A stretch of DNA of 64,000 bases from Planctomycetaceae bacterium (GTDB taxonomy: Bacteria > Planctomycetota > Planctomycetia > Pirellulales > Pirellulaceae), in contig JABJJO010000084.1 of NCBI GenBank assembly GCA_018660825.1, forward strand, positions 1 through 64,000. The letters run 5' to 3'. The position numbers and the translations under genes were made by a program. Below the pieces are notes generated by a model. That model searched no databases, was not told the DNA's origin, and was given only the letters and a program-made list of their open reading frames with translations. This document shows, in pieces, positions 1 to 64,000 of this stretch. Numbering within the stretch: position 1 is the first letter of the stretch; each line of letters opens with the position of its first letter.

Positions 1-30
1 CAAAAACAGGCACCCTCAACAGGCTACGTT

Positions 31-1353
31 CTAGGCCTTGGTAATCTTAGCCTTGGATTGTTCCACAACAGCCATGGCGTTGCGTGTATCAACAACACAA
101 CTGGCGTGATCAGCTATCATTTGATAATCAAACGCGGAATGGTCTGTGCAAATCACAGCACAATCCAATTCCTCGAGATAAGCCGCCGTCAGCTCGCAAC
201 TCTGCAAATCAGGAACGATAAAACTTCGCATTTTTGGCAGTACAGCAATCCACGGATCACTGTAACTCAGTTGCGCCCCGCGCTCGGTTAACAACTCCAT
301 CAACCGAAAAGATGGACTCTCACGCGGATCATCAATATCCTTTTTATAGGCGACACCCAATATCCCGATTTTGGCGCCGTTAACAGACAATCCTTTTTCA
401 TTTAATTGATCGACGACTCGCGACAATACATATTCGGGCATCGAAGCATTGACTTCACCGGCTAATTCAATGAAACGCGTTGTCAACCCGTGACGGCGAG
501 CAATCCAACTCAAGTAAAATGGGTCGATCGGAATGCAATGCCCGCCGAGTCCTGGTCCTGGATAAAAAGCCTGAAATCCAAATGGTTTTGTTTTTGCCGC
601 TGCGATAACTTCCCAAATATCGATGTCAATTTCATCAAACAACACTTTCAATTCGTTTACCATCGCAATATTCACACTGCGATATGTGTTTTCAAGAATC
701 TTGCACGCTTCGGCCACTTCGCAACTCGATACGGGTACTGTCTCGGACATGGCGTGACCATACAAAGTATTGGCGATGTCCAAACTCACAGCATCCATTG
801 CTCCCACAACTTTAGGAATTTGTTGAGCGTTAAAGTCTTGATTGCCTGGATCTTCGCGTTCTGGGCTATAAGCCAAAAAGAAGTCGTCGCCAAGCGTCAA
901 TCCGGATGCGGCTAACAATGGCAATACAATATCCCGTGTTGTACCGGGGTACGTTGTGCTTTCAAGTACGATCAACTGACCGCGTCGCAATACTTGGGCA
1001 ATACTCTTCACCGTTTGTTCAACATACGTCAAATCGGGGTCGCGACTTTCGTTAAGCGGTGTTGGCACGCAAATCAGAATGGCATCCGCTTCGGCCAAGC
1101 GGTTAAGCTGATCGGTCGCGTCAAACTTACCCGCCTCGATTTGCTCAGATACCCAATCGCCTGATATATGTTGAATATAACTTTGGCCCTGACGCAACTG
1201 TGCGATTTTTTCGGAATCAACATCGAAACCAATCGTCGTATAACCAGTTTCAACAAAAGCCCGCACTAACGGTAAACCGACATATCCTAATCCCACAATT
1301 CCAATCTTCGCTGTTTTAGCGTCAATCGCGGTTGTTAATTCTGTGAAGTTCAT
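31..1353 (-). CDS. Nucleotide-sugar 6-dehydrogenase (UDP-GlcNAc/ManNAc dehydrogenase type)
   Basis: 440 residues, the usual length for the UDP-glucose/GDP-mannose dehydrogenase family. These cytoplasmic enzymes oxidise the C6 hydroxyl of a nucleotide sugar to a uronic acid in two NAD+-dependent steps. An N-terminal Rossmann motif (GIVGLGYVGLP) starts near residue 18. The central helical domain holds the conserved ENTYRSVNIAMVNE stretch. The catalytic cysteine is Cys273 in GLGGHCIPIDP, and the C-terminal UDP-binding domain follows. The sequence around ENTYR and PGPGLGGHC is closest to the WbpA/UDP-N-acetylglucosamine branch, but the exact substrate is inferred. The product probably feeds surface polysaccharide synthesis; no other glycan gene is adjacent, although a DegT-family enzyme lies 12 kb away. 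Confidence 0.93.
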   Translation of the reverse strand: MNFTELTTAIDAKTAKIGIVGLGYVGLPLVRAFVETGYTTIGFDVDSEKIAQLRQGQSYIQHISGDWVSEQIEAGKFDATDQLNRLAEADAILICVPTPLNESRDPDLTYVEQTVKSIAQVLRRGQLIVLESTTYPGTTRDIVLPLLAASGLTLGDDFFLAYSPEREDPGNQDFNAQQIPKVVGAMDAVSLDIANTLYGHAMSETVPVSSCEVAEACKILENTYRSVNIAMVNELKVLFDEIDIDIWEVIAAAKTKPFGFQAFYPGPGLGGHCIPIDPFYLSWIARRHGLTTRFIELAGEVNASMPEYVLSRVVDQLNEKGLSVNGAKIGILGVAYKKDIDDPRESPSFRLMELLTERGAQLSYSDPWIAVLPKMRSFIVPDLQSCELTAAYLEELDCAVICTDHSAFDYQMIADHASCVVDTRNAMAVVEQSKAKITKA

Positions 1354-1491
1354 AAAGCACTTTCATCACAATAAGACAAACATCGGTTATGCGGATCCGA
1401 TTAACGCGTCGACGTGAATACGGAAGTGTGTTGTCCGCTAGCAGCGGAAACTTGATTATAGTTTTACTAGCCGTTTACATAAGGGCGAAAA

Positions 1492-2343
1492 TCAAATGCT
1501 CGTCAGAAACCTGAGAAACCTTTGTTCATAATCCGGTACTGCCAGTGCTAAGCGGTGGCTTAAACGCCCCGCCGGATGTCCAACTCGAATATCCTGTAAA
1601 TATCGATTCCAAACGCCACGGCATTCATATTTTCCGGACAACAAAAATCGACACCATGCCCAACTGGCAGCATAATCAACCGCATCCGCTCGAGTTGTCG
1701 ATTTGATTTTTTCCAACGCCGATAGACTTATCGGTTCAGGCAACAGAATACGTTGTCCCCCCAATAATTGCTGCAAAGCTTTTCCATGGACTCGCGATTG
1801 CTGTTCTAGGGAATCCTCTGCCCACTCCGCCAATCCTTCATCCATCCATAAAGGCATCGCTGTATTAGGAAACGTCAAGTGATTCAAGGAATGAACTGCT
1901 TCATGCGTCAAATCTTGCAGCAGTGTCTCGCCCTGAACAGCTAAAATCGTCGGCCGCCCACCGCGCACAATGAACAAGGAATTGCGTCTAGGCGCCTTGG
2001 GTAACGTTTTCTCTAAATGAGCAAAATACTGTTGGCTATCAGAAAAAATCAGCACATTGATTGCTCCAACGATCGCTGGACTCCCATAAACTTCCGATAG
2101 CCGTTGCGGCAATTGCTTTAACTCCGCCAATATTTTCTCGAAACCTCGTGGAGTCGCGGTGTAATGAAATTGCAACCATTGCTTGCCCGCTGTAATAGAC
2201 GGTTCAGCAGCACCTGCCCAATCTGTCTTAGTAATCAACAGCAGGCTCCCAAAAGTTCCAAATACACTGCGCAGCAACGTTCGCCGCGAAATATGCCCAT
2301 CATGGGTAAAAGTCATGTCAGTTGTAAATGCAGGGGAAATCAT
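1492..2343 (-). CDS. Secreted DUF1570-like HExxH protein (putative metallopeptidase fold)
   Basis: 283 residues. The N-terminus has a twin-arginine-like leader (SRRTLLRSVFG, then a hydrophobic run ending near GAAEP), so export is likely. The key motif is HEAVH at residues 147-151, followed about 20 residues later by DEGLAEWAED. This is the spacing of gluzincin-type zinc sites, in which two histidines and a downstream glutamate bind the metal. The arrangement matches DUF1570/peptidase-MA-like proteins, which are abundant in planctomycetes. Peptidase activity is not shown by the sequence alone. A distant paralogue lies at 52815-54005. A second ATG at codon 10 would give a shorter leader. Confidence 0.75.
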   Translation of the reverse strand: MISPAFTTDMTFTHDGHISRRTLLRSVFGTFGSLLLITKTDWAGAAEPSITAGKQWLQFHYTATPRGFEKILAELKQLPQRLSEVYGSPAIVGAINVLIFSDSQQYFAHLEKTLPKAPRRNSLFIVRGGRPTILAVQGETLLQDLTHEAVHSLNHLTFPNTAMPLWMDEGLAEWAEDSLEQQSRVHGKALQQLLGGQRILLPEPISLSALEKIKSTTRADAVDYAASWAWCRFLLSGKYECRGVWNRYLQDIRVGHPAGRLSHRLALAVPDYEQRFLRFLTSI

Positions 2344-2712
2344 GTTTTTCGCGTTAATTCAAGAGCTTACAGCCGCTGCTAAATCTAATCTAAACTGCTG
2401 CGGTTAATTGACCAATCGACGTTCGAGGTGTATCGTGATTGAATTGATTCAGTGCCAATTTATGAGTATTCACTCGCGACCAATAGCGACATGAGCGAGT
2501 CGTTATCGATAATTACCGGTCACAAACGAGGTATTAGTAACAGATGATTGATTACAAGGTAAAAAATCAATTCCTACAAATGATACTCTAAAACACGCAA
2601 ACATTAAAAGAGTGGCCTAGCCCTTATAAGAACGATTTTGGCACATACACATGACGCAACAAACAATGGACTTTTTCAACTCGACTTATAAATAGTATTT
2701 GAGGAATTATCG
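2344..2712. other. Intergenic region between divergent genes
   Basis: 369 bp between two divergently transcribed genes, so it must carry both promoters. AT-rich hexamers resembling -10 boxes occur (for example TTATAAAT near 2685-2692), but no -35/-10 pair is convincing. No reading frame of useful length, RNA gene or repeat was seen. The only clear signal is the Shine-Dalgarno sequence GAGGA at 2701-2705, seven bases before the GTG at 2713. Confidence 0.5.
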
Positions 2713-3708
2713 GTGAAACACGCAGCCATTGGTCCTATTGAACTCCATTTTCCTCAAAGGATCGAATCAAATGACGACCTTCAGAAACTCTATCCAAAAT
2801 GGAATCTAGATCTGATTCACGAAAAAACGGGAATCTTCCAACGTCATATCGCCGAAGAACACGAACTTGCATCAGATCTGGGAGTCGCAGCGGCTAAAAA
2901 GCTATTTGCCGAGCATGACATCGACCCCAAATCGATTGACTTCCTGTTCTTTTGCACCCAAACTCCCGACTATCCACTCCCCACTACCGCCTGCCTGATG
3001 CAGCAAAGACTCGGGTTACCCACAAGTTGTGGCGCGTTGGATTTCAATCTGGGTTGCTCCGGATATGTTTACGGACTCGCAATGGTCGACGGGCTGATCA
3101 AAAGTGGAGCAGCAAAGCGGATTTTGTTCATCACCGCCGAGACATATTCAAAATATATCGACCCCGAAGACCGCAGCTTGCGAACCATTTTCGGCGACGG
3201 AGCCGCGGCAACGCTGATTGAAGCCGCCGATGAACCGACACTGCAACACTTCAAGTTTGGCACCAATGGCGCAGGAGCCGACATGTTACTACTCACCAAG
3301 AGTGGCATGCGAAAACCCATGAAGCCACGTAATCGCCACCGCTGGAAAAGTGACCTCTATATGGATGGCCCCAGCCTGATCAGCTTTACTGTAGATGCTG
3401 TGCCTCAGTTAATAAACCAAGTCATGCAAAATTCGAATTTATCCACTGACGATATCGACTTCTACCTCATGCATCAAGCGACCAAAAAGATGCTCGAAGA
3501 ACTCACTCAACGATTACAACTACCCTCTAGCAAAGTCCCTATTCACCTACAAAATGTTGGCAACACGGTGTCTTCAACGCTACCGATCCTAATTCATCAA
3601 ATGCGAACTTCTGGTGAGCTACAAGCTGGGCATCAAAACATGCTGATTGGATTCGGCGTCGGCCTGTCGTGGGCGGGTTGCCTGTGGCAAGAGACCTTTC
3701 CAGCTTAA
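2713..3708 (+). CDS. Beta-ketoacyl-ACP synthase III family protein (KASIII/FabH-like)
   Basis: 331 residues, full length for the FabH-like thiolase fold. These enzymes start or extend fatty-acyl or polyketide chains by decarboxylative Claisen condensation. The active-site triad is visible: Cys115 in NLGCSGYVYG, His in MHQATKKM, and Asn in NVGNTVSS. The GTG start is preferred because GAGGA ends seven bases upstream and the first residues read directly into the fold. The gene heads a same-strand run with the YqgE and phosphatase genes. No acyl carrier protein or other fab gene is adjacent, so it may act in a specialised lipid pathway instead of being the housekeeping FabH. The assignment to subfamily is uncertain. 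Confidence 0.88.
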   Translation: MKHAAIGPIELHFPQRIESNDDLQKLYPKWNLDLIHEKTGIFQRHIAEEHELASDLGVAAAKKLFAEHDIDPKSIDFLFFCTQTPDYPLPTTACLMQQRLGLPTSCGALDFNLGCSGYVYGLAMVDGLIKSGAAKRILFITAETYSKYIDPEDRSLRTIFGDGAAATLIEAADEPTLQHFKFGTNGAGADMLLLTKSGMRKPMKPRNRHRWKSDLYMDGPSLISFTVDAVPQLINQVMQNSNLSTDDIDFYLMHQATKKMLEELTQRLQLPSSKVPIHLQNVGNTVSSTLPILIHQMRTSGELQAGHQNMLIGFGVGLSWAGCLWQETFPA

Positions 3709-3741
3709 ATTCAATCTCTCAATATCATTGGCGGCATTCTC

Positions 3742-4293
3742 ATGACTTCTTTACAAGGCTACTTTTTAATAGCGCCACCGGTCGTTGCCGATGAAAATTT
3801 CAACCGCAGCCTAGTCCTCATTTTGCAACACGATGAAGAAGGCGCCATTGGTTTGATTACCAACAGGCCAACTAATAGTGAACTAGACAATTTATGGGAA
3901 GCGATGACAGGGTCTCCCTTTCCTGGAGAAGGTGTTTTGCATGTAGGTGGGCCCGTCGAAGGCCCCGTCATGGTCTTGCATACTCGAGCCGAATACAGCG
4001 AACAACGAATTCTAAGTGGAGTTTATGTCTCTTCACAAAAATCAAATCTGGTGAAATTAATTGCGCACAAAACAGTACCGTATCGCGTCTTTGCCGGTTA
4101 CGCGGGCTGGCAACCAGGACAACTCGAAGCTGAAATCAAAGCTGGTGGCTGGCTCACAACACCTGCTTCGGCGGCTGATATATTTACACCAAGCGAGGAT
4201 CCCTGGAAAAGCATGTGCCAGCGATTAGGAGACCACGTACTGAAAGAGGTCGTGGGAAATGATAAACTATCGATAGATCCTGAACTAAATTAA
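3742..4293 (+). CDS. YqgE/AlgH family protein (DUF179)
   Basis: 183 residues, the normal size of the family. The N-terminus SLQGYFLIAPP is the typical opening, followed by LVLILQHDEEGAIGLITNRP and the later GYAGWQPGQLEAEI, all hallmarks of YqgE/AlgH. The family is a compact cytoplasmic fold of unproven biochemical role; in pseudomonads AlgH has been tied to regulation of alginate. The gene lies 33 bp after the KASIII-like gene and 11 bp before the phosphatase gene, so the three are probably co-transcribed. Confidence 0.93.
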   Translation: MTSLQGYFLIAPPVVADENFNRSLVLILQHDEEGAIGLITNRPTNSELDNLWEAMTGSPFPGEGVLHVGGPVEGPVMVLHTRAEYSEQRILSGVYVSSQKSNLVKLIAHKTVPYRVFAGYAGWQPGQLEAEIKAGGWLTTPASAADIFTPSEDPWKSMCQRLGDHVLKEVVGNDKLSIDPELN

Positions 4294-4304
4294 CACGAAA
4301 TTGA

Positions 4305-4982
4305 ATGACCAATATCAACCACGAACTCGAACAAACTGATTCCACCGTGCGAATGATCGCCGTTGGCGATATTCATGGTTGTGCCCATGCGCTCGAACGA
4401 TTGCTTGCTGCAATCGAATTGACCCCCCAAGACACGATCGTTTTTCTTGGCGACTATATGGATCGCGGCCCCAATTCCAAACGCGTTCTGGAAATTGTTA
4501 TTGAGCTAAGCGAACAATTTCAAGTTATACCGTTGTTAGGTAATCATGAAATCATGATGCTCGATGCCGTAAAAGAATCGGTGACGCGAGATTTATGGCT
4601 ACAGTTTGGTGGGCAACAAACCATCGAAAGTTATGGCGGTGACTTTGCTAACATCCCCGCGGAGCATCTCGATTTCATGCGGCAATGCTTGCCGTTTTAC
4701 GAGAGCGAAGATCATCTTTTCGTCCATGCCAATTACCTGCCCGGATCACCACTAACTGACCAAGAAGATCAAATACGCTATTGGACGCATTTGTCAGATT
4801 TCCAACCGGGACCACACAAAAGTGGTAAACGGGTCATCGTCGGACACACACCACAAACCCATGGTAGCATCCTAGATTTTGGGCATTTAGTCTGCATCGA
4901 CACCTATTGTTTTGGCGGTGGTAATCTAACCGCTTTTGATGTTTTCACCAACGAAATATGGCAAGCAAAAGAAAATGAATAA
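4305..4982 (+). CDS. Metallophosphoesterase, serine/threonine phosphatase-like
   Basis: 225 residues. Calcineurin-type metal-binding motifs appear in order: GDIHG (residues about 22-26), GDYMDRGP, LGNHE, then histidines in FVHANYL and VGHTPQ. These bind two metal ions and hydrolyse phosphoesters. The size and motif set resemble bacterial PrpA/ApaH-like phosphatases, so a phosphoprotein or a dinucleoside polyphosphate are both possible substrates. The protein has no signal peptide and is probably cytoplasmic. Its last codons overlap the start of the next gene by 8 bp, which indicates translational coupling with the sulfatase. Confidence 0.9.
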   Translation: MTNINHELEQTDSTVRMIAVGDIHGCAHALERLLAAIELTPQDTIVFLGDYMDRGPNSKRVLEIVIELSEQFQVIPLLGNHEIMMLDAVKESVTRDLWLQFGGQQTIESYGGDFANIPAEHLDFMRQCLPFYESEDHLFVHANYLPGSPLTDQEDQIRYWTHLSDFQPGPHKSGKRVIVGHTPQTHGSILDFGHLVCIDTYCFGGGNLTAFDVFTNEIWQAKENE

Positions 4983-6339
4983 ACTATTTCCTCGTACCGT
5001 TTCATGTGCGGCTTTCGCAATATTGGCTCTCCTCCTGTTCATTTCTAGCACAACCGCTAGCGAACAACCGCCCAACGTAATTCTGATCTATACCGATGAC
5101 CAAGGTACGGTCGACCTGAACTGTTATGGCGCCAAAGATCTCATCACCCCTGAATTAGATAAACTCGCGACGCAGGGCGTACGATTTAGCCAGTTCTATG
5201 CAGCAGCCCCCGTCTGCTCTCCATCACGCGCCGCCGTTCTTACTGGTCGTTTCCCACAACGCGCAGGGGTGCCCGGAAATGTCTCCTCACAACCCGGTGG
5301 CACCGGTATGCCAAGTTCCCAAATCACGATGGCGGAAATATTCCGCTCCGCTGGCTATCGAACAGCACACATTGGAAAGTGGCATTTGGGATTTAATAAA
5401 GACACGATGCCCAATAACCAAGGTTTTGACTACTCCTTCGGACATATGGGCGGATGTATCGACAACTATTCGCATTTCTTTTATTGGAATGGACCAAACC
5501 GCCACGACCTATATCGTAATGGCCAAGAAGTATGGCGGGATGGACAATATTTTCCGGAACTCATGGTAGAGCAGGCCTCACAGTTCATAAAACAGAAATC
5601 CGAAAAACCATTCTTCATGTATTTTGCCATGAACATTCCGCATTACCCTCTACAGGGAACTGAAAAATGGCGTGCCGCGTACAAACACATTAAGGAACCC
5701 CGACGCAGGTATGCCACAATGGTCTCAACCATGGATGAAATGATCGGTAAGCTGCTGGCTCAAGTCGAAGAACTTGACATTCGCAAAAACACGATCATCG
5801 TCTATCAATCCGACCATGGCCATTCACAAGAAGTTCGCACCTTTGGCGGTGGCGGCAGCGCAGGCATTTATCGAGGTGCAAAATTCAGCCTATTTGAAGG
5901 AGGCATTCGAGTGCCGGCGATTATTAGCTGGCCCGGGCACTTACCAACAAATCAAGTCCGCGGCCAACTGGCTACCGCCTGTGATTGGCTCCCAACACTG
6001 GCCAAACTTAGCGGAATTCAATTACCCACACATCGAATCGATGGAACTGACATTAGCGAACTGATTCGATCAAACAATATTCAGAGCCCGCATAATGCTT
6101 TTCATTGGCAAACCGGGGGAGGCAAAAACCCAGCTTGGGCAGTGCGACAAGGCCCTTGGAAACTGCTTGGCAACCCGAACGACACCAGCCAAAAAGCTCC
6201 ACTGACTAAAGCCGACAAGCTATTTCTAGTGAATCTCGACGAAGACCCCAGCGAGTTGACCAACCTCGCGGCACAACACCCCGAACGTGTCACCACATTG
6301 CAAAAACTACACGAACAATGGTTGCTCGACCTGCGGTAA
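4975..6339 (+). CDS. Secreted sulfatase (Cys-type, formylglycine-dependent)
   Basis: 454 residues from the ATG at 4975. That start gives a clean signal peptide (KLFPRTV then a hydrophobic stretch to TTASEQ) and overlaps the previous gene by 8 bp; an ATG 39 bases upstream would disrupt the signal peptide. The mature protein opens with PNVILIYTDDQG, the metal site of arylsulfatases. The signature CSPSRAAVLTGR places the catalytic cysteine at residue 81, which must be converted to formylglycine by a maturase not found in this window. GKWHLG and SDHGH complete the alkaline-phosphatase-superfamily site. Such enzymes desulfate algal or animal polysaccharides in the periplasm; the substrate cannot be read from the sequence. 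Confidence 0.95.
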   Translation: MNKLFPRTVSCAAFAILALLLFISSTTASEQPPNVILIYTDDQGTVDLNCYGAKDLITPELDKLATQGVRFSQFYAAAPVCSPSRAAVLTGRFPQRAGVPGNVSSQPGGTGMPSSQITMAEIFRSAGYRTAHIGKWHLGFNKDTMPNNQGFDYSFGHMGGCIDNYSHFFYWNGPNRHDLYRNGQEVWRDGQYFPELMVEQASQFIKQKSEKPFFMYFAMNIPHYPLQGTEKWRAAYKHIKEPRRRYATMVSTMDEMIGKLLAQVEELDIRKNTIIVYQSDHGHSQEVRTFGGGGSAGIYRGAKFSLFEGGIRVPAIISWPGHLPTNQVRGQLATACDWLPTLAKLSGIQLPTHRIDGTDISELIRSNNIQSPHNAFHWQTGGGKNPAWAVRQGPWKLLGNPNDTSQKAPLTKADKLFLVNLDEDPSELTNLAAQHPERVTTLQKLHEQWLLDLR

Positions 6340-6385
6340 AGGTGCCAGATTTAGTACACGAATGGTTTGACGATACTTCGTGCTC

Positions 6386-7630
6386 CTAACGATGGGGGTT
6401 TTCATACCAAAACAACCCCAGATTATCTCGCTCTTCACAAGTAATCACATCTAAATCGCCATCGTGATCAACGTCCATGAGCTGCAACAAGTCAAACTTC
6501 TGGCCTGCGAGTGAACTCATTTGCCGCACGTCAAATTCGAGTCCTTTTTGAGCGCCGTCGTTGATTAGATTCTTCAGCCAAGTGACGCCAGGTCGACGTG
6601 GTCCTGAATTGGGTTCGGTGCTGTGAACAATGTCTAGCAAACCATCTAGATCCAAGTCACCAACTGCTACGGATTTGCCTTTCATTAAGCCATACGGAGC
6701 TGGCACCACGTCACGTTTCCATATAGGTTGTTGCGAATTTTCTTCACGCATAAACAGAAGTATCTCAGCTTGATGTGTCGCGACCACGATGTCTTCTCGG
6801 TCATCACCGTTAACATCCGCGACATCAATGAACATCACCTCGTGCGAATTTCCACCGATACGGTGTTCTGCCCACACATTCGGTGCGGATCTGATTTTCC
6901 TGCCTGGATGTTCCAGCCATAACACGCCCCGATTCGGTCCTTTCCGATCAGAAACCAACACATCATCCTTACCGTCATGATTCACGTCGGTTGCAATGAG
7001 CGACATCACCCAACCCGCATCGTACAAACGGTGGTACTTCCAAGCGGCTAGGTCACGTGGATTCGATGGGGCCTGTAGCCACCCGACACTTGCTTGCTGC
7101 CCTTTGGAAGCTACCATCAAATCGATCCCATTTCGACCATCAATTTGCATCGGCAGGGCATACATCCAAGCTTGTTTCGACTCAGTAACGGGAATCGCGA
7201 CTGTTTCCCATTTTGCGGCGTCAAGATAATCCTCTTTAGCGCGCGGAGCCCAGTGCACAAACATGCTACGCAGGGCCCCTTCACAACTACTGACAACGTC
7301 CACAGCTCCGTCGCCATCTAAGTCCACAAGTACGGCATCCTCTGGTGACGCAACTCGCCCAACTACCACCAGCGGCCATGGTTTATCAACCGCTGCATCG
7401 CCCGGATGTAAGCAGACATGAATTTCCCCGCCTTCTTCCCAAGGTGTCACTAAGTCTAGTTGCCCATCACCGTTGACATCTAACAAACGAGCACCATCAG
7501 CACCACGCGATGAATCATCAATCGTGTGGCGCTGCCAAGCTTTGCTGAATCCATCATCCGCGACAACGATAACAGCGTTAGCCACAAGACACCAAAGGAC
7601 GGTTGCGATTACGACGAAGTCACGCTGCAT
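6386..7630 (-). CDS. Secreted VCBS/FG-GAP repeat protein
   Basis: 414 residues. After a signal peptide (hydrophobic residues about 5-24, ending near VVADDG) the protein carries repeated calcium-binding blade motifs of the form D-x-(D/N)-x-D-G-x-x-D: DVNGDGQLD, DLDGDGAVD, DVNHDGKDD, DVNGDDRED, DLDLDGLLD and DVDHDGDLD. This predicts a seven-bladed, integrin-alpha-like propeller exported to the periplasm or surface. No catalytic domain is visible, so binding or a structural role is more likely than catalysis. It lies next to the second sulfatase on the same strand (43 bp gap), a common pairing in planctomycete polysaccharide loci. Confidence 0.88.
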   Translation of the reverse strand: MQRDFVVIATVLWCLVANAVIVVADDGFSKAWQRHTIDDSSRGADGARLLDVNGDGQLDLVTPWEEGGEIHVCLHPGDAAVDKPWPLVVVGRVASPEDAVLVDLDGDGAVDVVSSCEGALRSMFVHWAPRAKEDYLDAAKWETVAIPVTESKQAWMYALPMQIDGRNGIDLMVASKGQQASVGWLQAPSNPRDLAAWKYHRLYDAGWVMSLIATDVNHDGKDDVLVSDRKGPNRGVLWLEHPGRKIRSAPNVWAEHRIGGNSHEVMFIDVADVNGDDREDIVVATHQAEILLFMREENSQQPIWKRDVVPAPYGLMKGKSVAVGDLDLDGLLDIVHSTEPNSGPRRPGVTWLKNLINDGAQKGLEFDVRQMSSLAGQKFDLLQLMDVDHDGDLDVITCEERDNLGLFWYENPHR

Positions 7631-7673
7631 TAATCTACCTCTTGTCCGAACGTCAATTCACAGATATTTAGCG

Positions 7674-9218
7674 TTATTTAGAACGTGGCACAGAAACCGG
7701 TGCCGGGAATTTCCGGATCGGACTGTATCGCTTATATGATTCCCAAATATCACCATCGCCACACACTCGAGGATCACCCGTTTCTTTCAGAAAGTGAAGC
7801 ATTTTGTTCTGTAGCAGAGTTTGCAAGCGGTGATTTCCTTTTTGGTCGATCAGATTATTCAAACACGATGGATCTACTAGGATATCAAACAATTCCCAAG
7901 CCGGTCGCTGGTCGACGGCCAAGTGAAAAAACGATTCGATTCCAGCTTCCTCGCGTCCATTAACCAAAACTGTCAACGTTGGACAAGCGTCGATGTCATG
8001 ATAACCACCATGTTCGCGCCCTAATTGTTCGGGACCGTCATATTTTTGCGGATCACCGGCAGGCCAACGATTCGGTTTGAAATTTCGAATCAACAAATAC
8101 TGATTACTACGCATCGCCCGCTGAGGATAGGTCCAATTATCATACCGCGAGGACGAATGCCGTTCACGAGAACTAAACACAACCTCTGCATCCGCGCCCA
8201 TGGCTTGCTCATACTGTGTCCCGTGATCAAACAAATCGACAAGGCTGCGGCCTTGCATTTCTGACGGCACGACAACGCCAGCGATGGTCAAAAAAGTAGG
8301 AGCTAGATCAACAAAACTAATCATATCCAAGAACGACTGTTCTGGCTTGATGCGATCGCCCCAACGCATTGCCAACGGAACATGAATTCCATATTCGTAA
8401 CAATTTGCTTTGGCCCGCGGAAAGGCCATGCCATTGTCACTCGTCACCACAATCAGCGTATTATCTAGCTCGCCTAACTCTTCAAGCAAGTCAATCATTT
8501 GAGAAAGATGAGAGTCAAAGTGTTCAATTTCAACATAATAGTCCAACACATCTGAGCGCACGGTTTCAACATCTGGCAGGAATGGCGGGACATCGACTTT
8601 GGTAATATCTTTCCCTAATCGAGTGCCAATTCCAGCCTCAAACCCTCGATGCGGCTCGTGAGCACCAAACCAAAAACAGAACGGCTGACCTTCTTGCCGC
8701 GACTCCAAAAATGATTTGAAATTGCTCGCATAATCCTTGTTGCTAATTCCACCTCCAGGTGGCTTGGCCTTGTGTGTGTCAAAGGCGGGGCCCGCTGGAT
8801 TTTGCGTACGTCCAGAAATCTTCCAGTTCCCAGGACCCCATGGTTTACCTGTATAGCCGATATGATATCCAGCACGCTGTAACAATGCCGGATAGGTCTT
8901 AAGTGACATTGGAAACGAACTAGCGTGAGTTCCCGCTTGTTGGTTCTGCCAAGGATAGCGACCCGTCAACAAACTAGCACGCGAGGGGCTACACCCAGGA
9001 GAAGCAGCAATCGCATTTCGAAACCAAATGCCTTCTTTCGCAATACGATCAAACCCAGGTGTCGACATCTCTGCAGTACCCATTTGAGAGTTGTGCGCAA
9101 ACGATTGATCATCAGAGATCGCCAGCAAAATATTAGGTCGCCGCTGTGCCTGCAGTGGATCACAAATATCACCACTCGTGGTGGCAGCCAATACCAGCAA
9201 ACACAATCCGTATTTCAT
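7674..9218 (-). CDS. Secreted sulfatase (Cys-type)
   Basis: 514 residues if translation starts at 9218, where the sequence MKYGLCLLVLAATTSG is a compact signal peptide; an in-frame ATG at 9242 would add eight residues. The sulfatase signature is CSPSRASLLTGR with the catalytic cysteine at residue 76. The N-terminal metal motif is NILLAISDDQS. GYTGKPWGPG stands where other sulfatases have GKWHLG, and SDNGMAFPRAK supplies the C-terminal metal ligands. The enzyme belongs to the heparan N-sulfatase/arylsulfatase-like branch, probably periplasmic, acting on a sulfated glycan. It is not closely related to the sulfatase at 4975. Confidence 0.94.
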   Translation of the reverse strand: MKYGLCLLVLAATTSGDICDPLQAQRRPNILLAISDDQSFAHNSQMGTAEMSTPGFDRIAKEGIWFRNAIAASPGCSPSRASLLTGRYPWQNQQAGTHASSFPMSLKTYPALLQRAGYHIGYTGKPWGPGNWKISGRTQNPAGPAFDTHKAKPPGGGISNKDYASNFKSFLESRQEGQPFCFWFGAHEPHRGFEAGIGTRLGKDITKVDVPPFLPDVETVRSDVLDYYVEIEHFDSHLSQMIDLLEELGELDNTLIVVTSDNGMAFPRAKANCYEYGIHVPLAMRWGDRIKPEQSFLDMISFVDLAPTFLTIAGVVVPSEMQGRSLVDLFDHGTQYEQAMGADAEVVFSSRERHSSSRYDNWTYPQRAMRSNQYLLIRNFKPNRWPAGDPQKYDGPEQLGREHGGYHDIDACPTLTVLVNGREEAGIESFFHLAVDQRPAWELFDILVDPSCLNNLIDQKGNHRLQTLLQNKMLHFLKETGDPRVCGDGDIWESYKRYSPIRKFPAPVSVPRSK

Positions 9219-9406
9219 ACGTATCAAACCGAATCTCCACATCTATTTTCAATTTATTAATCCATTGTTATACGCTACCACACCTTCCGAAACGAGTCAC
9301 AGCATCTTACATTTACGTACAATATATTAGTATAACGATCAGCCCTCTACAAATACGGCGCGCCACACAAACAACACACACTTTCTTTCACCAGGGGTTC
9401 TATACC

Positions 9407-10192
9407 TTGCACTTACCCAAATTAATTCTATGTATCTATGTAATCACCTGCTTTTATAGTTCCGTTGGTCACTGTCAGGACGCAGATGCACCGCAGGCAG
9501 CGCAAATCAAGACGTTGCTGCAACAAGTCTCCACTGCACAAACTGCTCGGCAGTTCCCGCAAGCCATCAAACTACTAAATCAAATCGAAAAACTTGACAA
9601 TACAATCGCCGTTGTCTTTTACCTCCGCGGACGCATTCACTTTCAACAAGCTGCCTTTAAACAATCCGTCCGTGATTTCAATCGTTACGTAGTGTTAAAC
9701 CCCAAAATCGAATCACGCCAGTGGGAACGCGGCATCAGCATGTATTACGCGCAACACTACAAACAAGGAGCGTCCCAATTTGAACTCTATCAAACGTACC
9801 ACAATCAAGATGTTGAAAATTCGGTTTGGCGGTTTCTGTGCATGGTGCCAGACAGTGGAGTCGCTAAAGCCAGGAAAGTTATGCTACCGATTGAGAATGA
9901 CCGCCGTATTCCAATGATGAAAGTTTTCGAAATGTACCGCGGCACAGCCACTCCCGAAGATGTGCTACAAGCGGTAGAGCAGGGCGATCCCACCAAGGAA
10001 ATAACGGCAACACGGGCATTTTATGCCCATCTATATTTGGGCCTGTATTATGAAGTCACCGACAAACCCAAGTTAGCTCGCAAATACATCGAGCTATCCG
10101 CCAATCCACAACTACTTGGCCATGCCGGCATTAATTCATACATGTGGGACGTAGCCCGTGTGCATTGGAATAGAATGCAACAAACAAAATAA
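9407..10192 (+). CDS. Secreted TPR-like protein of unknown function
   Basis: 261 residues from a TTG at 9407. An ATG at 9146 would add 87 residues overlapping the divergent sulfatase; these look non-coding. The TTG is preceded by AGGGG at 9393-9397 with a 9-base gap and opens directly into a signal peptide (KLILCIYVITCFYSS, cut near GHCQD). The mature part has tetratricopeptide-like helices (ARQFPQAIKLLNQIEKL and the next pair about residues 60-100), resembling NlpI-type lipoproteins though smaller. The cysteine near the cleavage site (VGHCQD) does not fit a good lipobox. It probably acts as a periplasmic scaffold; the function is not known. Confidence 0.7.
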   Translation: MHLPKLILCIYVITCFYSSVGHCQDADAPQAAQIKTLLQQVSTAQTARQFPQAIKLLNQIEKLDNTIAVVFYLRGRIHFQQAAFKQSVRDFNRYVVLNPKIESRQWERGISMYYAQHYKQGASQFELYQTYHNQDVENSVWRFLCMVPDSGVAKARKVMLPIENDRRIPMMKVFEMYRGTATPEDVLQAVEQGDPTKEITATRAFYAHLYLGLYYEVTDKPKLARKYIELSANPQLLGHAGINSYMWDVARVHWNRMQQTK

Positions 10193-10198
10193 TCGATC

Positions 10199-10219
10199 GA
10201 AATCGTATGCCACGATTTC
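10199..10219. terminator. Hairpin between convergent genes
   Basis: GAAATCGT and ACGATTTC form a perfect 8-bp stem with a 5-base loop between the stops of two convergent genes. There is no T-run on either side, so this is a weak candidate for transcription termination. Confidence 0.3.
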
Positions 10220-10262
10220 CAGCAGACCAACCGACTCTGCGCATTCGTGTTAATTCGTGGTG

Positions 10263-11492
10263 TTATTTACCGGCGCCCAAGCAATACAGAAACTGGTCCG
10301 ACCGCACTAGCAAATGACCGTCAAAAGCAGCTGGACTAGCGCGAAACACTTCTTCCAAATCTGCTCCAATATCACTGGTCGAAATCGGAGCGTACTTAGT
10401 TCCCGGTTTAAAAACAATGATTTTCCCTTGCTCCGTTACGGTATAAATCACTCCGTTAATGGCTATCGGGGACGATGAAAATGCACCGGCGACGCGCGCA
10501 GTCCACAGTTCTTTGCCGTCGTTCACTTGATAACAGCTTATCAACCCGGGCCTGAGGCGAGTAATCACCACATAATCATCAACCGCAATGGGACTCGGTA
10601 GGTCGCGTCCACCAGTACGCGGCACACGCCAAATTTCCCGTTTTCCCGTAACATCACCACTGCCTCCCGGTTGGATAGCAATCATGAACCCAGTTCGACC
10701 AGGAATCGCAATTACGGCGTCGGAGGTGACGGCAAGCGTTGGAGTGCCACGACCTCCCGGCGCTGCACATTTCCAGTTCTCTGCGCCAGTTGCAGGATTA
10801 TATGAAATCACTTGGCTATGGCCATTGAGCACAATTTCATTCTTAGCTGCCGTTCGAAAAACAACAGGAGTACTCCAACCTCGAATAGTATCCCGCTGAG
10901 TTTTCCAAGCGGTCGTACCCTTGTCACGATGAAACGCCATTAATGACGATTCATTGTCCGCATCACAATTCTGCACTACCAAGTCCCCCACAAAAATCGG
11001 AGAAGCACCGGTGCCCCACGGGCCATCAAAAGTGCCAAGGTCGCGCGACCACTGGATATCTCCGGAAACAGCATCCAGACTGTGCAAGCCACCTTTTCCA
11101 AAAAAAGCGACGACTTGTTTACCATCGGTGACGCACGTACTCGATGCACGGTTATTCATAGCATGAGCTGACTCTGCCTCTCCTTGCCAAACCACTTTCT
11201 GCCAGAGGATTTTACCGGTGCGTCTATGTACGGCAAACACCGCCCGTTGCGATCCACTTTCTAAGGACGAAGTTATATATATGCGATCGCCCCAATAAAC
11301 AGGTGATGACTGCCCACGACCTGGAATCTTTGTTTTCCAAACAATGCTCGATGTGGAAAACGATTGGGGAACATTTGCTGCATCGCTATGACCATCATTT
11401 TGCATTCCTCGCCACTGATTCCAATTGGTCTCAGCAGAAACAACACTTACAGCGCAAAACATAACAAGCAACACCGACAATTTAATATGCAT
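10263..11492 (-). CDS. Secreted PQQ-like beta-propeller protein
   Basis: 409 residues from the ATG at 11492, which begins MHIKLSVLLVMFCAVSVVSA, a standard signal peptide. Longer starts would run into the DUF1080 gene that ends at 11510. The mature protein starts WNQWRG and has repeated propeller strands of the type G..lWk...., for example GKILWQKVVW, GDIQWSRDLG, GTTAWKTQR, GAENWKCAAP and GKELWTARVA. This is the quinoprotein/BamB-like fold common in planctomycetes. No PQQ-dependent dehydrogenase active-site motif was recognised, so an enzymatic role is not claimed. It lies 18 bp after the DUF1080 gene and probably shares its transcript. Confidence 0.88.
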   Translation of the reverse strand: MHIKLSVLLVMFCAVSVVSAETNWNQWRGMQNDGHSDAANVPQSFSTSSIVWKTKIPGRGQSSPVYWGDRIYITSSLESGSQRAVFAVHRRTGKILWQKVVWQGEAESAHAMNNRASSTCVTDGKQVVAFFGKGGLHSLDAVSGDIQWSRDLGTFDGPWGTGASPIFVGDLVVQNCDADNESSLMAFHRDKGTTAWKTQRDTIRGWSTPVVFRTAAKNEIVLNGHSQVISYNPATGAENWKCAAPGGRGTPTLAVTSDAVIAIPGRTGFMIAIQPGGSGDVTGKREIWRVPRTGGRDLPSPIAVDDYVVITRLRPGLISCYQVNDGKELWTARVAGAFSSSPIAINGVIYTVTEQGKIIVFKPGTKYAPISTSDIGADLEEVFRASPAAFDGHLLVRSDQFLYCLGAGK

Positions 11493-11509
11493 TATTCTAA
11501 TCCCTAATT

Positions 11510-12352
11510 TTACAATGGTTTTATACGAATGTTTTTCCAACGACATTTTGATCCTTGCGGCCAACTCTTACCACCGTGAACTTGAACTGCGATACTTCCA
11601 GATGTACCCAAAAGCTTACGAATAACTTCCTTATCATATTTTGCCGCCGTCGATTGCATCCCATTAAAAGTACAGATTTTTTGGTTATTGATATAGGTCG
11701 TGATAACAGGGTAATCACCTTCAACAATCACCCGTGCTGTGTTCCATTGATTAACACGCCAAGCTTTGAGCCATTGTTCAGAACTACAGGATGAAACAAG
11801 ACCGACTTTGGAATAAGCTTGATGTTTATCGGTCGTAAGCGAGACTAATTTTCCAGCGTCGTCGATCTTACCATTGATGTCAAATGTACGAGTGTTAAAC
11901 CCCGTCGTACCTTCACCGTAGATATGGCCGACATTTCCGGCATCATGATAGTCAACCATCATCTGAAAACACTGTCCACGATCTGTGCTGCGCAAGAACA
12001 AACCCGAACAAACACCCCAGTCGGGCATCATATCGATTTCGAGCTCAAAGTTCTCAAACTTGCGATCTGTCAGCAGAATGCCTCCGTTACCAGAACCTGG
12101 AGGATCCTGTTCACCCGTAATAGCTCCTTGTTCCACCCGCCAATTTCCACCTGTGCCATGGCCAATCTTTTCAGGGTTAAGATGCCAACCTGATAAATCC
12201 TTGCCGTTGAACAACTCAATCCAGCCTCTTTTCGGCGCCGCATAGACTCGACCGTGCAGTGCCATGATAGCCGCTGTTGAAAGTGTGCTGTGCTGGATAA
12301 AACGCCGCCGAGAAGATGTGCGTTCTATTGCTGCAGGGATGCGATCGACCAT
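11510..12352 (-). CDS. DUF1080 (3-keto-disaccharide hydrolase-like) Tat-exported protein
   Basis: 280 residues from the ATG at 12352, chosen because AGGA lies eight bases upstream; a TTG at 12373 is the alternative. The leader contains SRRRFIQHS followed by a hydrophobic segment to YAAPK, a twin-arginine-type signal. The mature domain begins WIELFNGKDLSGWH, the classical opening of DUF1080, and contains FENFELEIDM and GSIAVQVHGG, typical of this concanavalin-like fold. Some members cleave 3-keto-glycosides; whether this one does is inferred only from family. It lies next to a PQQ-propeller gene, suggesting a role in periplasmic sugar use. Confidence 0.9.
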   Translation of the reverse strand: MVDRIPAAIERTSSRRRFIQHSTLSTAAIMALHGRVYAAPKRGWIELFNGKDLSGWHLNPEKIGHGTGGNWRVEQGAITGEQDPPGSGNGGILLTDRKFENFELEIDMMPDWGVCSGLFLRSTDRGQCFQMMVDYHDAGNVGHIYGEGTTGFNTRTFDINGKIDDAGKLVSLTTDKHQAYSKVGLVSSCSSEQWLKAWRVNQWNTARVIVEGDYPVITTYINNQKICTFNGMQSTAAKYDKEVIRKLLGTSGSIAVQVHGGKSWPQGSKCRWKNIRIKPL

Positions 12353-12443
12353 TTCGAAATTCCTTTTTTTCAATGTTAAGCGAACTATGTATTATACAGG
12401 AGGGTCTATTCAGAATAACATTTTTCAACTCTATCGGTGACCC

Positions 12444-13529
12444 TTAGCGGTTAAATACGTCAACAAGTTCCTCAGCAAGATCTCGGATAACCGCTGGCCC
12501 TTGCAGCAATACTGGATGGTGCAACAACACTGTTGCCTCGGCAGCGACTGTGCTGTTCGCTAATGAAACTGGTTTGCGACAGCGTCTGTCACTGCGTTTC
12601 ACAAACCCGCGAAACCCTGCAAACAGTGGAATCCCCTTATCCTGTGCATAACACAACAAATCTTGTCGCCGCTGCGGATCTTCCAGCATCCATGCCAGCT
12701 TATAAAATGCTGGGCTGTCCTCTGCTGCAATTTTCAGTGGCGTGATCCCAGAGCAGGGTGCCGTTGTTTTCAAAATAGCATTTACATTATCACGTCGCAG
12801 CGAATGGCGTTCTGCGAGCGTTTCAAATTGTGGCAACAACACACACGCTTGTAATTCACTCAAAGCAAACGCATCATTGCCTCTTTCTCTAAAGACATTG
12901 ATTCTCTGCGCCATTGATTCATTGTTACAAAGCACAGCACCTCCACGACCTGCTGTTAATAGTTTACTGCCACCAAAACTCAGAACGGTCAAATCCCCAA
13001 ACGTCCCCAGTAATTGCCCTGCATGCGTGGCTGCTGGTGCCTGGCAGACATCTTCAATTACCGCCACACCAACGGAGCGAGACCACTTCATAATCGTGTC
13101 GATATCTGCCATGCCACCATGCAAACTACTCACAATAACTGCTTTCGTTTTCGCACTATAAGCGGCCGCCAGATCACCTGCTTGTATGCTCCAGGTTGCT
13201 GCAGCAATATCGACTAACACCGGTGTAGCCCCTGTTGCTTCAATACAGCGAAAATTACCTGGAAAATCGTACCCCGCTAGAATCACTTCGTCCGCCGCAG
13301 TCACTCCGATGCCACGCAAAGCCAGTTCAATACCAATCGTACCAGAGCAGGCCAGCATTACATGTTCACATTTGTATCTATTTCCTAGTATTTCACACAA
13401 CTGTTGCGTGTGGATCCCAGTATAGGAACCCCAGCCCCCCGAGTTATAAATTGCTTGCAATTGCTGTTCAATTGCATCATCGGGGATGGGCCAAGGAGCT
13501 TGAAATGGATGTGAGGGTTCAACAGTCAT
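12444..13529 (-). CDS. DegT/DnrJ/EryC1/StrS-family PLP enzyme
   Basis: 361 residues from the ATG at 13529, just past the stop of the upstream propeller gene (13532), so the two are nearly contiguous. The fold-type I aminotransferase motifs are present: CSGTIGIELALRG near the cofactor phosphate site, the aspartate region VIEDVCQAPAAT, and the Schiff-base lysine in FGGSKLLTAGRGG. The family usually transaminates keto-sugars for surface glycans or secondary metabolites. VIEDVCQAPAAT replaces the common EDAAQA, and the protein is slightly short, so its substrate is open. The neighbouring propeller genes give no clear pathway. Confidence 0.87.
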   Translation of the reverse strand: MTVEPSHPFQAPWPIPDDAIEQQLQAIYNSGGWGSYTGIHTQQLCEILGNRYKCEHVMLACSGTIGIELALRGIGVTAADEVILAGYDFPGNFRCIEATGATPVLVDIAAATWSIQAGDLAAAYSAKTKAVIVSSLHGGMADIDTIMKWSRSVGVAVIEDVCQAPAATHAGQLLGTFGDLTVLSFGGSKLLTAGRGGAVLCNNESMAQRINVFRERGNDAFALSELQACVLLPQFETLAERHSLRRDNVNAILKTTAPCSGITPLKIAAEDSPAFYKLAWMLEDPQRRQDLLCYAQDKGIPLFAGFRGFVKRSDRRCRKPVSLANSTVAAEATVLLHHPVLLQGPAVIRDLAEELVDVFNR

Positions 13530-13531
13530 TG

Positions 13532-15067
13532 TTATTTCTTGGGAATTAACTCCAAGCAAACAATCGATTTGTCCCCCCGCAAATACAACAAGCCTTGCGA
13601 AACGACGGGAGCTGCCCAGCACGGGTAGGCTAAATCGAATGACGTTTCAAACGGCAACTCGTACTCGCCCTGTTGCCCAGTTACCGCAATGTCACCAGCA
13701 ATCGGTTCAAATTTTTGCGGGTTCGCCTTCATCAAAAAGACATGACCATATTCACCCTGACAAATGAAATGCCCGTCAACAAAAGTTAATGACGTTCGCG
13801 TCAACCCCTCGATCGACCACTGAACTTTCCCCGTTTTCCATTCAATGCACCGTAATTCTGCATTACGAGTGTGCCGACCACTGCACCCATATAGATATCC
13901 ATTAACGAAGATTGGAGTGTTCCAATGCGCCTGCATCGATTTGTCGCGCGACGTGGGACTATCTCTCCAAACAACTTCAGCATTTCCTTTTTTGACACGT
14001 AGCAGAGAACTTCCAGGACCGTAGGTTTCGGAAATCAACACCTGAGTACCAACGACGACTGGCGTGCTGGCATTGACGGCCTCGAGGAGTGGAGCCTGCC
14101 AAGGGTATTGAAAATCCATAATTCCCGATTGTGGTTCAAAACCGATAAGGCCATGGCGCGCAAAAACAAAACACCACCTACGATCGTCAATTGTTGCTAA
14201 TTTAGGACTGGCATAACTCGCTAAATCATCGCCAAACTTGTACTGCTGCTTTCCTGTGTGCTTATTCAAGGCAACCACCGCTGAACCATTGGACTTCACT
14301 AAGTCAAGCTGTCCCGGCGGAATGCTCTGAGAAGCAACTGGGCTACCACCGACCATGCAAATCAATAAATCTCCATCTACGACCGGAGTGCTACCAACAC
14401 CAAAAAAGTTTTGTATCACGCCAAATTGTTTAACCGTATCTACATGCCAAATCTCCCTGCCTGTTGTGGCGTTCAAGCAATATAAGTGACCCGCCACACC
14501 ATAAACGTATACTCGATTTCCATCGACTACCGGCGAACAGCGGGGACCGTTGTTGTACCCATAGAGATCCTGATAATCTGTTTGGTAGGCAAACTTCCAA
14601 ATCGATTTCCCTGACTCCGCGTTAAGACACAAAACGAAACATTTGTCATCTTGGCGATCAAATTGAAAGTATCGGCCTTGGGAAATCGTGCCAATCCCGT
14701 AACTTGTCCCCAATTTGAGTTTCCAGAGTTGTTTAAGGGGACTGCTACGCCAATTTTTTTTGATGCCAGTCTCCGTTGATTTACTGTCACCAGTAGGCCC
14801 TAGGAATGTCGGCCAATCTTGACCACCGTGGCGATTTCCAATATCGACTAGTTGCTCAGCAACCCCCTCGTTCACTTCTGCAACTACTGTCGCAACGGTT
14901 TGATCCACAACTACTGACACGGGTGGTTTTTCGGCAATACACCAGTAACCCCCTGCTAATAACAGTAGGCACATCGCTACAATCGCACTGATCGTCTTAG
15001 ATTTATTCGTGCTGAACATCCTCTTTGTTTTCAACATCCCACTCGCCATATTACTTAGTAACCTCAT
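13532..15067 (-). CDS. PQQ-like beta-propeller protein, membrane anchored
   Basis: 511 residues. A single hydrophobic segment (ISAIVAMCLLLLAGGYW, about residues 26-42) anchors the protein, and the propeller faces the periplasm. Repeated blades read GKSIWKFAYQ, GREIWHVDTV, GNAEVVWRDS and GKVQWSIEGL, as in BamB/quinoprotein propellers. The region DWPTFLGPTGDSKSTETG is the typical planctomycete opening of such proteins. Alternative in-frame ATGs exist at 15049, 15037 and 15019 with little to choose between them. It is upstream of the DegT-family gene with a 2-bp gap, so they are probably one transcript. The function is unknown; it may act as a protein scaffold. Confidence 0.86.
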   Translation of the reverse strand: MRLLSNMASGMLKTKRMFSTNKSKTISAIVAMCLLLLAGGYWCIAEKPPVSVVVDQTVATVVAEVNEGVAEQLVDIGNRHGGQDWPTFLGPTGDSKSTETGIKKNWRSSPLKQLWKLKLGTSYGIGTISQGRYFQFDRQDDKCFVLCLNAESGKSIWKFAYQTDYQDLYGYNNGPRCSPVVDGNRVYVYGVAGHLYCLNATTGREIWHVDTVKQFGVIQNFFGVGSTPVVDGDLLICMVGGSPVASQSIPPGQLDLVKSNGSAVVALNKHTGKQQYKFGDDLASYASPKLATIDDRRWCFVFARHGLIGFEPQSGIMDFQYPWQAPLLEAVNASTPVVVGTQVLISETYGPGSSLLRVKKGNAEVVWRDSPTSRDKSMQAHWNTPIFVNGYLYGCSGRHTRNAELRCIEWKTGKVQWSIEGLTRTSLTFVDGHFICQGEYGHVFLMKANPQKFEPIAGDIAVTGQQGEYELPFETSFDLAYPCWAAPVVSQGLLYLRGDKSIVCLELIPKK

Positions 15068-15131
15068 GAATTAGATTCCCGCCAACGCTGTCTGTTAGCA
15101 GTGCCACTGGATATGTTTTTTTATTTTCCTG

Positions 15132-15137
15132 TATACT
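15132..15137 (+). promoter_or_regulatory. Candidate -10 box upstream of arfB
   Basis: TATACT preceded by TG, about 45 bp ahead of the arfB start, in a T-rich stretch. No good -35 hexamer is apparent, so this is a weak call. Confidence 0.3.
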
Positions 15138-15182
15138 GTCCACGACGGTTGTGTCTTACTTTTTTTCAACAGCACTTTATCC

Positions 15183-15602
15183 ATGATACCAATTAACGCC
15201 TCGATAATACTAACCGACACAGAAATCGAGCTAACTTTTTCTCGCAGTCAGGGCCCTGGTGGTCAAAACGTCAACAAGGTTAACTCCAAAGTTACAATTC
15301 ATTGGGATCTCAAAAATTCCCCATCGATCGCCGCCTTCATCAAACGTCGCATCCAGAGTAAGCATGGCAATCGCATCAACAACGACGGTAAACTGGTTTT
15401 GTCGAGTCAACAGCATCGTGAGCAGCATCGCAATCGTGAAGATTGTTATCAGAAACTCCGAGTGATCATTATCGATGCCTTAAAGCAACGCAAGGCAAGA
15501 AAAACCACTAGGCCGACGCGAGCATCCAAACAACGGCGACTCGACAACAAAAAGAAACATAGTCACCGTAAGTCAATGCGACAACAACGATTTAACAACT
15601 AA
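15183..15602 (+). CDS. arfB: Peptidyl-tRNA hydrolase ArfB (alternative ribosome rescue)
   Basis: 139 residues, the usual size. The release-factor GGQ motif is at residues 26-28 within SQGPGGQNVNKVNSKV, and the C-terminal tail is highly basic (KQRKARKTTRPTR... KKKHSHRKSMRQQR), the part that threads into the empty mRNA channel of a stalled ribosome. ArfB hydrolyses peptidyl-tRNA on non-stop ribosomes and is independent of tmRNA. The gene stands alone between divergent and downstream genes. The main alternative, a true class I release factor, is excluded by the absence of the codon-recognition domain. Confidence 0.95.
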   Translation: MIPINASIILTDTEIELTFSRSQGPGGQNVNKVNSKVTIHWDLKNSPSIAAFIKRRIQSKHGNRINNDGKLVLSSQQHREQHRNREDCYQKLRVIIIDALKQRKARKTTRPTRASKQRRLDNKKKHSHRKSMRQQRFNN

Positions 15603-15685
15603 CTGCCAGTTTGCTTCTCTATTGTTAATTTAGAATAATAAACACGGGACAGTTTTCCTCGCAATTCGTTCTCATTCCTATCAAT

Positions 15686-15697
15686 TTGACATGTCAA
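15686..15697. repeat. Perfect 12-bp palindrome upstream of the UVR-motif gene
   Basis: TTGACATGTCAA, fully self-complementary, 125 bp before the likely start codon. Its left half matches a -35 hexamer. It could be an operator, but a 12-bp palindrome can also arise by chance. Confidence 0.4.
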
Positions 15698-15822
15698 TCC
15701 AAACAAGGATGCAGGCGAGAACCCTCTGTACATGCTGGTGTGAATCTACGATAATGAAAGAATGCTACGAGGCACCAAGGCGGCATGGCCCACAACACAT
15801 TTCCTCAACGAGCAACCTGTTC

Positions 15823-16569
15823 ATGACAGATTCCAGAGACATCGCTCAACTACTTGAAGACTGGGAATTCGAACCCGGTACCATCGGTGTTCGTTTAGTT
15901 TCTTTGGCCAACCGCGACATGATTCAAATGCGAGTGGAGATGGGCGTCTTACAGATGGAGACAACAGACAGACCCGACGGATCCCGTCCTGGCGGCATGG
16001 CAACATATCTAGATTTTCTCATTGCCGAAAGAATCAATTGCGGCGAGGACTGGCGACTCGCTGTCGAACACTGCATTGAAATTGATCGAGAGTTCATGCA
16101 GTTTTATCAGCGACGAATCAGTTGGCTACAACTTAAGGAATATGCGAATGTCGTGCGGGATGCAAATCACACGTTGGCGCTAATGGATTTTTGCGAAGAA
16201 TACTCTCCCGACGAATCTTGGGGAATGTCCCACGAACAATACCGACCCCTTGTATTATTCCATCGAACGCAAGCAGATGCACTTCAAGCACTCCAAGTTA
16301 CCACACCAGAAAATGCCATTGAACGCATTAACATTGGGCTTCATTGCATTCAAGTAGTGTTCGAACAACATGAAATCGTTGAACACTTTGAAGACGACGA
16401 ACTGGTTAACCAACTACGTGCAACACGTGAATCGTTGCGTGCGGAATACGAAATTGGCATGACACTCAACGAGCAACTCGAACAAGCGATCCACGACGAG
16501 CAATACGAATTGGCCGCTGAATTGCGAGATCAAATCAGCACGTCGTCAAATCCTCCGACAAGCATCTGA
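15823..16569 (+). CDS. UVR-motif protein of unknown function
   Basis: 248 residues from the ATG at 15823 (MTDSRDIAQLLEDWEF); the 44 codons an upstream ATG would add look non-coding and rich in Cys and His. The C-terminus contains a UvrB/UvrC interaction motif, LEQAIHDEQYELAAELRDQI, preceded by helical sequence. UVR motifs mediate protein-protein contact in UvrB and UvrC and also occur in Clp/McsA-type regulators. The N-terminal 200 residues match no family I recognise; similar proteins are, to my knowledge, common in planctomycetes. A 12-bp palindrome, TTGACATGTCAA, lies at 15686-15697 upstream and may be part of the control region. Confidence 0.75.
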   Translation: MTDSRDIAQLLEDWEFEPGTIGVRLVSLANRDMIQMRVEMGVLQMETTDRPDGSRPGGMATYLDFLIAERINCGEDWRLAVEHCIEIDREFMQFYQRRISWLQLKEYANVVRDANHTLALMDFCEEYSPDESWGMSHEQYRPLVLFHRTQADALQALQVTTPENAIERINIGLHCIQVVFEQHEIVEHFEDDELVNQLRATRESLRAEYEIGMTLNEQLEQAIHDEQYELAAELRDQISTSSNPPTSI

Positions 16570-16579
16570 GCAACGAAAG

Positions 16580-17398
16580 CTAAACTGAGTCACACGTGCG
16601 CAGTAATCGCTCAGCGTATTGGCAACTATCTCGCAACATCAGTTCATCGTCTGCGACTTCGATGTCCTCACCCATTAAGCGAATGTCATAGGTCGCGTCA
16701 TAACCGTGTTCTGACAAAGCCGCAATCATCGATTGCAGAGGCACATTGCCAGCACCTAACAAACATCGTTCATGATCTCGTGATGGAGCAAACGTGCAAT
16801 CTCCTAAATGGACAATCGCTAAATGCTGGACTAAGTCGGGTAACAATGCATACAGTTTTTCGTCGCTACCCCAGTGATATGTGTCTAATGCCATTTTCAA
16901 CAATGGGTGCGAGCGGCGGTCAACGACCTCCAACGTTTGCTCTAGGTCAGTTAAAAACGTCCAATCAGTTGCCGCTCGAGCGTCCATTGGTTCCAGGGCT
17001 ATCGCAACGCCATGTTGTTCGGCACTCGGTAAAATCTGATCCAATGCCAACTGGAAAAGCCGAAGCGCATGATTGTAAGTGTGACCACCTCGTGATCCCG
17101 TATAAAGAGTCAAACAATCCGCTTGGATTAACGAAGCCGACCAAATCGCCTGTTGGGCATCATCAATCGAATCCTGCAAAGAGCGACCATCATATCCGGT
17201 AAATCCGCCTGCAAAATAGAGGTGGGAAACATTCATGCCTACCTCGGCAAGCAATTCTCCTCCCTTTTCTTCACCATAGTCTGTGAGTTTCTGACGCCAA
17301 ACTCCAATGGACGATAACCCATAGTTTGCATACGTCCGCACATCCTTCTCAAAGGGCCACCGATAAGTGGTAACTTCGCTTACAGATAATACGGCCAT
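16580..17398 (-). CDS. Sugar phosphate isomerase/epimerase family TIM-barrel protein
   Basis: 272 residues with the xylose-isomerase-like AP_endonuc_2 fold. Candidate metal ligands occur at the expected strand ends: Glu in ALEPMDAR, Asp and His in ALDTYHWG, and His in VHLGDC. The open start NYGLSSIGVWRQKLTDYG is typical. Members isomerise or epimerise keto-sugars or inositol derivatives in the cytoplasm; no signal peptide is present. It converges on the UVR-motif gene with 10 bp between stops. The substrate cannot be assigned. Confidence 0.85.
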   Translation of the reverse strand: MAVLSVSEVTTYRWPFEKDVRTYANYGLSSIGVWRQKLTDYGEEKGGELLAEVGMNVSHLYFAGGFTGYDGRSLQDSIDDAQQAIWSASLIQADCLTLYTGSRGGHTYNHALRLFQLALDQILPSAEQHGVAIALEPMDARAATDWTFLTDLEQTLEVVDRRSHPLLKMALDTYHWGSDEKLYALLPDLVQHLAIVHLGDCTFAPSRDHERCLLGAGNVPLQSMIAALSEHGYDATYDIRLMGEDIEVADDELMLRDSCQYAERLLRTCDSV

Positions 17399-17479
17399 AA
17401 CACGTGTTGTTTATCCAATCCGATATTTTCGCATGTCGAATGCTGAAATGGTTCAGACATATCAGGCAATCTGCTAAGA

Positions 17480-18397
17480 CTATTGCGTTTTTTTGCGTCG
17501 CAGATTCCAAGCATCAATCCATTTCTCTTCATATCGCTGCAGGCGGAAATCTTCTACCAACTTCTTTTCCATATCATCGAAATGTCCCGCACCGTAAAAA
17601 ATCCCAATACGCTGTTTGCCCGCAGTCAACTGTTCCTTCAAGACAGATAAGGCCTTGTCATTTCGCAGGGTAATAATTGTCGAACCTTCCGGGCCACTCA
17701 TCACGTCCGGCAGTCCCTCCATGCGCTCGAATTGCTGAGCCATAATGAGTTTCATATTATATTCGCGATCTTTAGAAAATAGGGCCAGCAATAAACCTAA
17801 ATCCCCACCACCTTGATCCGTTCCTTGCATCGCTAATCCTTGGCCAATGGAACGGAAATACAACTGCATGAAACTCTCCCCCCGATCCTTCATGTGCTTA
17901 CTAAATTCCGTCGGCGTCATATCGGCGTGCACAAAATTTTTGGCTTGATAGTCAATTTCTTCAATCTGATGACTCAAACCCAGCAGAGCCTGAAAGCCTT
18001 GTTGCGAACCCGAAATAACATCTAGGCTTAATTTCTGCTTACGCCCACGCTCAATCTTGACCCCCTCAGGAGCCACTAGTTCAAACAATACAACTTCGTA
18101 CTGTTTGAATTTCGTATTCAACTCAGCGTAATAGTCCTTGTCCGCAATGTGAATCGCACCAATGAGATCAACTTGAGCTTTGCGGTAAGGCCCACGAGTC
18201 GCTTTAAATTTCACCAACGCTGTCTGTAAAGCCATTGGTTGTTTGTTATCATCTCGTTCGATGCGAATGTAGGTATGATTTTTTTTGGAATTTTGTGATG
18301 AAGCCGTTTGTTTTTGGGTTTCTGGTTTTTGGGCTACCGTTACGCCCGCACAAACTATCCATAAACATAACAACAACACTAGTTTCAATCGTTTCAT
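17480..18397 (-). CDS. Exported TraB/GumN-like protein
   Basis: 305 residues from the ATG at 18397, which starts a signal peptide (MKRLKLVLLLCLWIVCAGVTVAQ). An upstream in-frame ATG adds seven residues. The mature domain shows the TraB/Tiki-like pattern: LIGAIHIADKDYY with the conserved histidine, VVLFELVAPEG with the conserved glutamate, and near the C-terminus IFYGAGHFDDMEKKL. These are the GxxH, E and GAGH-type motifs of the family, some members of which are metallopeptidases. Activity here is inferred. The protein is probably periplasmic. The nearest neighbours do not suggest a pathway. Confidence 0.72.
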   Translation of the reverse strand: MKRLKLVLLLCLWIVCAGVTVAQKPETQKQTASSQNSKKNHTYIRIERDDNKQPMALQTALVKFKATRGPYRKAQVDLIGAIHIADKDYYAELNTKFKQYEVVLFELVAPEGVKIERGRKQKLSLDVISGSQQGFQALLGLSHQIEEIDYQAKNFVHADMTPTEFSKHMKDRGESFMQLYFRSIGQGLAMQGTDQGGGDLGLLLALFSKDREYNMKLIMAQQFERMEGLPDVMSGPEGSTIITLRNDKALSVLKEQLTAGKQRIGIFYGAGHFDDMEKKLVEDFRLQRYEEKWIDAWNLRRKKTQ

Positions 18398-18418
18398 ATT
18401 CAAATGCCTACCACACAA

Positions 18419-18797
18419 AACAGTCTATTTATTAGTTTCAACTAACATCAGTGTATCGTTTCTTGCCTTTACTTAATACCGTTTTTACAATTTTCATAAA
18501 ACCCTATTTAAGAGACCGTTCACTGTCGCTCGAAGCTTCTTTTCCTCCGCAACACCGCAAATCACAAACGTTTTATGCCTCAAATCGCCGCCAAACACCC
18601 TCGCACCTACCCCACATATCCCATATTTACATCACGTGTCCGAATATTAGGAATTTTCGTTACAGATTACCAGACTTACTTAACTATAACGCCAAACACT
18701 GACGATACCACCGTTAACAGAAAATTGGTTTATGTTAACGGTGTTATGTTCCGTGGGCACATTTTTCGTTGAGTCATTACGATTGGTAAATAACAAA
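18419..18797. other. Intergenic region with an inverted repeat
   Basis: 379 bp between divergent genes. Small frames here have no coding character. The one structured element is the inverted repeat at 18711-18741, listed separately. Confidence 0.5.
18711..18741. promoter_or_regulatory. Inverted repeat CCGTTAAC-N15-GTTAACGG
   Basis: Two exact 8-bp arms (18711-18718 and 18734-18741), each containing the palindrome GTTAAC, separated by 15 bp and lying 57 bp upstream of the likely start of the outer-membrane-like gene. The arm centres are 23 bp apart, about two helical turns, as in many dimeric repressor or activator sites. It can also form an RNA hairpin. Confidence 0.5.
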
Positions 18798-19970
18798 ATG
18801 ACCTTCCCCCGATTGAAATCGTCGTTCCTAGTATTGTTGGCTCTTGCCGTCATGGTTCCAGTGATCCATGCCCAGAACTACGGACAAAGTAATTATTCCG
18901 GTCCGTTTATTGATTTTGATGAGTTCAATCCGAACTTTCAATTCTTTGCTCCGTTAGACAATACCCATTTCGGTGATTTCACACCAAACATGGGGTGGTA
19001 TTTCTCGTGGGACAAACTTAATTTCAAAACGGCGCGACCTCGTACAGAAGAAGCCTACGGCGCCGCGGATGATGGCTGGGGGAAACGCATTCAACTGGGA
19101 TTCATGCGAGCAGACAATACCGGCTGGAGCTTCGGCACAACCACGATTTCAGGCCCCAACTTCTACGAAGAATTGGTTGTTGAACGAAACAACCGTGTTG
19201 CAGAAGAAGACCAGGGTGGTGGCGGTGGTGGCGGTGGTGGCGGTGATACACCGACCCCCTCACAAGACGATAACAACCCGATCACAGGTCAACGTGACTA
19301 CATTCTACGTGACTCGATTAACGCTATTTCGCTTTCCGGATGGGAACTCAATCGAACTTGGAGAATCAAAGAAAATGATAAGGGCCGCATCTGGGAACCA
19401 TTCGTTGGGATACGATACGATCAGTTAATCGACTTCTACGAAGATGCCGAATACAATCGCTATGACGACACAGGAGTGCCAGTGCCGCCAATACCTGATC
19501 CAAATGATCCCAATAGTCCTGGTCCAGATGATGCCGCAATTGAAGAATACATTCGCGAACAAGCAAGATTTCGCAACGACATGTTCGGCGGTCAACTCGG
19601 ACTACGCTGGTACCAAAAGCAAAGCCATTGGTTACTTTCTAGTGAACTCCGATTCTTTGCCTTCCACAATAACCAAATACTACACTCAAATCGTTTCCAG
19701 GAAATAACGACCGTCGACGTAGGAACAGGCGAAGAACCAACTACCGCAACTACGGCTGAAAGTAATCTCTGGTTCCACAATAACGAATTTGTCTGGGGTG
19801 GCGAACTGCGTGCCGAAGCAGCCTACGAAATCACTCGTGACGTCAATCTCAAACTTGGCTTTAATGTCCTAAACTACGGCCAAGGGATTGGCCGGGGCAA
19901 CGACATCAATACCAACAACGACCGACTACTATCTTACGGATTTTCTTTCGGAATTACGCTGAACAGATAA
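18798..19970 (+). CDS. Putative outer-membrane beta-barrel protein
   Basis: 390 residues from the ATG at 18798, chosen for its signal peptide (LKSSFLVLLALAVMVPVIHAQ). The mature protein is rich in aromatic residues and alternates polar and hydrophobic residues, e.g. RIQLGFMRADNTGWSFGTT and LGLRWYQKQSHWLLSSELRF, and ends in YGFSFGITLNR, as expected of a porin-like barrel. It resembles planctomycete proteins of unknown function described as BBP7-like or outer-membrane. A run of ten glycines (19215-19244) precedes a disordered, acidic loop. Another proline- and aspartate-rich loop (IPDPNDPNSPGPDD) follows. A strong terminator lies just downstream. Confidence 0.7.
   Translation: MTFPRLKSSFLVLLALAVMVPVIHAQNYGQSNYSGPFIDFDEFNPNFQFFAPLDNTHFGDFTPNMGWYFSWDKLNFKTARPRTEEAYGAADDGWGKRIQLGFMRADNTGWSFGTTTISGPNFYEELVVERNNRVAEEDQGGGGGGGGGGDTPTPSQDDNNPITGQRDYILRDSINAISLSGWELNRTWRIKENDKGRIWEPFVGIRYDQLIDFYEDAEYNRYDDTGVPVPPIPDPNDPNSPGPDDAAIEEYIREQARFRNDMFGGQLGLRWYQKQSHWLLSSELRFFAFHNNQILHSNRFQEITTVDVGTGEEPTTATTAESNLWFHNNEFVWGGELRAEAAYEITRDVNLKLGFNVLNYGQGIGRGNDINTNNDRLLSYGFSFGITLNR
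19215..19244 (+). repeat. Tandem 9-bp repeat encoding ten glycines
   Basis: Three copies of GGTGGTGGC plus a final GGT, in frame, giving an uninterrupted Gly10 run inside the outer-membrane-like protein. Repeats of this kind are prone to slippage in multiples of 3 or 9 bp. Confidence 0.85.
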
Positions 19971-20012
19971 TATAATATCATCCATTACAACCGTATAATG
20001 AACACAATAACA

Positions 20013-20048
20013 AAAGAGGGACGTCCCCGTTACAGGACGTCCCTTTTT
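20013..20048. terminator. Bidirectional intrinsic terminator
   Basis: Stem GGGACGTCC (20018-20026) pairs with GGACGTCCC (20035-20043) around an 8-base loop. AAAAGA precedes and TTTTT follows, so it works in both directions, between the convergent outer-membrane gene and the large fusion gene. Confidence 0.9.
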
Positions 20049-20087
20049 CGTATCGTCAACTAATCCTATAGGACTTAGGCCTACAGA

Positions 20088-23000
20088 CTAACTGGCTGGG
20101 GGGGTGACTGTTTCTTCATCGATGTTAAATTCCAAATATTTCGGATCGATCTTTTTCAGTTCTTCCGCAACGGCATCGACGGTGCGAATAATTTGTTCTT
20201 CGCTATGGGTAGAAGTAATAAAAAATCGTAAGCGCGCGGCAGATTCTTCTACCGCTGGATAAAGTATTGGCTGCACATTGATGCCTCGCTCAAACAATTC
20301 ATATGACAACTTCAAGGCGTGTAATGAATTCCCAATCACAACCGGCACAACGGGTGTATTGTTACCGAGGCCAGTGTTCAATCCCCGTTTCCGCGCTTCC
20401 GTCAAAAAGAATCGGGAATTATGTTGAACGGCGGCGACCCGTTGAGGCTCATCCTCGAGCAGTCGTAGTGCTGCCAAAGCAGCAGCCGCATTCGAGGGGG
20501 GTAAGCCCACGCTATAAACAAACCCCGGCGAGGTGTATTTAAGGTACTCAATTAACTCACAGGTACCGGCAATATATCCACCACAACTTCCAAACGTTTT
20601 GCTGAGCGTGCCCATCCATATATCTACCTCACGAGGATCCACATCGAAATGCTCACTAATTCCACGCCCATGTGCACCCATCGTTCCGATTGAATGGGCT
20701 TCATCAACCATCAAGAAGACCTTATGACGCTTTTTAACCTCAATGAACTTCGGCAATTCGGGGAAGTCGCCATCCATACTATAAACGCCTTCTAATACCA
20801 CCAGCACTCGGCGATATTCATGGCGTACTTCACTTAGGATCTCATCCAATTCTTGCCAATCGTTATGCTTGAACGGACGCCGTCTGGCACCGGAAAGTAT
20901 CGCGCCTTGAATAATACTGTTGTGAGATAGACTGTCATGCACGATTAAGTCACCGGACCCTAATAGATGACCGATCGTGGATTCATTAGTCGTATGTCCA
21001 CCGACATAAGTAATCGCGTCTTCGACACCGATAAAATTCGCAATGCCGCGTTCGAGTTCGCCATGGATCGGCTTTTCTCCTGATACTAAACGACTCGCGG
21101 ATACACTCGTACCATATTTCGCTACCGCTTCTTGAGACGCTTTGACGACAACCGGATCGCCCGACATGCCAATATAGTTATAGCTAGCCCAACTCAACAT
21201 TTCGCGACCATCGATAATCGTTGTATCGCGAACGATTGCTTCATGGACGCTAAAGTAAGGATTCGGAAGTCCCGTGGACGCCAATAATTTTTTGGTTTTC
21301 AATAAACGACGATATTCCGGCATCTGGGAGAAGTCATAATCCGACTCTGGGATTTCCGATCGATTGGAGCTTAATGTAACAGCAGACTTTGACAGTGTGG
21401 CCAGTGGTTGGGATATATCATCAAAGTTTTCGCGAATTGCTCTTACTACCGCCGCAATAGTATCTATGTCTTGCAGTACTTCCTCGGGAAATCGTTTCCC
21501 AAAAAACTCTTCAATGCCATTTGCAATCTGCAGGCGTTCTAATGAATCAAGACCGAGATCAGACACAATGTTTGTTTCTATCGTTAGGTTCTTGGCTCGC
21601 TCACGACCAACTTCACGAATCTGACTCATCACCAATTCGACTAAGGCCGGATCTTCTTTACCCGTGGCTACCTTAGTGCGAACTTTCGGAGTCGGCATTG
21701 AAACCTGATCGGCATTCTCCCAAGCAAACCAAGAAGCGATTGTTTTCAAACTTTCATCTTTGAAACTATCCCGACATGCGTGACGTTGGATTTTTCCACT
21801 CGAAGTTTTCGGAATAGATCCAAATCTAACCAAGACGATTCCATCCGGCGGAACGTCATGTTCAGATGCTACATCGTGGCGAATCGACTGTATCACGTCC
21901 GACCAATCTTTTCGTCGAGCACGTTGTACTTCCGCAACAACAACCAAGCGTTCCCGACCATCGATATCAATCGCAAAAGCACCAACGGCACCATTCTGCA
22001 AACGATTGCTCGCCTGTTCAACAGTCAGTTCAATATCCTGTGGATATCGATTCACACCGCGGATAATAATAAGGTCTTTCATCCGGCCAGTCACAAAAAG
22101 GTCATCGTCACGAATAAATCCAAGATCACCTGTTCGTAAATATGGCCCTGTCGTACTATCTGCTAACTTAGCTTCAAATGTCTGCTGGGATCGTGACGGC
22201 TTGTTCCAATACCCTTTGCCCACGCTAGGACTGTTGATCCAAATTTCGCCGACTTTGCCATGAGGTAAACGCCTGTAGGTTTGAGGGTCGACAATGGCGA
22301 CGTCTTCGTTTGGCAACATCTTGCCACATCCCACAAGAACACGTGCGCCTTCCGCATCGGGGCTGACCGGCACAACACGGTGCTCATGTAGTGAATCATT
22401 GTCAAACGCTTGAAATGTTGGTTTCTCGGCGCGAGATTTACCCGTAACAAACAAAGTTGTTTCGGCCATGCCATAACACGGATATAACGAACTCGCATTG
22501 AATCCAATCGATGCAAATCTGCGACTAAAATTCTGCAATGTCGCCGCACGGATTGGTTCGGCACCATTGTAGGCCACCGCCCAACTGCTAATATCAAGAC
22601 CTTCCATTTCTTCATCCGTGATGTGCTGCGTGCACAGGTCATAGGCAAAATTTGGTCCGCCGGAAATACTAATTCCATAATTGGAGATAGCTCGCAACCA
22701 ACGAACTGGTTTTTGCAAGAATGCCATTGGAGACATGAAGACGGTCGGGCATCCGGTGAACAGTGGATTCAACAATCCTCCGACTAATCCCATATCATGG
22801 TAGGATGGCAACCACGACATTCCGCGGGTGGTTTGGTCCGTTTCAAACGCATAAGCAATCATCGTCAGATTCTGAATCAAGTTACCGTGTGAGATCATCA
22901 CACCCTTAGGATTGCCTGTCGAACCCGAAGTATATTGAAGGAAAGCCAAATCATCGGATTGCAACTCAGGTTTAACCCAATCGTCCTTTAGGTTCAGCGA

Positions 23001-23465
23001 TACATTTTCCGTTGCAATCCACGGAATCGCTTTCAAACGCGGAAATTCTTCGAGCATCGTTTCCGCTCGTTCGATCACATCGAACGAAGCCAACACCACT
23101 TTGGGTTTAGCATCATCGGAAATTGATTCGATGCGATTCATACTGCGATTGCGGCGTGGTGGATAAGCCGGAACTGCAATCGCACCAGCATAAAGACATC
23201 CGAGGAATCCTTTCAAGAAATCCATGCCCGGTCCATAAAGCAATAATACCCGTTCGCCTTGAATGTTATATTGCGAGAGTTGGGCGGCAATAGCGCGCGC
23301 AGCGTCATGTAAATCGGTATACGTCACCAAAACTTCATCCTGCTCTCCATCCTTTAGGAAAGTGAAGGCCAGGTGATCTGGCTTCTCGCGAGACCAATAC
23401 TCGAGCGAGTCAACCAAATGCGTTGTTGTGGGTTTGTACGGGGCAAATAAACGATCAATGTTCAC
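20088..23465 (-). CDS. Fatty acyl-AMP ligase / acyl carrier protein / alpha-oxoamine synthase fusion
   Basis: 1125 residues, three domains. Residues about 1-580 are a fatty acyl-AMP ligase: LQYTSGSTGNPKGVM is the P-loop-like A3 motif, and YLRTGDLGF and KDLIIIRGVNRYPQDIE are A7/A8. The extra region VPAYPPRRNRSMNR is typical of FAALs as opposed to acyl-CoA synthetases. About 605-690 is an acyl carrier protein; the phosphopantetheine serine is Ser641 in DLGLDSLERL. About 715-1110 is a fold-type I PLP synthase (KAPA/serine palmitoyltransferase family) with DEAHSIGTMG and the Schiff-base Lys956 in GTLSKTFGSCGG. Such a protein should load a free fatty acid on its own ACP and condense it with an amino acid, releasing CO2, to give a long-chain alpha-oxoamine. 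The amino acid and product are unknown; sphingoid-base-like lipid or signal synthesis is plausible. Confidence 0.93.
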   Translation of the reverse strand: MNIDRLFAPYKPTTTHLVDSLEYWSREKPDHLAFTFLKDGEQDEVLVTYTDLHDAARAIAAQLSQYNIQGERVLLLYGPGMDFLKGFLGCLYAGAIAVPAYPPRRNRSMNRIESISDDAKPKVVLASFDVIERAETMLEEFPRLKAIPWIATENVSLNLKDDWVKPELQSDDLAFLQYTSGSTGNPKGVMISHGNLIQNLTMIAYAFETDQTTRGMSWLPSYHDMGLVGGLLNPLFTGCPTVFMSPMAFLQKPVRWLRAISNYGISISGGPNFAYDLCTQHITDEEMEGLDISSWAVAYNGAEPIRAATLQNFSRRFASIGFNASSLYPCYGMAETTLFVTGKSRAEKPTFQAFDNDSLHEHRVVPVSPDAEGARVLVGCGKMLPNEDVAIVDPQTYRRLPHGKVGEIWINSPSVGKGYWNKPSRSQQTFEAKLADSTTGPYLRTGDLGFIRDDDLFVTGRMKDLIIIRGVNRYPQDIELTVEQASNRLQNGAVGAFAIDIDGRERLVVVAEVQRARRKDWSDVIQSIRHDVASEHDVPPDGIVLVRFGSIPKTSSGKIQRHACRDSFKDESLKTIASWFAWENADQVSMPTPKVRTKVATGKEDPALVELVMSQIREVGRERAKNLTIETNIVSDLGLDSLERLQIANGIEEFFGKRFPEEVLQDIDTIAAVVRAIRENFDDISQPLATLSKSAVTLSSNRSEIPESDYDFSQMPEYRRLLKTKKLLASTGLPNPYFSVHEAIVRDTTIIDGREMLSWASYNYIGMSGDPVVVKASQEAVAKYGTSVSASRLVSGEKPIHGELERGIANFIGVEDAITYVGGHTTNESTIGHLLGSGDLIVHDSLSHNSIIQGAILSGARRRPFKHNDWQELDEILSEVRHEYRRVLVVLEGVYSMDGDFPELPKFIEVKKRHKVFLMVDEAHSIGTMGAHGRGISEHFDVDPREVDIWMGTLSKTFGSCGGYIAGTCELIEYLKYTSPGFVYSVGLPPSNAAAALAALRLLEDEPQRVAAVQHNSRFFLTEARKRGLNTGLGNNTPVVPVVIGNSLHALKLSYELFERGINVQPILYPAVEESAARLRFFITSTHSEEQIIRTVDAVAEELKKIDPKYLEFNIDEETVTPPAS

Positions 23466-23924
23466 TGCGCAAACACTCCGTTACCAAAAAACTTTTTTAC
23501 TGGAAAATATACGTTGGGATAATCAAATTTCAGCTCGTTTGGCGTAAAACGAACAACCACTCAATTCTCAGACTAACACGGGTTTTCAAATCCATCAAAC
23601 GTCCTTGCATCACTTTTCGTACTTCCACACATGTGGCACTATACGAAGTCGTCATAACCCGTATGATTACTACCTAATTGCCTACCAAGGATTTCATCTA
23701 TGTTCTTGATAAACACTAACCGTTTCGCCAATTCACCGCAAAACCGCCCGCTGGTAGGCAAGTCCAAAAAACCACCTACTATCCCCGTGTGCAATGAATC
23801 GACATTTGAACAAACCGAACACAACCTTTAGTTAGAACACCGCTAAAACAGGGATACTGTGTAAAATGAAACCAACCGGTATATTTTAATATGTCACTGA
23901 CGGCGCAAATCTCAGACTAATCTC
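23466..23924. other. Intergenic region, no supported gene
   Basis: 459 bp between divergent genes. A 43-codon frame starting at the ATG at 23700 (MFLINTNRFANSPQNRP...) has no family resemblance and no ribosome binding site, so it is not called. No RNA gene or strong promoter was recognised. Confidence 0.4.
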
Positions 23925-24311
23925 ATGCATTTAACCGCCGAACAACTCAAACGTCTCGGTGCCGGTATTCGCCGGTTCAAGAATACTCAGATTCACACGA
24001 TTGATCTAAGCCGCGCGAATTGTGTTGTTGATGATTCGTTAGTACAGCAACTGCAATCACACACAACCTTAGTTGAGCTAAACCTGTCAAATTCACATAT
24101 CACCAACCAAGCCATTCACCATCTAATTCTCTTCACGAGACTCACTTCACTGAACCTCGCAAACACCGCTGTTGATGACGAATGCGTTGACGCGTTACTA
24201 ACGATGCAACAATTAAAGCTTCTCGTATTAAGTAACACGGAAATCGCAACAACGACCATTGAAGAAATCCGTCCTCGCATGATCAACACCCGCATCGTGT
24301 ATTTACGATAA
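23925..24311 (+). CDS. Small leucine-rich-repeat protein
   Basis: 128 residues without a signal peptide. Three to four leucine-rich repeats are visible, e.g. LVELNLSNSHITNQAIHHLI, LTSLNLANTAVDDECVDALL and LKLLVLSNTEIATTTIEEI, with about 24-residue spacing typical of the ribonuclease-inhibitor-like or cysteine-containing class. The frame opens at an ATG immediately after a plausible upstream region. The protein probably forms a short solenoid for protein binding. It may be a shortened relative of longer planctomycete LRR proteins; no catalytic domain is present. Confidence 0.72.
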   Translation: MHLTAEQLKRLGAGIRRFKNTQIHTIDLSRANCVVDDSLVQQLQSHTTLVELNLSNSHITNQAIHHLILFTRLTSLNLANTAVDDECVDALLTMQQLKLLVLSNTEIATTTIEEIRPRMINTRIVYLR

Positions 24312-24334
24312 CTCGCTACCACAGTTATACGCGT

Positions 24335-25753
24335 CTAATACAACTCAGATATCGGCGCACCATGTTCTAAAATCCGTCGAGGTCGCCCCTGATAATCAGC
24401 CACCATGCCGTCGTGATCGATTCCTAATGACGCATACATCGTGGCAGCAACATCCGCTGGGGAATAAGGCCGCGTGGTGACCGCTGCACCACTTTTATCT
24501 GTTGCACCAATAACTTGACCTCTTTTAACTCCACCACCGGTGACAAATATAGAGCCAGCAGCACCCCAATGATCGCGACCGCCATTGGCATTAATTTTGG
24601 GAGTGCGCCCGAATTCTGTTAAGAAGACAACCAGCGTTCGTTCGAGTAAACCTCGCTGCTCCATGTCATTTATTAAAGCCGCAAACGCTTTGTCCAATCC
24701 CGCGAGATGATACCCACGACGAACCATGTCTTGAATCGGTGGATGGTTTTGGCTGGCAGCGTTGTGATTGTCCCACACATTTCCGTAATCAGAATCATAC
24801 CCATAATCGAGGACGACAAATCGAGCACCTGCTTCAATCAGTCTTCGCGACATTAAGCACCGACCTCCAAGCTTGGTACGCCCATATGTATCTCGAACTT
24901 GACGTGACTCATCCTTGATTTCAAATGCATCTCGAATTCGATTCGTAGACAACATCTCCACCGCACCTTGGAATTTTGACTCCGCTGCGACTAAAGATTG
25001 ATCTCGATTAAGATTTCGCAATGACTGGTCAAACTGCTGTCGTAGTGAGACTCGGCGGGACAAACGCATCAGGGGTACTTCAGATGACAGCGACAATGAT
25101 TTGGGTGTTAGGTCTTCGTCATATCGCGCTGGAGGATTATCTAGTTTCTCTCCAACAGTAAAATCAGCATGCTGGGGCAGTCCTCCCACGGAATAGGGCA
25201 AATACTGACTCCCCAGCCAACCGCTTTGAAATAGATTATGTGGAGGTGGCCCAGGACGAGTTATTCCAGGCAAACAGATATAACCAGGCAATCCGTTACG
25301 AGGGCCATTGAAGTGTGACACAATCGAGCCGATGTTGGGCTCCGAGAACAGAGAATTCCGATCCACCTTTCTGCCCGTCAGTGTATATACCTGACTTAAC
25401 AGATGATCGTTGCTATCGTGCGAATAACTACGAATAAGGCTGATCTTGTGAGCGATCTTCGACATCTCACTCATCGTGTCACCAAACCAAACACCTGGCA
25501 ACGACGTCTGCGTATCCTGCAAACGACCGCGGACTTCAAGGGGAGCCTCCATCTTTGGGTCAAAGGATTCGAATTGAGTTACCCCACCTGCCATCCACAA
25601 CACCAGCACACTATCCGCTTGTGCATTTCCAGCAACCACTTTACCTTGCAGTGCACCTCCCCACGGGCTAAACGCAAACGCTGTTGAACCGAGAGTCAAC
25701 GCACCAACTTTCAATAGACCTCGGCGATCAATCGTAATATTTTTTTGCAGCAT
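24335..25753 (-). CDS. DUF1501 family Tat-exported protein
   Basis: 472 residues from the ATG at 25753; a TTG farther upstream would add seven residues. The leader ITIDRRGLLKVGALTLGSTAFA is twin-arginine-like. The domain motifs are ADSVLVLWMAGGVTQFESFDPK near the start, DNHNAASQNH in the middle, and FLTEFGRTPKINANGGRDHWG near the end, all typical of DUF1501, a fold related to alkaline phosphatase/sulfatase superfamily members. These proteins are usually encoded beside a DUF1549/DUF1553 cytochrome-like protein; that partner is absent here. The role is unknown, probably periplasmic. Confidence 0.93.
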   Translation of the reverse strand: MLQKNITIDRRGLLKVGALTLGSTAFAFSPWGGALQGKVVAGNAQADSVLVLWMAGGVTQFESFDPKMEAPLEVRGRLQDTQTSLPGVWFGDTMSEMSKIAHKISLIRSYSHDSNDHLLSQVYTLTGRKVDRNSLFSEPNIGSIVSHFNGPRNGLPGYICLPGITRPGPPPHNLFQSGWLGSQYLPYSVGGLPQHADFTVGEKLDNPPARYDEDLTPKSLSLSSEVPLMRLSRRVSLRQQFDQSLRNLNRDQSLVAAESKFQGAVEMLSTNRIRDAFEIKDESRQVRDTYGRTKLGGRCLMSRRLIEAGARFVVLDYGYDSDYGNVWDNHNAASQNHPPIQDMVRRGYHLAGLDKAFAALINDMEQRGLLERTLVVFLTEFGRTPKINANGGRDHWGAAGSIFVTGGGVKRGQVIGATDKSGAAVTTRPYSPADVAATMYASLGIDHDGMVADYQGRPRRILEHGAPISELY

Positions 25754-25907
25754 CGAGTTTAAGATTCTCCACAAGAATTATCATCCATGGCCTAGCTTAA
25801 TGCAAACCTAATCCTCACATTCAAGTGCGCACACACCCAACGTTCGCAGCTTTACCCAAACATGCGTTGCGGCGTTTCCTCGCAAATAGATTTGTTCTGG
25901 GATAAGC

Positions 25908-27191
<1,284 letters not shown>

Positions 27192-27460
27192 CTATTCATT
27201 GGAAGCTTTTAAATTAAATGGCACAAACGAATCTATTTGTGCTTCAGCGACTGGTTTTTACTATCCATTTATTGTGCCGCACAGATACCATTTTGGCTAG
27301 ACGTGCTATTCACAGCTAAAAGCAGTTTACCCTCTGCAGGGGAGCGGTTACATTCAATGTGTTCGGCAAACGCACATCACGAACATCACGATTACCTCTG
27401 CCGATATTTTTCTGTACATATGACTGTATCTCCAGTTGTTCAACCATTAGGAATTAAAAC

Positions 27461-28069
27461 ATGTTTACTGGGTTAGTGGAAACCATGGGGCACGTTCAGA
27501 CACTTGAGCCTCGCACTGCTGGTATCCGCCTAGTCATCGATGCGCCAGCCATTGTTGAGGGTATTCAAATTGGAGATAGTATCGCCAATAACGGTTGCTG
27601 TCTAACTGTTGTGCAAATCCATGAAACACTTCTTGGCTTTGACGCAGGCCCGGAAACATTAGCTTGTACAAATCTCGGGCAGAAACAAGTTGGCGATATC
27701 ATCAACCTCGAACGCTCTGTCTGCTTGGGTGATCGCCTCGGAGGCCATCTCGTCACTGGACATGTGGACGGACTGGGTGAACTCGTCAAACGTGAGGACG
27801 ATCAGGACTGGTCTACTTTTTGGTTTAAAACACCAGCTAATTTAGCCCGACAAATGGTGTCCAAAGGTTCAATCGCAGTAGACGGCATCAGTTTAACACT
27901 CGTTGATGTCACCGATGAGCAGTTTAGCGTTGCGCTGATTCCACACACTTTAGAAGTCACTACACTCGGTAAGCTACAAATTGGCGAACAGGTCAATCTC
28001 GAAACAGATCTATTGGCCAAATACGTGGAACGCCAAATGACTGCCATTTCTGACGCTGCGGGCAGTTAA
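27461..28069 (+). CDS. ribE: Riboflavin synthase alpha chain
   Basis: 202 residues with two tandem lumazine-binding domains: residues about 1-95 beginning MFTGLVETMGHVQ, and about 96-190 beginning HLVTGHVDGLGE. It dismutates two 6,7-dimethyl-8-ribityllumazine molecules to riboflavin and a pyrimidinedione. No other rib gene is adjacent, and I found no FMN riboswitch in the 278 bp upstream. It is followed after 57 bp by rsmA on the same strand. Confidence 0.97.
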   Translation: MFTGLVETMGHVQTLEPRTAGIRLVIDAPAIVEGIQIGDSIANNGCCLTVVQIHETLLGFDAGPETLACTNLGQKQVGDIINLERSVCLGDRLGGHLVTGHVDGLGELVKREDDQDWSTFWFKTPANLARQMVSKGSIAVDGISLTLVDVTDEQFSVALIPHTLEVTTLGKLQIGEQVNLETDLLAKYVERQMTAISDAAGS

Positions 28070-28126
28070 GCCTGTATACTACATAGACTACAAATAATTT
28101 TCACACAATCATCTCGTAAAACACTC

Positions 28127-29053
28127 ATGCCCAATCGTCAAACAATTTCATTTCTTAAACGTCGACTCGGTGAAGCAGGTATCTATCCTGTTTCCCGATA
28201 TGGCCAGAATTTCCTCACTGACTTGAACCTTGTCCGCATAATCGCTGATTCCGCCGAACTTGGTCCACAAGATGTTGCGTTGGAAATTGGCACTGGTACT
28301 GGCTCACTAACGGCCATGATCGCTGAAAAAGCTGGCCACGTCATCACCGTGGAAATAGACAAAAACCTATATCAACTCGCCCGGGAAGAACTCGCTTCGT
28401 TCAATAACATCACTTTCCTACAACAAGATGCATTACGCAATAAAAACAATTTCAGCCAAGAACTGCTCGATACGATTGCAACGGCGATGGCACAAATCGA
28501 CAACGCTCAACTAAAACTTGTAGCCAATCTCCCCTACAACATTGCGACACCAATCATCTCAAACTTGTTAACGCACGAAGACTTCGTCCCAACATCGATG
28601 ACAGCAACCATTCAAAAGGAACTCGGGGATCGCATCGTCGCACGCCCAGCAACAAGCGATTTTGGCTCACTAAGCTTGTGGATCCAGGCGCAATGCGATG
28701 CAGAAATCGTCCGCATCATGAACCCCTCAGTATTCTGGCCTCGCCCCAAAGTCCACTCAGCTATTGTGCACATCGTCACGAATCCAGAAAAACGAGCGCG
28801 GATTAAAGACCTGAAGAAATATCAGCAATTTATCCGATCCGTTTTCATTCATCGACGAAAATATTTGCGTAGCGTATTGATCAACGTGTTCAAAAATCAA
28901 TTAACACGGCAAGACGTCGATGAGGTGTTAGAATCCATGGGTCTGAAAGGTGAATATCGCGCGGAGCAACTGGCAGTGGCTGTAATGATTGAACTATGTG
29001 AACGGCTCTACGAACGTGTTGCAGCCGTTGAACAGGAAGGCAATTCAATATGA
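28127..29053 (+). CDS. rsmA: 16S rRNA dimethyladenosine transferase (KsgA/RsmA)
   Basis: 308 residues. S-adenosylmethionine-binding motif ALEIGTGTGSLT, acidic residue region ITVEIDKNL and the catalytic NLPYNIATPI motif identify the enzyme that dimethylates two adjacent adenines in the 3'-terminal helix of 16S rRNA. FGSLSLWIQAQ and VFWPRPKVHSAIV are also family-typical. The protein is slightly longer than the E. coli enzyme owing to its N- and C-terminal extensions. The stop overlaps the next start (ATGA), indicating coupling. Confidence 0.97.
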   Translation: MPNRQTISFLKRRLGEAGIYPVSRYGQNFLTDLNLVRIIADSAELGPQDVALEIGTGTGSLTAMIAEKAGHVITVEIDKNLYQLAREELASFNNITFLQQDALRNKNNFSQELLDTIATAMAQIDNAQLKLVANLPYNIATPIISNLLTHEDFVPTSMTATIQKELGDRIVARPATSDFGSLSLWIQAQCDAEIVRIMNPSVFWPRPKVHSAIVHIVTNPEKRARIKDLKKYQQFIRSVFIHRRKYLRSVLINVFKNQLTRQDVDEVLESMGLKGEYRAEQLAVAVMIELCERLYERVAAVEQEGNSI

Positions 29054-29277
29054 AATTCGTAGAAATGACCGGTGCGACACTCGTTCAGTTAGTCGCCGAT
29101 GATGAGATTCACGCCGACGATTTAGTGACGGCCGGCGTGGCCGATGATTGCATTGTCAGAATCAATGAACAGGGCGATATAGAGGTCCGGCGCCCAACAC
29201 AATGGGAGCTCATTGGCGGATTGTTAGGAGATTACGAAAATCGCATACGACAGCAAACAGGCATAGACTGGGTCTGA
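29050..29277 (+). CDS. Small conserved-looking acidic protein coupled to rsmA
   Basis: 75 residues starting at an ATG that overlaps the rsmA stop by 4 bp. The protein is acidic, has no signal peptide and no transmembrane segment. Motif-like stretches are ADDEIHADDLVTAGVADDCIV and QWELIGGLLGDYENRI. I do not recognise the family. Overlap with rsmA and the codon pattern (GC-rich third positions like rsmA) argue that it is a real gene. A link to ribosome maturation is a guess from position only. Confidence 0.7.
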   Translation: MKFVEMTGATLVQLVADDEIHADDLVTAGVADDCIVRINEQGDIEVRRPTQWELIGGLLGDYENRIRQQTGIDWV

Positions 29278-29321
29278 GCTATATGTCCTAATGAATGCAA
29301 CAACGATGCGCTGAAATAGCT

Positions 29322-29421
29322 GGAAGTGGAAGCACACCTGGTGGTGGCCGCGGTCTTCAAAACCGACGAGCCGTGCGTGAACCGTAGGGCTGGTGGGTTC
29401 GATTCCCATACACTTCCGCCA
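29322..29421 (+). tRNA. selC: tRNA-Sec (anticodon TCA)
   Basis: 100 nt including an encoded CCA (29419-29421) after a G discriminator. The acceptor stem pairs GGAAGTG with CACTTCC (seven pairs, an eighth position is G/A). The T-arm GTGGG-TTCGATT-CCCAT follows the standard loop. The anticodon loop is CTTCAAA with TCA at 29357-29359, closed by CGGT/ACCG. A long variable arm with AGCC/GGCT at its base separates anticodon and T arms. Length, long extra arm and UCA anticodon are specific to selenocysteine tRNA, which reads UGA. It is charged with serine and converted by SelA (present at 39607). Sits 44 bp after the small rsmA-coupled gene. Confidence 0.95.
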
Positions 29422-29494
29422 TTTCCCGTAGTTGCGAACCATTCTCATACACACGTGCCACAGCAAGGGCCTTTCGTTCTAGTCGTCAAGCCAC

Positions 29495-29893
29495 ATGGAA
29501 ACAGCAACCGTTATTAACACCGAAACGGAAAATAGCACGACCGCAGCGAATGCGCCAACTCGGCCAAAACTAGTGGAGTCGGTTTGGTTTTGGTGTTATC
29601 TCTTCAGCACAGCTGCTCTGATTATTCTATTCAGTATGCAATCCAAAATAAATTCTCGGCAAAAAAACGAACAACGCAATTACCAAGCTCGACAGCAAAC
29701 ATATGAAAACATGACTCGGCCCGACAACCCAACCAAACTCACTCAAAAAACGGTGTACACTGTCACTACAACGTTCTTATTTATCGTCTTGGGGATCGCA
29801 TTTGCCTTATCATGGTTCATGCTTTGTCGCCAACGTTTCTTCAAACGTACCGCAATAGCAATTGAGCCAACCTCATCTTCTAAACACTTATAA
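29495..29893 (+). CDS. Small membrane protein of unknown function
   Basis: 132 residues with two predicted transmembrane helices: about residues 31-48 (SVWFWCYLFSTAALIILF) and 90-108 (TVTTTFLFIVLGIAFALSW). The intervening loop is hydrophilic and basic. No family is recognised. It is followed by another membrane-anchored unknown gene with a 49-bp gap, so the two may work together. It lies just downstream of selC, but no functional link with selenium is suggested by its sequence. Confidence 0.65.
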   Translation: METATVINTETENSTTAANAPTRPKLVESVWFWCYLFSTAALIILFSMQSKINSRQKNEQRNYQARQQTYENMTRPDNPTKLTQKTVYTVTTTFLFIVLGIAFALSWFMLCRQRFFKRTAIAIEPTSSSKHL

Positions 29894-29942
29894 ACGAAAT
29901 ACGTCAAATTAGCAGTCATCACAAACGACGATCGGTGCCACC

Positions 29943-30515
29943 ATGTTAAACACCATTCTGGAAACACCTTGGTATGCGATGGGATTAGGTGTAATTTTCT
30001 TAGTTGGATTTTTTACCGCCTGGATTCAGACCGGCACCGGCAAACTACTGTGGGGATGCCTTGGTAGTTGCATTGTTTTTGGCGGCCTAGTTGCACTCGA
30101 AGCGCTCGTCATGACGGAGCGCGAACAAATCGTCGCCACCGTTGTTTCTATCGCTCGCGCCGTGGAAAAACAAGATTTTGAAAAAGCCGTTTCTTTCATC
30201 CATCCGTCTCAACAAGCGACTCGCAGCCAGGCCCTCTCAGAACTAAAACGCTATAAAATCACGCGGATCAACATCAAAAACAATCTGGTCTTGAAATTGC
30301 ACACAAATCGAACTCCCATCGAGGCCAGCGTCGGATTCAACGTCTTTGTCCGAGGAGGCATCGCAATCGCTGGTTTTGACGAACAACAGGGACCACGCTA
30401 TATACATGCTGAATTCGTATTTATTGATGAAGAAAATCGATGGTATCTCACTTCCTATGGTCATATGGACATTCGTGCCGGATTAAGCCACCATGCGAAC
30501 CTTCGATCCCAATAA
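29943..30515 (+). CDS. Membrane-anchored protein with possible NTF2-like domain
   Basis: 190 residues. Two adjacent hydrophobic segments lie at about residues 10-28 and 36-53 (LLWGCLGSCIVFGGLVALEA). The remaining soluble domain begins with TEREQIVATVVSIARAVEKQDFEKAVSFIHPS, a helix pattern typical of SnoaL/NTF2-like or DUF4878-like domains, and ends with a beta-rich section (FIDEENRWYLTSYGH). That fold assignment is inferred from pattern only. The function is unknown. Confidence 0.66.
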   Translation: MLNTILETPWYAMGLGVIFLVGFFTAWIQTGTGKLLWGCLGSCIVFGGLVALEALVMTEREQIVATVVSIARAVEKQDFEKAVSFIHPSQQATRSQALSELKRYKITRINIKNNLVLKLHTNRTPIEASVGFNVFVRGGIAIAGFDEQQGPRYIHAEFVFIDEENRWYLTSYGHMDIRAGLSHHANLRSQ

Positions 30516-30617
30516 ATACCTTTAACTTTTCCGGCGGTGGGTGACTGTTATAATTCTGATTTGGTTTCTATAATCGGGTTTTGAATTTCTTCAATCGCTT
30601 GGAAAGATGCAACGGTT

Positions 30618-32168
30618 ATGACCCGGCTCTCGCAAGAACGAGTACTTGTCTTAGATTTTGGCTCTCAATACGCGCAATTGATTGCCCGCCGAGTGCGTGA
30701 GCAGAATGTGTATTGTGAAATTGTCAGACACGACATTTCTGTCGAAAACATCCGTGAACACAATCCGCAAGGTCTCATTCTCTCGGGCGGCCCCTCGAGC
30801 GTGTACGAACAAGACGCGCCCAAATGTGATCCCAGTCTATTCAACATGGGACTTCCGGTTTTGGGGATTTGTTATGGCATGCAACTCGCCTGCGATGCCT
30901 TTGGCGGGAAAGTAGAAAGCGTGTCAACTCGTGAGTACGGTCGCGCTGAACTAACAGCACACACAACCACGGCGCTCTTTCAGGATACGTCGGCACAACA
31001 ACAAGTTTGGATGAGTCATGGAGATCAAATCTCCAACATTGCTGACGATTTTGAAACTTTAGCTGAAACAAGCACTTGTCCATTCGCCGCAATTAAACAT
31101 CGCGAACTACCAATTTACGGACTCCAGTTCCATCCTGAAGTCACTCACTCACCAGAGGGTGGAACGATCCTGCGAAATTTCCTGATTAACATCTGCCAGT
31201 TGTCTGGAGCGTGGAATCTCGAAGACTTCGCAACTGAAACGATCACACACATCAAGGACGTCGTCGGTGATCAACGGGTAATCTGCGGTCTTTCTGGAGG
31301 CGTCGACTCGGCAGTAGTCGCCGCACTATTGTCGCGTGCGATCGGCGACCAAATGACTTGTATCCTCGTCGACAACGGACTACTGCGAAAAAACGAACAA
31401 GCCGCCGTGATCACTGCGTTCACGGAACACTTCAAAGCAGATCTGCAAGTCGTGCAAGCAGAACAACGATTCCTGGAAACTCTCAAAGACATCTCGGAAC
31501 CTCAAGAAAAACGTAAACGCATCGGCTACGAATTTATTGAATGCTTCCGTGAAGAAGCTAAAAAAGTATCCGCCGCTCAGTTTCTCGCGCAGGGGACTCT
31601 TTATCCAGATGTCATTGAAAGTGGGGCGGCCAAAGATGGACCGGCTGCCACCATTAAACTACATCACAATGTTGGTGGCTTGCCGGAAGAACTTGGATTT
31701 GACCTAATTGAACCATTGCGTGATCTATTTAAAGATGAAGTTCGTCGATTAGGATTAGAGTTGGGGCTACCAGAATCTCTAGTTTGGCGACATCCCTTCC
31801 CAGGTCCTGGACTAGCAGTACGATGTCTCGGTGCCATCACCAAAGAACGACTGGATATTCTTCGTGAAGCTGACGCAATTGCCGTCGAAGAAATCGAAAA
31901 TGCAGGCCTGTATCGCGAAACCGCTCAGGCGTTCGCGGTCCTACTGCCTGTGCAAAGTGTGGGAGTCATGGGCGACGCTCGAACTTACGAAGATGTCGTC
32001 GCGATTCGCTGCGTCGACAGCGAAGATTTTATGACGGCAGACTGGTCACGATTACCCTACGATTTACTAGCTACTATCTCCACTCGAATCATCAATGAGG
32101 TTAAAGGAGTGAATCGCGTTTGCTACGATATTAGCAGCAAACCCCCCGCCACCATTGAGTGGGAATAA
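30618..32168 (+). CDS. guaA: GMP synthase (glutamine-hydrolysing)
   Basis: 516 residues. The N-terminal class I glutamine amidotransferase domain has the nucleophile Cys in GICYGMQLA and the His/Glu pair in [13 protein letters not shown]. The ATP pyrophosphatase domain has the P-loop [14 protein letters not shown], and the C-terminal dimerisation domain ends [11 protein letters not shown]. It converts XMP to GMP; its partner guaB lies 10 kb downstream in the same window but not in the same operon. The gene's stop codon overlaps the T-run of a minus-strand terminator. Confidence 0.98.
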
Positions 32169-32205
32169 AAAACAGACCTGGCGTCAATATGACTCCAGAT
32201 CTGTT
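32165..32205 (-). terminator. Minus-strand intrinsic terminator between guaA and ettA
   Basis: Read on the minus strand, AACAGATCTGG (32205-32195) pairs with CCAGGTCTGTT (32181-32171) with one mismatch around a 13-base loop, followed by six T residues (32172-32167). The T-run overlaps the guaA stop codon. On the plus strand there is no T-run, so the element faces a minus-strand transcript. Confidence 0.75.
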
Positions 32206-32348
32206 GGGATGAGTTGCTCCGATAAGAATTCTCAACTTTTTTAGTGAGTGGGAAGGGGGAACTCACAAGTTTTGAATATGGAACAACAGGCCAAGTTGGT
32301 ATCGGGTCGTTCACCCCGTCGCACTACAACCAGAACAATGGTTTTCGC
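32167..32348 (-). ncRNA. Candidate small RNA, family unknown
   Basis: About 180 nt bounded by a minus-strand promoter-like element (32355-32384) and an intrinsic terminator (32165-32205). No open reading frame starts and stops inside it. Predicted helices on the minus strand include GTGAGT/ACTCAC closing an 11-base C-rich loop (about 32260-32238), extended by AACTT/AAGTT, and a longer-range pair GGGGTGA (near 32323) with TCATCCC (near 32209). No homology to 6S, SRP, tmRNA or RNase P motifs was recognised. The gene is inferred from promoter, terminator and structure only. Confidence 0.55.
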
Positions 32349-32354
32349 AAAGAA

Positions 32355-32384
32355 ATCATAGCACGCATCCATTTTCCCTAACAA
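32355..32384 (-). promoter_or_regulatory. Extended -10 promoter for the candidate small RNA
   Basis: On the minus strand, TTGTTA (32384-32379) and TATGAT (32360-32355) are separated by 18 bp, and TGC immediately precedes the -10 (extended -10 form). Predicted start is near 32348. Confidence 0.6.
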
Positions 32385-32525
32385 ACAGAACAACCACGCA
32401 CAAACCCATAACTCGAATAATCCGAATCACCATCACTCTACTTGGTGTTCGCAGATTCACAAATCCGTTTTACCAGTTCCCGTATATTCATATTTTTACA
32501 GCGAAATCAGGCGTTTCCGACAATA

Positions 32526-34196
32526 ATGAACAAACAATATATATACACCATTACCGACCTAACAAAGAAACATGGTCCCCGTGAGGTACTTAAGGAAATA
32601 CATCTGGCATTTTATCCTGGCGCTAAAATTGGAGTGTTGGGACGCAATGGGTCGGGTAAAAGCACGCTGTTGAGGATCATGGCCGGACTCGATACCGATT
32701 TCGAGGGGGAAGCCCGCTTAGCTAGTGGATTCACTTGTGGATACCTACCGCAAGAGCCCCAGCTCGATGAAACGACAGACGTCTGGGGGAATGTTGAAAA
32801 AGCGGTCGCTCCGCGTCGCGCCTTGTTAGACCGCTATAATGAAATCAGTGGCTTGCTCGCTGAACCGATAGATGACGATGAAATGATGAAGTTGTGTGAC
32901 GAAATGACGCGCCTTCAGGATGAAATTGAAACAACAAACACATGGGGACTTGATCGCGAAATTGAAATCGCTTTTGACGTCATGAATCTCCCACCACGCG
33001 ACGCTAAGATCGACACTCTCTCTGGAGGTGAAAAACGACGGGTGGCACTTTGCCGACTGCTACTACAACGCCCCGATCTCCTGTTGCTCGATGAACCCAC
33101 AAACCATCTCGATGCGGACTCTGTCGCTTGGCTCGAACGGCACCTCGCGGACTACCCGGGGACCATTGTCGCCGTAACTCATGATCGCTACTTTTTAGAC
33201 AACGTCGCACAGTGGATCCTCGAACTAGATCGTTCCAAAGGATACCCTTTTGAAGGGAACTACACGGCCTGGCTAATACAAAAAGAATCACGCTTGAAGA
33301 TCGAAGAAAAACATGCGTCGGCGCGACAGAAAACGATCGCCGGTGAACTTGAATGGGTCCGATCCTCGCCCAAAGCACGACAATCTAAAAGTAAAGCCCG
33401 ATTGGCAGCCTACGACAATATGGTCAATGAGCAATTCGAAGATCAGATCCAGGAATTTGAAATACAAATCCCCCCCGGGAAACACCTCGGAGACTTGGTC
33501 ATCGAATGCAAATCGATTTCCAAAGGGTTCGGCGAAAAGCAACTCATTGAAAACCTTTCGTTTTCATTACCCGCCGGAGGGATCGTCGGCATCGTGGGGG
33601 CCAACGGCGCAGGGAAAACAACATTATTCAAGATGATGACTGGGCAAGATACGCCCGACAGTGGTGAACTGCGAATTGGGCCTACGGTGGAACTTGGGTA
33701 CGTTGACCAACACAGAGATAATTTGGACGACGAAAAAACCGTCTACGAAGAAATATCCGGCGGCAACGAACATTTTGAAATGGGTGGCCGTCGCATCAAC
33801 GCCCGTGGTTACGTTTCACGATTTAATTTCCGAGGGCCTGATCAAGAGAAACGCGTCGGAATTCTATCTGGTGGCGAGCGCAACCGAGTGCAACTCGCTA
33901 AACTGCTACGCCAAGGTTCCAATGTGCTCTTGCTCGATGAACCTACCAACGACCTAGACGTTGACACCCTGCGAGCGCTTGAAGAAGCAATTCAAAACTA
34001 TGCTGGATGTGTAGTCGTCACTAGTCACGACCGCTGGTTTTTGGACCGCCTTGCAACGCATATTTTGGCATTTGAAGGGGATGGATACGTACACTGGTGT
34101 GAAGGTAATTTTGACACCTATGAAAAACAACGCAACAAACGACTCGGAATTGACCCCAATGAACCGCCTCGATTCCGCTACAAGAAACTCATTTAA
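32526..34196 (+). CDS. ettA: Energy-dependent translational throttle protein EttA (ABC-F)
   Basis: 556 residues from the ATG at 32526, which gives MNKQYIYTITDLTKKHG, the standard N-terminus; a longer frame upstream is unsupported. Two ABC domains in one chain without membrane segments: Walker A GRNGSGKST with signature LSGGEKRRVAL and LLLDEPTNHLD, then GANGAGKTT with LSGGERNRVQLA and LLLDEPTNDLD. The linker includes KARQSKSKARLAAYD, the family's P-site tRNA-interaction region, and an arm-like insert in the first domain. Length matches EttA (about 555). EttA acts on the ribosome to gate the first peptide bonds according to ATP level. Confidence 0.96.
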   Translation: MNKQYIYTITDLTKKHGPREVLKEIHLAFYPGAKIGVLGRNGSGKSTLLRIMAGLDTDFEGEARLASGFTCGYLPQEPQLDETTDVWGNVEKAVAPRRALLDRYNEISGLLAEPIDDDEMMKLCDEMTRLQDEIETTNTWGLDREIEIAFDVMNLPPRDAKIDTLSGGEKRRVALCRLLLQRPDLLLLDEPTNHLDADSVAWLERHLADYPGTIVAVTHDRYFLDNVAQWILELDRSKGYPFEGNYTAWLIQKESRLKIEEKHASARQKTIAGELEWVRSSPKARQSKSKARLAAYDNMVNEQFEDQIQEFEIQIPPGKHLGDLVIECKSISKGFGEKQLIENLSFSLPAGGIVGIVGANGAGKTTLFKMMTGQDTPDSGELRIGPTVELGYVDQHRDNLDDEKTVYEEISGGNEHFEMGGRRINARGYVSRFNFRGPDQEKRVGILSGGERNRVQLAKLLRQGSNVLLLDEPTNDLDVDTLRALEEAIQNYAGCVVVTSHDRWFLDRLATHILAFEGDGYVHWCEGNFDTYEKQRNKRLGIDPNEPPRFRYKKLI

Positions 34197-34200
34197 TATG

Positions 34201-34206
34201 TATAAT
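34201..34206 (+). promoter_or_regulatory. Consensus -10 box upstream of the small basic protein gene
   Basis: Exact TATAAT located 59 bp before the GTG of the small basic gene and just after the ettA stop. No convincing -35 is visible at the right spacing. Confidence 0.45.
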
Positions 34207-34264
34207 ATCGTTAGCTAAACGCACCAACTTTTTTTTACAACATTTTCACGCAAGGAAACACCAC

Positions 34265-34393
34265 GTGACCATTTTACGCATTGGCTCCACACCCAAATAT
34301 TCATCAAACTTCGATAAAGCATTCAGCGCTGGCAAGAAGAAAAAGTCGTCCACAAAAACTAAAAAGACCGCTGCGCGCAAGAAGAACAAATAA
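34265..34393 (+). CDS. Small lysine-rich basic protein, unrecognised
   Basis: 42 residues from a GTG start at 34265, preceded by AGGA at 34253-34256 (eight-base gap). The N-terminal half (MTILRIGSTPKYSSNFDKAF) is mixed; the C-terminal half is nearly all Lys, Arg, Ala, Ser and Thr (e.g. KKKKSSTKTKKTAARKKNK). A nucleic-acid- or ribosome-binding role is plausible from charge alone. It has its own -10-like box and sits between ettA and the selenoprotein gene. It is too short for standard gene calling. I do not recognise the family. Confidence 0.65.
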   Translation: MTILRIGSTPKYSSNFDKAFSAGKKKKSSTKTKKTAARKKNK

Positions 34394-34474
34394 ACGCGTT
34401 TGATTATTTTGGTCTACTTAATAAACCAACACAAAAAAACTACAATTTCTATCCCTCGAATTGGAGAAAACCGA

Positions 34475-34711
34475 ATGAAAATTCACCTGCGCTACTGCTC
34501 CGCCTGAAACTACGAACCCAAAGCTGTCAGTTTGACAGCCAAAATTCTGATGCAATTCAAACAACAGGTTAGCAGTCTTGAGTTACAACCGGACCAGGGT
34601 GGTTGCTTTGAACTAACGGTCGGCAATGAATTGATTTATTCCAAATTGGAGACCAAAGAATTCCCTGATGAAGACCAAGTGATCACTGCAATCGCAGAGC
34701 AAATCGCCTGA
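34475..34711 (+). CDS. SelW/Rdx-family selenoprotein (in-frame TGA at codon 11 read as selenocysteine)
   Basis: 78 residues if TGA at 34505-34507 is read as Sec. The start ATG has GGAG at 34463-34466 (eight-base gap). Residues 7-12 read Y-C-S-A-U-N, the CxxU redox motif found at the same place in SelW/SelT/SelH-like thioredoxin-fold proteins. The later GGCFELTVGNELIYSK segment matches the family's G-x-F-E-v...g..l..SK pattern, and the length matches bacterial SelW-like proteins. Reading continues in frame for 67 codons after the TGA to a second TGA at 34709-34711. A hairpin of SECIS type follows the first TGA. selC, selB and selA in the same window supply the decoding machinery. Presumed cytoplasmic thiol oxidoreductase; partner unknown. 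Confidence 0.9.
34523..34539 (+). promoter_or_regulatory. Bacterial SECIS element (selenocysteine insertion hairpin)
   Basis: GCTGTCA (34523-34529) and TGACAGC (34533-34539) form a perfect 7-bp stem with the 3-base loop GTT (34530-34532). The stem starts 15 bases after the in-frame TGA, and the loop starts after 22. Known bacterial SECIS elements have an apical loop roughly 16-37 nt after the UGA with a G among the first two loop bases; both hold. It lies inside the coding sequence, as bacterial SECIS elements do, and binds the SelB C-terminal winged helices. Confidence 0.85.
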
Positions 34712-34771
34712 TAATCCGGTCATAAAGTATTCGCCCCGCGCAACTGCTACAAATTCAAGAAGGTATAAACC

Positions 34772-35584
34772 GTGTCTATGAAAATTGGATTTATCGGTGC
34801 TGGTCAAATGGCGACAGCGCTGGCACGCGGCTTCGTAGCGTCTCAAGAGAAGGACGATGGGCCCGCGATTTCATTCTTCGATCCCTCCCCGGAAGCCTGT
34901 GCCCAATTCTCAAAATCCATCTCAACAGCAACCCTCTTGGCGGACGCGCCCGAAGTTGTCACCACAGCTGACATTGTATTTTTAGCCGTCAAACCTCAGA
35001 TTCTTCCCGCTGTGCTAGACTCCATTGCTACAGTGGTCACTACCGATGTATTGTTAGTGTCCATCGCCGCTGGCGTCAGGCTCGACGTTATCTGTGGTCG
35101 AACTCGCAGCGACCGCGTTATCCGCGTAATGCCAAATACGCCCTGCCTCATTTCCAAAGCGGCTACTGCCTTTAGCCCCGCCCGTGGCGCGACTGCTACA
35201 GATTGTGCTGCGGTGCAGAACTTACTCGATAGCGTTGGAATTGCCTACCAATTATCCGAGAATTGTTTAGATGCTGTCACTGGGCTCAGCGGTTCAGGAC
35301 CGGCTTATATCTATACCGTAGTCCAAGCACTCTGCGCCGGTGGGGTCGCCATGGGATTATCTGAAGATGTGGCGCTCCAATTGGCTGCGCAGACTGCAAA
35401 AGGAGCGGCCGAGATGATACTTCAAACAGGTTTGCCACCGCAGCAACTTATCGATCAAGTCACTAGCCCTGGTGGGACAACTCTCGCGGGCCTAAAAGTG
35501 ATGCACGATGAAGACATATCCGCTACGCTAATAAGAACGGTACGCGCCGCGACGAACCGTTCAATCGAACTAGGTAAATCGTAG
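34772..35584 (+). CDS. proC: Pyrroline-5-carboxylate reductase
   Basis: 270 residues. Rossmann motif GFIGAGQMATALARGF at the N-terminus, then FLAVKPQ, VMPNTPC and GLSGSGPAYIYTVVQ, and TSPGGTTLAGL near the C-terminus, all diagnostic. It performs the last NAD(P)H-dependent step of proline biosynthesis. GTG at 34772 is preferred because AGAAGG (34758-34763) lies eight bases upstream; an ATG two codons later is the alternative. It follows the selenoprotein gene by 60 bp. Confidence 0.96.
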   Translation: MSMKIGFIGAGQMATALARGFVASQEKDDGPAISFFDPSPEACAQFSKSISTATLLADAPEVVTTADIVFLAVKPQILPAVLDSIATVVTTDVLLVSIAAGVRLDVICGRTRSDRVIRVMPNTPCLISKAATAFSPARGATATDCAAVQNLLDSVGIAYQLSENCLDAVTGLSGSGPAYIYTVVQALCAGGVAMGLSEDVALQLAAQTAKGAAEMILQTGLPPQQLIDQVTSPGGTTLAGLKVMHDEDISATLIRTVRAATNRSIELGKS

Positions 35585-35622
35585 ATCCACACATCGCAAA
35601 TCCGCGCGAAGGAAATTGGGAA

Positions 35623-36111
35623 ATGTCACTTTTTGACGATCCGAACTATAGCTGGCGAGACACATTTCTAGTGTTGTTTGATGACGAACATCGCCCCACG
35701 ATTGAACTGGCAATATCAGCAATTCAGAAAATCGGAAAATTCGAAGTGCAGAATACGTCCGAATCTGATTCTCGACACATTGAGGCTGTAACTATTATTT
35801 CTAGCGTTGATCTTGTCGGACTCGAAATCCTCTATGTCGCAGGTGACGAAGTGATTGAGGAAACTGAGGCACTCGTCATCGAACTCGCCGAAGATGCAAT
35901 GCTACTTGGCAATGAAGATTCGTTAACCCAACTGTCTACCGCCAATGCCCGTTTTGATATTTTGCATTTCGAGAAAATCACAGCGAACTCCAACGAACCG
36001 AGTGACGATAATGAACTTATGGATCCTGGATCCTTGCTCGCCGTAACGGCAGCTTTGGCTGACTTGGTTAGCGGCGTTGCCGTCGACCCGAGTTCCGCGT
36101 CATTTGTGTAA
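35623..36111 (+). CDS. Acidic protein of unknown function
   Basis: 162 residues, strongly acidic, no signal peptide or membrane segment. It begins MSLFDDPNYSWRDTFLVLFDDEHRPT and has an alternating beta-alpha pattern (VTIISSVDLVGLEILYVAGDEVI, then EALVIELAED). The N-terminal 120 residues look like a compact fold; the tail is disordered. The family is not recognised. It lies 38 bp after proC and before efpL on the same strand. Confidence 0.68.
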   Translation: MSLFDDPNYSWRDTFLVLFDDEHRPTIELAISAIQKIGKFEVQNTSESDSRHIEAVTIISSVDLVGLEILYVAGDEVIEETEALVIELAEDAMLLGNEDSLTQLSTANARFDILHFEKITANSNEPSDDNELMDPGSLLAVTAALADLVSGVAVDPSSASFV

Positions 36112-36195
36112 AGCATGGATAGTATCCCTAGTTAATTCAATTTAATCACTGATATTCTTGTAGCCCTTACCAAAACCACGAAGGAAAAGAAAACG

Positions 36196-36759
36196 ATGCA
36201 AGCCAAGGAAATTAAAAACGGCACAGTCGTTAACTTCAACGGAGCTCCTGTTATTATCCAGGGCATCAATGTCCAATCGCCATCTGCCCGTGGCGCAGCG
36301 ACCTTGTACAAATTCCGCGGACGTAATTTAGTAACCAAACAAAAGGTCGATATCACACTCAAAGGTACCGAATCACTAGATGAAGCAGACTTTCAAAGAC
36401 AAGCGGTTTCTTTGATGTATACCGATGCGACCGACGCCCATTTTATGGATTCGGCCAACTACAACCAATATTCCATCGCACTCGAAGACGTTGCCCATGA
36501 AATGCAATACATTACCGAGCAACTCCAAGGCATTTTGGCATTAATCTATAATGACCAATGTGTTGGCGTCCAAATTCCAACAACGGTAGAACTGGAGATC
36601 GCCCAAACGGATCCGGCAGTCAAAGGAAACTCTGCAACCAGTCGCACCAAACCCGCTACATTGTCGACGGGAGTGCAAATCCAAGTGCCCGAATATCTGA
36701 AACAAGGTGAAACCATTAAAGTCGACACTCGCGAAAACCAATTTTTAGGGCGGGCATAA
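36196..36759 (+). CDS. efpL: Elongation factor P-like protein EfpL (YeiP type)
   Basis: 187 residues with the three EF-P domains. The tip loop reads SPSARGAATLYKFRG, so an arginine stands where classical EF-P has its modified lysine (PGKGxAF type). The same loop (SPTARGAATLYK) occurs in YeiP/EfpL of E. coli, and the downstream VDLEI-, KPATLSTG- and VQVPEYL-type motifs also match. EfpL relieves ribosome stalling at polyproline and other sequences without needing lysine modification. No EF-P modification gene lies nearby. The assignment as EfpL instead of EF-P is based on this loop. Confidence 0.9.
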   Translation: MQAKEIKNGTVVNFNGAPVIIQGINVQSPSARGAATLYKFRGRNLVTKQKVDITLKGTESLDEADFQRQAVSLMYTDATDAHFMDSANYNQYSIALEDVAHEMQYITEQLQGILALIYNDQCVGVQIPTTVELEIAQTDPAVKGNSATSRTKPATLSTGVQIQVPEYLKQGETIKVDTRENQFLGRA

Positions 36760-36802
36760 CGCAACCAGCAATACTAAGTGACGCAAAAACACCGCGTCAT
36801 CA

Positions 36803-37384
36803 TCATCGCCCAGGGCGGGGACGACCAAGAAAATCGTGAACCGTGCGACTCGGCCTTGCGGATTCATCTTCCGCCATAAACGATGGAAACCAAAAACTAC
36901 TGGTCGTGGTTGATTCTGCCGTGTTCGCTGCCGATGAATTACGGGAGCCGGTCGGAGGTCGATGAACCAACGGCGGCGGCTTATCGTAGAACGGATTCAA
37001 GAAATTTACCGTCTTGTTTATATTCCTCTTGGTCGTACGGTGCAACTTGCTCAAACCAGCAGGAATATCTTCCGGAGTTGGCAGTTCAATCCACTCCGGC
37101 ACGAAGTCAACTTCCGGAATTTTAACGGTCGCCCATTTCGGCCACGTAGGCAGCCGCATGTCGGTTTTAGTAAAAACATTGAGCGGATTCAACTTATTAA
37201 GAGACCATTTCTGTTGAGCCACAACCCGACTTGAACTCAATAGCATCACGACGGCAAGCACAATTACCATAATCAATACGCGGCCAACGGTACGACGAAT
37301 GACGAACCTGTTGCAGCAAACCATTTGTGGACTGTGCGTTATGATTTGTCGTTTGATTTGTTTATTGAATATATTGGTGGCCAT
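36803..37384 (-). CDS. Membrane-anchored protein of unknown function
   Basis: 193 residues. One hydrophobic segment at about residues 33-52 (GRVLIMVIVLAVVMLLSSS) follows a basic N-terminus, so the rest is probably periplasmic. The soluble part is proline-rich (PEWIELPTPEDIPAGLSKLH, FYDKPPPLVHRPP) and ends in a basic tail. An ATG at 37324 (MVCCNRF...) is an alternative start. No family is recognised. It is convergent with efpL and divergent from selB. Confidence 0.6.
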   Translation of the reverse strand: MATNIFNKQIKRQIITHSPQMVCCNRFVIRRTVGRVLIMVIVLAVVMLLSSSRVVAQQKWSLNKLNPLNVFTKTDMRLPTWPKWATVKIPEVDFVPEWIELPTPEDIPAGLSKLHRTTKRNINKTVNFLNPFYDKPPPLVHRPPTGSRNSSAANTAESTTTSSFWFPSFMAEDESARPSRTVHDFLGRPRPGR

Positions 37385-37525
37385 TAATCAGTAATAACAA
37401 AGGACTGCTGGTATCTACGACAGTGTAACTAAGAACACATTTTCAAGCTGTGACTAACCCATCGGTTCAAACTGTCGCAGATACTCATGATTGTGTCCAG
37501 AGCGAATAAGCGTAAACTAGTGTAT

Positions 37526-39517
37526 ATGAATGAGTCCACCACAACCGCCGATTCACCTTCCAATGAGATCGCATTAATCCTTGGGACTGCTGGTCATATT
37601 GATCATGGAAAAACTGCTTTAATCCACGCGCTCACAGGGAAAAACACCGATCAGCTTCCAGAAGAAAAAAAACGCGGAATTACGATCGAACTCGGATTTG
37701 CTCAACTGCATCTAGAACCATTCAAATTAGGCATCGTTGACGTTCCCGGGCACGAAAAATTCGTTCGCAACATGCTCTCGGGGGCAACCGGCTTAGATTT
37801 AGCAATGCTAATCGTAGCGGCCGATGATTCCGTAAAACCTCAAACACTGGAACACCTCGAAATCCTACGATACCTCGATATTGCAGCAGGCATTATCGTG
37901 ATCACCAAAACGGACCTGGTGGATGACGATCTCTTGGAACTCGTCGAGGAAGAAATTCGTGAGATTTGCAAAAACACTTTCCTACAAGACGCCCCCATTG
38001 TTCATACCAGCGCACATACTGGCGCCGGAATTGATGAACTCAAACAAACACTCCGACAACAATGTCAGAGCATTGCTGATCGTCAATTAAACAAACAATC
38101 CGAGATGTTTCGATTAGCCATCGACAGAAGCTTCACACTCGAGGGCCACGGAACGATTGTCACAGGTAGCGTCATCAGTGGTCAATTGAATATTGACGAT
38201 CAGGTTACACTCGAACCAAGCGGTGATGTTGTCCGCGTTCGCAGTCTACAAAACCACGACCATTCGGTGGATTCCATCGTCCGGGGAGAACGCGCTGCGA
38301 TCAATCTAGCAGGCGTTAAACCCCATCAAATTTACCGAGGCATGGAATTAGCATCCGCTGGTTTTCTTAAACCATACAAATTGCTGTCAGTATCACTTAC
38401 AGTTTCCGATTCGGCACAGCACCCTATAAAAAACCACAGTCGCATGCAATTACACATTGGCACGGCTAACATCCCTCTGTCCGTCAAACTGCTGGACACT
38501 GAAGTGCTTTTCCCCGGTGAATCCGGACTGGCCCAACTCGCTTTAGACCACCAAGTCGTTTGCACTTGGAACCAACCTTTTGTTCTGCGACTTGAATCGC
38601 CCGTAACAACCATTGCCGGTGGCAGAATCCTACAACCAAGAGCTAAGCGAATCGTGTTTGACGACCAAGAAAGTCTGCAATTCCTAGGTCAACTTACGGC
38701 AGCAAATCCGGACATCACACGAATTGAAGCGGCTATCTTCCTCGAAGGGTTACCCCCAACCAAAACCGATGCGTTGGAGCTTTTGACGGGAGTTGCTGAC
38801 ACGGATCAACTGGTCTTACAACTACTTGAATCTGGTGCGGTATTTGATTATCCCCATTCGGCAACCGGTAGTAACAATAGACTCAATCTTGTTCATCCAA
38901 TTGCGCTTCGTAGAATCTGGTGCCGAGTCCAGAATATTTTGCAAAAAGAACATGACCGAAACCCACTGAAAACAACTCTTGCTCTGACGCCGCTGAAGAC
39001 TAGGCTTGCTTACCTTGGTACGGAACATCAAATAAATCAAGTTTTTTCACATTTCCAGCGAGAGGGACATCTGACTTTGCATAGCGGCAACGTCACGTTA
39101 AAGGGGCAGGGACCTCAACTCACAAAAAACGAACGAAAACTGCTCGAAGCAACAGTGCAGCAAATTCGTCAGGCAGGTCTTAATACGATGCTTGTTAAAG
39201 AAATTGAGAGTCAGGCAGGAGCTCAAAAATCGGCGGTCGCGCAACTACTACAAGTTGCTGTGGCTAATAATGAATTAGTCGAAATATCGCCTACCTACTT
39301 TATCCACTCAGATGTCTTGCAGGAAACTAAACAACAGCTGCAAAATCAACTAGTTCCCCATAAATCTTATACGATATCCGAAATCCGCAGCATTCTCGAT
39401 ACCACTCGAAAATACGCCATCCCTTTGTGCGAATATTTCGATCGTATCGGTTTTACTATCCGCAATAATGACCAACGACAACTCTGTAGCGAACAACCCT
39501 TGTCGCCACAGAGTTAA
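37526..39517 (+). CDS. selB: Selenocysteine-specific elongation factor SelB
   Basis: 663 residues from the ATG at 37526; an upstream in-frame ATG would add 13 residues. N-terminal GTPase: G1 [15 protein letters not shown]2 region [12 protein letters not shown]3 [13 protein letters not shown]4 ITKTDLV. The [12 protein letters not shown] sequence is specific to SelB-type factors. EF-Tu-like domains II and III follow ([15 protein letters not shown]). The C-terminal about 230 residues form winged helices, which bind the SECIS hairpin in mRNA. It delivers Sec-tRNA-Sec to UGA. It lies 89 bp upstream of selA on the same strand. Confidence 0.97.
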
Positions 39518-39606
39518 CAATACATGATTAATTTTTAGGTTATAGACCTATCAGTAAATCCGAAAGTGCAACAAAAGAAACTCGTAACCTCTCAATTGCA
39601 ATAAAC

Positions 39607-40995
39607 ATGAATGAACTACTACGACAACTTCCGTCAGTCACCGACATTTTGGCACAAGCTGAGATTCAGGTGTTGCTGCGCAGTATCAGGCAAGAAACGA
39701 TTGTCGCCGCGGCCCGCAATGTGCTTGATTCAATCCGCCGTGACATCCTCGCCCAAAACGACTCGACGCCACCTTCGCTCGATGCAATTACACAGTCAAC
39801 CATCGTAGCCCTCAAACTATATCAAGCGACCACATTAAAGTCTGTGATAAATGCAACGGGGATATTGTTGCATACCGGATTAGGTCGAGCCCCGCTGCCT
39901 GCGGCCGCGTTAGAGGCAATCACCCAGATTGGGCAAGGCTATGCCAGCGTAGAAATAAATCTACCATCAGGTAAACGATCCAATCGCGCCGATGCTGTGG
40001 AAAACAAGCTCTGCCATCTGTTCGGTTGTGAAGCGGCGACTGTCGTCAACAATAATGCCGGAGCCACATTGTTAGCGTTGTCAGCATTAGCTGATGGCAA
40101 GCAAGCGATTGTGTCACGCGGTGAATTAGTCGAAATAGGTGGTAGTTTTCGCATGCCCGATGTGATGAATGCTAGCGGCACTCAGATGTGCGAAGTCGGA
40201 ACAACAAATAAAACTCGAGCGGTAGATTACACTAACGCCATTAATGACAACACTGCCGTATTAATGAAAATCCATTGCAGCAACTATCACATTGCTGGAT
40301 TTAGTGAAAGCGCGACCATTGCCGAATTGGCCGCCGTAGCTCACGACCATGACTTGCTACTCATCGATGACATCGGATCCGGTGCTTTCTTCGACTACAC
40401 AACATTCGGGATTCAACAGGAACCGATGCCAGTTCAGAGCTTGAGAGATGGCGCAGACGTAGTGCTCTTCAGTGGCGATAAATTACTTGGCGGACCCCAA
40501 TGCGGTATCATTATTGGAAAGCAAACCTGCCTTGACCACATTAACAAACACCCATTAATGCGTGCCCTACGTTTGGATAAAACTATCTATGCAGCACTTT
40601 CGGCAACACTAGACATCTATTTAGGTCCTCACCCAGAACAGCACATCCCACTGTTGCAATTGCTCATAGAACCCATGGATCAGTTGCAACAGCGCGCCGA
40701 GACAACTGCCAAGGAGATTCGAATAAATTCATCAGACGAGCTGGCTATTCAGACTGTTTCAGATACGACCTTTTTAGGTGGAGGTAGCGTCCCAGGGCAG
40801 GAAATTGCCACCGTTTGTATTGTACTTGAGCACCAGAGCATTTCGCCAGACGAGATTTCTAGGCGATTACGCACTTGCGAGACGCCACTGCTTGGACGAA
40901 TTCATGATAACCGCTTCACCATCGACTTCCGTAGTGTGTTTGCAACCGAAGATTCCCGCATTGCCAATGCAGTCATTGAAACGCTCAATGCATAG
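39607..40995 (+). CDS. selA: L-seryl-tRNA(Sec) selenium transferase SelA
   Basis: 462 residues, the usual length. Fold-type I PLP enzyme that converts Ser-tRNA-Sec to Sec-tRNA-Sec using selenophosphate. Motifs: INATGILLHTGLGRAPL, VNNNAGATLLAL, VGTTNKTR, IDDIGSGAFFD, and the Schiff-base lysine Lys292 in FSGDKLLGGPQCG. The N-terminal helical domain for tRNA recognition (RQLPSVTDILAQ) is present. It is directly downstream of selB, so they are likely co-transcribed. SelD, which makes selenophosphate, is not in this window. Confidence 0.97.
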   Translation: MNELLRQLPSVTDILAQAEIQVLLRSIRQETIVAAARNVLDSIRRDILAQNDSTPPSLDAITQSTIVALKLYQATTLKSVINATGILLHTGLGRAPLPAAALEAITQIGQGYASVEINLPSGKRSNRADAVENKLCHLFGCEAATVVNNNAGATLLALSALADGKQAIVSRGELVEIGGSFRMPDVMNASGTQMCEVGTTNKTRAVDYTNAINDNTAVLMKIHCSNYHIAGFSESATIAELAAVAHDHDLLLIDDIGSGAFFDYTTFGIQQEPMPVQSLRDGADVVLFSGDKLLGGPQCGIIIGKQTCLDHINKHPLMRALRLDKTIYAALSATLDIYLGPHPEQHIPLLQLLIEPMDQLQQRAETTAKEIRINSSDELAIQTVSDTTFLGGGSVPGQEIATVCIVLEHQSISPDEISRRLRTCETPLLGRIHDNRFTIDFRSVFATEDSRIANAVIETLNA

Positions 40996-41208
40996 CCGTT
41001 TCGACCGTTAAACCTGCTGTTTTCTCCACCCCACCGGTCGATTCTAGTCATTTTGAGTGCTATTTCGTCTCATTAACACTCGCATTTCCCCCCAACCTTG
41101 GATAAAATGCAATATCATTTAATATCTAGGACGAAATGCATCTATTATCTTGATGTAAACTCACAGCACGGATTGCTTTTTCCAACCAACGTTTTTCCAA
41201 CTCAATCT

Positions 41209-42012
41209 GTGATTCCAAAAATACGTTTTCTATATATCGCTAGCTGCCTGCTGCTTTTCTTGCCATCGCAAAGTGACGCACAAGAATGGGTTCGCGCGCG
41301 TGAGCATCATGCTTGGGCTCGATTTGAAGTACATAGCTGGAAAACAACTAAGATTCTCACTGACTTGATCGACGATGCAGGCAATATTACATCCACTGTT
41401 CGCCGAGAGACCACGACCCGACTACTCGAAACCGAACTCGATCGGTACATACTCGAAGTTGAGTCAACCGTACAAATTGGGGAACAAAAAGTCAATCATA
41501 GCAATCAAAAACTGAAACGTAACATCAACACGCAAGGCGAAGGTTTTGCGGCAGCCGTTGAAAAGGGCACATTGAAGATTGGAGGGAAAGACTTCAATAT
41601 CGATATCCGCGTTGTTACGTTGCATACAAAACAGGGTAAACGCGTTAGTAGAGTCAGTTTTTGCAAGGAAACCACGCCTCATGTACTGAAGCGGACAACC
41701 ACGTATTACGACAAGAAATCAGCACCACTTTACACGACGACGTCCGCTGTCACCGAATTTGGTGTCAAACAGGACGTCTTAGGAGACGCAAAAAATGTCT
41801 GTCGGATTATTACCACCCACAAGCAAAATGGAACGACAACGATTACGGACGAGTTGTACTGTGCCGATATCCCTGGAGGCATCATTGCCCAGAAAATCAT
41901 TGAAACAAATGCTGACGATCAAATTACTCTCCGTACTACGCTGGAATTGACTAATTATGCAATCGGCGTACAAGAGAGTCGCCTCCCTAAAAAAAAACCC
42001 GCTGACAAATAA
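41209..42012 (+). CDS. Secreted protein of unknown function
   Basis: 267 residues from a GTG at 41209, chosen because it begins directly in a signal peptide (IPKIRFLYIASCLLLFLPSQSDAQ). An ATG at 41107 would place 34 unlikely residues in front. The mature protein starts EWVRAREHHAWARFEVHSWK and is beta-rich (TTYYDKKSAPLYTTTSAVTEFGV). It ends in a lysine-rich tail. The family is not recognised. Position between selA and guaB gives no pathway. Confidence 0.62.
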   Translation: MIPKIRFLYIASCLLLFLPSQSDAQEWVRAREHHAWARFEVHSWKTTKILTDLIDDAGNITSTVRRETTTRLLETELDRYILEVESTVQIGEQKVNHSNQKLKRNINTQGEGFAAAVEKGTLKIGGKDFNIDIRVVTLHTKQGKRVSRVSFCKETTPHVLKRTTTYYDKKSAPLYTTTSAVTEFGVKQDVLGDAKNVCRIITTHKQNGTTTITDELYCADIPGGIIAQKIIETNADDQITLRTTLELTNYAIGVQESRLPKKKPADK

Positions 42013-42197
42013 TGCCGCGGCTTCCCACACACAAACCTGCAAAAATCAACCTCTTTTTCCGGCGACCAAGTTGTCAAGATGGCTGAATATAGCCATAATT
42101 TCACTTCCCTTTATGCACTGCGATTCAACTTGTTTAGAATTTCCGCATCACTGGGACCGCATTCGGAACTGCTATTCAGCGAGGCCTGCTTGGACAC

Positions 42198-43667
42198 ATG
42201 GAAAATAAAATAAAGCAAACAGCGATCACGTTTGATGATGTACTGCTCGAACCAGCCTATAGCGAAGTCGTACCCTCGGAAGTCAGTGTTGCGACCCGGT
42301 TAACAAATAATATTTCGCTAAATATACCGCTTATCAGTTCCCCTATGGATACGGTTACTGAGCACGCAATGGCCATTGCCTTGGCGAAGATGGGCGGACT
42401 CGGCATCATTCATAAAAACATGTCGATCGAAAGCCAGACACATGAAGTCAACAAGGTCAAACGAAGTGCGAATGGGATTATTGTCGACCCAATTACACTA
42501 ATACCAGAAGCGACCGTCGGCCAAGCGCGCGAATTGATGGATGAAAACAACGTCTCTGGTGTCCCCATCACGCAACCAGATGGATTGCTCATGGGAATAC
42601 TGACTCGCCGTGACTTGCGATTCTTAGAAGATGTTGATCAAGCAGTTTCAGAGGTCATGACCAAGGACAATCTCGTTACCGCAACAGGGACGGTTTCGCT
42701 TGAACAAGCCGAGCAAATATTGACGACAAAAAAAGTAGAGAAACTACTGTTAGTGGACGATTCATTCAAACTGACCGGTTTGATAACGATTAAAGATATC
42801 GATATGGTCCAACAATATCCCGACGCATCAAAAGACCTACTGGGTCGATTGCGAGTGGGAGCGGCAATCGGTGTGTTTGATTTTGAACGAGCCGAAAGCT
42901 TAATTGACAAGGGCGTTGATGTCTTGACGGTTGATAGCGCTCATGGCCATTCAAAAAACGTTATCGAAACCGTAAAACAGCTGAAAAAACAATGGTCCAT
43001 TGATGTGATCGCCGGCAATATAGCGACGCAGGAAGGTTGCCGAGATCTCATCAAAGCTGGTGCCGACGCCGTGAAAGTCGGGATTGGTCCAGGGTCCATT
43101 TGTACAACTCGAGTCATTTCAGGAATTGGTGTTCCCCAAATAACAGCGGTTTATGAAGCAACGCAAGCCGCAAAAGATAGCAAAACACCTGTAATTGCCG
43201 ACGGTGGTATACGTTTTTCCGGTGATATCACCAAAGCAATCGCGGCTGGAGCGAATTCTGTCATGATTGGTGGACTTTTTGCAGGACTTTCCGAAAGTCC
43301 CGGACGATTAATCCTCTACCAAGGTAGAACTTTTAAGGCCTACCGTGGCATGGGCTCTATGGGAGCCATGGTTCAAGGATCCAGTGAACGCTACCGTCAA
43401 AGCGGTAACGGCAAGCTTGTTCCCGAAGGAGTAGAAGGTCGTGTTCCTTTTAAAGGCGATTTGGCAGACTTTGTCTATCAACTCGTGGGAGGCCTTCGTG
43501 CCGGAATGGGTTATTGCGGCACTGCAACAATTGAAGATTTACGCACTGATGCACGATTTATTCGCGTGACAGCTGCTAGCACACGTGAGAGTCATCCCCA
43601 TGACATTGCCATTACGCATGAAGCCCCAAATTACAGTCCGGACCAATCGGCCACTAACGACGGATAA
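42198..43667 (+). CDS. guaB: Inosine-5'-monophosphate dehydrogenase
   Basis: 489 residues. TIM barrel with the catalytic cysteine in [15 protein letters not shown], the flap region [10 protein letters not shown], and two CBS domains (about residues 95-205, e.g. [17 protein letters not shown]) that bind regulatory nucleotides. It oxidises IMP to XMP with NAD+, the committed step to GMP; guaA is at 30618. The C-terminus is overlapped slightly by or adjacent to the next gene. Confidence 0.98.
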
Positions 43668-45051
43668 GTTTCAATTATTACACCACTGGCTGAGATCCCG
43701 CCGAGTACTCTTTAGCATCTTAACCCTTCTTTTCGCCGCCCCACTTGTTGCAGCGGAACCAATTCGAATCGTAACATCTTCTGTCACGAAATCTGCTCCC
43801 ATTACGGTCGTGACGGTGACAACAAACTTGCCAACCCCCGCGAAACGAGGGACCCCGGCAGTAGTCACTGCACAACCACACACGACAACTATTCGTTCAA
43901 TTCGCACGATAAAGATCGCTCCAACCAAAAATCCAATACGGCTAACAACACTAGAAACAACTCAGAACGTTGCCGCACCACAAGTGATCAACAATCCACC
44001 GTCAACGTTAAAAGAGTTCAAAGCAAGTGCCGGCGAAGTGGTTTCCCAAGAGCTAAATCCTCCCCAAATAGCACCTGTTAACTCTACAAATTTATTTCCA
44101 CTTGTACCTGACGCAGTCCCATCAACTTCCAACTTAGATGTCGCCATTGCACCTAATAGCAACTCTCAATCAACAGAAAACCCAACAGTAGTTTCCGCTG
44201 CCCTAAAACTCGCCGTACCCTTAGTGGCCAATGTCACTCCCGACCCTGCCAGCATTGCTACGAAACAACCCGCCTCTGCGCCGCCACAGCTCGCACTGGC
44301 ACCGCCGGTACCACTTGCACCTATACCAGTACTTGGGCAAGGTGCCGGAGAAAAAGCGCCACTACAAACTCTAGTCGCAATTCTTAATTGCGGCTCACCC
44401 GACTGTGAACAAGCAGCTCAGCGACTAAAGCCCACCCCCTTATCGGACATCTCATTAGACATCGCGCCTACCTTTAAGCCAAATCTGGACAACAAGCCGG
44501 TCAAGTTACAAGCCGAAGTCCGAGATTGGACCAACCGCCAGGGCAAAATTATCGCATCTGGCCAACTAGCAGATTACACTTTCAGCAAGATCGAAATCAA
44601 ACTTACAAACGGTACCATCACTAAAATCCCCATGACGGACCTGAGCGTCGACGATGCCTGTTACGTAGCGGATACCTGGGGTTTCCCAAAACAGTGTCGT
44701 ATTGGATTGGATACCTACGATTTGCGCAATTGGGAACCCATCAAGTTCACGTGGAAAGCTTCCGCTCTCACCCAAAAACCACTTTACTTTGAAGACGTAC
44801 AACTGGAACGCTATGGTCACACAATGGGGCCTTGGTTACAACCGGCAAGATCCGGAGCACACTTCTTTTTGAACATCGCTGTGCTCCCATATCGCATGGG
44901 AATCCATCCTTGGAACGAGTGTCAATATTCATTGGGCTACTACCGTCCGGGGTCACTAGCTCCTCGTCAGCTTCCCGCCTTTCCGCTCAACGCAAAAGCT
45001 TCTTTGTGGCAAGCTGGTGCAATAATTGGAGGTGTCTACCTCATTCCATAG
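43618..45051 (+). CDS. Secreted proline-rich protein of unknown function
   Basis: 477 residues if the ATG at 43618 is used; it overlaps guaB by 50 bp. GTG 43585 and ATG 43600 are alternatives. A signal peptide ([20 protein letters not shown]) sits about 30 residues from this start, long for an N-region. A central low-complexity part is rich in Pro, Thr and Ala ([16 protein letters not shown]). The C-terminal half ([34 protein letters not shown]) resembles a short SH3-like/SHD1-type domain. A SHD1-type segment at about residues 300-345 is inferred from pattern only. The last part is compact and aromatic. The function is unknown. Confidence 0.66.
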
Positions 45052-45154
45052 TTTGACATCCTATTTTCAATCGCTTTCCCGTTCTCCTTGAATTGCATGT
45101 ATTACATGACGGGTCAGTAATAACTGCGAAGCAGCAACCGGGAGCGATTGGCTC

Positions 45155-45192
45155 AGGCGTCCAGATCCACTTAGGGTCTGAGACGCCTTTGT
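45155..45192 (+). terminator. Intrinsic terminator after the proline-rich protein gene
   Basis: AGGCGTC (45155-45161) pairs with GACGCCT (45182-45188); CAGA and TCTG extend the stem inside a bulged A. TTTGTGTTT follows on the plus strand. Confidence 0.65.
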
Positions 45193-45263
45193 GTTTCTAT
45201 TGGACTTACCAAATTCCGCCGCCAAAAGGGACAAGCCAGACAGCCAGTCCATTGAGCTGTATC

Positions 45264-46196
45264 CTACTCTGCAGCGACCATCGGCGGGTCATATTCGAAT
45301 TCACGCCAAGTGACCGCCCGTCGCAGCGGTTCGATCCTCAAAACCACATGCCCATTCTGAAAAACCCGGACCGTACCGTTTGATTGGCTCACGACCACGG
45401 CAATCGCTTTCGTTGTGCGAGTAATCGAGGCGGCCGCCCAGTGACGTGCACCGAGTCCTTTAGATAGAGTAATACTCGCCGCCTTGACCTGTATGATTTG
45501 ACAACATTTCTCAACGACGCCATCGCTTCCCACAACAAATGCGCCGTCGAGCAACGCGATTTCTTTGATCGCATCACGAGTTCGCGCGTCCTTTATGTTG
45601 CGATCCGTTTTGCCGTAGCCTTTCACTGGATCAAACCCAGCCGTGGAGCTATACTCCAGCACTTGTCGAATGCACCCAACAATAAACAACGTCCCCACAG
45701 GGTTCCCCTCGCGACCCTCATGCCCAATCTCGACCGCTAAGTCCACAACGGATTTAAGTGTTTCTAGGGGAACACTAGTTTCCAATTGTCGCAAATCCCG
45801 AGCGGTTAGTTTCCCTAAGTGCTCGCCGAGTTGGAGGACGGATATACTGTCGATTCCCTTAGAATCAAAACCGCTATACAACGCAACCACTTGTGCTCCC
45901 GCGTCAAGCACATCATTGGCAACACATTCTAACAATGCATTTTCCATGCGTTGGTGCACCGGACTTTCATCCGCTTCCAAAACAACGGGTGTCAAACCAA
46001 ATTCCTCGGCACCCTCTAAATCCTCCGCACTTTGAGAAACACAAAGAATGAGTTTGTACTGTCCAACTTTACGAATAGATTTCCAATCCGCCGGTCCATC
46101 TAGCATCAACATCAAGGCATCCGCCTTCAGGGCTAGACGTAACTTCGCCGCATTCTTGTAGATCGAGACGAAGGGATCGCGAAACTTGGACGGCAT
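45264..46196 (-). CDS. Putative diadenylate cyclase (DisA_N domain, c-di-AMP synthase)
   Basis: 310 residues. The C-terminal third contains the diadenylate cyclase motifs: DGAFVVGSDG at residues 217-226 and GARHWAAASI with RHW at 251-253, then TKAIAVVVSQSNGTVRVFQNG, the characteristic beta-strand pair. The usual second motif is RHRAA; here the third residue is Trp, which may affect ATP binding. The N-terminal about 200 residues form a separate domain. The arrangement, N-terminal domain then DAC domain, recalls archaeal DacZ-type enzymes more than DisA or CdaA. No membrane segment is seen. Two ATP would give c-di-AMP, a second messenger for osmotic and envelope control. Confidence 0.78.
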   Translation of the reverse strand: MPSKFRDPFVSIYKNAAKLRLALKADALMLMLDGPADWKSIRKVGQYKLILCVSQSAEDLEGAEEFGLTPVVLEADESPVHQRMENALLECVANDVLDAGAQVVALYSGFDSKGIDSISVLQLGEHLGKLTARDLRQLETSVPLETLKSVVDLAVEIGHEGREGNPVGTLFIVGCIRQVLEYSSTAGFDPVKGYGKTDRNIKDARTRDAIKEIALLDGAFVVGSDGVVEKCCQIIQVKAASITLSKGLGARHWAAASITRTTKAIAVVVSQSNGTVRVFQNGHVVLRIEPLRRAVTWREFEYDPPMVAAE

Positions 46197-46402
46197 TTAC
46201 GGTTGACTTGCTCTTATTTAAACGCGATGAACATACTGCCACTTAACGTTACGCAAAACTGTATTGGTTTTATTTTTTGCTCGAAAAAAACGGCTGGCAG
46301 ACGAGCAATGTCTCCATATACTAATCGGAAAGTTCGCTTGTGAGCAATCCCATTTCAAAAGCATTGAAATACACGTCCAACATCAAGAATTCCGATATCC
46401 TT

Positions 46403-47128
46403 TTAGCGAAACAAATTCGCAGGGTTGAGCATGTCAGCAATGTTTTCCTTGCCGTCATAGATCACCTCTGGACGTTCACCTTGGGTCCATGCTATCCAAG
46501 CTCTAGGATCTTCTCCCCAGTCCTCACCGCTGAATTTTCGAAACCCTTGAATTGCCGCAAATTGGATAGCAGGATCACGATCGGAAAGCGCTTTAACAAG
46601 CACTGCGTAAACCTGCTCTCCCTTAAAGTTTCCCATTGCCTGGATCGCTGCCACGCGCACATCAACCTCAGTGTCACTCCTCCATGTCTCGAGTAACAAT
46701 TTAAATGCGCGGTCCGTTTGGCGTTTACTCCATGCCTGACAAGCAATTACGCGAATATCAGCATCCTCGTCAGTTAGTGCTGATTCCAAACCAACTTCAG
46801 CTTCAACTACGGGAAATGCGACCAATGTCCGCACCATTTCACGCCGTACCACAGGTACTCGTTCCTGTTTTATCTGCGACGATAAGGCGGTTGCATGTAA
46901 TACTTGTTTATTGCGTGACATCCCTGCTGCATTTTCCCGTAAATCAACAAGGTCGCGGTGTTTGTCATTCCACGTCGTCATGTACTTATCATCATCTTGC
47001 CACTCAGAATACGACGTTGTTGGGTTGATGGAATTCCAATTAAAGGGAGCCAGTTGTTGGCACCCCGTTGCGCACAATAACCCTATAATCACAAAGGAAA
47101 ACCGAGGCCATAATAATCCGTGGTGCAT
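46403..47128 (-). CDS. HEAT-repeat lipoprotein
   Basis: 241 residues with a signal peptide ending in LLCATGC, a lipobox-like motif, so lipid attachment is likely. The mature part has repeats of HEAT/armadillo type (VRREMVRTLVAFP, ADIRVIACQAWSKRQ, VDVRVAAIQAMGNF, PAIQFAAIQGFRKF), about 35 residues each, forming a helical solenoid for protein binding. It ends in the EDPRAW-type tail seen in several planctomycete members. The partner is unknown. It is divergent from the methyltransferase gene. Confidence 0.8.
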   Translation of the reverse strand: MHHGLLWPRFSFVIIGLLCATGCQQLAPFNWNSINPTTSYSEWQDDDKYMTTWNDKHRDLVDLRENAAGMSRNKQVLHATALSSQIKQERVPVVRREMVRTLVAFPVVEAEVGLESALTDEDADIRVIACQAWSKRQTDRAFKLLLETWRSDTEVDVRVAAIQAMGNFKGEQVYAVLVKALSDRDPAIQFAAIQGFRKFSGEDWGEDPRAWIAWTQGERPEVIYDGKENIADMLNPANLFR

Positions 47129-47323
47129 GTAGTTGTCCCTATAACGCCCGCGTCAACTAAATCAAACTCACTCTTTCTACAGTGTTCAGCGGGAAATGTA
47201 GCAAAACTAACCCTAGTGGGTCAACCTCCATTGCGGCACACCCGCAGCGGACAATGATTGTTGTAAGCTTGATCAACACCCGAAAGATACACTCCAACTA
47301 CTCCTCACAAGACGAATCAAACG

Positions 47324-48556
47324 ATGACGGATCAAAATCTACTAAACTATCGCTGGTTAACATCTCCACAGGCGATCGCAAAATTTGATTGGCTTAAAAC
47401 TGCACTGCCATTGTCACCCAATCAGTTCGTGAAACTCCGTGACGAGGTTGGCGTGCAACGGGCTGGGATACTCGTCGCTCAAATGGAATTAAAACAGCGA
47501 GCAATCGAAAAATTCCCACGAGCGGAGCAGTTATTCTTCACCGAAATTGGCTTGCAACAATCAACGGATATGGCCATCGCTACGTTCAAAGCAACACAAT
47601 TGCAACAGGACTATCCTGCCGTCACTCATGTCACTGACCTCTGTTGTGGTATCGGTGGTGATTTAATGGCTCTGGCAAAATCCTTCGATGTGATCGGAGT
47701 AGACATCGACCCAACAACCGCATGGATTGCCCAACACAATATAAATGTGACGAAAACTATCGGAACTGCCAAACTGTTGGCAAGCGACGCTAGCAACATG
47801 GACCTGGAATCGACAGATTGGGTTCATCTCGATCCAGATCGCCGCGCCGATGGTCAACGACACACCGCCATCGAAGGCTATTGCCCTCCGCCATCCTTTG
47901 TCGAATGGTTACTGACTCGTAACCGGCTTGATCAGCACGGTCTGTCTATTAAGCTTGCTCCCGCCACTCAAATCCCTGAGCATTGGCACAGCAAAATGGT
48001 CTGCTGCCAATGGATTCAATCACGCGGTGAATGTCGCCAACAACTCGCTATTTTTTCCACTAGTAGCCAACCGCGCACAACACAGGCCGTTGGCGTCGCA
48101 GCCAATGGTACTGCCGAATGGGTATTTAGCGTTGCCCAAGGCAAGCTCCATGACTCCAGCGACGTCGCCATTGCTGAAACATGCAAAACATACATTTACG
48201 AGCCCGCACCAGCTATCCGTGCCGCGGGACTTAACAACTCATGGGCACACCAATACCAACTCGATGCCATACACCGGCGTTTTAGTTACTACACATCCAA
48301 CGAACTACTGAGCCCGACGGGAGGCAGTCGTTTCCGAGTGATTGAGGAGATGACGTTTGACCGCAAAAAAATTAAACAATGGCTAAGAGTTCGCCATATC
48401 GGACAACTCGAAATAAAGAAACAGGGCCTACGGTTTTCACCCGCTGAACTACGAAAACAACTTCAACCTCACGGCGACAATCGAATCACGCTAATTATCT
48501 TAGGCGAAGCTCAATCGAGTGACCGAGCCATTGCCATCATGGCAGAACGCGAATAA
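47324..48556 (+). CDS. THUMP-like class I SAM-dependent methyltransferase
   Basis: 410 residues. A helical N-terminal domain (about 1-95) precedes a Rossmann methyltransferase core with VTDLCCGIGGDLMALA (SAM motif I), VIGVDIDPTTAWIA (acidic loop) and VHLDPDRRADGQRH at the catalytic position. A C-terminal THUMP-like domain (KIKQWLRVRHIGQLEIKKQG) follows. Members of this family are annotated as THUMP-like or trimethylguanosine-synthase-like RNA methyltransferases. The substrate is inferred to be RNA from the domain only. Cytoplasmic; no operon partner. Confidence 0.8.
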   Translation: MTDQNLLNYRWLTSPQAIAKFDWLKTALPLSPNQFVKLRDEVGVQRAGILVAQMELKQRAIEKFPRAEQLFFTEIGLQQSTDMAIATFKATQLQQDYPAVTHVTDLCCGIGGDLMALAKSFDVIGVDIDPTTAWIAQHNINVTKTIGTAKLLASDASNMDLESTDWVHLDPDRRADGQRHTAIEGYCPPPSFVEWLLTRNRLDQHGLSIKLAPATQIPEHWHSKMVCCQWIQSRGECRQQLAIFSTSSQPRTTQAVGVAANGTAEWVFSVAQGKLHDSSDVAIAETCKTYIYEPAPAIRAAGLNNSWAHQYQLDAIHRRFSYYTSNELLSPTGGSRFRVIEEMTFDRKKIKQWLRVRHIGQLEIKKQGLRFSPAELRKQLQPHGDNRITLIILGEAQSSDRAIAIMAERE

Positions 48557-48706
48557 TCCGTTTAATCCGGTCCGGTGTGGGACATTCCTTGCCTGCACCT
48601 ACCACTCCAGTCAAAGAATTACAAATCAGCAGACCTAAATGTCGAATGATTAAATAAGGGACGTCCGGGATTTAATATTTTTTTCTGATAGCAGGAGTAG
48701 AAAAAC

Positions 48707-49462
48707 ATGAGATGGATTACAAAACGATGTATCGTACTACTCCTGTTTTCAGGCGTAATTGTAGTGCCGTTGTTGCTCATAAATTCCACATCAGAAATGG
48801 GTTCTACCACGGGATCAGACGACGCAGGAACATGGCAGCGCATGACGCAATGGTTTGGTAACGTTGGTGATTCCATCACAGATTTCTTTGCGTCTGACAA
48901 TGACACGGATGCCATCGGAGTGGTCACACAAGAGTCGGCGTTAACCGCAAACCCAACTGGCAATACCCCGCATCTAGATGGAGGGGTAATTGGTCGATTT
49001 GGAGATATTATCAACATGAACATAACACCCAAATGGATTACACAACGCTGGGCCCGCGTCTCGAAGAATATACAAAGTGGCCCGTGGCAAGGTTACCGAG
49101 TTCCGATTGTGACGGGCGAGAAAACCAATGACCTCGCTGGGGCACTAACCTATTACTTCGACAACCAGCAACAGTTACAACGCATCGCCTTTCGTGGCAC
49201 CACTGGTGAACCGCAAAGAATAATCACGATGCTACAACAAGAATTTCATTTAACAAAACGCCCAACATCCCTCACTGGCTTATACATTAAAAGCCAAAAC
49301 CGACGTCCCGTTAGCGTATTGATGATTACTCGTCTCCCTCACGCTGCCACCCAAAACGACGCTGCCCGCTACTCTCAATACACCATTCAATTCGAATTAA
49401 ATCGCCCCTCAATTGGCACTCAACTTAGCGATCGCTATAAGAACATCTTGGCCGCTAAGTAA
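48707..49462 (+). CDS. Membrane-anchored protein of unknown function
   Basis: 251 residues with an N-terminal hydrophobic segment (CIVLLLFSGVIVVPLLLI, residues about 8-25) and a periplasmic remainder. After a flexible, acidic stretch (about 30-80), a conserved-looking domain begins GRFGDIINMNITPKWITQRW and includes LAGALTYYFDNQQQLQRIAFRG, resembling a small alpha-beta fold. I do not recognise the family. It is preceded by a poor ribosome binding region (CAGGAG at about 48693-48698). Confidence 0.68.
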   Translation: MRWITKRCIVLLLFSGVIVVPLLLINSTSEMGSTTGSDDAGTWQRMTQWFGNVGDSITDFFASDNDTDAIGVVTQESALTANPTGNTPHLDGGVIGRFGDIINMNITPKWITQRWARVSKNIQSGPWQGYRVPIVTGEKTNDLAGALTYYFDNQQQLQRIAFRGTTGEPQRIITMLQQEFHLTKRPTSLTGLYIKSQNRRPVSVLMITRLPHAATQNDAARYSQYTIQFELNRPSIGTQLSDRYKNILAAK

Positions 49463-49956
49463 CATCATTGCCGTTTATCCGAGCGCACATCTTAGGAATA
49501 CCACCATTCAAGTGCAGTAAACCGGAACAAACGACAGCGTCGACAGTGAATCTTATTTAGTCGACAGGTTTTCCACACCTCCGCTGACGACTCACAGTCA
49601 ACAATTACTTCTCAATACGTACCTCATTACAGGCTGTACTTACAGCTTTTAACTTCTTTGCAATGTTTATTGACTCTTTGCCGACTAAGTACTTTGATTG
49701 TGGTACTAGCAAGTTTACAATCGTAACTCGGTTCCGCTTTATCACTGGTACATAACAAGTTACCCGCGATAAAACAGAAGCGATCTCATCTGAAGCAAAT
49801 ACAGTTACCCGACTCCACATCGGGCTGTTATTAATTCAAATGTAGTACATGTAAATAAAAAAGCCTGAGTCAAGGAATCTCGCGGCATCCAAATGATGTG
49901 CCCGAGGGTTGTAACTACGATGGTTGCAACAGACTTTCGCTTCCGACGCGTAAAGG
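49463..49956. other. Gene-poor region upstream of dnaA
   Basis: 494 bp. Contains one DnaA-box-like nonamer TTTTCCACA (49569-49577), two copies of GTCGACAG (49539-49546 and 49560-49567, 21 bp apart), an AT-rich stretch, and a minus-strand 71-codon frame listed separately. A single box is not enough to claim an origin. No RNA gene was recognised. Confidence 0.4.
49605..49820 (-). CDS. Possible small protein of unknown function
   Basis: 71 codons from an ATG at 49820. The translation has a reasonable mix of residues and hydrophobic periodicity (RVTIVNLLVPQSKYLVGKES, INIAKKLKAVS), unlike typical shadow frames, and no other gene overlaps it. Codon choice is rich in GTA, unlike the neighbours. No ribosome binding site or family match was recognised. 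It may be spurious. Confidence 0.3.
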   Translation of the reverse strand: MWSRVTVFASDEIASVLSRVTCYVPVIKRNRVTIVNLLVPQSKYLVGKESINIAKKLKAVSTACNEVRIEK

Positions 49957-51372
49957 ATGAAAAGCCGAGTGACCAAGGACGAACAGAACATCCTGTCAGC
50001 GATCATGAATGACGTCGCTAACAAGATTGGCAATCCGATATTCGAACTATGGTTCGACCACACAGTTCAATGGAACCTGTCCGGATCGACGCTTTCGATT
50101 TCTGCGCCCACTGCGTTCGCAATGGAACGGATTCGACGAGTTTATCAACGTGATATTGCTGAAGTGGCGTGCAGTACTAAAGGACGATTATTACAACTTG
50201 AATTCACCGTCGCTCCAACAGAAAACGAGTTAACATCAAGTACGTCACAAGACGATCAAAACCTCCTCGAGACAACTGCCCACGTGTCGCCACTGACTGT
50301 ACCCACGTCACGCGCAGCGCACGATGAAACCTCCACACTAAACGCTCAGCCACGCCCCACTTTCTCCAACCTTGTATGTGGAGCATCAAACCAAATCGCA
50401 TTCGGAGCTTCCCAGGCCATCGTTGAAAGCCCAGGAACGATATCACCACTATTCGTGTATGGACCATCTGGCAGCGGCAAAACACATCTGCTGCAATCAA
50501 TCTGGGATGAATTCCGCGGCCGCGTTAAACCTGGCCGAGCGATGTATCTAACGGCCGAGCAATTTACCACGCATTTCCTCGAAGGTCTCCAAGGAAAAGG
50601 GCTCGCTAGTTTTCGGCGGCGATATCGAGATGTTGACGTGCTTCTTATTGACCAAATTGAGTTTTTTGTCGGTAAATCGGCAACCACATTGGAATTTCAC
50701 TACACGATCGATTCACTGCTTCGCAGCGGTAAGCAGCTTGTTTTTTCAGCAAAAGCACCGGCAACTGAGATTGTCGGACTTGGAGCAGACTTAGTGGCGC
50801 GCTTGTCTAGCGGTTTAGTGTGCAATATAGCACCACCGGACGAAAGCATGAGACTGCAGATTGCCCAACAATACTGCAGCAGACACCAATTAGACATTAG
50901 TTCTGAGATAGTTCTAATGCTGGTCCGACGAGTTCAACCTGACGCACGGCACGTGCAGGGAGCCCTAAACCGCATTCGCATTTTACAGCAAGTGGCGGGG
51001 ACGGGGCTAACGCTGAGACAGGCGGAGGAACAACTTAATGATCTTTTCCAATGTGTACAACGACCTGTCGGTATCCAGGACATTGAAAAAGCGATCTGTA
51101 AAACATTTGGGCTCGATAAGAAAAGCCTGCGGTCAAACGGAAAAATCAAGTCTATTAGCCACCCCCGCATGCTAGCGATGTGGCTGGCTAGGAAATACAC
51201 TCGAGCTGCCTACTCGGAAATTGGCGAGTTCTTTGGAAACCGAGCGCACACCACAGTCATTTCCGCCAACCGCCGAGTCGCCAGTTGGATTAAAGCCGAC
51301 GCGTCCATCACAATGGCCTACGGCGAATGTCGAGTCGCCGACGCCATCAAACGCGTCGAAGCACACTTCTAA
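49957..51372 (+). CDS. dnaA: Chromosomal replication initiator DnaA-like protein
   Basis: 471 residues with the DnaA architecture: domain I (about 1-85), a short linker, AAA+ domain III with Walker A GPSGSGKTHLL, Walker B VLLIDQIEFF, the arginine-finger region LVARLSSGL, and domain IV with the DnaA-box-binding helix-turn-helix (YSEIGEFFGNRAHTTVISANRRV). Walker B normally reads LLIDDIQF; here the second aspartate is glutamine. Domain IV has AHTT where DHTT is usual. Both changes suggest a divergent paralogue. The start could also be the GTG at 49969. The gene is not next to dnaN. Confidence 0.9.
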   Translation: MKSRVTKDEQNILSAIMNDVANKIGNPIFELWFDHTVQWNLSGSTLSISAPTAFAMERIRRVYQRDIAEVACSTKGRLLQLEFTVAPTENELTSSTSQDDQNLLETTAHVSPLTVPTSRAAHDETSTLNAQPRPTFSNLVCGASNQIAFGASQAIVESPGTISPLFVYGPSGSGKTHLLQSIWDEFRGRVKPGRAMYLTAEQFTTHFLEGLQGKGLASFRRRYRDVDVLLIDQIEFFVGKSATTLEFHYTIDSLLRSGKQLVFSAKAPATEIVGLGADLVARLSSGLVCNIAPPDESMRLQIAQQYCSRHQLDISSEIVLMLVRRVQPDARHVQGALNRIRILQQVAGTGLTLRQAEEQLNDLFQCVQRPVGIQDIEKAICKTFGLDKKSLRSNGKIKSISHPRMLAMWLARKYTRAAYSEIGEFFGNRAHTTVISANRRVASWIKADASITMAYGECRVADAIKRVEAHF

Positions 51373-51378
51373 GGCTGA

Positions 51379-51405
51379 CCCATTCGTTAAACGAACGGGG
51401 TTTTT
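51379..51405 (+). terminator. Intrinsic terminator after dnaA
   Basis: CCC-A-TTCGT pairs with ACGAA-C-GGG around a 3-base loop (TAA) and is followed by TTTTT. The stop codon of the convergent oxidoreductase gene lies inside the hairpin. Confidence 0.7.
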
Positions 51406-52682
51406 CCAGGTCGAGCGACATCGGGAACAGCGATGTCACTCCATTCGTAAGCCGCCGGAGTCATGTCTTGCTTGGAATTCATCATCTGTTCCCAAGTCAG
51501 TGTCTTACCCGTATAGCAAACTTCTCGCCCCATGATTGCAAGCATTGTGCTTTTGCACATGTAATCGCCATTGTTAATCGTGTTTCCTGAGCGGATTGCG
51601 GCGTACAGCTCTTTGTGCTCTACGTCGTACATACTTGGCTTAGGCCCTTTGTAACGCCATTTCTCTTCGCCATTAATACTGTAAGAATTATGTAATACGC
51701 GAGCGATGCCTTTAGTACCAACAACGAAATCTTCCACGTTGTTTGAACATCCCGCCATCTGTCGAGTGTAGGCGTGAGTTTTAACTCCATTCGCCCATTC
51801 ATAGCATACGGAAAAATGATCAAAGACGTGCCCCCATTTTTCGTCGGTACGTTCTTGACGTCCACCCAACCCAGTGGCGCGTACTGGCGGTTCGTCGCCC
51901 ATAAGCCACATCGCTTTATCTAAACTATGGATGTGTTGCTCAACAATATGATCTCCGCCAAGCCAAGTAAAATACAGCCAGTTTCGCATCTGGTATTCCA
52001 TTTCACTCCATTCAGGTTTTCGGCCACGGTGCCATAATGTACCTGTCAAATAATTTTCTTGTATCGAGCGAATTTCGCCAATCACTCCGTCTTGAATTTT
52101 TTTCATGATTTTGCGAACACCATAATCATATCGCCAGCACAATCCAGAGACGACGTTAAGATCTTTTTCCTTTGCTTCGCGTACACTATCCATCACACTT
52201 CGCACACCAGCAGCGTCAGTCGCTACGGGTTTTTCACAAAACACATGTTTGTTTTGAGCAATCGCTTCTTTAAACATCGCCGGTCGAAAATGCGGAGGTG
52301 TGCACAGTAAAACCACATCGATATCTGTGGCTAACAACTCCTTGTATGCATCAAAGCCAACAAAACTATGGTCGTCGTCAACTTGGAATTTGTCGCCAAT
52401 CTGGCGGCCCAATATATTCTTAGAATGCTCCAACCGATCGGGAAAAGCTTCGGCCATTGCCGTCAGACGCAAGTTATCTTCCGCTCGCATGGCGTTAACA
52501 GCAGCTCCACTACCACGGCCACCGCAGCCAATTAAACCAATTTTCAAGATATCCGAACCTTGAGCATGCACTGGATTTGCTACGGTAAGCGATGTCGCTG
52601 CAACGCCGCCCGCTAAAACCGATGACTTCAAAAAATCTCGGCGATTCGAATTTTTATTAGACGCTTTATTATTGGACGACAT
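51387..52682 (-). CDS. Gfo/Idh/MocA-family oxidoreductase with Tat leader
   Basis: 431 residues. Leader NRRDFLKSSVLAGGVAATSL is twin-arginine-like. The NAD(P)-binding Rossmann domain opens KIGLIGCGGRGSGAAVNAM. The motif CEKPVATDAAG contains the conserved EKP of this family. The C-terminal substrate domain holds WFTWLGGDHIVEQHIHSLDKAMW. Exported members of the family act on sugar derivatives (for example glycoside dehydrogenation). The substrate is unknown. The stop lies inside the dnaA terminator hairpin. Confidence 0.92.
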   Translation of the reverse strand: MSSNNKASNKNSNRRDFLKSSVLAGGVAATSLTVANPVHAQGSDILKIGLIGCGGRGSGAAVNAMRAEDNLRLTAMAEAFPDRLEHSKNILGRQIGDKFQVDDDHSFVGFDAYKELLATDIDVVLLCTPPHFRPAMFKEAIAQNKHVFCEKPVATDAAGVRSVMDSVREAKEKDLNVVSGLCWRYDYGVRKIMKKIQDGVIGEIRSIQENYLTGTLWHRGRKPEWSEMEYQMRNWLYFTWLGGDHIVEQHIHSLDKAMWLMGDEPPVRATGLGGRQERTDEKWGHVFDHFSVCYEWANGVKTHAYTRQMAGCSNNVEDFVVGTKGIARVLHNSYSINGEEKWRYKGPKPSMYDVEHKELYAAIRSGNTINNGDYMCKSTMLAIMGREVCYTGKTLTWEQMMNSKQDMTPAAYEWSDIAVPDVARPGKTPFV

Positions 52683-52814
52683 TCACTTCTCCTGCTGTAA
52701 TCTAAAAAACAATCAATTGGTTCTAATATCATTCATTCCGTCTATCTAATCTTATAGAAGACGAGGGAAAGATACAAGCAAAGAACAAAGAGCTGCGAAA
52801 CCCAAGTGCAACAA

Positions 52815-54005
52815 CTAATTCACTCGCTGCATATATCGCTGAAATCCCCGTTGCAACTCTCGTATAGTTTCACCGAACGCCTCTTCAAAGTCACGCAAAC
52901 GAATCTCCGAATTATCAGCACATAACGACTGCTTCGCCCCGTGGGTCTTTAAATAATTCAAGAACTCTTCACGACGAGTCCTAATAAGAAAATAGGTAAG
53001 GGCCCATGATTGGGCATAGGCCATTCGAATCGTTGCCGAGTCACGAAAGGCTCGATCATGCGAGACCAGTTCCTCGAGATTCATTACTTTCCGTACTCGG
53101 CTAGCTGTCCGATATATCCCTAAATGCAATGGACTTACGGACCCTATGGGCTGGTATCCCGTTTGCGTTTTAAGATTGGGTGGTTCAAAGAATATCGCAA
53201 GGCCTTCGCTAAACCACAATGGATGGGGCGCAAGCCTCGTTTGCAACCCCGAGTTATAGCTGAGTTGATGCGTCGCTTCATGGATAACTGTTGCCATCGT
53301 GCGTGAGGCCAAAATACTACTCGCTCCCCTAGCAATCCCATTTCGTTGCGCAACATCAATGGCTAGCAAATTCACTCGATTCGTTTTCTGGCTGTAGTAT
53401 CCATGAACACTACTGACTGCGGCACCCAATTCATTCTGACCGTGTTGTTGATACATCTCACGATTGCCGTGCAATACGATGACCAGTTGGTTTGGCGGCG
53501 GGGTCAGTGATAGCCCACGGTTTCTCCAAAATGCAAAAAAACCCTTGAATAGTCGCTCCAAGGCGGCAGTACAGCGGTTCGTGTCCACTGCTGATGCGGA
53601 AGAGCAGATCACGTAATGCGTTGAACTTTGCACATTAAACTGACTACCAAACTCTCGTTGTAACGTACGGCTTACCACACCCTTGTCAGCGTACTCAAAA
53701 GGCGCTGAATCAGATATTTGTTCGATCACTGACTGTTTTTTTAGCAGATGATAATGCGAGTCGGCGGTCATCAACAACAGCGTGTCTAATGACGGTGTTG
53801 TAACGAAAGTGCCCTTCAAGGTGATTTGGTGACCACCATCTTGAAAAGTCACGATGTCAACAGCGTGCAAGCGACCCTGCAATGAGTGCAACGATAATGG
53901 CAACAACGACGGAGACAACAAACAGAGCAGGGCAGTCAAAAACAACAAGACTGCTCGAATTGTGACGCAATTTTTCACTGTCGCTGAACTCTCCTCACGC
54001 ACCAC
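52815..54005 (-). CDS. Secreted DUF1570-family HExxH protein
   Basis: 396 residues with an N-terminal hydrophobic segment (AVLLFLTALLCLLSPSLLPL) acting as signal peptide. The catalytic-type motif is HEATH in ATVIHEATHQLSYNSG, with a downstream glutamate in WFSEGLAIFFEPP, the gluzincin arrangement seen in DUF1570. N-terminal 150 residues are beta-rich. It is a longer relative of the protein at 1492-2343. Export and metal binding are likely; proteolysis is unproven. It is 13 bp downstream of the next gene on the same strand. Confidence 0.83.
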   Translation of the reverse strand: MVREESSATVKNCVTIRAVLLFLTALLCLLSPSLLPLSLHSLQGRLHAVDIVTFQDGGHQITLKGTFVTTPSLDTLLLMTADSHYHLLKKQSVIEQISDSAPFEYADKGVVSRTLQREFGSQFNVQSSTHYVICSSASAVDTNRCTAALERLFKGFFAFWRNRGLSLTPPPNQLVIVLHGNREMYQQHGQNELGAAVSSVHGYYSQKTNRVNLLAIDVAQRNGIARGASSILASRTMATVIHEATHQLSYNSGLQTRLAPHPLWFSEGLAIFFEPPNLKTQTGYQPIGSVSPLHLGIYRTASRVRKVMNLEELVSHDRAFRDSATIRMAYAQSWALTYFLIRTRREEFLNYLKTHGAKQSLCADNSEIRLRDFEEAFGETIRELQRGFQRYMQRVN

Positions 54006-54017
54006 TTAGAACCGCGC

Positions 54018-54995
54018 TCAGCCACCCTGACCAACTGACGACGCAGTAGAACGATTCGGGCCGGTTGAGAGCACCTGAGTTTCTGTCATCCGCGACAAAT
54101 AATGAATCATGCTCGCTGCACCTCGAAATCCAATGACCCGTTCATCGAGCTCCATTTTAGATGAATAGATTCTCCCTGCATCCAAATCAAACTTAATCGT
54201 ACCGTGCTGTAATCGCTGCATCAATTGACTCTGGATTTTAGGATCATTCACTGGCGTTAGTACCTGCGTTCTGACAGAAATCGTCGCCAAGCCATTCTGG
54301 ACTTGTTCCAGTTTATACTGTTTCCGCAGTTGAATCGCTTGGACTCGTCCACTTTTCAAACGCACACGCACTTTTTCCATGCTGAACCATCGCTGCCCAA
54401 TTTTCACACTACGTTGTGGCAGTTGTGGTAATAACATTCCAATCCCAGGATTAAATTGGGCGACCGCATCGTCGCGGCGCACAATAGTGCCAGTCGGCGA
54501 AATAGTGATCGTTGCCAATGGCTTACCAATCGCCTCAGCTACTTTGATATAGCTTTCTGGAACAACTGCGTTTTTCTTACTGTCATAACGCACCTCCTCC
54601 TTACCCGTTACCTTTTGCCATAATTCAGCATCTTCAACTAAATGGACAAACGTCATGTTTCCCTGATCATCGACATTCGATATTTGAAAAACCCGAGTAG
54701 AAACACTGCGGGATTTAAGGCTTTCAAATTCACCTTCGATTTTTGTGTCCATTGAGACGAGATGAACGACTCGCGAGCGGACATTCTGTCCCACCATCAT
54801 CCGGTAGGCTAAACGGTATTCTTTGGTGGCGCCCGCATCAATAATCGCCGCACTGGTTGCTTTATCAAGCTGTTGCGCCAAGTCCTGCGGTTCACCCTGG
54901 AGTGTCGGTGCCAGCAGCAGTAATAATAATAACGCTCGCGACAGTGGCGATCCGTATTTCCGAAGTGTGACAACAACATTAGATTGTCGATTCAT
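54018..54995 (-). CDS. Secreted protein of unknown function (DUF6263-like)
   Basis: 325 residues. A hydrophobic leader (RALLLLLLLAPTLQGEP) marks export. The mature chain has long beta-strand patterns (RLAYRMMVGQNVRSRVVHLVSMD, AELWQKVTGKEEVRYDSKK, KIGQRWFSMEKVRVRLKSG) such as found in DUF6263-type proteins; that assignment is tentative. No catalytic motif is seen. The stop is 13 bp before the DUF1570 gene, so the two are probably co-transcribed. Confidence 0.68.
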   Translation of the reverse strand: MNRQSNVVVTLRKYGSPLSRALLLLLLLAPTLQGEPQDLAQQLDKATSAAIIDAGATKEYRLAYRMMVGQNVRSRVVHLVSMDTKIEGEFESLKSRSVSTRVFQISNVDDQGNMTFVHLVEDAELWQKVTGKEEVRYDSKKNAVVPESYIKVAEAIGKPLATITISPTGTIVRRDDAVAQFNPGIGMLLPQLPQRSVKIGQRWFSMEKVRVRLKSGRVQAIQLRKQYKLEQVQNGLATISVRTQVLTPVNDPKIQSQLMQRLQHGTIKFDLDAGRIYSSKMELDERVIGFRGAASMIHYLSRMTETQVLSTGPNRSTASSVGQGG

Positions 54996-55071
54996 CTGAT
55001 GCGTCCTTGCATGAATGAATGGTGTTGAATTTAAAGCGACTGCGTATCAATCGCAAAGCTGAAGCGTATTG

Positions 55072-55953
55072 TTATTTCTTATGGCGGATTCGACCACCCC
55101 AATCTAGCTTTTCACGTAGAGTCTGGTAATCATTTTGGCCAGCAACTTCAACCATCCGGAAGGTTTCTACCGCTCTTTTCACTTGGATGCGGTCCAATTC
55201 CGTAATATTTGCTAATACTTGTCCGTCGACAGTCACTGCCGTGTCTGCCGCACCCCCATGTATTTGCATCTCCATTATCCTGTCCGCTGAATCAACAACG
55301 GGCCGCACAGTAAGCGTATGGGGACTTAGAGGTGATATCACAAAAGCATCAAGAGATTTCCGAAGGATAGGCCCTCCGGCAGACAAGTTGTAAGCAGTCG
55401 ATCCCACCGGTGTGGAAATAATCAATCCATCACAACTGTACGTCGTAGCCAATTGACCATCAACGAACAAATCGATATCGAGAATGGCAAATGGAGCCCC
55501 GCGGACAATGGCTGCTTCGTTCAAGCCAATTGTCGACGCAATCGTCTCACCATCACGAATAACACTGCAGCGCAACATCAAATGCTCCACAATCGTGCAA
55601 TTCCCTGCAACCACGTCCTGAAATGCTTGGCTTAGTTGATCAGGAGAAATCGAAGCTAGAAACCCCAATTTACCAAGATTGACACCAACCACTGGAACCT
55701 GTTTGCTGCTGACGTCTTTGGCTGCGTGCAGAATCGATCCATCTCCTCCAAGCACAATTGCCAAGGCCGGCTGCTCAGCAAGGTCGTCCACGACATTGAA
55801 AAATTTATCAATGCACTCTCGAGTTCGCTGCTCTGCTTCAGCGGATATCCCATGACTACCACCAAGCACAACAACGTTGATACGAGACCCATCTTGTTTC
55901 ACCCAAGTGGGCTTTGCAGATTTTTGACTGCCGCTCGAATTTGGTTCATTCAT
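55072..55953 (-). CDS. nadK: NAD kinase
   Basis: 293 residues. GGDGSILHAAKD is the ATP/NAD-binding GGDG motif, preceded by the beta-strand LAIVLGGDG. NEAAIVRG and the glycine-rich PVGSTAYNLSAGGPI are the other family signatures. It phosphorylates NAD to NADP in the cytoplasm. The N-terminal stretch of about 25 residues is low in similarity to family. It lies 19 bp after dxs on the same strand, so the isoprenoid and nadK genes form one run. Confidence 0.96.
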   Translation of the reverse strand: MNEPNSSGSQKSAKPTWVKQDGSRINVVVLGGSHGISAEAEQRTRECIDKFFNVVDDLAEQPALAIVLGGDGSILHAAKDVSSKQVPVVGVNLGKLGFLASISPDQLSQAFQDVVAGNCTIVEHLMLRCSVIRDGETIASTIGLNEAAIVRGAPFAILDIDLFVDGQLATTYSCDGLIISTPVGSTAYNLSAGGPILRKSLDAFVISPLSPHTLTVRPVVDSADRIMEMQIHGGAADTAVTVDGQVLANITELDRIQVKRAVETFRMVEVAGQNDYQTLREKLDWGGRIRHKK

Positions 55954-55972
55954 AATATTTAGTAACGGTCTC

Positions 55973-57922
55973 TCACACCTTATCTGAACTCAACGTCGTA
56001 GCGTCATCTGCTGATGTCTGAGTGCCCGCGTTTGTATTATGTTTGTTCGATTCATGACAAACACGGTAGATGCCATCGCTATCAAGTCCTAAATCTGCAA
56101 GCAATTCTTGGCGGCTTCCGTGTTCCACAAATATATCTGGTACGCCAAGTCGTCGTACGTGTCCAGTATTTAATTGGCGCTGTGAGGCAAACTCTAACAC
56201 TGCTGAACCGAATCCGCCGATCAACGCTGCCTCTTCAACTGTTACTATAAATGGGCTACTGCGCAGTACGCGTGTGATGACATCTTCATCAAGCGGTTTC
56301 ACAAATCGCACATTGACCACTTCCACTTGAATACCATCTTCTAGCAACCGATCTGCTGCAGTTAGACAATCCATCAACATCGCACCACAAGCTAAAATCG
56401 TACCGTCGCTGCCTTCACGAATTATTTCGGATTTCCCTAATTCCAGGGGAGCCAGCGGCGCCAATTCACGAGGCACTTCCGCAGCAACTCCTTTCGGGTA
56501 CCGGATAGCGCAGGCAGAGGAGTGGTTCACTGAAAACTCCAGCATCGATCGCAAATCCTTGCCATCGCCTGGCGCCATCACTACGATATTCGGAAACAAT
56601 CGCATATAACCCAAATCAAACAAGCCGTGATGTGTTGGCCCATCGGGGCCAGCGAGTCCAGCACGATCAAGCATGAACGTAACAGGTAAATCCTGCAAAC
56701 AAACTTCTTGAAAAATATGGTCAAAACTACGTTGCAAGAATGTACTGTAAATAGCAACGATCGGTCTCAATCCTGCTTTAGCCTGACCAGCGGCAAAGGC
56801 GACAGCGTGCCCTTCGCAAATACCTACATCAAAAAAGCGGTCAGGGAAATCTGCTCGCACTTGCTCTAGCTTATTCCCTTGACACATTGCTGCAGTAAAA
56901 CACGTCACGTCTTGATTCTTACTGAGTTGCTCATAAATGGCATCACGAGCGTGGTTTGTATAAACTGGCTGTCTAGGCGAGGTGACATCATCAAAAATCG
57001 CATGTTCATCAGATCGCTCGAACACCGGCGGAGCATGAAATGTTCGCGGGTCGTCCACCGCTGGTGTAAACCCATGACCTTTTTCTGTGACGACATGCAA
57101 CAAAACGGGTCCTTCCAGGTCTTTCACCATCTTCAAATACTTCCGCAACAACGCAATATCATGGCCATCTATTGGCCCCAAGTATCGAAAACCGAGTTCT
57201 TCAAATAACATCCCACCGTGCAACCCAGCTTTAACAGCTTCTTTCATCTGAGCTAAGAATCGCTCGGCCGGATCCCCAACCAAAGGTACTTTATTTAACA
57301 CTCGCCCAATTTCCGACTTCAACCCCGAATACAAACTCGTCAGTCGTAAGCGATCTAAGTAGGATGCAACGCCGCCGACTCGCGGGCAGATTGACATTTC
57401 ATTGTCATTCAAGATAACCAACACATTTCCCTCTGCGTTATTCATCGCTTCATAGACCACGCCCGAGGGAAAAGCTCCATCGCCAATCACTGCAATCGAC
57501 CTGCGGTCGCCTTCACCCTTTAATGTGTCGCCGCTGTGAATCCCAAATGCCGAAGACACACTCGATCCGGCATGACCCGTCATAAATAAATCATATTCGC
57601 TTTCTGCTGGATTGGGATAACCCATCAAACCACTTTTGGTGCGAATCGACATGAACTGCTTGTAACGACCTGTCACCAACTTATGTGGGTATATTTGATG
57701 GCCCGTATCCCAAATCAAGCGGTCGCGGCGAAAGTCAAAAGTGCTATGCAGCGCCAGACACAGTTCGACCACTCCTAAATTAGACGCAAAGTGTGCCGAG
57801 CGTTCACTGAGCAACTCACACAGCACATCGCGGATCTCGACAGCAACATCGTTCAATTCAGCATTGGACATGCCCTGCAACGGCTCGGCCGTATTTAATC
57901 GATTGAGATTTGGATGTTTCAT
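55973..57922 (-). CDS. dxs: 1-deoxy-D-xylulose-5-phosphate synthase
   Basis: 649 residues from the ATG at 57922; a longer start would overlap ispA by a few bases. The thiamine diphosphate motif GDGAFPSGVVYEAMNNAEGN ends in NDN; the transketolase Pyr domain contains EGHAVAFAAGQAKAG and DRAGLAGPDGPTHHG, typical of DXS. It condenses pyruvate and glyceraldehyde 3-phosphate, the first step of the MEP isoprenoid pathway, and the next gene upstream is an isoprenyl synthase. The C-terminal tail (TSADDATTLSSDKV) is variable. Confidence 0.96.
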   Translation of the reverse strand: MKHPNLNRLNTAEPLQGMSNAELNDVAVEIRDVLCELLSERSAHFASNLGVVELCLALHSTFDFRRDRLIWDTGHQIYPHKLVTGRYKQFMSIRTKSGLMGYPNPAESEYDLFMTGHAGSSVSSAFGIHSGDTLKGEGDRRSIAVIGDGAFPSGVVYEAMNNAEGNVLVILNDNEMSICPRVGGVASYLDRLRLTSLYSGLKSEIGRVLNKVPLVGDPAERFLAQMKEAVKAGLHGGMLFEELGFRYLGPIDGHDIALLRKYLKMVKDLEGPVLLHVVTEKGHGFTPAVDDPRTFHAPPVFERSDEHAIFDDVTSPRQPVYTNHARDAIYEQLSKNQDVTCFTAAMCQGNKLEQVRADFPDRFFDVGICEGHAVAFAAGQAKAGLRPIVAIYSTFLQRSFDHIFQEVCLQDLPVTFMLDRAGLAGPDGPTHHGLFDLGYMRLFPNIVVMAPGDGKDLRSMLEFSVNHSSACAIRYPKGVAAEVPRELAPLAPLELGKSEIIREGSDGTILACGAMLMDCLTAADRLLEDGIQVEVVNVRFVKPLDEDVITRVLRSSPFIVTVEEAALIGGFGSAVLEFASQRQLNTGHVRRLGVPDIFVEHGSRQELLADLGLDSDGIYRVCHESNKHNTNAGTQTSADDATTLSSDKV

Positions 57923-57956
57923 AAGGTCTCGTGATGTATCACTGTTTGATCTGCGA

Positions 57957-58853
57957 CTAATTAGTTCGCGACAACACAATCTTGGCCAATTGCCTCAGCC
58001 AATTTGCACTTTCTCCAAATGCCGTCAACTCAGCTTGGGCCTGCTGAATCAACTCCTCAGCATATTCTCGACTTGCCACAATTCCCATCAAACTGGGGTA
58101 TGTCAGTTTACCATGTTCTGAGTCTTTTCCTGTCTGTTTTCCGAGCTGCTCCTGATCGCCCTCGCAATCTAGTAAATCGTCTACCACTTGGAAAGCTAGT
58201 CCTAATCGCTTTCCATACGCATCTAAGTGGGCAATTTGTTCATTACTTGCAGCAGCCGCAATCGCTCCTAGTCGCAAGGAAACACGAAACATCGCTCCCG
58301 TCTTGCGATGGTGGATCTGTCGTAACAAGTCTAGATTCCCAGCTTGGTGCTCAGCAGCTAAGTCATCCACTTGTCCACCAACTAACTGACAGGGACCAGC
58401 TGCTATAGCTAGAGCTTGGCAAGATGCTGCTTGTATTTCTGCCGACGTTTCACTGCTCGAGACCACCTGAAACGCTAACGCGAGCAGTGCGTCTCCAGCC
58501 AAAATAGCGTTCGCTTCGCCAAACTTAACATGACATGTCGCCTGTCCGCGACGCAATAGGTCGTTATCCATCGCTGGTAAATCATCGTGAATAAGAGAGT
58601 AAGTATGGATCATTTCGACCGCACAAGCGTTGGCAAGGGTAGCACTAGAACGTTGACCGCATGCATCACTCGCCATAAACACCAATAATGGCCGCAATAA
58701 CTTGCTCGGCGCCAACAACACATACCGCATCGCTTCTTCAAGCACTGTTGGACAACCAGCTTGAGGCTGTGTCCATTGATCAAGCGCAGCGTGAATGTCC
58801 GCGCTTGCAACCTCCATGTACTGAGAAAGAGTGTGAGTTGAGTCGGTTGCCAT
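57957..58853 (-). CDS. ispA: Polyprenyl synthetase (farnesyl/geranylgeranyl diphosphate synthase type)
   Basis: 298 residues. First aspartate-rich motif DDLPAMDND and second FQVVDDLLD both present, with LLRPLLVFMA and GQATCHVKFGEANAILAGDALL around them. Consecutive condensation of isopentenyl diphosphate on an allylic diphosphate yields a C15 or C20 product; residues before the first motif (MIHTYSLIHDD) suggest a short product. It precedes dxs with 34 bp between its stop and the dxs start, forming an isoprenoid operon. Confidence 0.92.
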   Translation of the reverse strand: MATDSTHTLSQYMEVASADIHAALDQWTQPQAGCPTVLEEAMRYVLLAPSKLLRPLLVFMASDACGQRSSATLANACAVEMIHTYSLIHDDLPAMDNDLLRRGQATCHVKFGEANAILAGDALLALAFQVVSSSETSAEIQAASCQALAIAAGPCQLVGGQVDDLAAEHQAGNLDLLRQIHHRKTGAMFRVSLRLGAIAAAASNEQIAHLDAYGKRLGLAFQVVDDLLDCEGDQEQLGKQTGKDSEHGKLTYPSLMGIVASREYAEELIQQAQAELTAFGESANWLRQLAKIVLSRTN

Positions 58854-58958
58854 TTATGGTAAATCCAAGCAGCAGGTACTAATCACATTGAAGAACAGAA
58901 AAATAAAATGGGCAATTGTTGTTTCCTTGCCTACAGTTCTACCTTAATTCAGCATGGT

Positions 58959-59276
58959 CTAATCGTCTAGTTCTTCTTGCGTAGAACGACGCTTCGCACG
59001 GGAAGATTGCTTTTGTTCCAAAGTCGTTTCTTCATCTGCAAACGGCTCCGTGACGGCATTTCCATCCGCATCAACGCCCGTCAAAACCTCTATTCGTCGT
59101 TCCGCTTGCTTGAGTGTGTCATGGCATTGCTTAAGTAGAGTTACACCAGTTTGATACTGAGCTAGAGACTCCGTCAAATCCAACTGACCCTGTTCCAGTT
59201 GTTCTACAACGCCTTCAAGTCCCTCTAAAGCCTCTTCGAACGTCAACTCTTCAGCGACTGCTGCTTTCTTGGCCAT
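58959..59276 (-). CDS. xseB: Exodeoxyribonuclease VII small subunit
   Basis: 105 residues, slightly longer than usual (about 80) because of a C-terminal extension (ETTLEQKQSSRAKRRSTQEELDD). The core LTFEEALEGLEGVVEQLEQGQLDLTESLAQYQTGVTLLKQCHDTL is the standard helical hairpin. It forms the 4:1 complex with XseA. Adjacent to xseA (28 bp gap). Confidence 0.95.
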   Translation of the reverse strand: MAKKAAVAEELTFEEALEGLEGVVEQLEQGQLDLTESLAQYQTGVTLLKQCHDTLKQAERRIEVLTGVDADGNAVTEPFADEETTLEQKQSSRAKRRSTQEELDD

Positions 59277-59304
59277 GCTAATATCCTCTTCCTTTTTTTT
59301 CAGC

Positions 59305-60585
59305 TTAATTTAAATCTGATTCCAGTGATTCCACGATGCTGGTGAACTTACCGTTGGCAAGTTGCGTGTGTAACTCCTGCCCAATCTGAATGTCTGCTAT
59401 GCTCCGCACCACCGTTGCCTCAGACGATTGGGTTACACTGTACCCACGCTGCAATACCTCGAGCGGACTTAGGGCTGACAATCTTGCCGCCATCACCGAC
59501 ATCTGTTCGCGACCCTGTTGCAACGCCAATTCAATCCCACGCGCAAGTTCTTTTTCAAGATCATCCACCGCGCGAGCACGTAGGTGCAAGCCCTCGTGAG
59601 GATTCGTCAGCACCGGTCTGGAACAAAGTAATTTTAACCGCTGGCGCGCTGCATCAAGTCGAGCTTGTAACAAAGTCACGAGCCGTTGCCGTAAGACCAT
59701 GAGATTGCTGCGAACTTCACTTTCCTGCGGTACAGCGATTTCTCCGGCCTCGGAAGGCGTTAGAGCACGGCGGTCCGCCACAAGATCCGCTAAGGTAACA
59801 TCGATTTCATGCCCAACTGCGGAAATAACCGGAATCGAACAATTGAAGATTGCTCGCACCACCTGTTCATCATTGAAGCACCACAAATCCTCCATGCTGC
59901 CACCGCCACGGCCTGTGACAATTAGATCTGGAGGTGGCTGCATTTGATTCGCTAAGTGGATGCCGTTGGCAATCTCACTTGCGGCAGTAGTACCTTGCAC
60001 ACGTACCGGAACAATGACAACGTTAACACTGCTCCAACGACGACGAACCACCTCTAGAAAATCACGAATCGCCGCTCCTGTCGGACTTGTCACAAATACA
60101 ATCCGCTGGGGCAGCCAGGGTATCGGCTTTTTGTGCTCCGCTGCAAATAATCCCTCGGACTCCAAGTCACGCCGTAGTTGTTCAAATGCCTGCTGCAGCG
60201 TACCTTGCCCTTGGGATTCAACTCGATTGACAACCAGTTGATAACTTCCACGAACAACGTAGAGATCGATTTTTCCGCAACAAAGAATCTGCTGACCGTC
60301 TGCTAGGTCAAAAGGTAGTCGTTGAGCCGTATTACGCCAGATAACCGCTCTTATCGTCGCTTGATCATCCTTAAGAGAAAAATAGAGATGTCCAGAAGCA
60401 GGGCGTGAAAGATCCGCGACCTCACCTGCCACCCAAACTCGTGCAAAACGCTCTGCTAAAACATCCCTCGCTAATGAATTGAGCTCGCTGACGCTAAGCA
60501 CGTCGGGTTGTTCCACGGTTGGTTCACTAACTGGATTGCTAGAACCTGCTATCGCTGCAAATAATGGTAATTCTTCCTCTTCCAT
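59305..60585 (-). CDS. xseA: Exodeoxyribonuclease VII large subunit
   Basis: 426 residues if translation starts at 60585; ATGs at 60642 and 60672 would add 19 and 29 residues. The N-terminal OB-fold starts VLSVSELNSLARDVLAERF and contains VWVAGEVADLSRPASGHLYF, followed by the catalytic domain with PTGAAIRDFLEVVRRR, VTGRGGGSMEDLWCFNDE and SAVGHEIDVTLADLVADRRALTPSEAGE. It degrades single-stranded DNA from either end. Forms an operon with xseB. Confidence 0.95.
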   Translation of the reverse strand: MEEEELPLFAAIAGSSNPVSEPTVEQPDVLSVSELNSLARDVLAERFARVWVAGEVADLSRPASGHLYFSLKDDQATIRAVIWRNTAQRLPFDLADGQQILCCGKIDLYVVRGSYQLVVNRVESQGQGTLQQAFEQLRRDLESEGLFAAEHKKPIPWLPQRIVFVTSPTGAAIRDFLEVVRRRWSSVNVVIVPVRVQGTTAASEIANGIHLANQMQPPPDLIVTGRGGGSMEDLWCFNDEQVVRAIFNCSIPVISAVGHEIDVTLADLVADRRALTPSEAGEIAVPQESEVRSNLMVLRQRLVTLLQARLDAARQRLKLLCSRPVLTNPHEGLHLRARAVDDLEKELARGIELALQQGREQMSVMAARLSALSPLEVLQRGYSVTQSSEATVVRSIADIQIGQELHTQLANGKFTSIVESLESDLN

Positions 60586-60718
60586 AGTTCTATTTTTAAC
60601 CGTTGCAGTGTCGCGCGACAATGGTCTGACCTGGTACTCCATACCACTGGGTGTCAACGCAGTGAAAAACATCTATCTATTGAAATCTTTTTTTAACCTC
60701 TGGAAAATTACCGCACAA

Positions 60719-61453
60719 TCAACTTTGCTCATCGAGAATCCCCAACGGCGCCGGATCTTTCGCTAATGGCAACTCGTCGCATAACCGCATTTTGGATTGC
60801 GCCCATCGCTGTGCAATTTGCGTTCGCGATTCCAATAGCTCCTGCACATCGAACCGATGTTCCTCAATCTCACTGCGATTCAAGTCAGCCGGAATCTGAA
60901 TCGGGTGACTCATAACCATCCGCACACGTGAAAAAGGCCGCGCGATAACTGATTGGTCCCACGCATTTGTAACTCGCCAAGGACGATCACAACCGAAACC
61001 GAGGCAAACCAATGGTATTTGCAAACGAGATGACAAGTAGATGCACCCTTGTGCCAACTTCCGCCGCGGGCCGCGCGGACCATCAGGCGTCATCGTCAAG
61101 TTTGTCGTTTTTCCCAATCGCAGCAGTTCCTTAAGGCCTGCAACGCTGCCTCGCGAAGACGAGGCACGCACCGTACCAAATCCCATATATCGCGCTGCAT
61201 GCGAAAGCCACTCCGCATCTCGATGACGACTCAAGAGCATGGAAATATTACACCGACCTCGCAAATAAAACGGGATGGCGATGTATTCGTGCCAAAACAA
61301 GTAAATCATCGGGCCACTAAAATCAGGCGAGACAGGATCGACGGTCGGATCTTCACAGACCTTGCGATAGTCCATCGTCCCCATCCAACTCCGCAGCGCG
61401 CAGCTGATGCCAAATCCGCCAAGTCGCATCATCCATGGTGCTTGGAATTTCAT
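60719..61453 (-). CDS. DUF374 lysophospholipid acyltransferase-like protein
   Basis: 244 residues. The family motif MTPDGPRGPRRKLAQGCIYLS is at residues about 138-158, with LFWHEYIAIPFYL and GTVRASSSRGSVAGL also typical of DUF374, a relative of the LPLAT superfamily. Some members transfer acyl chains to lipid A precursors (LpxL/LpxM-like). Substrate is inferred only. No strong signal peptide. Located between xseA and dapF on the same strand. Confidence 0.88.
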   Translation of the reverse strand: MKFQAPWMMRLGGFGISCALRSWMGTMDYRKVCEDPTVDPVSPDFSGPMIYLFWHEYIAIPFYLRGRCNISMLLSRHRDAEWLSHAARYMGFGTVRASSSRGSVAGLKELLRLGKTTNLTMTPDGPRGPRRKLAQGCIYLSSRLQIPLVCLGFGCDRPWRVTNAWDQSVIARPFSRVRMVMSHPIQIPADLNRSEIEEHRFDVQELLESRTQIAQRWAQSKMRLCDELPLAKDPAPLGILDEQS

Positions 61454-61526
61454 CTACGGGTTCTCTTGCATCCTGCTAGACTCACAATGACTCGCTACCG
61501 CCTATTACCACAACGCCAATTTGACT

Positions 61527-62378
61527 TCAAATCGTCCAATCCCCTGAAAACACTTCCGTCGCTGTACCTGTCATAAACACATGATCGGAATGCTCATCCC
61601 AGCACAAATCGAGATCACCTCCAATCAAATGGACTTTGAGCCGCCGCTGAGTTTTACCTGTCAAAACTCCAGCAACACAAACAGCACTGGCGCCGGTCCC
61701 ACAGGCCCACGTCTCACCGGACCCACGTTCCCAGGTACGTTGGCGAACTTCCGTCGCAGATAGGACTTCCACAAATTCAATGTTGGTGCGTTGGGGGAAC
61801 CGTGGGTCTGTTTCAATCAACGGTCCCACTCCCAACACCAATTCGTCGCTTGCCTCCTCCACAAAAATAACGGCATGGGGATTGCCCATCGATACACATG
61901 TCACCGCTAATGAATGATCGCCAATCAAAAATGGCTCAAGTATAATTTGTTCGCCTGCAAGCGTCGTCGGAATCTCGTTTGGCTGTAGTCGTGGGATTCC
62001 CATATCTACTCGAATATCTAACACCTCGTCACCTTGCACGCGTAACTCCAACGACAATACGCCATGCCCAGTTTCGACTCGCAAGGCTTCTTGACGACAA
62101 ATTCCGTACTCGTAAGCATACTTAGCAAGGCAGCGAATTCCGTTGCCGCACATTTCGGATTCACTGCCGTCGGCGTTAAACATCTGCATTCGCACATCGG
62201 CTGGGGCAGAGTCACTAGGCGGCAAGATGAGTATTAGACCATCACCACCCACGCCAAAGCGGCGGTGCGAGATATTGCGCGCTAACGACGCAAGATCAAG
62301 ATCTTCTGGTAGCGATTCAGTAAAGCCATCAACATAAACATAGTCGTTGCCGATACCATGCATTTTTGTGAATTTCAT
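61527..62378 (-). CDS. dapF: Diaminopimelate epimerase
   Basis: 283 residues. Two catalytic cysteines are visible in SEMCGNGIRCLAKYAYE and GETWACGTGASAVC. The start MKFTKMHGIGNDYVYVDGF is diagnostic. It converts LL- to meso-diaminopimelate for lysine and peptidoglycan synthesis, consistent with peptidoglycan in planctomycetes. Two-domain pseudo-symmetrical fold. Located upstream of the acyltransferase gene by about 73 bp. Confidence 0.97.
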   Translation of the reverse strand: MKFTKMHGIGNDYVYVDGFTESLPEDLDLASLARNISHRRFGVGGDGLILILPPSDSAPADVRMQMFNADGSESEMCGNGIRCLAKYAYEYGICRQEALRVETGHGVLSLELRVQGDEVLDIRVDMGIPRLQPNEIPTTLAGEQIILEPFLIGDHSLAVTCVSMGNPHAVIFVEEASDELVLGVGPLIETDPRFPQRTNIEFVEVLSATEVRQRTWERGSGETWACGTGASAVCVAGVLTGKTQRRLKVHLIGGDLDLCWDEHSDHVFMTGTATEVFSGDWTI

Positions 62379-62435
62379 AATCTGAATTAGCCTCCGCGTA
62401 CTGGATAGAATGTCGCTAGCTTCATGATGTGTTTC

Positions 62436-64000
62436 CTACCGCAACTGTAACACGCCGGCACCTTGTCCGTCACGTATAGGCGAGGCAATCCGCGGTTCGA
62501 GATTTTTTAGAATACGTTCCATCGCGCCGTCTAATTCGGGAAAAGCCGTACTATTGACGCGTGGTTGCCCAACCGTCCCGACAACTTCGATTTGCAGCAA
62601 ACTTTTGCTAGCTTCAGTTAATACCGCATTGATAATCGGAATTACAATCTGCTGCCGCCCAACCCTCGAATAGAAATTCAAGTTGATTTCTTCCTCAAAT
62701 GACATCCAGCCTGTTCCGTATAAGCTGACGGTGTCACCACGCAAATCAATGCGATCCAGCACTATCTGATCGTTCTTTATACGGAAGTCGACATCAGTGG
62801 ATGAAAACACTCCACGATCTGCTTGTATGTCAATTTTATTGAATAGTGCAACCATTAATGGCAACTCGTAAGTATCGGCCTGTTTTAATCGCACCTGGCC
62901 ATCGCCTAACCAACTCGTGCGGTCACCGACAACGCCTCGCAATCTTAACGTTGCATCGACTCGACCGGACGTACGCTCTTGCACTCGTCGATGACGAGCA
63001 AGCTTCGCTAAATCAGCCTGAAGTAATGACGCCTGTAACATGAACCGTGGTTGTGACTTGCCATTATTACTCGCAAATCGACGCTGATCTTTGTCAAACA
63101 ACACTTGCAAGTCAATTTTTGCTAAGCCCCCAAAACTATGTCCCGTCAGGCTCATCGCTGGACGTTGCGGCTGGCGAATGACAGTCGAACCCGTTCTGTT
63201 TTCCTGTGTGGCACGAGCCCAAGTACCTGCGAGTATTTGCCGTTCATCAATCCATAAAGGTCCTTGGATTTTGGTTATCTGCTGATTGCCTAAAAACATC
63301 GAGTCAATTTCTACGAAGGCGCTACTACGGAATCCTCGATCATCCAATACTCCCGTAAATTGAATCCCACCCTGCATGCCACTTAAGCGAGTCCCACAAT
63401 CGATTGACGCACCGGCAACTTCTAATCTAACTCTCCAACTCGCATGCAGTGATTTGATAGCTGCCGGTTGATGAGCGAGATAGATGTCACCCTCTAGTTG
63501 TAGCGGACCTTGAATATCCAACCCGCGAATCTGCTGACTCAATTCTGCGGGCATCGCAGCTAATAAATCCGCATCCATCCGCAAACGGTCGATACTCAAA
63601 TGATCCATCGCAAAATGCCATTGCCCGTTTGGTGCTCGATTATAAACACCATCCATTTGAAACTCTGTATCGCCATGCAACCCATGGATTCCAGTCAAAC
63701 GAACATGGCCGTCCTGCATTATAAATTCGCCCGTCACACCCTCGATTCGATAGGGAAACCACGTCGGCATAAAACTGACCGTCGAGGATGTCAAACTGTC
63801 ATCCGGAATCCATTTTTTTCCGTGCACAAACACGTTGGTACCACCTGGTTTTAGCGTGCTCTCTAAACTAACACGAACTTGATCCAAAGCCCCTTCCGGT
63901 TTTAATGATCGCCACGTATTTAGGATGGCTGGATTCTTAGCGGCCAATGCATCTCGCAAATCGTTATCAAGTGGCACGTCCGTAGCAGTTAGTACCATTT
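62436..64000 (-). CDS. AsmA-like protein, N-terminus outside the window
   Basis: At least 520 residues; the reading frame runs to the right-hand edge, so the start is missing. The C-terminal half shows the beta-rich pattern of AsmA/TamB-type C-terminal regions, for example VDATLRLRGVVGDRTSWLGDGQVRLK and the terminal LLQIEVVGTVGQPRVNSTAFPEL, which is typical of proteins that span the periplasm to move lipids to the outer membrane. No enzyme motif is seen. The downstream neighbour is dapF. Confidence 0.72.
   Translation of the reverse strand, partial: MVLTATDVPLDNDLRDALAAKNPAILNTWRSLKPEGALDQVRVSLESTLKPGGTNVFVHGKKWIPDDSLTSSTVSFMPTWFPYRIEGVTGEFIMQDGHVRLTGIHGLHGDTEFQMDGVYNRAPNGQWHFAMDHLSIDRLRMDADLLAAMPAELSQQIRGLDIQGPLQLEGDIYLAHQPAAIKSLHASWRVRLEVAGASIDCGTRLSGMQGGIQFTGVLDDRGFRSSAFVEIDSMFLGNQQITKIQGPLWIDERQILAGTWARATQENRTGSTVIRQPQRPAMSLTGHSFGGLAKIDLQVLFDKDQRRFASNNGKSQPRFMLQASLLQADLAKLARHRRVQERTSGRVDATLRLRGVVGDRTSWLGDGQVRLKQADTYELPLMVALFNKIDIQADRGVFSSTDVDFRIKNDQIVLDRIDLRGDTVSLYGTGWMSFEEEINLNFYSRVGRQQIVIPIINAVLTEASKSLLQIEVVGTVGQPRVNSTAFPELDGAMERILKNLEPRIASPIRDGQGAGVLQLR

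Follow-up and report, generated by a model that had tools for sequence, protein, structure and literature searches.

The question raised by this locus is whether a short frame that is interrupted by a TGA at its eleventh codon is a damaged gene or a selenoprotein gene in which that TGA is read as selenocysteine (Sec). The frame lies at 34475..34711 on the plus strand of the window, which is the whole 64,000-nucleotide stretch of planctomycete DNA that was analysed. It begins with ATG, contains a single in-frame TGA, at codon 11 (34505..34507, plus strand), and ends with a TGA that is directly followed by TAA. A ribosome binding site, GGAG, is present at 34463..34466 on the same strand, 8 nt before the ATG at 34475. 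When the internal TGA is read through, the product is 78 residues long and resembles SelW, with a C8xxU11 motif (Cys8 and Sec11, the UGA codon supplying the second position of CxxU) and a GGCFE block. An earlier, sequence-only reading of this DNA had proposed the 78-residue frame with its TGA at 34505-34507, the CxxU motif together with a G-x-F-E block, and the ribosome binding site, and each of these was borne out when the sequence was read again. It was found in an open reading frame scan with genetic code table 11 that no same-strand frame of at least 60 amino acids covers 34475-34711. Annotation readily misses or truncates short UGA-interrupted genes such as selW, and the right annotation of selW yields one more redox protein and flags the carriers as users of selenium.

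The read-through product was searched against the SelW/Rdx families, a check that the earlier reading had asked for, and it exceeded the cut-offs in both Pfam (Rdx, PF10262, 70 bits, cut-off 22.6) and NCBIfam (SelT/SelW/SelH, TIGR02174, 63.3 bits, cut-off 34.2). The best E-value in NCBIfam was obtained with the SelT/SelW/SelH equivalog NF041051 (SelTWH_Campy), but the score of 71.5 bits is under its cut-off of 88, and so the planctomycete SelW was not assigned to that equivalog. In the source genome, the selW-like gene, with one TGA inside, is the single Rdx match at E ≤ 1.

A sequence search of the PDB returned seven SelW/Rdx-type entries, six bacterial and one from mouse, as well as C17orf37/MIEN1, all with E-values of 0.035 or better; a ninth match, to a laccase subunit (E 1.6), was taken as chance. 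The structure of the product was predicted from a 36-row alignment with a mean pLDDT of 86.6, and the model consists of a strand at residues 2-8, a helix at 14-28, three more strands and a C-terminal helix, with Cys8 and Sec11 in the turn that links strand 1 to helix 1. A Foldseek search with this model gave 23 PDB matches at E ≤ 0.001, all from the same eight entries as the sequence search. Query-normalised TM-scores were 0.86-0.94 for the six bacterial structures (2fa8, 2obk, 3dex, 2p0g, 2oka and 2ojl; 18-30% identity) and 0.72 each for mouse SelW (2npb) and MIEN1. On the basis of this model, the product is predicted to have the thioredoxin-like SelW fold. The planctomycete protein is thus like the solved bacterial Rdx-type proteins in fold, whereas in the two alignments compared, those with 2fa8 and 3dex, the solved proteins carry CxxC and the planctomycete SelW carries CxxU.

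The conservation of the TGA was evaluated in two genome samples. In the set of 60 genomes, an Rdx match was present in 31, counting the source genome, and these comprised 28 with a short SelW containing TGA, one (G002) with a stop-free short SelW, and two that had only a longer CxxC type. The scan of genome contigs contributed 21 loci; the set came to 51 loci, 48 of which align to the query (duplicates included), and two partial Rdx matches miss the TGA site. The codon at the site in the 48 aligned loci, again with duplicates, was TGA in 44, TGT in 3 and TGC in 1 (locus L014, from G002), and the three TGT loci form a separate, longer CxxC subfamily. In a sample of the phylum, the SelW alignment was matched in 141 of 392 genomes; at least one TGA was found in 139 of 150, and none in 11 of 150, among the matches listed, and TGA was at the CxxU position in all 30 phylum loci read (the best 30 of the matches listed, window included). 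Merging by sequence, with the longer CxxC loci left out, gave 70 distinct SelW places, which take in two Poribacteria and Evansella (a Firmicute), all three also with TGA. The earlier reading had singled out the residue at this site in relatives, and the conservation downstream of it, as the points on which its proposal would stand or fall: the site is TGA in 69 of the 70 places and TGC (Cys) in the remaining one, and the downstream sequence is strongly conserved.

In the comparison of the window with its nearest relative, L024, the 195 nt after the TGA gave a dN of 0.026 and a dS of 0.235 (dN/dS about 0.11). For other same-genus pairs, dS was above 2 or not computable, and the amino-acid identity was 60-92%. 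The invariant columns among 36 sequences include Cys8, position 11, Tyr13, Pro15, Gly42-43, Phe45, Ser56-Lys57 and Phe63-Pro64. Judged by these comparisons, the sequence 3′ of the TGA is under purifying selection.

A bacterial SECIS-type hairpin with a 7 bp stem and the loop GUU was located at 34523..34539 on the plus strand by folding and covariation. The UGA is separated from the 3-nt loop by 22 nt, and the folding energy is −9.4 kcal/mol over 48 nt and −10.2 kcal/mol over 56 nt. The hairpin is modestly more stable than shuffled sequences (z −1.83; 13 of 200 shuffles at least as stable), whereas the 56 nt after UGA-79 gave −4.5 kcal/mol and a z of +1.43. The bacterial SECIS criteria in the legend of Figure 2 of PMC13188914 are a loop of 3-9 nt with an upper stem of 4-16 bp, a G in the first two loop positions, a distance of 16-37 nt from UGA to loop, and an energy of −7.5 kcal/mol or lower, and the hairpin of the window lies within all four constraints of that legend (loop and stem size, loop G, spacing and energy). 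Over 48 nt, the fold is weaker in several relatives (−5.8 kcal/mol in L012, for instance).

Covariation was assessed in 38 distinct sequences (alignment A1) against 500 shuffles, and kinship among the sequences inflates the shuffle tests, as it does the Fisher test given below. The proportion of paired cells was 84.6% relative to 80.0% on shuffling, the covariation score was 0.251 relative to 0.159, and the number of cells with both sides changed was 9 relative to 2.2; each of these values was reached by 0 of 500 shuffles. The observed value for further pair types was reached by 2 of 500 shuffles, and that for the number of pairs changed on both sides, which was 2, by 35 of 500. When the partners were slid by 1-3 columns, pairing was only 23-51% and covariation no higher than 0.123, and slides of +1 or +3 gave 3 pairs changed on both sides as compared to the 2 of the true structure. 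RNAalifold, unaided, proposed the inner five pairs of the hairpin.

Three genes of the Sec machinery are close to selW. The tRNA-Sec gene selC is at 29322..29417 (plus strand; Rfam RF01852, 63.9 bits, gathering score 47) and was found with Rfam, ARAGORN having reported no tRNA in the window. The gene for the Sec-specific elongation factor, selB, is at 37487..39517 (plus strand; TIGR00475, 370.9 bits, cut-off 242.25), and selA, encoding L-seryl-tRNA(Sec) selenium transferase, is at 39607..40995 (plus strand; TIGR00474, 535.9 bits, cut-off 267.9). Relative to selW, selC is 5.1 kb upstream, and selB and selA are 2.8 and 4.9 kb downstream. The earlier statement that the three genes lie within 6 kb was nearly exact, in that all of them start inside this distance and the end of selA is 6.3 kb downstream. 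SelD is encoded elsewhere in the source genome, with an in-frame TGA of its own, and the Sec-decoding set of selA, selB, selC and selD is therefore complete in this genome.

The same association was found across the 60 genomes, most of which are drafts. It was found that selA was over its cut-off in 27 of the 28 genomes with SelW-TGA and in 11 of the 32 others; the values for selB were 25 of 28 and 7 of 32, and those for selC, at a limit of 60 bits that was our own choice, 26 of 28 and 6 of 32. The co-occurrence of SelW-TGA with selA, selB and selC gave P values of 4e-7 to 4e-9, a significance that is inflated by kinship. At the Rfam gathering score, selC passes in 46 of the 60 genomes, and the extra passes are probably other tRNAs with a long variable arm. 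All three sel genes were present in 23 of the 28 SelW-TGA genomes and at least two in 27, and none of the 28 lacked all three. At least two of the three genes were also found in seven genomes without SelW-TGA (G002, G005, G015, G019, G022, G039 and G056), among which G002 has the Cys form and G005 is interrupted by a contig end. SelW-TGA comes with the machinery, and the machinery also occurs without SelW-TGA.

These results bear on three other explanations of the locus. The TGA might be a nonsense codon, or a sequencing error, in an ordinary CxxC Rdx gene; table 11 does read the codon as a stop, and L014, a relative from the same genus, has Cys in its place. However, this TGA is found in 69 of 70 distinct SelW places, and the downstream dN/dS is about 0.11 in the comparison with the nearest relative; we regard a pseudogene or error as extremely improbable. 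It could also be argued that the UGA is decoded as some other amino acid, by a suppressor tRNA or in a recoded genome, since read-through by itself leaves the identity of the residue undefined. Against this, the genome has selA, selB, selC and SelD, Cys is the sole other residue seen at the position, and 20 of 45 selW loci, counting duplicates and the window, use TGA as their terminal stop; this explanation, too, is extremely improbable. A general recoding of the stop codon was rejected on the same grounds.

The remaining explanation concerns the hairpin, which could be a by-product of the conserved peptide A-V-S-L-A/T and carry no RNA signal. In its favour are the conservation of the peptide and the frequent breaks in the outer pairs 19-35 and 20-34 (in 18 and 16 of the 38 sequences, respectively). 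In addition, 8 of the 30 phylum loci are of a GTG-AGC type in which pair 21-33 is lost in 7 of 8, and the pair is formed in 23 of the 30. But both partners of pair 21-33 are silent third positions (codon 6, Ala, and codon 10, Ala/Thr), and the pair is formed in 34 of 38 sequences relative to 26.8 on shuffling, a value reached by 0 of 20000 shuffles. The Ser at codon +8 is encoded exclusively by AGY (36/36), whereas the conserved Ser of Y-S-K is AGY in only 4 of 40 (Fisher 1.5e-17, with related sequences treated as independent), and the loop G, column 26, is invariant in 38/38. With the silent covariation, the serine codon type and the invariant loop base against it, we consider a mere peptide by-product very unlikely.

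Taken together, the TGA or Cys at the site, the downstream conservation, the SECIS-type hairpin and the full machinery support the Sec read-through that had been proposed, and from them we infer the insertion. The locus is almost certainly a true SelW-like (Rdx, PF10262) selenoprotein gene, in which Sec insertion at codon 11 would be driven by SelB and the hairpin and the product would be a thioredoxin-like redox protein. Bacterial Sec insertion and the thioredoxin fold are well established, and the proposed steps build on both. The nearby selC and selA would yield Sec-tRNA(Sec), SelD being the source of selenophosphate, and SelB carrying Sec-tRNA(Sec) would bind the hairpin, which lies 16-32 nt downstream of the UGA, and insert Sec at codon 11. 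UGA-11 would be read by SelB because the hairpin comes after it, whereas UGA-79, which has no comparable hairpin after it, would terminate translation. The Cys8/Sec11 redox pair probably cycles between the selenol/thiol and selenenylsulfide forms, and the product is probably a peroxide- or disulfide-reducing redox protein.

In the window, selW is located between an ABC-F gene and proC. The order in the same-genus genomes G001, G002 and G004 is guaA, ABC-F, selW, the proC-orf-efp block in inverted orientation, selB, selA and guaB; G014, of another genus, has guaA, ABC-F, selW, the inverted block, selB and selA in common with them, and G006 follows the G001-type order up to its contig end. The block is oriented as in the window in G007 (contig L031), G012 and L044, and in G047 and G057 proC and the orf are inverted and lie between selW and selB. 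Thus, selW is near selB-selA in several genera. In other genomes, selB is on a different contig from selW (for example G028, G036, G038, G044 and G045), and in G026 it is 112 kb away. We also observed that the block, proC-orf35623-efp at 34778-36759 of the window, is inverted in the same-genus G001, G002, G004 and G006 and not in G007.

G005 probably appears without SelW because its contig, of 8177 bases, stops just past selB, and G006 probably appears without selB and selA because its contig stops right after the homologue of orf36803. G008 and G003 both lacked SelW, had neither selA nor selB over the cut-off and gave no tRNA-Sec match higher than 44 bits; the completeness of G003 is only 69%. 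The idea that the Sec trait was lost in some members of the genus, namely these two, was dropped. G008 has peroxiredoxin-type frames with an in-frame TGA, UxxC in L066 and UxxxC in L065, and the retention of these TGA peroxiredoxins makes it probable that the sel cluster of G008 lies in an assembly gap.

The one SelW with TGC (Cys) in place of Sec is L014 / L070 of G002, a genome that is 81% complete. The contig with this SelW also encodes SelB and SelA in open frames and has a tRNA-Sec hit at 67.9 bits, and G002 keeps a TGA peroxiredoxin (L064). We conclude that Sec was putatively exchanged for Cys once within the genus while the machinery was retained; in the portion of the 2006 survey PMC1794560 that was available, no Sec-to-Cys event is listed for SelW-like proteins. 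As other members of the genus carry the Sec form, Sec and Cys can be compared in SelW in a natural setting with the Cys form of G002. By eye, the L014 hairpin has one broken pair (C-A at 21-33), and L014 has Val where Ala is invariant in 40 TGA sequences; a single case proves nothing in either respect.

A lysine-rich open reading frame of 42 amino acids with a GTG start is located upstream of selW, at 34265..34393 on the plus strand, and it recurs in relatives: it was found 28-380 nt upstream, on the same strand, in 21 of the 70 distinct SelW places (E ≤ 0.01). The predicted protein has no match in Pfam or NCBIfam, and the sole other match to it in the source genome is weak (E 0.49). A tentative extension is that a linked selenium neighbourhood of planctomycetes is made up of selW, the 42-aa frame, selB-selA and selC; SelW might cooperate with the micro-protein, and on at least one occasion (in G002) Cys might have replaced Sec in SelW with the machinery kept. 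We rate this combined proposal as unlikely, although, if true, the genomes of this genus would form a natural series in which to study the advantage that Sec gives SelW.

Bacterial SelW-like selenoproteins have been in print since 2005 and are described as abundant (PMC1088965, PMC2398784), a precedent that the earlier reading did not mention. The family outnumbered every other selenoprotein family in two metagenome surveys, that of the Sargasso Sea with 48 genes (PMC1088965) and GOS with 427 (PMC2398784). Two further bacteria with short SelW genes appear in a 2005 read-through survey (PMC1242214), and a 2026 review gives SelW-like, with CxxU and PF10262, as predicted with high confidence (PMC13188914). 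The function of SelW-like proteins is called unclear in PMC1088965, which mentions an interaction with glutathione. The planctomycete protein is like these bacterial selenoproteins (PF10262, TIGR02174) in its CxxU motif, family profile, Sec codon and a SECIS hairpin placed according to the published model, and it differs in belonging to a planctomycete branch with selC, selB and selA nearby. Planctomycetes with selenoproteins have been described in PMC4807772, and the selenoproteomes P1 and P2 of that study likewise have the full Sec machinery and several predicted selenoproteins; the term SelW, however, is absent from its main text (supplementary table S9 aside). Our literature search, apart from that supplementary table, found no text naming SelW in a planctomycete among the portions of the sources available, and an earlier report is possible. 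The planctomycete selW is a new, well-supported gene of an already named family.

The possibility that SelW is the only selenoprotein of the source genome was rejected, as SelD and six AhpC-TSA-type genes also have an in-frame TGA. The formate dehydrogenase-type (3) and AhpD-type/CMD (2) matches in this genome have no internal stop, whereas 6 of its 19 AhpC-TSA matches contain TGA. These six frames, which are candidate selenoprotein-like genes, comprise a TxxU peroxiredoxin, a UxxC peroxiredoxin-like protein, two tandem WUPPC thioredoxin-like proteins, and proteins with GUVFC and CLTUPPF motifs. The two thioredoxin-like frames lie in tandem in L067 (G000:C35:300-2400), each with WUPPC in which U is the in-frame TGA. 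The CLTUPPF frame (L069, G000:C29), also with an in-frame TGA, is deiodinase-like, with a T4_deiodinase score of 26.3 bits that is just under the cut-off of 27, and it recalls the bacterial deiodinase-like selenoproteins mentioned in PMC1088965.
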